DNA of 33,997 nt from an uncultured Lachnospiraceae bacterium. GTDB lineage: Bacteria; Bacillota; Clostridia; Lachnospirales; Lachnospiraceae. The position numbers were made by a program, and so were the translations under genes. Position 1 is the stretch's first letter; each line of letters starts with the position of its first letter. Location of the stretch: contig CAMNJZ010000016.1 in assembly GCA_946541955.1 (NCBI GenBank), positions 1 through 33,997 of the forward strand, read 5' to 3'. The notes under the pieces were generated by a model. The model saw only the letters and a program-made list of their open reading frames with translations, did not search any database and had not been told where the DNA came from. Of the stretch, positions 1 through 33,997 are shown piece after piece.

Positions 1-92
1 CCGGCGGGAAAGAGATTATTATTGAAATTGAAGTCTTTTTGCCCGGGTTCTGCGCAAAATTTATGCAAGATAGTAAAACCTGAAATTTCCCG

Positions 93-121
93 TGGATTTT
101 TTTGAAATGGGATATTATAAT
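93..121 (+). promoter_or_regulatory. Putative carB promoter (good -10, weak -35)
   Basis: A perfect TATAAT lies at 116-121. Seventeen bases upstream, the -35 position reads TGGATT, only 3 of 6 matches to TTGACA. The surrounding leader is AT-rich, unlike the GC-rich genes. Transcription would start near 128 and give a leader of about 50 nt before carB. This suggests carB can be transcribed on its own rather than only by read-through from a gene to the left. Confidence 0.5.
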
Positions 122-139
122 CAGACAGATTGAGGTTTG

Positions 140-151
140 GCATAATTATGC
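140..151. promoter_or_regulatory. Candidate ArgR-type operator upstream of carB
   Basis: GCATAATTATGC is a perfect 12-bp palindrome just downstream of the inferred carB start site. It has the layout of an arginine box (consensus half-sites around a four-base A/T core, TGAAT-wwww-ATTCA) but with GCAT instead of GAAT in both halves. ArgR control of carbamoyl-phosphate synthesis is well established in other bacteria. Assigning this palindrome to ArgR is an inference from position and symmetry. An imperfect related palindrome (GCAAAATTTATGC) sits at 54-66. Confidence 0.35.
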
Positions 152-180
152 ATTTTTCAAACAAATAAGGAGGAAAATAA

Positions 181-3408
<3,228 letters not shown>

Positions 3409-3452
3409 GCATAGCCCCCGAAGGCGGCTTTGGCATCAGACAGACGACAGGG

Positions 3453-3480
3453 AACAGGCCGGGAGACCCCGGCCTGTTTT
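3453..3480 (+). terminator. Intrinsic terminator of carB
   Basis: An 11-bp stem, AACAGGCCGGG pairing with CCCGGCCTGTT, closes over the loop AGAC and is followed by TTCCTTTTCCC. It lies 44 bases after the carB stop, separating carB from the glycosyltransferase gene. Confidence 0.9.
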
Positions 3481-3592
3481 CCTTTTCCCTTTCTTTTTTT
3501 TGTGATATCTTATTAAAGTAGCATCTGTATACAGCGCTGACAGGGCGGCAAAGGATCTGCCATGGCAGCCGGAACATAAAGGAGGCAGAACT

Positions 3593-4531
3593 TTGGACAA
3601 GTGTCTGTCGGTCATCATCCCTTCCTATAACGAAGAGCTGATGATCAGGAAAACTGCAGAAACAATAACAGGTATTCTGGAGGAGCATAAGATCCCGGCG
3701 GAGCTCCTCTTTATTGACGACGGGTCAAAGGACGCCACCTGGCAGAAGATCCAGGAAGCGGCAAAGGCCCATGACAATGTCCGGGGCATCCATTTTTCCA
3801 GGAATTTCGGCAAGGAAGCCGCCATCTACGCCGGCCTTGCCTACGCCGCAGGCGACTGCGCCGTGGTGATCGACTGCGACCTGCAGCATCCCCCGGCCAA
3901 GATCGTGGAAATGTACAGGCTCTGGGAGGAGGGGTACGAGGTGATCGAGGCGGTCAAGGCGGACCGGGGGCATGAGTCGCCCTTCCACGCCTTCTGTGCC
4001 CATACCTTTTACAGCATCATTTCCTCCGCTACGGGGATCGACATGTCCAGGGCATCGGATTTCAAGCTTCTGGACAGGAAAGCGGTCCTGGCTCTTCTGA
4101 ATATGCGGGAGAAGAATGCCTTCTTCCGGGCCCTTTCCTCCTGGATCGGCTTTAAGACCACCCAGGTGGAATTTGAAGTCCAGGAAAGGGAGGCGGGAGA
4201 ATCCAAATGGTCCACCAGATCTCTGATCCGCTATGCCATGACCAATATCACCTCCTTCTCCACGGCCCCCATGCAGATCGTGACGGTCCTGGGCATTCTG
4301 ATGCTGATCAATGCTTTTGTCTTCGGTACCATCTCACTGATCCAGAAGATCCGGGGAACGGCCCTGGGCGGCTTCACTACGGTGATCCTCCTGCAGCTTT
4401 TGACCGGCAGCATCGTGATGATCAGCCTGGGCATCATAGGCTACTATATTTCCAAGATCTACGAGGAGATCAAGGACCGGCCCAGATTCATCGTCTCGGA
4501 AGAGTGCGGCAGAAAGGAGAAAGATGCTTAA
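3593..4531 (+). CDS. Family 2 glycosyltransferase (GtrB/CsbB-like), membrane-anchored
   Basis: This 312-residue protein is a GT-A-fold inverting glycosyltransferase of the polyprenyl-phosphate sugar synthase type. It probably moves a nucleotide-activated sugar onto undecaprenyl phosphate at the inner face of the membrane. Seen: the nucleotide-binding start SVIIPSYNEE (about residue 6), FIDDGSKD near residue 43, and the metal-binding DxD in VIDCDLQHPP near residue 95. Two hydrophobic helices follow at about 230-252 and 266-290, ending in YYISKIYEEIKDRPRF, as in GtrB, CsbB and YkoT. The start is TTG, chosen because AAAGGAGG lies seven bases upstream and the conserved fold begins immediately. 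It overlaps the next gene, a GtrA protein, by eight bases, the usual partnership for lipid-linked sugar export. The sugar and acceptor cannot be read from sequence. Confidence 0.9.
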   Translation: MDKCLSVIIPSYNEELMIRKTAETITGILEEHKIPAELLFIDDGSKDATWQKIQEAAKAHDNVRGIHFSRNFGKEAAIYAGLAYAAGDCAVVIDCDLQHPPAKIVEMYRLWEEGYEVIEAVKADRGHESPFHAFCAHTFYSIISSATGIDMSRASDFKLLDRKAVLALLNMREKNAFFRALSSWIGFKTTQVEFEVQEREAGESKWSTRSLIRYAMTNITSFSTAPMQIVTVLGILMLINAFVFGTISLIQKIRGTALGGFTTVILLQLLTGSIVMISLGIIGYYISKIYEEIKDRPRFIVSEECGRKEKDA

Positions 4532-4946
4532 GAAACTCTTTGACATCACTTTCTGGAAATTTATTCTGGTGGGCGTCATCAATACCCTGGTGGGCACGGC
4601 TGTCATGTTCAGCTTCTACAACATCTTCCATTTCAGCTACTGGGTATCCTCCGCCGCCAACTATGTGGTGGGAAGCATTGTATCCTACTTCCTGAACAAG
4701 AATTTTACCTTCCGCAACAAATCCAAAGACCCTATGGTCCTTGTCCGTTTTGTCATCAACATTTCGGTCTGCTATCTGCTGGCCTACGGCATCGCGAAGC
4801 CTCTGGTCAGGCGGATCCTTTCCTCCGCGAGCGTCAGCGTCCAGGAAAACGGGGCCATGCTGGTGGGTATGTGCCTCTTTGTAGGCCTCAACTACCTGGG
4901 CCAGCGCTTCTTTGCCTTCCGGGAAAGGGGGCCTGGGGAGAAATAA
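4524..4946 (+). CDS. GtrA family membrane protein
   Basis: The small 140-residue protein has four predicted membrane helices (about residues 10-32, 38-58, 72-92 and 106-126) and the GtrA hallmark SYFLNKNFTF after helix 2. GtrA proteins are thought to help flip polyprenyl-phosphate sugars across the membrane for later transfer to wall polymers or glycans. Its ATG lies inside the 3' end of the glycosyltransferase gene with AAAGGAG just upstream, so the two are translationally coupled. A terminator follows directly. Confidence 0.9.
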   Translation: MLKKLFDITFWKFILVGVINTLVGTAVMFSFYNIFHFSYWVSSAANYVVGSIVSYFLNKNFTFRNKSKDPMVLVRFVINISVCYLLAYGIAKPLVRRILSSASVSVQENGAMLVGMCLFVGLNYLGQRFFAFRERGPGEK

Positions 4947-4949
4947 GCC

Positions 4950-4990
4950 GCCGCAGCAGAGCAATTTTTGGCCTCTGCTGTGGCTTTTTT
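4950..4990 (+). terminator. Intrinsic terminator of the GT2-gtrA pair
   Basis: GCCGCAGCAGAG pairs with CTCTGCTGTGGC over 12 bp with one G-T pair and an 11-base loop, followed by six T residues. It starts three bases after the gtrA stop codon. Confidence 0.9.
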
Positions 4991-5000
4991 GCTTTGTAAA

Positions 5001-5009
5001 TGCTACAAT
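5001..5009 (+). promoter_or_regulatory. Extended -10 promoter for the symporter gene
   Basis: TGCTACAAT fits the TGn-TATAAT extended -10 form and lies just after the preceding terminator. No good -35 is present at the right distance. It gives a leader of about 70 nt. Confidence 0.5.
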
Positions 5010-5088
5010 ACTCCCTGTGTGCCGGACATTTGTCCATGCAGGATGGAAAGACCGGCCGCTAAAAACAAAAAAAAGGAAGTCAGAAAAC

Positions 5089-6351
5089 ATGAAAAACATC
5101 GTCAAAGCCTACAATGAAACCAGTCTGATCCTCCGGATCGTGATCGGCATGATCCTGGGCGCCCTCCTGGGAATCGCCGTCAAGGATCTTTCCATCGTTT
5201 CTCTGCTGGGCAACCTTTTTGTCGGCGCCCTCAAGGCTGTTGCACCCCTTCTGGTCTTTGTCCTTGTCATGAGCGCCCTGGCCCAGGGCAGCACCCGGAT
5301 GGACAGCCGTTTTACCACGGTCATTGTCCTTTACATGCTGTCCACCCTCCTGGCGGCCGTGGTGGCAGTGGTGGGAAGCTTTCTGTTCCCCCAGCCCATG
5401 GTCTTTGCCGAGCAGGCTGTGGCGGAATCCGTTCCCCAGTCTGTCAGCGAGGTCCTTCTGAACGTGCTCAACAACATGGTGACCAATCCCCTGAAGGGCA
5501 TTATGGACGCCAACTATATCGGCATCCTCCTCTGGGCGGTGATTTTCGGTCTGGCCCTCAAGCCCATTGCTTCCCCTGAGACCAAGCGCATGCTCAGGGA
5601 CGCCTCCGAGACCGTATCCCAGGCGGTCCGCTGGATTATCAACCTGGCTCCCTTTGGTATTTTCGGTCTGGTCTATACGACGGTCTCCACCAACGGCCTG
5701 TCCATCTTTACGGATTATGGAAAGCTCCTGGCCCTCCTGGTGGCCTGCATGCTCCTGGTGGCCCTGGTGGTGGATCCTCTGATCGCCTGGATCTATCTGC
5801 GCCGCAATCCCTATCCCCTGGTCCTGCGCTGCCTTCGTGAGTCCGGCATCACCGCCTTCTTTACCAGAAGCTCCGCGGCCAATATCCCTGTCAACATGGA
5901 GCTTTGCGAGAAGCTTGGCCTGGACGAGGATATGTATTCCGTATCCATTCCCCTGGGCGCCACCATCAACATGGACGGGGCGGCCATCACCATCACTGTC
6001 ATGACCCTCTGCGCGGCCCATACCCTGGGCATTTCGGTGGATATTCCCTCCGCCTTCATCCTGTCCGTCATGGCGACCCTGGCAGCCTGCGGGGCTTCGG
6101 GCGTAGCGGGCGGATCCCTCCTGCTCATTCCCATGGCCTGCTCCCTCTTTGGCATCTCCAATGACGTGGCCATGCAGGTCGTCGGCGTCGGCTTTATCAT
6201 CGGCGTGGTCCAGGACTCCGTCGAGACCATGATCAACTCCTCGGGCGACGTCATGTTCGCAGCAGTGGCCGAATACCACCAGTGGATCAAGGAAGGCAGA
6301 GAAGATGACCTTCCCACCTGGATGGGCGGCAAACGGAAGACAGAAGTATAA
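5089..6351 (+). CDS. sstT: Serine/threonine:Na+ symporter (SstT-type, DAACS family)
   Basis: A 420-residue sodium-coupled amino-acid importer of the dicarboxylate/amino acid:cation symporter family. The stretch ITAFFTRSSAANIPVNMELC and the following IPLGATINMDGAA (about residues 264-305) are the re-entrant hairpin and Na+/substrate site. The first, with TRSSAANIPVN, points to SstT (serine/threonine) rather than to glutamate carriers. About eight hydrophobic helices are seen. The frame is open further upstream, but that part overlaps the gtrA terminator. The ATG chosen has AAAAGGAAG upstream and begins MKNIVKAYNETSLILRI, the expected N terminus. It is a single-gene unit ending in a terminator. 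Confidence 0.92.
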   Translation: MKNIVKAYNETSLILRIVIGMILGALLGIAVKDLSIVSLLGNLFVGALKAVAPLLVFVLVMSALAQGSTRMDSRFTTVIVLYMLSTLLAAVVAVVGSFLFPQPMVFAEQAVAESVPQSVSEVLLNVLNNMVTNPLKGIMDANYIGILLWAVIFGLALKPIASPETKRMLRDASETVSQAVRWIINLAPFGIFGLVYTTVSTNGLSIFTDYGKLLALLVACMLLVALVVDPLIAWIYLRRNPYPLVLRCLRESGITAFFTRSSAANIPVNMELCEKLGLDEDMYSVSIPLGATINMDGAAITITVMTLCAAHTLGISVDIPSAFILSVMATLAACGASGVAGGSLLLIPMACSLFGISNDVAMQVVGVGFIIGVVQDSVETMINSSGDVMFAAVAEYHQWIKEGREDDLPTWMGGKRKTEV

Positions 6352-6373
6352 AATTTCATATGGATCTATTGAG

Positions 6374-6405
6374 AAAACCGGCAGAGTCTCTGCCGGTTTT
6401 CTTTC
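6374..6405 (+). terminator. Intrinsic terminator of sstT
   Basis: AAAACCGGCAG and CTGCCGGTTTT form an 11-bp stem with a five-base loop, followed by CTTTCC. The A-rich 5' side could also let it work on the opposite strand. Confidence 0.88.
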
Positions 6406-6474
6406 CTGGCAATAATGAACAGGGGGAAGGCCCTCCTGTCATGAATTTTTACCAACATCCCACCCCGGGAGGCC

Positions 6475-6511
6475 CTATTGTTGGAATATTCTACAATAGT
6501 CCCGCTTTTTT
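6475..6511 (+). repeat. Near-palindrome followed by a T run in the leader of the purine genes
   Basis: The 25-bp stretch from CTATTGT to ACAATAG is nearly self-complementary: a perfect 7-bp outer arm, then GAA/TTC around a TA centre. TCCCGC and six T residues follow. It could be a weak terminator of upstream read-through or a protein-binding site for purine control. It is not the B. subtilis PurBox (no CGAA pairs), and I could not match the region to a ZTP, purine or folate riboswitch. Confidence 0.4.
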
Positions 6512-6516
6512 ATTCA

Positions 6517-6525
6517 TGATACAAT
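6517..6525 (+). promoter_or_regulatory. Extended -10 promoter for the purine gene pair
   Basis: TGATACAAT is an extended -10 element about 60 bases upstream of the first start codon. The -35 region is poor. The same TGATACAAT string recurs at the ispF promoter, which supports it as a real sigma-A signal in this genome. Confidence 0.5.
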
Positions 6526-6584
6526 GAGCCTGAACCAGTGAACCTTGCCAGAGTATCCGCAGACATGGACTGAAAGGAGAACCT

Positions 6585-7304
6585 ATGAGCAACCTTGAAG
6601 CAGAACTTCGCGAAAATTCCTATCCCGGCAGAGGCATCGTCATCGGCCGCAGCGCCGACGGCTCCAAAGCGGTCACAGCATATTTCATCATGGGCAGAAG
6701 CTCCAACAGCCGCAACCGCGTCTTTGTAGAGGACGGCGAAGGCATCCGCACCCAGGCCTTTGATCCTTCCAAGATGGAAGATCCCAGCCTGATCATTTAC
6801 GCCCCCGTCAGAGTCCTGGGCAACAAGACCATCGTGACCAACGGCGACCAGACCGATACCATCTATGAGGGTCTTGACAGACAGATGACCTTTGAACAGT
6901 CCCTGCGCAGCAGAGAGTTCGAGCCCGACGGCCCCAACTACACCCCCCGCATCAGCGGCGTCATGCACATCGAGAACGGTAAGTACAACTACGCCATGTC
7001 CATCTTAAAGAGCGACAATGGAGATCCCTCCTCCTGCCTGCGCTTTACCTTTGCCTTTGAGAATCCCAAGGCAGGCTGCGGCCGCTTCATCCACACCTAC
7101 GACGGTGACGGCAGCCCCCTTCCCTCCTTCACCGGCGAGCCCACCCCCGTTGATCTGGGCGGCGACTTTACCGCCGACATCGATACCTTCACAAAGAGGG
7201 TCTGGGATGCCCTGAACGAAGACAATAAGGTCTCTCTCTTTGTCCGCTTCATCAATATCGAAGACGGCAGCTATGAGACCAGGATCGTAAACAAGAACGT
7301 CTGA
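6585..7304 (+). CDS. IMP cyclohydrolase, PurO-like (archaeal type)
   Basis: This 239-residue protein closes the ring of formyl-AICAR to give IMP, the last step of de novo purine synthesis. It resembles the archaeal PurO/IMP_cyclohyd family, not the N-terminal domain of bacterial PurH. Seen: the opening NSYPGRGIVIGRSADGSKAV, the YFIMGRSSNSRNRVF block near residues 44-58, and NGDQTDTIYEGL near residue 86. The AAAGGAG site seven bases upstream sets the ATG. It lies 30 bases before the gene for AICAR formyltransferase, which supplies its substrate, so both catalytic steps come from one transcript on separate proteins. Family assignment is from recognised motifs; activity is inferred. Confidence 0.85.
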   Translation: MSNLEAELRENSYPGRGIVIGRSADGSKAVTAYFIMGRSSNSRNRVFVEDGEGIRTQAFDPSKMEDPSLIIYAPVRVLGNKTIVTNGDQTDTIYEGLDRQMTFEQSLRSREFEPDGPNYTPRISGVMHIENGKYNYAMSILKSDNGDPSSCLRFTFAFENPKAGCGRFIHTYDGDGSPLPSFTGEPTPVDLGGDFTADIDTFTKRVWDALNEDNKVSLFVRFINIEDGSYETRIVNKNV

Positions 7305-7334
7305 CAGATTAATTAGAAAGGGACCAAAACAAAG

Positions 7335-8513
7335 ATGAATGAATTACAGCTGAAGTACGGTTGCAACCCCAATCAGAAGCCTTCCAGAGTCTACATGGAG
7401 GATGGCTCCGACCTTCCCATTACTGTCCTGAACGGCAGACCCGGCTACATCAACCTTCTGGACGCCCTCAACGGCTGGCAGCTGGTCAAAGAGCTCAAGG
7501 CCGCCACCGGTCAGGTAGCCGCCACCTCCTTTAAGCATGTTTCTCCCGCCGGCGCAGCCATCGGCCTTCCCCTTTCCGAGGTCGAAGCCAAGATCTACTG
7601 GGTCGACGATCTGGGCGAGCTGACCCCCATGGCAGCAGCCTATGCCAGAGCCCGAGGCGCAGACAGAATGTCATCCTTCGGCGATTTCATTTCTCTTTCC
7701 GATACCTGCGACGCCTGCACGGCCAGACTGATCGCCAGAGAGGTATCCGACGGCGTGATCGCCCCCGCCTATACCGAGGAAGCCCTGGAAATCCTGAAGG
7801 GTAAGAAGAAGGGCAACTACTGCGTCCTCCAGATCGATCCCTCCTATGTCCCCGCTCCCATCGAAAAGAAGCAGGTCTACGGCGTGACCTTTGAACAGGG
7901 CCGCAACGAGCTGGTCATCGACGACGCTCTTTTTGCCAACATCGTGACGGAGAACAAGGATCTGCCCAAGGCAGCCAGAGACGATATGGCCATCGCCCTG
8001 ATCACCCTGAAATATACCCAGTCCAATTCCGTCTGCTTCGTCAAGGGCGGCCAGGCCATCGGCATCGGCGCCGGCCAGCAGTCCAGGATCCACTGCACCA
8101 GACTGGCAGGCTCCAAGGCAGACAACTGGTATCTGCGTCAGTGCCCCAAGGTACTGAACCTTCCCTTCAAGGCAGGCATCCGCAGAGCGGACAGAGACAA
8201 CGCCATCGACCTTTACATCGGCGAGGACTACATGGACGTGCTGGCCGACGGCAAGTGGGAGAATCTCTTCACCGAGAAGCCTTCCGTCTTTACCAGAGAA
8301 GAGAAGAGAGCATGGCTGGACGGCAACCAGGACGTGACCCTGGGATCCGACGCCTTCTTCCCCTTCGGCGACAACATTGAGCGCGCCTTCAAGAGCGGCG
8401 TCAAGTATGTGGCCCAGCCCGGCGGATCTGTCCGGGATGACAACGTCATCGAGGCCTGCAACAGCCACGACATGGTCATGTGCTTCACCGGCATCCGTCT
8501 CTTCCACCACTGA
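7335..8513 (+). CDS. Stand-alone AICAR formyltransferase (PurH C-domain type)
   Basis: The 392-residue enzyme transfers a formyl group from 10-formyl-tetrahydrofolate to AICAR. It matches only the transformylase part of bifunctional PurH. The N-terminal cyclohydrolase half (about 190-200 residues in PurH) is absent, and its job is presumably done by the PurO-like protein just upstream. Seen: [11 protein letters not shown] with the catalytic Lys67-His68 pair, [18 protein letters not shown] near residue 105, and the substrate-site region [20 protein letters not shown] near residue 235. The last residues ([10 protein letters not shown]) match the usual PurH end, so the gene is complete. A terminator follows. 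Confidence 0.93.
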
Positions 8514-8546
8514 TCCTGCAGGGGTCACCATTAAGATCCGAAAGCC

Positions 8547-8585
8547 AGGCCCGGCATCGCTGCCGGGCCTTATTCTGTCTTTATA
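8547..8585 (+). terminator. Intrinsic terminator of the purine gene pair
   Basis: AGGCCCGGCA pairs perfectly with TGCCGGGCCT over a four-base loop, followed by a mixed T-rich tract (TATTCTGTCTTTAT). It lies about 30 bases after the stop codon. Confidence 0.82.
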
Positions 8586-8614
8586 AGGGACCTGTATAAA
8601 GCTTTCTGCCAGGT

Positions 8615-8643
8615 TTGACCTTCGCCTGTTATCGTGATACAAT
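8615..8643 (+). promoter_or_regulatory. Strong sigma-A promoter for the ispF-cysS-mrnC-rlmB-sigH run
   Basis: TTGACC, a 17-bp spacer and TACAAT, with an extended TGA before the -10. This is close to consensus at every element. The leader is about 30 nt before the ispF ATG. Confidence 0.85.
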
Positions 8644-8682
8644 CCGATTGTTTAAGTATGTTTTTTGTGAGGTAAATACAGG

Positions 8683-9210
8683 ATGCGGATCGGTACAGGA
8701 TATGATGTCCACCGGCTGGTGGAGGGCAGAAAGCTGATTCTTGGAGGGGTGGAGATCCCCTATGAAAAGGGCCTTTTGGGTCATTCGGACGCGGACGTTC
8801 TGGCCCACGCCATTATGGACGCCCTGCTGGGAGCGGCGGCCCTGGGAGACATCGGCAAGTTCTTCCCGGATTCCGATCCCCGCTATAAGGGGGCGGATTC
8901 TTTGAAGCTGATGGAGGAGGTGCGGGAGATCCTCCTGGACCACCACTATCTGATCGGCAACGTGGACGCCACCATTGTGGCCCAGGCCCCAAAGATGCGG
9001 CCCTATATCGACAGCATGCGCCGGAACATTGCCAGAGCCCTGGCAGTGGAAGAGGACCAGGTCAGCGTCAAGGCGACCACCGAGGAAAGACTGGGCTTTA
9101 CCGGAAGCGGAGAGGGCATCGCCGTCCAGGCCGTGGCCCTGATCGCCTCCCCCATGGATCTGGAAGCCTCCAATCCCATGGGATGCGCCGGCTGTCCCGG
9201 CAGAGCCTGA
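8683..9210 (+). CDS. ispF: 2-C-methyl-D-erythritol 2,4-cyclodiphosphate synthase
   Basis: IspF makes MEcPP from CDP-ME 2-phosphate in the MEP isoprenoid pathway, as a homotrimer with Zn2+ and Mg2+ sites at subunit borders. Seen: metal-binding GTGYDVHRL (Asp8, His10), [19 protein letters not shown] with the metal His, the [11 protein letters not shown] loop, and the ending [20 protein letters not shown]. At 175 residues it is longer than the usual 155-160. The extra tail after the conserved end carries CAGC, a CxxC pair. The start has GTGAGGT upstream. The MEP gene ispG is near the other end of the window. Confidence 0.95.
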
Positions 9211-9264
9211 GGCATCCAGGAACTTTGATCCAAGTATCATATATATAAGGGAGAGACACCACTT

Positions 9265-10689
9265 ATGAGCATTCAGATTTTCAACACACTCAGCAGATCC
9301 AAAGAGGAATTCAAGCCCATCGTACCCGGCGAAGTCAGGATGTATGTCTGCGGCCCCACTGTTTATAACCTGATCCATATCGGCAACGCCCGTCCCATGA
9401 TCGTATTTGATACAGTCCGCCGCTATTTTGAATACAGGGGCTACAAGGTCAACTACGTTTCCAACTTCACGGACGTGGATGACAAGATCATCAAGAAGGC
9501 CAACGAAGAGGGCGTAGAGGCGGACGTGATTTCCGAGCGCTACATCGAGGAGTGCAAGAAGGATATGGCCAGCCTCAATGTGAGACCTGCCACCACCCAT
9601 CCCCAGGCCACCAAAGAGATCGACGGCATGATCGAAATGATCCAGACCCTGATCGATAAGAACTACGGCTATGTCGCAGAGGACGGCACGGTCTATTACA
9701 GGACCCGTATGTTCCCCGGCTACGGCAAGCTCTCCCATAAGAACATCGACGACCTCCGGGGCGGCAACCGTGAGCTCAAGGTCACCGGTGAGGAGCAGAA
9801 GGAAGATCCCCTGGATTTCGTCCTCTGGAAGCCCAAAAAGGAAGGCGAGCCCTACTGGAACTGCCCCTGGTGCAAGGGCCGTCCCGGCTGGCACATCGAA
9901 TGCTCCGTCATGAGCAGAAAATATCTGGGCGAGACCATCGACATTCACGCAGGCGGCGAAGACCTGGTCTTCCCCCATCATGAGAATGAGATCGCCCAGT
10001 CTGAAGCCGCCAGCGGCAAGCCCTTTGCCAACTACTGGATGCACAACGCCTTCCTCAACATCGACAACCGCAAGATGAGCAAGTCCCTGGGCAACTTCTT
10101 TACCGTCCGGGACATCCTGGACCAGTATGACGGCCAGGTGGTCCGCTACTTCATGCAGACCGTCCACTACAGAAGCCCCCTGAACTTCAGCAAGGAGCTG
10201 ATGGAATCCGCCAGGGTATCCTATGAGAGGATCGTCAACTGCGCCGAGAACCTGACCTTCCTGGAAGGCAGGGCGGCGGCAGAGGGCCTTTCCGGTGAGG
10301 AAAAGGAACTGCTGGCCCAGGCGGACGCTTACCGCGTTCAGTTCGAAGAGGCCATGGACGATGACTTCAACACCGCCAACGCCCTTTCCGCCATCTTTGA
10401 GCTGGTGACCTTCATCAACTCCCATGCAGACGGAAAGGCCTCCAAAGACCTTCTTCTTGCCTTCCATAAGGAGCTGGCTGCCCTGACCGATATCTGCGGC
10501 CTGACCCTGGAGCGGAAGAACGATCTGGAAGAAGACGAAGTGGCTTATATCGAAGCCAAGATCGCAGAGCGCAAGGCCGCCAAGAAGGCAAAAGACTTTG
10601 CAAAGGCGGATGCGATCCGTGCAGAACTGAAGGAAAAGGGCATCATTCTGGAGGATACCAGAGAAGGAGTGAAATGGAAGAAAGCCTGA
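9265..10689 (+). CDS. cysS: Cysteinyl-tRNA synthetase
   Basis: This 474-residue class I enzyme charges tRNA-Cys. Seen: the HIGH-type motif HIGN in CGPTVYNLIHIGNARP near residue 37, the KMSKS loop in NRKMSKSLGNF near residue 272, and Zn ligands consistent with the first Cys of CGPT, the WHIECS segment near residue 210 and HHENE near residue 239. The C-terminal helical domain ends normally. A GGGAGAG site precedes the ATG. It overlaps mrnC by 16 bases, the conserved cysS-mrnC-rlmB-sigH arrangement of Firmicutes. Confidence 0.97.
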   Translation: MSIQIFNTLSRSKEEFKPIVPGEVRMYVCGPTVYNLIHIGNARPMIVFDTVRRYFEYRGYKVNYVSNFTDVDDKIIKKANEEGVEADVISERYIEECKKDMASLNVRPATTHPQATKEIDGMIEMIQTLIDKNYGYVAEDGTVYYRTRMFPGYGKLSHKNIDDLRGGNRELKVTGEEQKEDPLDFVLWKPKKEGEPYWNCPWCKGRPGWHIECSVMSRKYLGETIDIHAGGEDLVFPHHENEIAQSEAASGKPFANYWMHNAFLNIDNRKMSKSLGNFFTVRDILDQYDGQVVRYFMQTVHYRSPLNFSKELMESARVSYERIVNCAENLTFLEGRAAAEGLSGEEKELLAQADAYRVQFEEAMDDDFNTANALSAIFELVTFINSHADGKASKDLLLAFHKELAALTDICGLTLERKNDLEEDEVAYIEAKIAERKAAKKAKDFAKADAIRAELKEKGIILEDTREGVKWKKA

Positions 10690-11114
10690 GGCAGCAGATT
10701 CTTACAGCTTTCCCCCATAAGCCCACAGATATCAGGACCTATTCCCCCATGGCCTTTGCCTTTTTGGGGGATGCGGTCTATTCCCTGGTCATCCGGACCA
10801 TTGTGATCTCAAAAGGAAACAGACAGGCAGAGAAGCTTCATAATGAAACTTCTCTGCTTGTTCGTGCATCGGCCCAGGCTGCCATCGGCGAGGCCATCCA
10901 GGACCTTCTGACCGAGGAGGAGAGGACCGTCTATAAGAGGGGAAAGAACGCCAACACCGCCCACCATACCAGGAGCGCCTCCCACGAGGACTATCAGAAG
11001 GCCACGGGCCTGGAGAGTCTGTGCGGCTATCTCTATCTCCAGGACCAGACGGACAGACTCCTTATGCTTTTGCAGGAGGGTATGGCCAGGACCGGAAAGA
11101 TGAGGAAAGTATGA
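10674..11114 (+). CDS. mrnC: Mini-ribonuclease 3
   Basis: This 146-residue RNase III-like dimeric enzyme lacks a double-stranded RNA-binding domain. It trims 23S rRNA precursor ends in Bacillus. Seen: FLGDAVYSL near residue 25 (catalytic acidic motif), RGKNANTAHHTRSASHEDY near residue 84 and ATGLESLCGYLYL near residue 105, all family signatures. The start codon lies inside the 3' end of cysS behind AGAAGGAG. Its stop overlaps the next start as ATGA, so translation is coupled to the rRNA methyltransferase gene, fitting shared work on 23S rRNA. Confidence 0.95.
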   Translation: MEESLRQQILTAFPHKPTDIRTYSPMAFAFLGDAVYSLVIRTIVISKGNRQAEKLHNETSLLVRASAQAAIGEAIQDLLTEEERTVYKRGKNANTAHHTRSASHEDYQKATGLESLCGYLYLQDQTDRLLMLLQEGMARTGKMRKV

Positions 11115-12067
11115 GCAAACAGGAACAGAACAACGGATACAGAAAAAAGGGCGTAAAGGCCCGCAGAGAAGAAGAGAGAATGGCTTATAAGGCGGACCGC
11201 TATGCAAAGCGGCATGAAGGCCAGGAAGCCTATGAGGACAAAAGAAGCGCCCGGTCCGAAAACGAGATAAAGGCCAGAAAGGCGGCCGTGGACAGGATCA
11301 CGGACGCAGAGGTGACCCCTTCCGAGAACGAGACCCGGATCGAGGGCCGCAACGCCGTCATCGAGGCCTTCCGCTCCGGCAGGACCGTGGACCGCCTCTA
11401 TATGCTGGACGGCTCCCAGGAGGGGGCCATGATGACCATCCGCCGGGAGGCCAAAAAGCACGGGACCGCGGTCAAATATGTGACCAGGCAGCGGCTGGAC
11501 CAGATCTCCGAGACCGGCGCCCATCAGGGGGTCATTGCCATTCTGGCGGCCTATCATTACGGCGAGATCGACGATCTCTTTGACAGGGCCAGGGAAAAGG
11601 GAGAGGATCCCTTCTTTATTTTACTGGACAACATTGAGGATCCCCACAACCTGGGGGCCATCATCCGGACGGCCAACGTAGCCGGGGCCCATGGGGTCAT
11701 TATTCCCAAGGACCGGGCGGTGGGGCTGACGGCCACCGTGGCCAAGGCTTCGGCAGGCGCCCTCAACTTCACCCCTGTGGTCAAGGTCACCAACATGGGC
11801 AGGACCATTGAAGAGCTCAAGGAAAGAGGCATGTGGTTCGTCTGCGCGGACATGGACGGGACCCCCATGACAAAGCTGAACATGACCGGCTCCATCGGCC
11901 TGGTCATCGGGGCAGAGGGAGACGGCGTCTCCAGGCTGGTCCGGGACAAGTGCGACATGGTGGCTTCCATCCCCATGAAGGGGGAGGTCAACAGCCTCAA
12001 CGCCTCCGTGGCCGCCGGCGTCCTCTGCTATGAGATCGTACGCCAGAGGGATCTGGGAAAGGCCTGA
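11111..12067 (+). CDS. rlmB: 23S rRNA 2'-O-ribose methyltransferase, RlmB/TrmH (SpoU) family
   Basis: This 318-residue SPOUT methyltransferase probably methylates a 23S rRNA guanosine using S-adenosylmethionine. The trefoil-knot motifs are clear: DNIEDPHNLGAIIRTANVAG near residue 176 (motif 1 with the catalytic Arg), LVIGAEGDGVSRLV near residue 264, and IPMKGEVNSLNASVAAGV near residue 288. About 75 residues of highly charged Lys/Arg/Glu-rich sequence precede the conserved substrate-binding domain (EGRNAVIEAF), probably an RNA-binding tail. The ATG was chosen from GAGGAAAGT spacing and the ATGA overlap with mrnC, although the frame is open 90 bases further upstream. Confidence 0.92.
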   Translation: MSKQEQNNGYRKKGVKARREEERMAYKADRYAKRHEGQEAYEDKRSARSENEIKARKAAVDRITDAEVTPSENETRIEGRNAVIEAFRSGRTVDRLYMLDGSQEGAMMTIRREAKKHGTAVKYVTRQRLDQISETGAHQGVIAILAAYHYGEIDDLFDRAREKGEDPFFILLDNIEDPHNLGAIIRTANVAGAHGVIIPKDRAVGLTATVAKASAGALNFTPVVKVTNMGRTIEELKERGMWFVCADMDGTPMTKLNMTGSIGLVIGAEGDGVSRLVRDKCDMVASIPMKGEVNSLNASVAAGVLCYEIVRQRDLGKA

Positions 12068-12084
12068 GGATCCGCAGGAGGACT

Positions 12085-12714
12085 ATGCGTAAAGAAGAAT
12101 TTGACAGACTTTCGGACGAGGATCTGCTCTCCCTGATCCGGGATGGCGATTCCCAGGCGACCGACTATCTGATCGACAAATATAAGGATCTGGTCCGCAT
12201 GCGGGCCAGGTCCATGTACATTCTGGGCGGGGACCGGGAGGACCTGATCCAGGAGGGGATGATCGGCCTCTTCAAGGCCATCCGGGATTATGACAGCGGA
12301 AGAGACGCCAGCTTCCGGACCTTTGCCAGCCTCTGCGTCTCCAGGCAGCTCTACTCCTTTGTCCGTTCTTCTGGCAGAAAGAAGAATATCCCCCTCAATA
12401 CGGCCCTGTCCCTGAACGCCGCTTCCGGGACGGATGAATCGGGCGGGGAGGAGGACGTCCTGCTGGGGCTTCTGCGGGCGGATGAGACCTCCAATCCGGA
12501 GGAATATCTTCTGCGCCAGGAAAGACTGCAGAGACTGGAGGCCAGGATCGAAGGCCAGCTCAGCTCCTTTGAAAAGCAGGTCCTGGACCTGCATCTGACC
12601 GGCATGGGCTATGTGGAGATCGCCCATGTCCTCAATAAAACGGAAAAATCCACGGACAACGCCCTGCAGAGGGTCAGGACCAAGCTCCGGTCCGTGATCC
12701 GGGACGAAGAGTGA
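12085..12714 (+). CDS. sigH: RNA polymerase sigma factor SigH (sporulation/stationary phase type)
   Basis: A 209-residue sigma-70 family factor. In Bacillus and Clostridia, SigH drives the switch to early sporulation. Region 2 is visible (DREDLIQEGMIGLFKAIRDY near residue 50, then FRTFASLCVSRQLYSFVRS). Region 4 shows LSSFEKQVLDLHLTGMGYVE near residue 153 and a recognition helix in LNKTEKSTDNALQRVRTKLR. AGGAGG six bases before the ATG sets the start. The gene follows rlmB by 17 bases, in the conserved cysS-mrnC-rlmB-sigH order. The usual downstream rpmG-secE-nusG set is not here; a terminator and an unrelated gene follow. Confidence 0.93.
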   Translation: MRKEEFDRLSDEDLLSLIRDGDSQATDYLIDKYKDLVRMRARSMYILGGDREDLIQEGMIGLFKAIRDYDSGRDASFRTFASLCVSRQLYSFVRSSGRKKNIPLNTALSLNAASGTDESGGEEDVLLGLLRADETSNPEEYLLRQERLQRLEARIEGQLSSFEKQVLDLHLTGMGYVEIAHVLNKTEKSTDNALQRVRTKLRSVIRDEE

Positions 12715-12736
12715 AAGTAAACACACTGCCATTTTG

Positions 12737-12784
12737 GCGGGATGCAGCAAGCAGGTATTCCCTGCTGCATCCCGCTCTTTTTAT
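12737..12784 (+). terminator. Intrinsic terminator of the sigH operon
   Basis: GCGGGATGCAGCA and TGCTGCATCCCGC form a perfect 13-bp stem with a 13-base loop, followed by TCTTTTTAT. It lies 22 bases after the sigH stop. Confidence 0.93.
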
Positions 12785-13036
12785 GCCCGGAATCCGGTGC
12801 CACAGGAGAGGGGAAGGAAATATACGGACAAACCAGGCGCCTGGTATCTGCAGAGGCAGCAGGACCCATAAAATGCCCCTTTTTACGGGTAGAAGGGATC
12901 AGGGCCAGGTTGCAGGATGGCCCTGCAGGAAAAGGGGAAAACAGGGCCTGTATCCGGCCGGATCCCGCCAGGCCCAAGGGGCTGCCCTGATTTTCGTTTA
13001 CGAAAGAATGTGCAAAGCATCTCCGACAGCATGAAA

Positions 13037-13065
13037 TTGCAATATCCCCTGCCGCCCTTTATAAT
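13037..13065 (+). promoter_or_regulatory. Sigma-A promoter of the SGNH-WYL gene
   Basis: TTGCAA, a 17-bp spacer and a perfect TATAAT. The inferred start near 13072 leaves a leader of about 60 nt. The -10 is flanked by the inverted repeat listed next. Confidence 0.82.
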
Positions 13066-13079
13066 AATAGGGAGGGCGG
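13052..13079. promoter_or_regulatory. Inverted repeat flanking the -10: candidate autoregulatory operator
   Basis: CCGCCCT at 13052-13058 and AGGGCGG at 13073-13079 are perfect 7-bp arms 14 bases apart, centred on the -10 and start site. A dimeric regulator bound here would block RNA polymerase. The downstream gene encodes a WYL-type regulator, and many such regulators act on their own promoters, so autoregulation is a fair inference but is not shown. Confidence 0.4.
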
Positions 13080-13132
13080 TGTATTTCCGCGCCCGCGCTG
13101 AAAATCAGTTATTCAGAGTAAGAGGTATTTCT

Positions 13133-14785
13133 ATGCGTATTCTTATGTTTGGAAACAGCTTTACCTACTATAACGACATGCCCTCTCTCCTGGCAGACCT
13201 TCTGGACGCCGAGGTCCGGGCGGTGACCCGGGGCGGCGGGAGGCTTTCCGAGTTCCGGGATCCGGACAGGGAGATCGGCCGGGAGGCGGAAGAGGCTCTT
13301 CGGTCCGGCAGCTGGGATTACGTGGTCCTGCAGGACCAGAGCAGCAGACCGGTCCGTTTTAAGGATTCCTTCCTGCGGGATGTAAACATGCTTTCCAGAA
13401 AGATCCGGTCCGTGGGGGCCGTCCCCCTGCTCTACTGTACCTGGCCCTACCGGCCGGGCGCGGCCCAGTATAAGAAGGCAGGCCTGGACTATGACGCCCT
13501 GGCCCGGGGCCTGCAGGATTCCTACCGGCAGGCTGCGGAGAAGGAGGGGATCCCTCTGGCCAACGTGGGGGCAAGGTTCATCGAAATCTGGCAGAGGGAC
13601 CAGGAGGCCGGAGACCTTTACGCTCCGGACGGGAGCCACCCCAGCCCCGCAGGCTCCAGGATCGCAGCAAGGATCCTGGCAGACGCCATCCTGCAGGATC
13701 AGGAAGCCAGAGCTGCCCAGGCAGCGGTCTATATGGAGGCGGAGGAGGAGGGAGAAGAGAGCGGAGAATACTTCGAGTATCCCAAGCCTACCCCGGTCCT
13801 GGTCAAGGACACGGATATCCGGATCCGGATTCTTTACATGTACCAGGTCCTGCGCAGGCATTCCGATCCGGAGCATCCCCTGACCACCAACCAGATCCGG
13901 GCCCTGATGGAAAAGGAGCACGGCATTTCCATGCACCGGACCACGGTCCCCGGAGACATTGAGGTCCTCAAGGCCGCCGGATTCAACATCGTGGGCAGGC
14001 GGGCCAGGCAGAACAAGTATTATCTGGCGGAGGGAGACTTTGAGCTTCCGGAACTCAAGGTCCTGATCGACGCGGTGGAATCCGCCAAGTTCATCACGGA
14101 AAAGAAGAGCATCGAGCTGACAAGGAAGCTGGCCGCCCTGACCAGTGAGCAGAACGCCGCCAAATTAAAGCGCCATCTCTGCACCACAGGCCGGGTCAGA
14201 TCCCTGAACGAGAAGTGCTGGTATATCATCGACGCCATCAATGAAGCCATCAACACAGGCAGAAGGATCTCCTTCCACTATACGGACATCGACGGCCGCA
14301 AGAGGGTGGTCCTGCGCAATCATGGCAATCCCTATATCATCAGTCCCTATACCCTGCTCTGGAACGGAGATTATTACTATCTCCTGGGCTATGACCACAA
14401 AAAGGAGGATATGCGGACCTACCGGGTGGACAGGATCCTGGAGCAGCCGGAGATCCTGCGGGACCAGGCGGATCCCGTGCCCGAGGACTTTGACCTGGAC
14501 CGCTATACAGCGGAGGTCTTCCGAATGTTCGACAATGATGAAATACGGGACGTGGAGCTTCTGTGCTCCTACGAGATCATGAAGGGCATCGTAGATCAGT
14601 TCGGCATGGACATTAAGGTCCGCCGGGCCGGCAAGGGGTGGTTTCGGCTGGGCGTCCGGGTCTGTACCTCAGTGACCTTCTACGCCTGGGTCTTCCAGTG
14701 GGCCGGCAGGGTGAAGATCCTGGGGCCGGAGGAAGCCAGGGAGGAATACAGACAGATGGCCATGAAGGCCCTGGAGGAATCCTGA
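13133..14785 (+). CDS. SGNH/GDSL hydrolase fused to HTH-WYL-WCX transcriptional regulator
   Basis: One uninterrupted 550-residue frame joins two proteins usually found apart. Residues 1 to about 195 form an SGNH hydrolase: the block I nucleophile Ser9 in MFGNSFTYYN, DYVVLQDQSSRP mid-domain, and Asp166-His169 in the block V motif PDGSHPSPAGSR. There is no signal peptide or membrane helix, so it is cytoplasmic. A Glu-rich linker (about 198-225) leads into a winged HTH (about 228-290, HPLTTNQIRALMEKEHGIS then TTVPGDIEVLKAAGFNI). A WYL domain (about 370-440, ISPYTLLWNGDYYYLLGYD, with YYL in place of WYL) and a WCX-type dimerisation domain (about 470-545) follow. The ATG has AAGAGG upstream; the frame stays open further 5' but that part is promoter. 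It probably links ester hydrolysis or ester-ligand sensing to gene control. Substrate and targets are unknown. Confidence 0.88.
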   Translation: MRILMFGNSFTYYNDMPSLLADLLDAEVRAVTRGGGRLSEFRDPDREIGREAEEALRSGSWDYVVLQDQSSRPVRFKDSFLRDVNMLSRKIRSVGAVPLLYCTWPYRPGAAQYKKAGLDYDALARGLQDSYRQAAEKEGIPLANVGARFIEIWQRDQEAGDLYAPDGSHPSPAGSRIAARILADAILQDQEARAAQAAVYMEAEEEGEESGEYFEYPKPTPVLVKDTDIRIRILYMYQVLRRHSDPEHPLTTNQIRALMEKEHGISMHRTTVPGDIEVLKAAGFNIVGRRARQNKYYLAEGDFELPELKVLIDAVESAKFITEKKSIELTRKLAALTSEQNAAKLKRHLCTTGRVRSLNEKCWYIIDAINEAINTGRRISFHYTDIDGRKRVVLRNHGNPYIISPYTLLWNGDYYYLLGYDHKKEDMRTYRVDRILEQPEILRDQADPVPEDFDLDRYTAEVFRMFDNDEIRDVELLCSYEIMKGIVDQFGMDIKVRRAGKGWFRLGVRVCTSVTFYAWVFQWAGRVKILGPEEAREEYRQMAMKALEES

Positions 14786-14814
14786 AGACAGAAAACAGAA
14801 AAAAGAGCATAAGA

Positions 14815-14848
14815 AAAACCCCGGAATGGAAAACCATTTCGGGGTTTT
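14815..14848. terminator. Bidirectional terminator between the SGNH-WYL gene and tRNA-Thr
   Basis: AAAACCCCGGAATGG pairs with CCATTTCGGGGTTTT over 15 positions with one G-T pair and a four-base loop. A and T runs on both sides let it end the + strand gene and the - strand tRNA transcript. Confidence 0.9.
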
Positions 14849-14849
14849 A

Positions 14850-14922
14850 AGCTGGCACCGGGAATCGGACCCGGGACCTCCGCACTACCAATGCGACGCT
14901 CTACCGACTGAGCCATGCCAGC
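14850..14922 (-). tRNA. tRNA-Thr, anticodon GGT
   Basis: The 73-nt cloverleaf folds completely on the - strand: acceptor GCTGGCA/TGCCAGC, D stem GCTC/GAGC with loop AGTCGGTA, anticodon stem TCGCA/TGCGG around loop TTGGTAG (anticodon GGT, reading ACC and ACU), and T stem CCGGG/CCCGG. The discriminator base is T and CCA is not encoded, so it must be added after transcription. The T loop reads TCCGATT, so position 55 is C instead of the nearly universal T (pseudouridine). It has its own promoter and terminator. Confidence 0.93.
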
Positions 14923-14928
14923 GAATGA

Positions 14929-14972
14929 GGTGTGCTCTCTCAAGCAACAAATTGATTCTATCAGAGCACACC
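14929..14972. repeat. 10-bp inverted repeat spanning the tRNA-Thr promoter
   Basis: GGTGTGCTCT at 14929-14938 and AGAGCACACC at 14963-14972 are perfectly complementary arms 24 bases apart. On the - strand, one arm is in the -35/-10 spacer and the other is just downstream of the inferred start. They cannot form a hairpin in a transcript from this promoter, so a DNA-level role is possible. Alternatively they act as a weak hairpin in read-through RNA from the PBP gene. Confidence 0.5.
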
Positions 14973-14983
14973 CCTTTTGTCAA
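14955..14983 (-). promoter_or_regulatory. Strong promoter for tRNA-Thr
   Basis: Read on the - strand: a perfect TTGACA, a 17-bp spacer and TAGAAT with an extended TGA. It is among the best promoters in the window, as expected for a stable RNA. Transcription would start about 26 bases before the mature tRNA. Confidence 0.87.
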
Positions 14984-15046
14984 TCATTAGATTGGATTTT
15001 TGAAAGACACACTTTTAAAGGGATTTTCCTTTGTTGTCAGATTACT

Positions 15047-17665
15047 TTAGTCTTCCGCAGCCCTTCTGGCAGCTTCTTCCGCAGCTCTCTGGGCAGCTTC
15101 TTCATCGGCCTTTCTTTCGGCTTCCTCCTGGGCTTTCTTTCTGGCCCTTTCCTGTGCCTTCCTCTTTTCCTCTTCCTTGCGCCTCTGCTCTTCCTTGTAC
15201 TCCTCGTAATGGTACTCACAGTACTCATTGTTTTCGGGCTCTGTGCCCTCTACAAAGTATTCTGTGATGGCAGGGCAGATGCCGCCGTAGGGCTTCTGGC
15301 CGGTGACCTTACATACCGTGGCGGTGACCAGGTTGTCGGGCTTTTCGAACTCGGTCCATTCCTGGTTGGCGGGAATCCGCTCCATGATGGCCCTCCACAT
15401 GGTCTTGGCCAGGTTGGTCTCGGAGGAATTCAGATTGATGTTGTTGTCATAGCCGGCCCATACGGTTCCGGTATAGTTGGTGGTATAGCCGCAGAACCAG
15501 ACGTCGTTGTTGTCGGAGGTGGTACCGGTCTTGCCGGCGATGTAGGTGGTGCCGAAGTCGGCCGCATGGCCTGTACCGTTGGAAGCGACGATGACGTCGT
15601 GCATGGCGGAGGTCAGAAGCCAGGCAGTGGTCTTCTTCATGACGGTCCTGGTCTCCTGGGACCGGTTCTCATCCGTGGCGTTTTTGGTGGTATCCAGGAT
15701 GATATTGCCTTCGTAGTCCTCCACGTAGGTGTAGAGCTTGGGCTCCTTGTAGACGCCCTCGTTGGCGATGGCCGCATAGGCCGCGTTCAGCTCGATATTC
15801 TTGACGCCGTAGGTCAGGCCGCCCAGCGCCATGGTCTGGTTGCAGTCCGTATAGATTTCCCCGTTGATCTCTTTTCCTTCGGGACCGATCAGGGTGGTGA
15901 AGCCCAGGGTCTGCAGGTAGTTGTAGGCGTTGATGGGGCCGTTGATGACGTCTTCCTCGTGATCGGAGTTCAGAGAGGAAATGGTCTGAACTGCGATCGT
16001 ATTGGTGGATTCGATAATGGCTTCCCGGAAGGCCATGTAGCTGTTCCGGTAGGTCCTGGAGTAGTTGTAGACCTGGATGCCGGTGCCGTCCACGCCGAAG
16101 TGGTAGGCCTTGTCCTCCTTGCCGCTGGCCAGGGTGTAACCGTAGAGGTCAATGGCGGGCGCGTAGGTGGAAACGATCTTGAAGGTGGAGCCGGGCTGTC
16201 TGGTGGTATCGGTGGCCCTGTTCAGGGTCCGGTTGCCGGACTTGGTGCCGCGGCCGCCTACCATGGCGACGACATAACCCGTGGACTGGTCCTCGATGGT
16301 CACGGAGATCTGAGGCTGGGGGGTCATGACAATGTTCTCAGTGTACTCGTCCCCTTCCTCCATCTTGGCGTTGCGGAACCATTCGATATCGCCGCTGGCC
16401 GCCTCTCTGGCGTCGTCGGCGCTGTCCGCTCTGTAGAGCAGCTCGGAATTGCCGCCGTTCTCCTTCATGAAGTAGTAGAGGGAGTTGGAATCATAGTTGT
16501 CGGCGCTTCCGTCGGGATGGGCGATGGTCAGTGTATAATTCAGGAAATAGCTGGTGGTGGAAGGATAGTTGGCAGGATCGGCGGCCTCTTCGTCTGCGAT
16601 GGCCTGGATGTCGGGGTCCTGGGTGGAGTGGATCTTCAGACCGCCGCTGTAGAGCTCGCCCAGAGCCTTGGTCTCGCTGTAGCCCTTTTTCATCAGATCC
16701 TGGAGGATCTGGTTGGTGAGGGCGTCGACAAAGTAGGACTGGATCCTGTTCTCTTCCTGGATCTTCCGGACATTGACTTCCTTGATCTCATCGTATACAT
16801 CCATCGTGGAAGCTTTATTGAACTGCTTCTTGGTGATCATTCCCTGCTCAAGCATCTTTTTCAGAACGGTCTGCCGTCTTTCATTATTCCTGTCAGGGTT
16901 GGTGATGGGATCGAATTCAGTGGGATTCTGGGGAATGGCGGCCAGAACGGAGGCTTCGGCAAGGGTCAGGTCTGAGACGGTCTTGTCAAAGTAGCGGTTG
17001 GAGGCTGCCTGGATGCCCAGGGTATTGTGGCCCAGGTTGATGGTGTTCAGGTAGTTGATCAGGATCACGGCCTTGGCGTCCTTGCCCTGCTCCCGGAGTT
17101 CCTCCTCCAGGTGGATGGCCAGATACTGCTCCTGGATCTTACGCTTGACACTTTCCAGCGTTGTTTCGGAGGTCCATCCCTCGAAAACGTTGTTCTTGAT
17201 CAGCTGCTGGGTGATGGTAGAGGCGCCTTCCCTGGTGTTAAAGCCGCTGGTGATGTCCTTGACGGCTGCACGGATGATACCGTAGATATCGATGCCGTTG
17301 TGGGAATAGAAACGCTCGTCCTCGATGACGACGAAGGCGTTGGATACCATCTCCGGTACTTCTCCCATGGAAATGGGAATACGGTTGGAATCTGTGGAGA
17401 CCAGCTTGGCGGTCTGGTTGCCGTCGGCGTCATAGACAAAGGAGGAGTAGCCCTGGGGGCTGACGTCGATCTCGCCGATATCCGGTGCACTGTCGATGAT
17501 TCCCTGCAGTACGCCGTAGGCTGCAAAGCTGCCGACGATCATGACGCCGATGATACCCAGGAGAACCATGTGAGTGGCAAAGAGGCTGAAGCGCTTCAGC
17601 CGTTTTTCTCCCTTTGCATTCAGCTCGTTTTCACGACGCCGAAGACTTTTTTTACCATAATTCAT
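15047..17665 (-). CDS. Class A penicillin-binding protein (PBP1A-type)
   Basis: This 872-residue bifunctional enzyme polymerises and cross-links peptidoglycan outside the membrane. A basic cytoplasmic start and one membrane helix (about 30-55) precede the GT51 glycosyltransferase domain, with the catalytic Glu in EDERFYSHNG (Glu115) and EGASTITQQLIKN near residue 144. The transpeptidase domain has all three motifs: the serine nucleophile in GSTFK (Ser493), STN in IESTNTIAVQ, and KTGT with Lys712 in AGKTGTTSDNNDVWF. The last 60 or so residues are almost entirely Glu, Lys, Arg and Ala, a likely long charged helix. It is the only protein gene on the - strand and is divergent from yigZ. No clear terminator follows before the tRNA promoter. 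Confidence 0.95.
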   Translation of the reverse strand: MNYGKKSLRRRENELNAKGEKRLKRFSLFATHMVLLGIIGVMIVGSFAAYGVLQGIIDSAPDIGEIDVSPQGYSSFVYDADGNQTAKLVSTDSNRIPISMGEVPEMVSNAFVVIEDERFYSHNGIDIYGIIRAAVKDITSGFNTREGASTITQQLIKNNVFEGWTSETTLESVKRKIQEQYLAIHLEEELREQGKDAKAVILINYLNTINLGHNTLGIQAASNRYFDKTVSDLTLAEASVLAAIPQNPTEFDPITNPDRNNERRQTVLKKMLEQGMITKKQFNKASTMDVYDEIKEVNVRKIQEENRIQSYFVDALTNQILQDLMKKGYSETKALGELYSGGLKIHSTQDPDIQAIADEEAADPANYPSTTSYFLNYTLTIAHPDGSADNYDSNSLYYFMKENGGNSELLYRADSADDAREAASGDIEWFRNAKMEEGDEYTENIVMTPQPQISVTIEDQSTGYVVAMVGGRGTKSGNRTLNRATDTTRQPGSTFKIVSTYAPAIDLYGYTLASGKEDKAYHFGVDGTGIQVYNYSRTYRNSYMAFREAIIESTNTIAVQTISSLNSDHEEDVINGPINAYNYLQTLGFTTLIGPEGKEINGEIYTDCNQTMALGGLTYGVKNIELNAAYAAIANEGVYKEPKLYTYVEDYEGNIILDTTKNATDENRSQETRTVMKKTTAWLLTSAMHDVIVASNGTGHAADFGTTYIAGKTGTTSDNNDVWFCGYTTNYTGTVWAGYDNNINLNSSETNLAKTMWRAIMERIPANQEWTEFEKPDNLVTATVCKVTGQKPYGGICPAITEYFVEGTEPENNEYCEYHYEEYKEEQRRKEEEKRKAQERARKKAQEEAERKADEEAAQRAAEEAARRAAED

Positions 17666-17734
17666 AAGTATCTATGGTCCTTTCTGTGGAGTTTCAGTCC
17701 TGTGGAGCATATGAGTCAGCATACACTCCTTCCT

Positions 17735-17763
17735 ATTATAGCAAATGATTTTTCTAATATAAA
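17735..17763 (-). promoter_or_regulatory. Promoter of the class A PBP gene
   Basis: On the - strand: TTTATA, a 17-bp spacer and a perfect TATAAT with an extended TGC. It leaves a leader of about 60 nt before the PBP start codon. Confidence 0.75.
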
Positions 17764-17798
17764 GTGTTTTAACAAAGGTGGATTTTTCTGCCTTTTTC

Positions 17799-17827
17799 TG
17801 TACCAGGCCCCTTTTTTCCTGTATACT
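17799..17827 (+). promoter_or_regulatory. Weak putative yigZ promoter
   Basis: TATACT at 17822-17827 is about 35 bases before the yigZ start. The -35 position reads TGTACC, only a partial match. The placement in a divergent intergenic region supports a promoter here, but the exact boxes are uncertain. Confidence 0.4.
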
Positions 17828-17862
17828 GTATAAGACAGAAACTGCGCATCCGGAGGAATTCA

Positions 17863-18495
17863 ATGGCAGGAGAGTATCTTACGATCAAGGGCACCGGCAG
17901 CGGTGAGTATGTGGAAAAAAAGTCCAGATTTCTGGGTCTGGCCCTGCATGTGGAATCCGAGGAGGAAGCGGCGGCCCAGCTGGAGCGGATCCGGAAGCAG
18001 TATTACGACGCCCGGCACAACTGCTACGCCTGGATCATCGGCGAGCAGAAGGAAAAGATCCGGTCTTCGGATGACGGAGAGCCCTCCGGCACCGCCGGCA
18101 AGCCCATTCTGGGCGTCCTGGAGGGATCGGGCTGCACCAATATCATGATCATTGTGACCCGCTACTTCGGCGGGACCCTTCTGGGAACCGGGGGCCTGGT
18201 CCGGGCCTATACCAAGGCGGCCAGGGACGCCCTGGAGGACGCCCTTTTGGTCCGTATGTGTCTTTGCGACAAATTTACGGTGACCCTGGACTATGCCTTC
18301 CTGGACAAGGTCCTCTACTATCTGCGCCAGGAGGAGATCGCCCCGGCGGATCAGATCTACGCCGACAGGGTGGGCCTTGTCCTGATCACAGCTGCGGACA
18401 AGGCGGCGCAGGTCCGGGAGCGGATCGTGTCGCTTACAAACGGCAGCGCTTCCTTTGAGGACCAGGGACAGGATTTCTATCCCCTCGAGGTATGA
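17863..18495 (+). CDS. YigZ/IMPACT family protein
   Basis: This 210-residue protein belongs to the YigZ (UPF0029/IMPACT) family, whose bacterial role is not firmly known; links to translation or RNA binding have been proposed. The N-terminal IMPACT domain shows the signature run: KKSRFLGLALHVESEEEA, YDARHNCYAWIIG near residue 47, SSDDGEPSGTAGKPILGVLE near residue 67, and VTRYFGGTLLGTGGLVRAYT near residue 101. A ferredoxin-like C-terminal domain (DUF1949 type) completes it. GGAGGA eight bases upstream fixes the ATG. It stands alone between divergent and downstream promoters. Confidence 0.92.
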   Translation: MAGEYLTIKGTGSGEYVEKKSRFLGLALHVESEEEAAAQLERIRKQYYDARHNCYAWIIGEQKEKIRSSDDGEPSGTAGKPILGVLEGSGCTNIMIIVTRYFGGTLLGTGGLVRAYTKAARDALEDALLVRMCLCDKFTVTLDYAFLDKVLYYLRQEEIAPADQIYADRVGLVLITAADKAAQVRERIVSLTNGSASFEDQGQDFYPLEV

Positions 18496-18523
18496 AAGAC
18501 CTCCCTGCCGTTTTTGTTTTCTT

Positions 18524-18553
18524 TTGACAAAAGCGGCAAAGCTGTCATAAACT
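18524..18553 (+). promoter_or_regulatory. mgtE promoter
   Basis: A perfect TTGACA, an 18-bp spacer and TAAACT. Transcription from about 18560 gives an unusually long leader of about 158 nt. The leader has a CAGCC/GGCTG hairpin near 18592-18610 and a T run. I could not match it to the M-box Mg2+ riboswitch. Confidence 0.65.
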
Positions 18554-18717
18554 GAGCGGAAGCCCCCGGGAGTTTTTTTCCTGGCGGCCTGGCAGCCAAT
18601 CCCCGGCTGACCAATCTATTATTAGAAAGGTGGTGGTTTTTTGTATGGATAAATCTTCAGATGTTCCCCATCCCCGATCACTGTATATAAAAAATCACTC
18701 TCATAAGGAGGTCAGCT

Positions 18718-20070
18718 ATGGAAGAAAAGAAAGATATGGAGCATGTTCTGCTGGAACTGCTTAATAATAAGGAATACACAAAGCTCCGTCAGACAGCTGC
18801 CGATATGCAGACGGCGGATATTGCAGCGATCATGGATGAGATGGAGGACGAGGATTCCCTCAAGATGTTCCGCCTTCTGCCCAAGGACATGGCGGCGGAC
18901 GTATTTGCGGACCTGGAGCTGGACGACCAGCAGTATATCATCCAGTCCCTGTCGGACCGGGAGGCCGCCAGCGTCATCGATAACCTGATGGCCGACGATG
19001 CGACGGACCTGCTGGAGGAAATGCCCGCCAACGTGGTCAAAAAGATCCTGCAGAATGCAAGACCCGACACCCGGGCGGATATCAACCACCTGCTCCGTTA
19101 TCCCGAGGATTCCGCGGGCTCGGTCATGACCGTCGAGTTCGTAGACCTGCGGGAAAATATGACGGTGGCGGACGCCATCGAGCGGATCCGCAAGATCGGT
19201 CTGGACTCCGAGACCGTCAACATCTGCTATGTCGTGGATGACCAGAGGGTCCTGGTCGGTACCGTGGCCCTGCGCTACCTGGTCATTTTAAAGCCCGATG
19301 ATATCATCGGCGAAGTCATGAATGACAACATCGTTTCCATCGGGACCATGACGGACCAGGAGGAAGCGGCCCGCATGTTCCAGAAATATGACTTTACTGC
19401 CATGCCCGTCGTAGACAACGAGAACCGTATGGTCGGTATCATCACCATCGACGACGTCGTGGACATTCTGGAAGAGGAGGCCACCGAGGATATCGAAAAA
19501 ATGGCGGCCATCCTGCCGACGGACAAGCCCTATTCCAAGACCGGCGTCTTTGAGACCTATAAGAAGAGAATGCCATGGCTCCTTTTCCTGATGATTTCCG
19601 CCACCTTCACCGGCGCCATCATTACCAGATACGAGTCGGCCCTGGCCTCCTACGTGGTCCTGACTGCCTACATTCCCATGCTGATGGATACGGGCGGCAA
19701 CGCAGGCTCCCAGGCCAGCGTTTCCATCATCCGAAGCCTTTCTCTGGGGGAGATCGACTTCGCCGACGTTCTGGTAGCCATGTGGAAGGAGATCCGGGTC
19801 GCCCTGCTCTGCGGCTGTACCCTGGCTGCGACCAACTTTATCAAGCTCATGCTTTTTGACAGGCTGACCGTGACCCTGGCCCTGATCATCTGCTGCACCC
19901 TGATCCTGGTGGTCATCTTCGCAAAGATGATGGGATGCTTCCTGCCCCTTCTGGCAGCCAAGCTGGGCTTTGACCCGGCGGTCATGGCGTCTCCTCTGAT
20001 CACCACCATTGTAGACGCCGTCTCTCTGACCATCTACTTCACCATTGCCACCAATGTACTCCATATATGA
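18718..20070 (+). CDS. mgtE: Magnesium transporter MgtE
   Basis: This 450-residue homodimeric Mg2+ channel has complete family architecture. The N domain (about 1-130) is rich in Asp/Glu helices. Two CBS domains (about 135-260, with GTVALRYLVILKPDDIIGEV and MVGIITIDDVVDILEEEA) act as the cytosolic Mg2+ sensor. The connecting helix is followed by five membrane helices from about residue 285. The pore motif DTGGNAGSQAS is near residue 323. AAGGAGG places the ATG with certainty. The gene is flanked by its own promoter and terminator. Confidence 0.95.
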   Translation: MEEKKDMEHVLLELLNNKEYTKLRQTAADMQTADIAAIMDEMEDEDSLKMFRLLPKDMAADVFADLELDDQQYIIQSLSDREAASVIDNLMADDATDLLEEMPANVVKKILQNARPDTRADINHLLRYPEDSAGSVMTVEFVDLRENMTVADAIERIRKIGLDSETVNICYVVDDQRVLVGTVALRYLVILKPDDIIGEVMNDNIVSIGTMTDQEEAARMFQKYDFTAMPVVDNENRMVGIITIDDVVDILEEEATEDIEKMAAILPTDKPYSKTGVFETYKKRMPWLLFLMISATFTGAIITRYESALASYVVLTAYIPMLMDTGGNAGSQASVSIIRSLSLGEIDFADVLVAMWKEIRVALLCGCTLAATNFIKLMLFDRLTVTLALIICCTLILVVIFAKMMGCFLPLLAAKLGFDPAVMASPLITTIVDAVSLTIYFTIATNVLHI

Positions 20071-20111
20071 CGGAGTCAGGAAAAATCATACCAAAATCAG
20101 AATATATGCAG

Positions 20112-20143
20112 AAAAAATGCTCCGGGAGACCGGAGCATTTTTT
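20112..20143 (+). terminator. Intrinsic terminator of mgtE
   Basis: AAAAAATGCTCCGG and CCGGAGCATTTTTT form a 14-bp perfect stem with loop GAGA, ending in six T residues. The symmetry would also allow function on the other strand. Confidence 0.93.
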
Positions 20144-20386
20144 CGTGAAAGGGAAAAACAGCGCGCAAATCCATCAAAATGCCGAAATTTTATTTTTTGC
20201 GCCTCTGCGTTGAAGGAATGCAGTGCCGGGAGTATAATTTAAGAAGGATTAAAGAAGCAGGCAAAAATATTAAGAGAACATTATGCACAACGGCCTGCTG
20301 ACAAAAAGACACGGCGTTTTCGGGAGGGAGACCGGGAAGGCCAGGACATCCAAATCCAGAGTATCGAGAAAGGGGGATTTGACAGC
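20144..20386. other. AT-rich intergenic region before the secreted MBL gene
   Basis: No gene is supported here. It contains the promoter listed next, a GCGCAAA/TTTGCGC inverted repeat (20163-20169 and 20196-20202) just upstream of it, and a leader of about 140 nt without a recognised riboswitch. Confidence 0.5.
20210..20238 (+). promoter_or_regulatory. Promoter of the secreted binding-repeat/MBL protein gene
   Basis: TTGAAG, a 17-bp spacer and a perfect TATAAT. The inferred start is near 20245, so the gene has its own transcript with a long 5' leader. Confidence 0.83.
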
Positions 20387-22834
20387 ATGAGGATGAGAAG
20401 AAAAGCAGGGAGCATTCTGCTTACGGCGCTGCTGATCATGAGTATGGGCCTGCAGGGCCTGGCCGCAGAAACGGAACAGACGGCCCCGTCCCCGCAGGAA
20501 GAAATGACCCGGCAGGAAGAAGCTGCGGCCGAAGAAAGCAGGGAAGAAGCAGAGCCTGCACAGGAGGAAGGCCCCGCCACAGAGGAGGCAGCGGCCAGGC
20601 CGGAGGAAAAGGACCCGGCAGGGGAAACAGGCGTGGAAGGCGCCCCGGAGCAGGCAGAAATCCCTGCAGAGCAGGAAATTCCTTCTGAGGAAGCGGCGCC
20701 CCAGGAGACTGCGGCTGAGGAGCCCGCAGGCCAGGAAACGCCCCTGGAAGCGGAAACGCTTCCAGAAGGGGAAGAGCTTTTGGAGGAGGAAACGCCGGAG
20801 GCGCTGGAAGCCGCCCCGAGTCCCTTTACCGAAAAGAACGGAAAGCTCTACTACTATATAGACAACAAGCTGCAGACGGGCTGGAAGACCGTGGAGGGCA
20901 AGACCTACTATTTCAAGCCCGGAAACCCTGACAAGGGCAGCATGCTGACAGGCAAACAGAAGATCAGCAATAAGTGGTATTATCTGGATCCTGAGAAGAA
21001 GACGGGCTTTATTCCATATGGCCAGTCCTTCCTCTATGCAGGGGCGGACGGGATCCTTAAGACCGGCTGGCAGACCATTGAAGGCAAAAAATACTTCTTC
21101 TGGTCCAAGACCCAGAAGGGCCACAGCATACACGAAGCCGCGGTCGGAAAACGGTCGGTAAAGAAGGTCTATCATCTCTTCGATCCGGTGGGCGGCTATC
21201 TCCTCTACGGGCTCCACAAGGTGGACGGCCGCTACTACTATACTGACAATAACGGCCGGCTCCAGAAGGGCCTCGTCACCATAAACGGAGAAAAGTATTA
21301 CTTTAACAAGACCAACAATTCCTATGGCAGCCATGAGGGCTTTGTGACCCTCAATTCCAGGAAATATCTCTGCGTGGAAGGGAAGATCCAGAAGGGCCTG
21401 ACCCCCTATGAAGGAGAGCTCTACTTTAGCAATGCAGACGGCATTGTGCAGACCGGCTGGCAGACCATTGATGGAAAGCAGTATTATTTCCTGCCCCAGG
21501 CTTCGGCTTCCCAGCCCATCCGGGCCGCCGTAAAGGGGGAAATGAACCAGGATGATAACTTTTATTTCTTTGACCAGAACGGCGTGCTGGATGAAAGCAG
21601 AACCATCCGGACCGGCCTTTTTGAAAAGGACGGCAAGTGGCACTTTGTTTATCCCAGGACGGAAGACGGGCATGAAGCGGGAGAGATGGCGACGGGCCTT
21701 GTCTACTATAACGGCCAGTACTATCTGTTCGACGAGAAGGGAGACAGCGTAAGCGGCTGGCAGACCATCGACGGCGATTACGCCTGGTTCAACGAAAAGG
21801 GCATGCATGTGAAGGACAAGGCTGCCATGAAGCTCACGGTCCTGGACTATGGCAATACCAACGGGTCCTACGGCTCCAACTACGGAGATCCGGCCCTTCT
21901 GGAATCAGACGGACAGTATCTGCTGGTTGACACCGCCCTGCAGCCCGGGGGAAAGAAGATCATCAAAAAGCTCAAGGAAATGGGCGTAAAGCGGCTTTCG
22001 ATCTATGTCTCCCACTACCACAACGATCACACAGGCACAGTGCCCGACATCCTCAATGATTCCTACTTTACCGTAGATAAGATCTATCTGGAGGATTATT
22101 CCTATCTCTATGGAAAGGACCGGGAGACCGTTCACTTTACCAAGAACATAGGACCTCTGGAGAATACCCTGAAAGCGGCCGAAAAGAAGGGCGTCCCGGT
22201 GGAGATCCTGGATACGGGAGACCGCTTTTCCCTGGGCCTTGTCCAGGCGGAAGTCCTCTACCGGATTCCTTCCGAAACCCCCTTCACAGGGAACAAAAAC
22301 TCCAATGACTCAGTCTCGCCCTATATCAACGACATGTCCCTGTGCACCCGGTTTTCCTGCGGCAATATCCGCTTCCTCCACTGCGGAGACCTGGAAAAGG
22401 TCGGAGAGCAGCAGCTCCTGGCCCAGAATCTCGATCTGAAGGCGGATATTTTCAAGCTCAATCACCATGGAGGCGCCAGCTCCAACAGCAACGCCCTGAT
22501 CGATGCGGTAAAGCCTGCCTTCTGCTATTACGGCAACCCCGGCGACGTATCCAGGCTCTGCCAGGACGGCTGGAGCGCAGGAAATGTGAAGAAGGTCCAG
22601 AACAAGGGCGGCAACGTCTTCCATCCCCTGGTCAACGGCCATACCACCTTCTCCGTAACGGGCGGATCTATCTCTGTGAAGACAGTCAGACGGTCCAAGA
22701 CCGTGAACGTCAGGGTCCTTAACAAGATCACGAAGAAGGAGGAAACCATCAAGGTCACGGTCCAGGGCTCCACCAACGGAAAATACACCATCCATGAAAA
22801 CATGATCCCCTTCTACTATGATCTGGTAAAATAG
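20387..22834 (+). CDS. Secreted cell-wall-binding-repeat protein with C-terminal MBL-fold domain
   Basis: This 815-residue exported protein has four parts. A signal peptide (RRKAGSILLTALLIMSMGLQ, cleavage near GLA-A, residue 26) leads into a Glu/Pro/Ala-rich linker (about 27-145). Choline/wall-binding-type repeats (about 147-480) recur as TGWKTVEGK, KTGWQTIEGK, QTGWQTIDGK and SGWQTIDGD, with YYF/YYL units. A metallo-beta-lactamase domain (about 482-770) carries HYHNDH (His543, His545, Asp547, His548), LHCGD (His665, Asp668) and NHHGG (His693), a complete metal-site set. Pneumococcal Pce/CbpE, a phosphorylcholine esterase, combines the same parts in reverse order; ComEC-type MBL domains are the other relatives. 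It is probably a wall-anchored hydrolase of unknown substrate. AAAGGGGG precedes the ATG. Confidence 0.87.
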   Translation: MRMRRKAGSILLTALLIMSMGLQGLAAETEQTAPSPQEEMTRQEEAAAEESREEAEPAQEEGPATEEAAARPEEKDPAGETGVEGAPEQAEIPAEQEIPSEEAAPQETAAEEPAGQETPLEAETLPEGEELLEEETPEALEAAPSPFTEKNGKLYYYIDNKLQTGWKTVEGKTYYFKPGNPDKGSMLTGKQKISNKWYYLDPEKKTGFIPYGQSFLYAGADGILKTGWQTIEGKKYFFWSKTQKGHSIHEAAVGKRSVKKVYHLFDPVGGYLLYGLHKVDGRYYYTDNNGRLQKGLVTINGEKYYFNKTNNSYGSHEGFVTLNSRKYLCVEGKIQKGLTPYEGELYFSNADGIVQTGWQTIDGKQYYFLPQASASQPIRAAVKGEMNQDDNFYFFDQNGVLDESRTIRTGLFEKDGKWHFVYPRTEDGHEAGEMATGLVYYNGQYYLFDEKGDSVSGWQTIDGDYAWFNEKGMHVKDKAAMKLTVLDYGNTNGSYGSNYGDPALLESDGQYLLVDTALQPGGKKIIKKLKEMGVKRLSIYVSHYHNDHTGTVPDILNDSYFTVDKIYLEDYSYLYGKDRETVHFTKNIGPLENTLKAAEKKGVPVEILDTGDRFSLGLVQAEVLYRIPSETPFTGNKNSNDSVSPYINDMSLCTRFSCGNIRFLHCGDLEKVGEQQLLAQNLDLKADIFKLNHHGGASSNSNALIDAVKPAFCYYGNPGDVSRLCQDGWSAGNVKKVQNKGGNVFHPLVNGHTTFSVTGGSISVKTVRRSKTVNVRVLNKITKKEETIKVTVQGSTNGKYTIHENMIPFYYDLVK

Positions 22835-22891
22835 GACGGATCGAAGCGCAGGATCTATAAAGAAAAATCAAATATGTTTCTTTCTTTTTTC

Positions 22892-22920
22892 TTGAATCAA
22901 AATCTCCGCAGTGCTATACT
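22892..22920 (+). promoter_or_regulatory. typA promoter
   Basis: TTGAAT, a 17-bp spacer and TATACT with an extended TGC. The leader is about 50 nt. A weak AAAGAAA/TTTCTTT hairpin with a T run just upstream (22859-22890) may end the preceding gene's transcript. Confidence 0.83.
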
Positions 22921-22976
22921 ACTACAGTTTTAGTGACCGAATGTATAATCATAAGAAATGATTCAGAAGGAGTTTT

Positions 22977-24830
22977 ATGATTCAGAAAAGAGAAGATGTC
23001 AGAAACGTAGCCATTATCGCCCATGTTGACCATGGCAAGACCACCCTGGTGGATGGTCTGCTGAAGCAGAGCGGCGTCTTCCGTGCCAACCAGGAAGTAC
23101 AGGAACGTGTCATGGACAGTAATGCCATTGAGAGAGAGCGCGGCATTACCATTCTGAGTAAAAATACAGCTGTTTATTATAAGGGCGTCAAGATCAACAT
23201 CATCGACACCCCCGGCCACGCCGATTTCGGCGGCGAGGTGGAACGTGTCCTGAAGATGGTCAACGGCGTAATCCTGGTGGTGGACGCCTTTGAAGGCCCC
23301 ATGCCCCAGACCCGTTTCGTTCTGTCCAAGGCCATGGAGCTGGAGCTGCCCGTGATCGTCTGCATCAACAAGATCGACCGCCCCGGCGCCAGACCCACCC
23401 AGGTCATTGACGAGGTCCTGGAGCTTTTGATGGACCTGGGCGCCACCGATGAGCAGATCGAATGCCCCTTCGTTTTTGCTTCCGCCAAGGCCGGCATCGC
23501 CACCATGGATCTGGGCAGAGTCGGCTCCAGCATGAAGCCTCTTTTCGAGACCATCATCGACTATATTCCCGCTCCGGAAGGCGACCCGGAGGAGAGCACC
23601 CAGATGCTGATCTCCACCATTGACTACAATGAGTACATCGGCAGGATCGGCGTCGGCAAGGTGGACAACGGCGTCCTCAGGGTCAACCAGGAGGTCGTCA
23701 TCGTCAACCACCACAATCCGGAAATGAAGCGCCGGGTCAAGGTCAGCAAGCTCTATGAGTTCGAAGGCCTCTCCCGCGTCGAGGTCCAGGAAGCAGGGAT
23801 CGGTTCCATCGTGGCCGTATCCGGCATCAGCGACCTCCATATCGGCGATACCCTGTGCTCCCCTGAGAATCCGGTGGCCATTCCCTTCCAGAAGATCTCC
23901 GAGCCCACCATCGCCATGACCTTCAACGTCAACGATTCGCCTCTGGCAGGCAAGGACGGCAAGTATGTGACCAGCCGTCACCTCCGCGACAGACTTTACC
24001 GGGAGCTCAATACGGACGTATCTCTCCGGGTAGAGGATACGGATACCACCGAATCCTTCAAGGTCTCCGGCCGTGGCGAGCTTCACCTGTCCGTTCTGAT
24101 CGAGACCATGCGCCGCGAGGGCTATGAGTTCGCGGTCAGCAAGGCGGAGGTCATTTACCACTATGATGAGAAGGGCAGACGCCTGGAGCCCATGGAGCAG
24201 TGCTTCATCGACGTGCCCGAGGAATTTGCCGGAAACGTCATCCAGAAGCTGGGCGAAAGAAAGGGCGAGCTCATGGGCATGAGCACCATCCCCGGCGGCT
24301 ACCAGAGACTGGAGTTCTCCATTCCTTCCCGCGGCCTGATCGGCTACCGGGGAGACTTCCTGACCGATACCAAGGGCAACGGCATCATGAATACCATCTT
24401 TGCCGGCTACGCCCCTTATAAGGGAGACATCACCTACCGCAAGCAGGGATCCCTGATCGCTTTTGAAACGGGCACGGCCGTAGCCTACGGTCTTTTCAAC
24501 GCCCAGGAGCGCGGCTTCCTCTTCATCAGCCCCGGCGAGAGCGTTTACTCCGGCATGGTCGTGGGCCAGAGCGGCAAGACCGAGGACATCGAGGTCAATG
24601 TCTGCAAGACCAAGCACCTGACCAATACCCGGTCCTCCAGCGCAGACGAAGCCCTTCGTCTGGTACCGCCCAGGATCCTGTCTCTGGAGCAGGCCATCGA
24701 GTATATCGATACCGACGAGCTCCTGGAGGTCACCCCCAATCACCTGCGGATCCGCAAGAAGATCCTGGATCCCAGGCTCAGAAAGAGAGCGGAGATCGCA
24801 GCCGCCCAGAGAAACGCAGCCCAGTCCTGA
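22977..24830 (+). CDS. typA: Translational GTPase TypA/BipA
   Basis: This 617-residue EF-G-like ribosome-binding GTPase is involved in 50S assembly and stress adaptation. Seen: the P-loop [17 protein letters not shown] near residue 14, the switch I region [12 protein letters not shown], the G3 motif [15 protein letters not shown] near residue 74, and NKID near residue 128. Domain III and V segments follow, then the TypA-specific C-terminal end ([14 protein letters not shown], then [13 protein letters not shown]). The length is normal. AGAAGGAG six bases before the ATG sets the start. It is a single-gene unit with its own promoter and strong terminator. Confidence 0.97.
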
Positions 24831-24846
24831 TAAAGGCACTCTGAGA

Positions 24847-24889
24847 AGAGAGGACCGTGCATACCAGATGCACCGTTCTCTCTTTTTTT
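24847..24889 (+). terminator. Intrinsic terminator of typA
   Basis: A 16-position stem from AGAGAGGACCGTGCAT and ATGCACCGTTCTCTCT, with one G-T pair and one mismatch, closes over ACCAG and ends in seven T residues. It ends 30 bases before the next start codon. Confidence 0.9.
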
Positions 24890-24919
24890 GCGGTACAGCC
24901 GCCAAAGGAAGGAATAAAA

Positions 24920-25804
24920 ATGAATCGGAACAATCAGATGAAGGGCGTGCTCTTTGTGCTCCTGGCAGGGATCTGCTGGGGGAGCATCGGCCTTTTCATT
25001 CGCACCTTCAACCGGGCGGGACTCTATTCCATGGATATGGTGGTCCTGCGCTCGGTCTTTACCTGCCTGGCCATGACCCTCTTTCTGCTGTTTTATGACA
25101 GGAAGCTTTTAAGGATCCGGCTGCGGGACCTCTGGTGCTTTCTTGGCACCGGCATTGTCAGCATGGTCTTTTTCAATTACTGCTACTTTTCCCTGATCTC
25201 CCTGTCCTCCCTGTCTGTGGCCGCGGTCATGCTCTATACGGCCCCGGTCTTTGTCATGCTGCTGTCTGCGCCCCTTTTCGGGGAGAGGATCACGGGAAGG
25301 AAGGTCCTGGCCCTTTTTCTGACGGTCCTTGGCTGCATTTTTGTGACAGGAGTCATAGGGGATGCGGCTTCTTTGAGCCTTAGGGCCATTCTCTTTGGCC
25401 TGGGCGCCGGGCTGGGCTACGCCCTTTATTCCATCTTCAGCCGCTGCGCCTTGCAGAGGGGCTATCACTCCTTCACCATCAGCCTCTATACCTTTTTGTT
25501 CGCCTCCCTGGCGGCGCTGCCTCTGGTGGATCCCGGCAGGATCCTTTCCGTCAGCACCTCCAGCCCCTTCATGTTCTTTTTCAGCATTGCCTGCGGCATC
25601 GTGACCACGGCCCTGCCCTACATTGTCTACAACTTTGGCCTCTCCTCCATGGAGAACGGGCGGGCGGCCATCATCGCCTCCATTGAGCCTGTGGTGGCGA
25701 CTCTGATCGGCTTTTTTGTCTTCCGGGAGGCCCTGACCCTGGGCAACCTGGCGGGGATCCTCCTGGTCCTTGGGGCCATCACCCTGAGCAACCTGGCAGG
25801 ATAA
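24920..25804 (+). CDS. EamA/DMT-family transporter
   Basis: This 294-residue inner-membrane protein of the drug/metabolite transporter superfamily has about ten hydrophobic helices in two EamA repeats (about 8-140 and 152-290). The opening GVLFVLLAGICWGSIGLFIR and SIEPVVATLIGFFVFREAL near residue 252 are typical. Substrate is not predictable; relatives export amino acids or metabolites. The frame is open 63 bases further upstream, but that would put the start inside the typA terminator. AAGGAAGGA before this ATG decides the choice. It may be read from typA read-through or a promoter I cannot see. Confidence 0.9.
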   Translation: MNRNNQMKGVLFVLLAGICWGSIGLFIRTFNRAGLYSMDMVVLRSVFTCLAMTLFLLFYDRKLLRIRLRDLWCFLGTGIVSMVFFNYCYFSLISLSSLSVAAVMLYTAPVFVMLLSAPLFGERITGRKVLALFLTVLGCIFVTGVIGDAASLSLRAILFGLGAGLGYALYSIFSRCALQRGYHSFTISLYTFLFASLAALPLVDPGRILSVSTSSPFMFFFSIACGIVTTALPYIVYNFGLSSMENGRAAIIASIEPVVATLIGFFVFREALTLGNLAGILLVLGAITLSNLAG

Positions 25805-25806
25805 CC

Positions 25807-25835
25807 TTGATAATGATGGTGGAACAGGGTAAAAT
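25807..25835 (+). promoter_or_regulatory. Promoter of the pyrH-frr-uppS-cdsA-rseP-ispG-polC run
   Basis: TTGATA, a 17-bp spacer and TAAAAT, starting two bases after the transporter stop codon. It gives a leader of about 35 nt before pyrH. Confidence 0.82.
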
Positions 25836-25874
25836 ACTTTCAGATTATTTAGTAAATCTGAAAGGATGATGACC

Positions 25875-26570
25875 ATGAGCAGATTAATTTTAAAACTGAG
25901 CGGTGAAGCGCTGGCAGGCGAAGACGGGACAGGGTTTGGCCCTGACAGGATCCGTGCGGTGGCAGGCCAGGTGAAGGAGCTGATCCGGCAGAAATACGAA
26001 GTGGGTATTGTCATCGGCGGCGGCAACTTTATCCGCGGCCGTTCCACCAAGGAGATCGACCGGACCAAGGCGGATTCCATCGGCATGCTGGCCACCGTCA
26101 TGAACTGCATCTATGTTTCCGAGATGTTCCGGAATGAGGGCATGAAGACGGCAGTCCTGACCCCCTTCCAGGTCGGATCCTTTACCAGGCTTTTCTCCAA
26201 GGACCTGGCCAATGAATGCTTTGCAGAGGGCACCGTTGTTTTCTTTGCAGGCGGAACAGGCCATCCCTTCTTCTCCACAGACACAGGCGTAGTCCTGCGC
26301 GCCATCGAGGTAGGGGCCGAGGTCATCCTCATGGCCAAGAACGTTGACGGCGTTTATGACAGCGATCCCGCCAAGAACCCGGATGCAAAGCGCTATGATA
26401 TCCTTCCCATCGACGACGTCATCGACCAGAGGCTCCAGGCCCTGGACCTGACGGCTTCCATCCTGGCCAAGGAAAACCATATGCCCATGCGGGTCTTTGA
26501 CCTCAAGGAAGAAAACAGTATTGTGAGGGCTGCTTCCGGCAGCTTTAACGGAACGACGATTACAGTGTAA
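25875..26570 (+). CDS. pyrH: UMP kinase
   Basis: This 231-residue amino-acid-kinase-fold hexamer makes UDP from UMP. Seen: LILKLSGEALAG at the N terminus, VIGGGNFIRGR near residue 51, the TGHPFFSTDTGVVLRAIE segment near residue 128, and NVDGVYDSDP near residue 157. Three ATG codons cluster at the start (25866, 25869, 25875). The third is chosen because AAAGGA lies nine bases upstream of it and is too close to the others. It is first in the conserved pyrH-frr-uppS-cdsA operon. Confidence 0.95.
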   Translation: MSRLILKLSGEALAGEDGTGFGPDRIRAVAGQVKELIRQKYEVGIVIGGGNFIRGRSTKEIDRTKADSIGMLATVMNCIYVSEMFRNEGMKTAVLTPFQVGSFTRLFSKDLANECFAEGTVVFFAGGTGHPFFSTDTGVVLRAIEVGAEVILMAKNVDGVYDSDPAKNPDAKRYDILPIDDVIDQRLQALDLTASILAKENHMPMRVFDLKEENSIVRAASGSFNGTTITV

Positions 26571-26607
26571 GACAAGATTTTTCAATTAAAAAGAAAAGGG
26601 GAACATT

Positions 26608-27168
26608 ATGGCTACAAGTGAAAGAGTAAAACCTTATGAAGAAAAGATGCGCAAGACTGTCGATCACCTCAAGAGCGATCTGAACGGAATCCGTGCCGGC
26701 CGTGCCAACCCGCACCTGCTTGACAAGGTCAAAGTAGACTATTACGGTTCGCCTACGCCTCTGCAGTCTGTTGCCAACATTTCCGTTCCGGAAGCCAGGA
26801 TCATCCAGATCGCTCCCTGGGAGAAGAAGATGATCAAGGAGATCTCCAGGGCTATCCAGGTCGCTGAGATCGGCATCAACCCCCAGAGCGACGGTACCGT
26901 GATCCGCCTTGTCTTCCCCGAACTGACCGGTGAGCGCCGTAAGCAGCTGGGCAAGGAAGTCAAGAAGTACGGCGAAGACGCCAAGGTCGCTGTCCGCAAC
27001 ATCCGCCGTGACGGCGTGGACGCCTTCAAGAAGCTCAAGAAGGCAGAAGACGTTTCCGAAGACGTTGTTTCCGAGCTCCAGGATGAGATCTCCAAGCTGA
27101 CTGACAAGTTCGGCAAGGAAATCGACAAGATCATCGAGGATAAGACCAAGGAAATCATGACAGTCTGA
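26608..27168 (+). CDS. frr: Ribosome recycling factor
   Basis: The 186-residue tRNA-shaped protein splits post-termination ribosomes together with EF-G. Seen: the N-terminal helix ending in LNGIRAGRANPHLLDKVKV near residue 26, DYYGSPTPLQSVANIS near residue 47, and LPEL-type region VFPELTGERRKQLGKEVKKY near residue 102. The three-helix bundle is complete and the length is standard. AAGGGGAAC precedes the ATG. It lies 37 bases after pyrH and 13 bases before uppS. Confidence 0.97.
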   Translation: MATSERVKPYEEKMRKTVDHLKSDLNGIRAGRANPHLLDKVKVDYYGSPTPLQSVANISVPEARIIQIAPWEKKMIKEISRAIQVAEIGINPQSDGTVIRLVFPELTGERRKQLGKEVKKYGEDAKVAVRNIRRDGVDAFKKLKKAEDVSEDVVSELQDEISKLTDKFGKEIDKIIEDKTKEIMTV

Positions 27169-27181
27169 TCGGAGGATTGCA

Positions 27182-27895
27182 TTGGACAAGGAAAAAAAGA
27201 TCCCCCAGCATGTGGCCATCATCATGGACGGCAACGGCAGATGGGCCAAAAAGCGGGGCCTGCCCCGCACCATGGGCCATATCCAGGGCGGCAAGGTCGT
27301 GGAGCAGATCCTGGAGGACGCAGATTCTCTGGGAATCCGCTATCTGACGGTCTACGCCTTTTCCACCGAGAACTGGTCCCGGCCGGCTGCGGAAGTCAGC
27401 GCGCTGATGAACCAGCTGCGGAACTATATGAAGACGGCCATGGTCAAATGCGCAAAGAACAACGTCTGCGTCCGTATTATCGGCGACAAGACGAGACTGG
27501 CGCCGGACCTGCAGACCGCCATTGCCGACCTGGAGGAATCCACAAAGAACAATACCGGCATCCACTTCCAGATTGCCATCAATTACGGCGCCCGGGATGA
27601 GATGGTCCGGGGCGTCAGGGAACTGGCCAGGATGGCCGCGGAGGGCAGGCTCGACCCTGCCTCCATTACCGAGGACACCATCAGCGGCTGCCTGGATACC
27701 AAGGGGATCCCGGATCCGGACCTGCTGATCCGGACCTGCGGAGAGGAGCGGATCTCCAACTTCCTCATGTGGCAGATCGCCTATGCGGAGCTTTACTTCA
27801 CCCCGGTGGCCTGGCCGGACTTCGACAAGGCCGAGCTGGAAAAGGCCATCGAGGCATACAATCACAGAGAACGCAGATATGGAGGACTGGTCTGA
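27182..27895 (+). CDS. uppS: Undecaprenyl diphosphate synthase (cis-prenyltransferase)
   Basis: This 237-residue enzyme extends farnesyl diphosphate with eight isopentenyl units to C55-PP, the carrier for wall synthesis. Seen: the diphosphate-binding IIMDGNGRWAKKRGLPRTMG near residue 14, AFSTENWSRP near residue 59, and IRTCGEERISNFLMWQIAYA near residue 182. The start is TTG with GGAGG six bases upstream and no alternative in-frame ATG nearby. The stop codon lies in the loop of a hairpin. It draws on the MEP pathway represented by ispF and ispG in this window. Confidence 0.95.
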   Translation: MDKEKKIPQHVAIIMDGNGRWAKKRGLPRTMGHIQGGKVVEQILEDADSLGIRYLTVYAFSTENWSRPAAEVSALMNQLRNYMKTAMVKCAKNNVCVRIIGDKTRLAPDLQTAIADLEESTKNNTGIHFQIAINYGARDEMVRGVRELARMAAEGRLDPASITEDTISGCLDTKGIPDPDLLIRTCGEERISNFLMWQIAYAELYFTPVAWPDFDKAELEKAIEAYNHRERRYGGLV

Positions 27896-27904
27896 GGACC
27901 AGTC
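27885..27904 (+). promoter_or_regulatory. Hairpin with the uppS stop codon in its loop
   Basis: GACTGGTC and GACCAGTC form a perfect 8-bp stem closed by TGAG, which contains the uppS stop TGA. Only a short mixed pyrimidine tract (TCCTTTCC) follows, so it would be a weak terminator or an mRNA-stability element between uppS and cdsA. Confidence 0.45.
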
Positions 27905-27988
27905 TCCTTTCCGTGCGCGATTTAGCCGCCGGGCGGCCGCTGTGCCTGCACGGGCGGACAGCTGGCATTTATTAACAGGATCTATACT

Positions 27989-28858
27989 ATGAAACAGCGA
28001 ATTATCAGTGGTACCATCATTGCAGCGGCCATCGTCATTCTGGGCCTGGCGGGAGGCTATCCTCTGGCCAATGTCCTGCTGATCTGTTCTCTGATCGGCT
28101 ACTATGAGCTGATGAAGGCCTGCGGCGTCCTGAAGCTGGTGAGAAAAAGACAGGAGCAGTTCAACATGATCTCCGTGATCGGCTTTGCGGCCACGGCTGT
28201 CCTCTACTTTGTCCTCCAGGTCTGCGCCGGCATGTATAAGGGGGCGGAGCTGACCCAGAAATCGGATTTCTGGACTTTGTGCATCATCTGCGCCTTCTTC
28301 ATGATCTCCATGGCGGGCTACGTCCTTTTCTTCCCCAAATATGAAGGCAACCAGATCATGATCTCGGTCTTTGGCTTTCTCTACTGCCCCGTCATGCTCA
28401 GCTTCATTTACAGAGCCAGGTCCATGGGGCGGTTCGGGATCTTTGTCTACGCCCTGATCTTTATCTGCTCCTCCGTCTGCGATACCTGCGCCTATGCGGT
28501 GGGCATGCTGATCGGCCGCCACAAGATGGCCCCGGTCCTGTCCCCCAAGAAGACGGTGGAGGGGGCCATCGGCGGCATCGCCGGTTCGACCCTGGTCTGC
28601 TTCCTTTTATCTCTGCTGATGGAATATCTCTATCCCGATATCCATCTGCAGATGGAGTTTGCCGTGCTGGGCATCTGCGGTGCCCTGATCAGTATGATCG
28701 GCGATCTGGCAGCCTCCGCCATCAAACGCAATCACGATATCAAGGACTATGGGAATCTGATTCCCGGACACGGCGGCATCATGGACCGCTTTGACAGTAT
28801 TATCTTTACTGCGCCGATGATCTATTTCCTTGCGGTTCTTCTGATAGGAGAGATATGA
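27989..28858 (+). CDS. cdsA: Phosphatidate cytidylyltransferase
   Basis: This 289-residue integral membrane enzyme makes CDP-diacylglycerol from phosphatidic acid and CTP. About eight hydrophobic helices are visible. The C-terminal family signature AIKRNHDIKDYGNLIPGHGG followed by MDRFDS (about residues 247-272) carries the metal-binding residues, and SPKKTVEGAIGGIAGS lies near residue 186. AGGATCT precedes the ATG. It overlaps rseP by ATGA. The 93-bp gap after uppS is wider than usual for this pair and has a hairpin. Confidence 0.95.
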   Translation: MKQRIISGTIIAAAIVILGLAGGYPLANVLLICSLIGYYELMKACGVLKLVRKRQEQFNMISVIGFAATAVLYFVLQVCAGMYKGAELTQKSDFWTLCIICAFFMISMAGYVLFFPKYEGNQIMISVFGFLYCPVMLSFIYRARSMGRFGIFVYALIFICSSVCDTCAYAVGMLIGRHKMAPVLSPKKTVEGAIGGIAGSTLVCFLLSLLMEYLYPDIHLQMEFAVLGICGALISMIGDLAASAIKRNHDIKDYGNLIPGHGGIMDRFDSIIFTAPMIYFLAVLLIGEI

Positions 28859-29910
28859 TTATCAGTATTATCATTTTTCTGATCATTTTCAGCGTGGTGG
28901 TCATCTCCCACGAATTCGGCCACTATGCCATCGCCAGAAGAAACGGGATCCGTGTCAATGAATTCGACATCGGCATGGGCCCCCTGCTCGTGCACAAACA
29001 GATCGGAGAGACCGATTTCTGTATCAGGCTTCTGCCTGTGGGCGGGGCCTGTATTTTTGACGGTATGAATGACCTGGAGGAGGAAGAGACCATCCTGGAT
29101 GAGCATTCCTTCCCCAGAGCGGGCGTCTTTGCCAGGATCGCCACGGTCCTGGGCGGACCCGTGGCCAACTTCATTCTGGGCTTTGTCCTGTCTCTCATCG
29201 TGGTGGCCTTTTCCGGTACAGACCTGCCTGTGGTCCAGGAGGTCATGGAGGGCTCTGCGGCCCAGGAGGCCGGCATCGAGGCAGGAGACGTGATCACCAG
29301 GATCAACGGGGAGAACATCCATCTCTACCGGGAGGTCAGCATCATTTCCATGATGAACTACGGGGAGCCCCTGAAGATCACCTACGAGCGGGACGGCGCA
29401 AAGAATACCGTCGATCTGGTCCCCAAGTATGACGAAGCTGCGGGCCGCTATTACATCGGCCTGGTGGGAAGCGGCGCCTATCATACCTGCACGGCCCCCG
29501 AGGTCTTCCGGTACGCCTGGTACGAGACCTTCTACTGGCTCAAATCCACGGTCAAGTCCCTGGGCTCCATGTTCAGCGGCCACTTTGACAAGGACGATGT
29601 GTCGGGCCCTGTGGGCATTGTCAAGGCGGTGGACGATACCTATGAAGCCGTCAATCCCTACGGTCTTTCCGCGGTGATTTTGAGCTTTATGAGCTTTGCC
29701 ACCCTTTTGACCGTCAACCTGGGCGTGATCAACCTTCTGCCCATCCCGGCCCTGGACGGCGGCCGCCTTCTTTTCCTTCTGATCGAAGCGGTGCGGGGCA
29801 GGCCCGTCCCGTCCGACAAGGAGGGCTATATCACGGCAGCGGGGATCATTTTCCTCCTGGTCGTGATGGTACTTGTACTTTTCAACGATATTTCCAGATT
29901 TTTCCGTTAA
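28855..29910 (+). CDS. rseP: Site-2 membrane metalloprotease RseP (M50)
   Basis: The 351-residue intramembrane zinc protease cleaves membrane-anchored anti-sigma factors or signal peptides. The first membrane helix holds HEFGH (His19, Glu20, His23). One PDZ domain (about 125-190, VVQEVMEGSAAQEAGIEAGD) sits between helices. The third zinc ligand is in NLLPIPALDGGRLLFLL near residue 296. The start overlaps cdsA by four bases. In many Firmicutes dxr lies between cdsA and rseP; here the genes abut, so dxr must be elsewhere or replaced. Confidence 0.95.
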   Translation: MIISIIIFLIIFSVVVISHEFGHYAIARRNGIRVNEFDIGMGPLLVHKQIGETDFCIRLLPVGGACIFDGMNDLEEEETILDEHSFPRAGVFARIATVLGGPVANFILGFVLSLIVVAFSGTDLPVVQEVMEGSAAQEAGIEAGDVITRINGENIHLYREVSIISMMNYGEPLKITYERDGAKNTVDLVPKYDEAAGRYYIGLVGSGAYHTCTAPEVFRYAWYETFYWLKSTVKSLGSMFSGHFDKDDVSGPVGIVKAVDDTYEAVNPYGLSAVILSFMSFATLLTVNLGVINLLPIPALDGGRLLFLLIEAVRGRPVPSDKEGYITAAGIIFLLVVMVLVLFNDISRFFR

Positions 29911-29920
29911 TCATGATCCG

Positions 29921-29960
29921 GGCCCGCGCAGTCTTTCTCCTGTGCGGGCCGATTCTTTCA
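29921..29960 (+). terminator. Possible attenuator hairpin between rseP and ispG
   Basis: GGCCCGCGCAG and CTGTGCGGGCC pair over 11 bp with one G-T pair and an eight-base loop, followed by GATTCTTTCAG. The stem is strong but the U tract is poor. Partial termination inside the operon is more likely than a full stop. Confidence 0.55.
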
Positions 29961-29974
29961 GAAAGGCATAAGCT

Positions 29975-31042
29975 ATGACATACAGAGAGCATACCAAGGT
30001 AGTACAGATCGGCAGTGTGAAGATCGGCGGGGGCAATCCCATCGCCATCCAGTCCATGACCAATACCCCCACCGAGGATGTGGAGGCCACCGTGGCCCAG
30101 ATCCTGCGTCTGGAGGAGGCCGGCTGTGAGATCATCCGCTGCACCTGCCCGACCCCCGAGGCGGCCAGGGCCATCGGCGAGATCAAAAAGCAGATCCATA
30201 TCCCCCTGGTGGCGGACATTCATTTCAATTACAGGATGGCCATCGCCGCCATGGAGAACGGGGCGGACAAAATCCGGATCAACCCCGGCAACATCGGCGG
30301 CAGGGACAAGATCGAAGCTGTGGTCTCCTGTGCCAGAGAGCGGAATATCCCCATCCGGGTGGGCGTCAACAGCGGGTCTCTGGAACGGGACCTGGTGGAA
30401 AAATACGGAGGCGTGACCGCCCAGGGCATTGTGGAAAGCGCCCTGGACAAGGTCCGCATGGTGGAGGACTGCGGCTATGACAACATCGTCATCTCCATCA
30501 AGTCCTCGGACGTCATCATGTGCATCAGGGCCCATGAGATCCTGGCCCGGGAGACGGCCTATCCCCTGCACGTGGGCATTACCGAAGCGGGCACTCTGAC
30601 CGGCGGCAATATCAAGTCCGCCGTAGGCATCGGCAACATTCTTTACCAGGGCATCGGCGATACCATCCGCGTTTCCCTGACAGGCGACCCTGTGGAGGAG
30701 ATCCGGTCCGCCAGACTGATCCTCCGGTCCCTGGGCCTTCGAAAGGGGGGCATTGACGTGGTTTCCTGCCCCACCTGCGGCAGGACCCGGATCGACCTGA
30801 TCGGCCTTGCCAACGAGGTCGAAAAGATGGTACAGTCTTATCCCCTGAATATCCGCGTCGCAGTCATGGGCTGTGCCGTCAACGGTCCCGGCGAGGCCCG
30901 GGAAGCCGATCTGGGCATTGCCGGCGGCGACGGGGAAGGCCTGCTGATCAAGAAGGGGCAGATCATCCGCAAGATACCGGAGGATCAGCTTCTGACCGCT
31001 CTGAAGGACGAACTGGACCATTGGAGCGAGCGTTCCATATAA
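29975..31042 (+). CDS. ispG: 4-hydroxy-3-methylbut-2-enyl diphosphate synthase (GcpE)
   Basis: This 355-residue [4Fe-4S] enzyme converts MEcPP, the product of IspF, to HMBPP in the MEP pathway. Seen: IQSMTNTPTEDVEATVAQIL near residue 25, VADIHFNYRMAI near residue 79, KIRINPGNIGG near residue 97, and the cluster ligands in CPTCGRTRIDL (about 265-275) and MGCAVNGPGEA near residue 299. The short bacterial form lacks the plant-type insert. AGAAAGG precedes the ATG. It lies 10 bases before polC. Confidence 0.97.
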   Translation: MTYREHTKVVQIGSVKIGGGNPIAIQSMTNTPTEDVEATVAQILRLEEAGCEIIRCTCPTPEAARAIGEIKKQIHIPLVADIHFNYRMAIAAMENGADKIRINPGNIGGRDKIEAVVSCARERNIPIRVGVNSGSLERDLVEKYGGVTAQGIVESALDKVRMVEDCGYDNIVISIKSSDVIMCIRAHEILARETAYPLHVGITEAGTLTGGNIKSAVGIGNILYQGIGDTIRVSLTGDPVEEIRSARLILRSLGLRKGGIDVVSCPTCGRTRIDLIGLANEVEKMVQSYPLNIRVAVMGCAVNGPGEAREADLGIAGGDGEGLLIKKGQIIRKIPEDQLLTALKDELDHWSERSI

Positions 31043-31052
31043 GGAGTAAACC

Positions 31053-33997
31053 TTGTCCAAAGCTTTTTTTGATGTATTTCCTGCTTTAAAAGTTAAGAAT
31101 GACCTTCAGACCTATTTCAAGGATACGAAGGTGGAGCGGATCGCCACCAACCGCGATCATACCCGGCTCAAGGTCTGCTTCTGCTCCGACCATCTGATCG
31201 ACAAGAAGAGAGTCTATCGGATGCAGGAGGAGCTGGAAAAACAGATCTTCCAGGACCGGAACGTCACCGTCTATCTGGTGGAGCGGTTCACCCTTTCCGC
31301 CCAGTTCACGCCCAAGCAGCTGATGAACAGCTACTTCGAGTCCCTGGTCTATGAAATCGGCAGCTTTTCCCCGGTCATGGGGATCTTCTTCAGGGAGTCC
31401 GAGATCTCTTTCCCGGAGGAGGACCAGGTCCTGATCCAGATGGAGGATTCCTGCCTGAGCCAGAGTCTGTCCGGCAAGCTGGAGGAGGCCCTGGAGAGGA
31501 TCTTCCGGGACCGCTGCGGGGTGCCGGCCCGGTTCTCCATTGCGCTTCGAAAGAAGGAAAAGGAGGAGAGAGAAAGACCGGACCTGGTGACCTATGTGGC
31601 CCCTGCCCCGGAAAGAGCCCCCGCGCCGGAAAAGAAGCCGGAGACCGGCAGCTCTGAAAAGCCCAGGGGGAAGAACGGCTGGAAGGAAGAGAGAAAGGGC
31701 AGAAAGAACGCCCCCCGGGGAATCCGCCAGTCGGCCAGCCCCAACGTGGTCTACGGCCGAGAGATCGGAGAGGCCTCCCATCCCATTTCCGATATCGTGG
31801 GCGATATGGAGGACGTGGTCATCCGCGGCCAGGTCATGCTGGTGGATACCAGAGGGATCAAGGGAGAGCGGACCATCGTCAAGTTCTCGGTGACGGACTT
31901 CACGGACTCCATCTACTGCAAGATCTTTGTCGCCAACGAATATCTGGACGAGATCCTGGCCGAGATCCGGCCCGGGGCCTTTTTGAAGATCAAGGGCAAG
32001 ACCCAGCTGGATACCTTCGAGCATGAAGTGACCGTGGGCTCTGTTATGGGCATCATGAAGATCCCGTCCTTTGTGACCACAAGAGAGGACAAGGCCCCGG
32101 TAAAGCGGGTGGAGCTCCACTGCCATACCAAGATGAGCGACATGGACGGCATATCCGAATGCAAGGACCTGGTCAAGAGGGCCTACAAATGGGGCATGCC
32201 GGCCATCGCCATTACCGACCACGGCGTTCTCCAGGCCTATCCCGACGCCAACCATGTGCGGGAGGACCTCTTCAAGGCCGAAAACAAGCGAAGGAAGGAA
32301 GCCGGAGAGCCCCCCATCGATACCCAGGATTTCTTCAAGGTCATTTACGGGGTGGAATGCTATCTGGTGGATGACCTGAAAAAGAGCGTTGTCCTGGGAG
32401 GAGAGGAGACAGAGGAGACGGCCTTTTCGGACCGCCCCTATGTGGTCTTCGACCTGGAGACCACGGGCTTTTCCCCTGTCAACAACAGGATCATTGAGAT
32501 CGGCGCCGTGAAGATTGAAAACGGCCAGATCACCGGCCGCTTTTCGGAATTTGTCAATCCCCAGGTCCCCATTCCCTTCCGGATCACGGAGCTGACCAGC
32601 ATCCGGGACGACATGGTCATCGATTCCCCGGTCATTGAGGATACCCTGCCCCGCTTTCTGGAATTCTGCCGGGGCTGTGTCCTGGTGGGCCACAACGTGG
32701 CCTTTGATATAGGCTTTATTGAGGAGAATGCCAGGCGTCTGGGCCTGGAGGCGGATTTTACCACCATCGATACCATGATGATCGCCAGGTTCCTGCTGCC
32801 GGGCCACAACCGCTATACCCTGGATGCGGTGGCCAAGCTGCTGAACGTGGACCTGGGCTTCCATCACAGGGCCGTGGACGACGCCGAATGCACCGCCGGG
32901 ATCTTCCAGAAGGAGGCAAAGCTCCTGGAGGAGCGGAAGATCAGCACCTACGGGGCTGTCAACGCCGAGACCGACTCCAATCCCGAGATCATCAAGCGCC
33001 TGCATCCCTACCACTGCATCATCCTGGCCAAGAACAATACCGGCCGGGTCAATCTTTACAAGCTGGTATCGGATTCCCATATCGAATATTTCCAGAAGAA
33101 GCCCAGGATCCCCAAGAGCGAGCTGATGCGCTATAGGGAAGGGCTGATCATCGGCAGCGCCTGCGTGGCCGGGGAACTCTTCCAGGCCGTTCTGGAGCAG
33201 CGCTCTCCCGAGCAGATCGCCAGGATCGTCGAATTCTACGATTATCTGGAGATCCAGCCCCGGTCCAACAACGCCTTCCTGCTGGGCGAAAAGAACAAGG
33301 GCCGCTACCCGGACATTCAGACCGAGGAGGACCTGCTGGATCTGAACCGGCAGATCGTCCGTCTGGGCGAAGTCTTCAACAAGCCGGTGGTGGCCACCTG
33401 CGACGTCCACTTCATGGACCCGGAGGACAAGATCTACCGGACCATTATCCAGGACGGCCTGGGCATGACCGACGAGGACCCGGCCGACCTGTATCTGCGC
33501 ACCACGGACGAGATGCTGGAGGAGTTCGCCTATCTGGGAGCCGACAAGTGCCGGGAGGTGGTGGTGGAAAACTCCCGGAAGATCGCGGACATGGTGGATG
33601 TGATCTCCCCCGTGCGGCCGGACAAGTGCGCCCCGGTCATCCCCCATTCGGATGAGGACCTGCGCCGGATCTGCTATGACAAGGCCCACAGCATGTATGG
33701 CGATCCCCTGCCTCCCATCGTGGAGGAGCGCCTGGAAAGGGAGCTCCATTCCATCATTTCCAACGGCTATTCGGTCATGTATATCATTGCCCAGAAGCTG
33801 GTATGGAAATCGGTGGAGGACGGCTATCTGGTGGGCTCCAGGGGCTCTGTCGGATCCTCCTTTGTAGCCACCATGTCGGGGATCACGGAGGTCAACCCTC
33901 TGCCGCCCCATTACTACTGCCCTGCCTGCCACTATTCGGACTTTGATTCTCCTGAGGTCAAGGCCTACGCCGGCAAGTCCGGCATCGACATGCCCAC
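31053..33997 (+). CDS. polC: DNA polymerase III alpha subunit, PolC type (3' end outside window)
   Basis: PolC is the Gram-positive replicative polymerase with built-in proofreading. The visible 981 codons have no stop and represent roughly two thirds of the usual 1430-1450 residues. Seen: an N-terminal tau-binding-like region, a charged linker (about 170-225), the OB fold (VIRGQVMLVDTRG, about 257), the split PHP domain with ELHCHTKMSDMDG (His356, His358), and the DEDD exonuclease starting VVFDLETTGFSPV (Asp467, Glu469). The second PHP part and the polymerase start (GSRGSVGSSFVATM near residue 930) follow, then CPAC of the zinc-binding region. The start is TTG, six bases after AAGGAG. A long open frame on the other strand is only a codon-bias shadow. 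Confidence 0.96.
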   Translation, partial: MSKAFFDVFPALKVKNDLQTYFKDTKVERIATNRDHTRLKVCFCSDHLIDKKRVYRMQEELEKQIFQDRNVTVYLVERFTLSAQFTPKQLMNSYFESLVYEIGSFSPVMGIFFRESEISFPEEDQVLIQMEDSCLSQSLSGKLEEALERIFRDRCGVPARFSIALRKKEKEERERPDLVTYVAPAPERAPAPEKKPETGSSEKPRGKNGWKEERKGRKNAPRGIRQSASPNVVYGREIGEASHPISDIVGDMEDVVIRGQVMLVDTRGIKGERTIVKFSVTDFTDSIYCKIFVANEYLDEILAEIRPGAFLKIKGKTQLDTFEHEVTVGSVMGIMKIPSFVTTREDKAPVKRVELHCHTKMSDMDGISECKDLVKRAYKWGMPAIAITDHGVLQAYPDANHVREDLFKAENKRRKEAGEPPIDTQDFFKVIYGVECYLVDDLKKSVVLGGEETEETAFSDRPYVVFDLETTGFSPVNNRIIEIGAVKIENGQITGRFSEFVNPQVPIPFRITELTSIRDDMVIDSPVIEDTLPRFLEFCRGCVLVGHNVAFDIGFIEENARRLGLEADFTTIDTMMIARFLLPGHNRYTLDAVAKLLNVDLGFHHRAVDDAECTAGIFQKEAKLLEERKISTYGAVNAETDSNPEIIKRLHPYHCIILAKNNTGRVNLYKLVSDSHIEYFQKKPRIPKSELMRYREGLIIGSACVAGELFQAVLEQRSPEQIARIVEFYDYLEIQPRSNNAFLLGEKNKGRYPDIQTEEDLLDLNRQIVRLGEVFNKPVVATCDVHFMDPEDKIYRTIIQDGLGMTDEDPADLYLRTTDEMLEEFAYLGADKCREVVVENSRKIADMVDVISPVRPDKCAPVIPHSDEDLRRICYDKAHSMYGDPLPPIVEERLERELHSIISNGYSVMYIIAQKLVWKSVEDGYLVGSRGSVGSSFVATMSGITEVNPLPPHYYCPACHYSDFDSPEVKAYAGKSGIDMP

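Follow-up and report, generated by a model that had tools for sequence, protein, structure and literature searches.

Within the window (the whole 33,997-nt stretch of DNA that was analyzed), the gene studied here occupies 13133-14785 on the forward strand and joins an N-terminal SGNH hydrolase domain to a regulator of putative winged helix-turn-helix (wHTH), WYL, and WCX domains (Table 1). As originally predicted, it is a single uninterrupted frame of 550 aa, and both its domain order and its catalytic set of Ser9, Asp166, and His169 are confirmed. WYL and WCX occur in order and over their Pfam cut-offs, Lipase_GDSL is barely over its own (2.8e-5), and the HTH scores below the cut-off; NCBIfam assigns no family to the protein. 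The fold of the SGNH half fits the SGNH/GDSL superfamily, and its match to the solved structure of Shel_16390 from Slackia (4s1p), a standalone SGNH protein listed only as a putative hydrolase and with no regulator attached, reaches E 2.8e-43. With a 195-residue SGNH domain ahead of its regulator, the protein falls outside class A WYL regulators, which are defined as HTH-WYL-WCX only.

Table 1. Features of the fusion gene and its surroundings, in window coordinates
Feature	Position	Strand	Remarks
Candidate operator dyad TGCAA-N8-CGACA	13011..13028	+	Downstream half-site perfect, upstream 2/5
-35 hexamer TTGCAA	13037..13042	+	Exactly 8 nt past the dyad
-10 hexamer TATAAT	13060..13065	+	17 nt past the -35
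Ribosome-binding site AAGAGG	13120..13125	+	Read directly in the sequence
SGNH-wHTH-WYL-WCX fusion gene	13133..14785	+	Uninterrupted, 550 aa
SGNH hydrolase domain, residues 1-195	13133..13717	+	Ser9, Asp166, His169
Variable disordered linker, residues 196-227	13718..13813	+	pLDDT <50 at residues 206-224
Predicted winged helix-turn-helix region, residues ~228-300	13814..14032	+	Secondary structure, Foldseek to DriD; Pfam HTH weak
WYL domain, residues 366-437	14228..14443	+	PF13280, 2.6e-15
WCX domain, residues 473-547	14549..14773	+	PF25583, 4.4e-8
tRNA-Thr (GGT)	14850..14922	-	3' end faces the fusion stop codon, 64 bases off

The nucleophile Ser of block I and the Asp-x-x-His of block V of SGNH/GDSL enzymes are both there in fused proteins: Ser9 is found in 18/18 aligned fused rows, and Asp166 and His169 in 17/18, the exception being the fusion in L068, which has lost these two catalytic residues. 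On our assignment of the blocks, Gly35 (18/18 fused rows) would be the oxyanion Gly of block II; the expected Asn of block III was not found, and Gln67 is invariant in 111/111 rows. Rows labeled as standalone SGNH proteins retain Ser/Asp/His in 93/93 cases, a set that includes some duplicates as well as L201, in fact the fusion of G009. The SGNH domain of the fusion may well be a working intracellular acyl-hydrolase.

Genome scans, together with one-frame loci that include isolates, establish that the fusion is real, rare, and patchy. Among 61 genomes (37 of the genus and 24 of the order), G000, G009, and G020 carry the full fusion. A match across both halves occurs in 3/392 genomes of the order sample (G000, G409, and G092), and 138/392 show a match of any kind with E no worse than 1e-40, most of the listed rows being the WYL half alone. 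A scan of a species-genome collection covered the best 80 loci among the matches listed, so that more fusions may exist. Overall, the same two-domain order appeared in one frame in at least 16 distinct loci (aligned, duplicates removed), two of them from isolates by record title (Eubacterium callanderi FD and Fusibacillus kribbianus). The original prediction was to be given up if relatives always encoded separate genes and the join was an error; 16 of the 22 listed loci of the clade are instead one-frame and only L075 has separate genes, in the order WYL-FRG-SGNH with SGNH as the second gene downstream. One further fusion is cut by contig ends (L147, in G092) and four are frame-interrupted (L146, L073, L078, and L088), with a frame change breaking the SGNH half of L073. 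The one-frame loci, at least 16 of them distinct and two from isolates, rule out sequencing error or misassembly.

In genome G299 (L036:1380-2200, L146:8524-9126) the reading frame shifts between the halves, close to an A5GG run of the linker. A programmed frameshift at this run was considered and not adopted; the split is either natural or an assembly error.

The fusion was not found on phages or plasmids: matches came from 15 phage and 18 plasmid records but never covered more than 80% of the query, and none of the 57 pattern-matching stretches on viral contigs encodes a relative. Fourteen of the 15 matching "Bacteriophage sp." records (human faeces; e.g., MT836599, MT836883, and MT835511) carry HTH-WYL relatives that are 23–48% identical, with SGNH absent from the matched region, and in the 15th record only the SGNH half is matched.

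The 18 fused rows fall inside one clade of 20 (SH-aLRT 97) in a quick tree of 78 WYL rows, for which L078 and L088 were too fragmentary. The other two rows of this clade are the cut fusion L147 and the split L075, and SGNH sequence accompanies all 20. The fused SGNH halves do not form one clade and are mixed with standalone SGNH proteins; their tree (111 rows) forces a minimum of 3 changes and requires 8, one of them from the mislabeled duplicate L201, and these counts are inflated by the labeling of L147 and L201 as unfused in the trees though both are fusion-derived. The single WYL clade and the scattered SGNH halves suggest that the regulator became tied to SGNH once and that SGNH genes also seem to move, split off, or get exchanged.

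Both halves are under purifying selection. Seven pairs were tested, and in the four that were unsaturated in both halves dN/dS for SGNH/WYL was 0.174/0.160 (window vs. L143), 0.064/0.083 (L070/L071), 0.069/0.028 (L074/L064), and 0.048/0.056 (L145/L071). The linker is looser where measurable (0.456, window vs. L143), and its length varies widely among fusions. The fusions of G000 and G020 both have tRNA-Thr and PBP1A in their vicinity, and the 3' end of tRNA-Thr is a possible attachment site for an island.

The protein had been proposed to act on its own promoter or elsewhere, and the sequence offers a candidate for each, an operator at 13011-13028 and one possible target in another part of the genome. 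The dyad was first noticed by reading the upstream regions of several fusion genes, and we scored the pattern TGTCG-N8-CGACA-N8-(-35)-N17-(-10) over 22 bases with a threshold of 17/22. An exact 10/10 dyad lies within 250 nt upstream of 4/20 fusion genes vs. 0.002 expected from shuffles. Sites scoring 17–22 precede 6/20 fusion genes: the window copy (17, at 13011-13065, equaled by 0/300 shuffles), L143 (19), L144 (20), L069 (21), L074 (22), and L076 (21). The other 14 score 14 at most, and 24 control genes reach at most 16. Seven of these 14 follow another gene on the same strand at a distance of 2 to 83 bases, the rest being L063, L064, L066, L068, L078, L088, and L131.

Across the 22 fusion loci (608,452 nt, both strands) there are nine sites at 17/22 or better vs. 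none in 24 standalone-SGNH loci (980,274 nt), a count that is descriptive since the pattern was derived from the same fusion loci, while the control loci played no part in deriving it. Five of the nine share CGACACCA or TGACACCA, and eight precede or head fusion operons, as inferred from contiguity. Three of the nine, those in L065, L073, and L145, are not at the promoter of the fusion gene itself. The site in L065 heads an operon of acylphosphatase, YCII, HAD, Macro, AP_endonuc_2, AlkZ-related, unknown, and fusion genes; that in L073 heads a split type IV restriction enzyme, NUDIX, methyltransferase/HNH, and the fusion; and that in L074 heads the fusion, a methyltransferase, and a type IV restriction enzyme. 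A site in L145 (position 2199, reverse strand) stands directly in front of the gene for a Tn916-type integrase, at 5 kb from the fusion, and the fusion regulator may also control the mobility of its island there.

The second candidate in the window's genome is an exact dyad with the same spacing (19/22, hand count) before a lipoprotein gene (read by eye) that adjoins GTPase and patatin-GTPase genes. In the same genome (L189:568-3063 and L180:116-1333), a patatin-like phospholipase is joined to a septin/RsgA-like GTPase domain with a second GTPase beside it, and one fusion-operator match follows these genes. Of the unfused WYL genes in the genus, the closest (L006:2589, reverse strand) has a dyad of its own, TGCGGAA-AA-TTCCGCA, followed after 10 bases by a TTGACA -35, a matching place that fits self-regulation in the wider group. 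The fusion's own promoter is a likely target, to which the protein would presumably bind at the operator and from which it would activate or repress.

Several relatives have defense genes near the fusion on the same strand. These are a methyltransferase followed by NsnA-like, BrxL, and PglZ genes in L145; KwaB and KwaA in L146; DndD, DndE, and DndA/SspA-like genes in L071, where Kiwa-like genes are next to the fusion; type III restriction-modification in L072; and a type IV restriction enzyme in L073 and L074, the latter also with BrxL. L131 has a NERD/UvrD-type helicase on the opposite strand. No defense gene was recognized beside the window copy, and neither PADLOC nor Pfam matched the 1,062-aa protein that precedes the fusion of E. 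callanderi.

At 1e-20, PADLOC scans matched 72 families for 18 fusion loci (87 proteins) vs. 40 for 18 standalone-SGNH loci (108 proteins). The fusion set left out L064, L076, L078, and L147 of the 22, represented L144 by its duplicate L067, and comprised 87 of the 88 proteins listed, without the L075 SGNH protein, and the controls were a random draw of 18 from 24. PADLOC on alignments does not tell which member matches, and per-locus counts made by hand and partly by eye find defense genes near ~7/18 fusion loci and 3–4/18 standalone-SGNH loci, which is not a significant difference. The strong defense enrichment that was our first impression from neighbors and PADLOC is weakened by this control and is modest at most. 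Standalone SGNH genes, which lie beside type I or type IV restriction genes in L102 and L101 (partly by eye), may themselves be drawn to defense places.

Other associations recur in these neighborhoods. AlkZ-related genes occur near SGNH genes, fused or not (L065:4266-4985 and L074:15019-15786 by Pfam, L110:9255-9983 by eye). A cassette of LexA-like (S24), ImmA/IrrE-like, and zinc-ribbon-like genes, read by eye, recurs near the fusion in L145, L070, L131, and partly L146; in L131 it also has a UmuC-like polymerase, and the S24 peptidase there is Pfam-checked. A different fusion, of a sugar-isomerase-like protein to an SGNH domain, occurs at L077:7235-10975, L079:5032-8708, and in L037, where its operon also holds a DHDPS-like gene and one for a short-chain dehydrogenase (named by eye). 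L077 and L079 also have a divergent WYL regulator of another clade, which brings SGNH and WYL together again in a metabolic setting.

Among known systems, the regulator half is closest to DriD, a WYL activator of Caulobacter crescentus (8tp8) with what appears to be the same wHTH-WYL-WCX order and, unlike the fusion, no SGNH domain. DriD is its best sequence match (2e-4) and DriD chains are its best Foldseek match (1.3e-14, aligned over DriD's length); the superposition is poor (TM 0.20/0.29, rmsd 19.6, 20% identity). According to the published account, DriD recognizes the consensus ATACGAC-N7-GTCGTAT, has a site upstream of driD itself, and shares the GTCG/CGAC half-site with the fusion-locus operator (PMC12340889). 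The DriD arms described there are reversed (CGAC-N7-GTCG) and overlap a poor -35, whereas the fusion dyad ends 8 nt before a near-consensus -35. With the -35 outside the dyad and near consensus, the fusion's mode of action cannot simply be that of DriD.

The next Foldseek matches are to PafBC (6sj9 and 9fnd), the mycobacterial DNA-damage activator, which is reported to be activated by ssDNA (PMC11804915). PafBC is a heterodimer or a PafB-PafC fusion without a hydrolase, which uses a -26 motif and acts between sigma-A and the promoter. The BrxR/CapW regulators of BREX and CBASS (7qfz, 7t8k, and 7tb6) are also structural matches with wHTH-WYL order, but the BrxR chains are ~290 aa and lack a hydrolase, unlike the 550-aa fusion. 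BrxR homologs co-localize with varied defense systems and are mostly proteobacterial, with 6/347 in firmicutes (PMC9122601). The fusion falls outside the published family limit of E <1e-5, at 0.0021 for 7qfz and 0.26 for 7t8k (phmmer, on a database that differs from the published one).

Published WYL fusions, in the available text of Makarova 2014 (PMC4012209), join WYL to Cas3, exoRNase, Mrr, HNH, helicase, AbiGII NTase, BRCT, and TerB. Like the present fusion, these carry catalytic or other domains in defense settings; that list is mostly nucleases and nucleic-acid enzymes and does not contain SGNH/GDSL, and the present fusion also retains its predicted wHTH. The join was unfamiliar to the original prediction, and, annotation papers aside, no description of SGNH/GDSL joined to WYL was found in the literature searched, from which subscription journals largely fell outside; no paper was found for "WYL domain" together with "GDSL." The portion of Picton 2022 examined describes no fusion of this kind, and the paper uses none of the words GDSL, hydrolase, and fused; GDSL and SGNH are also absent from a 2026 BREX survey (PMC12839542). 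The PafBC paper, in the part seen, restricts its architectures to those represented by at least 100 sequences (PMC6789036). The fusion is a conserved variant of WYL regulators and has apparently gone undescribed.

Our main reading, to which we give a probability of about 0.5, is that the fusion is a DriD/PafBC-like autoregulating regulator of defense or repair with a built-in acyl-hydrolase that shares its signal pathway. It would act as a WYL transcription factor on its own gene and, in relatives, also on phage-defense and DNA-repair operons, binding TGTCG-N8-CGACA just upstream of the -35 in housekeeping promoters. The WYL-WCX part would sense a damage or infection signal, for which the analogy to DriD and PafBC makes ssDNA or a nucleotide fragment our best guess, and the SGNH domain would most likely hydrolyze an acylated ligand, thereby resetting or setting the switch; we infer both the identity of the ligand and the catalytic coupling. 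The intracellular enzyme–regulator switch first proposed for this gene stands in part: the fusion holds, its own promoter is a likely target, and control of defense or repair is likelier than a metabolic esterase role because the regulator half is closest to DriD and relatives lie beside or inside defense and repair operons. Telling against our main reading are the 14/20 fusion genes that score below 17/22 for the operator, defense neighbors that are not clearly more frequent than around standalone SGNH genes, the catalytic residues lost in L068 and the broken SGNH frame of L073, the mixing of fused with standalone SGNH halves in the tree, and the poor superposition on DriD. A more specific version, in which the SGNH domain makes or erases the very ligand sensed by its own WYL domain and the shared operator sets restriction, repair, and even integrase genes, is a tentative possibility.

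Part of this reading depends on the operator belonging to the fusion protein. Looser family-wide matches include sites of TGTCGAA form, which we take to be Spo0A boxes, and four of these precede genes read as spo0A (G183, G300, G092, and G409); G070 and G091 carry good sites in genomes where no fusion was found. TGTCG-N8-CGACA could on these grounds be the site of another regulator such as Spo0A, yet we consider this very unlikely: none of the nine fusion-locus sites has the TGTCGAA form, eight are at or before fusion operons, none of the 24 control loci has a site, the half-site matches the published one of DriD, and L006, the unfused sister WYL, carries another dyad at the corresponding position upstream of its own gene. 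When TGTCGAA sites are set aside, an exclusion made post hoc, sites with up to 2 mismatches occur in 3/4 known carriers vs. 2/393 other genomes, and a reversed control pattern was matched in 2 genomes each time. Fisher tests of co-occurrence between operator and fusion were discarded: in 2/3 carriers there was no site other than a spo0A-type one, and within the genus only 37 of the 61 genomes had been searched for the fusion.

The role of the enzyme half admits two other accounts. The SGNH domain could be an effector or a repair enzyme that is co-expressed with its regulator and happens to be attached to it, the fusion ensuring equal amounts with no coupling of signals, as might be expected from the many SGNH halves that occur alone, also next to restriction genes of type I or IV, from the separate genes of L075 with an FRG gene between them, and from the very variable linker. 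The presence of SGNH with all 20 rows of the WYL clade goes beyond what plain co-expression needs, yet the SGNH frame is broken in L073, and we hold this account to be rather improbable. Sensors often derive from enzymes, and the domain could alternatively have become mainly a ligand-binding sensor that holds its substrate or turns it over slowly to gate WYL, with turnover dispensable. Such a role would suit L068, where the fusion was retained after the loss of Asp166 and His169, but the full Ser/Asp/His set in 17/18 fused rows makes it distinctly unlikely.

If the SGNH domain does act on the ligand of its own regulator, this would point to an as yet unrecognized acylated signal that operates during phage infection or upon DNA damage. 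The ligands of defense WYL regulators are mostly unsettled, ssDNA being known for DriD and PafBC and present, by its title, in one CapW structure, and an enzyme built into the regulator provides a chemical clue (acyl esters) that is directly testable. With the operator, the regulon can be sought from sequence alone, and the gene is available in two isolates.
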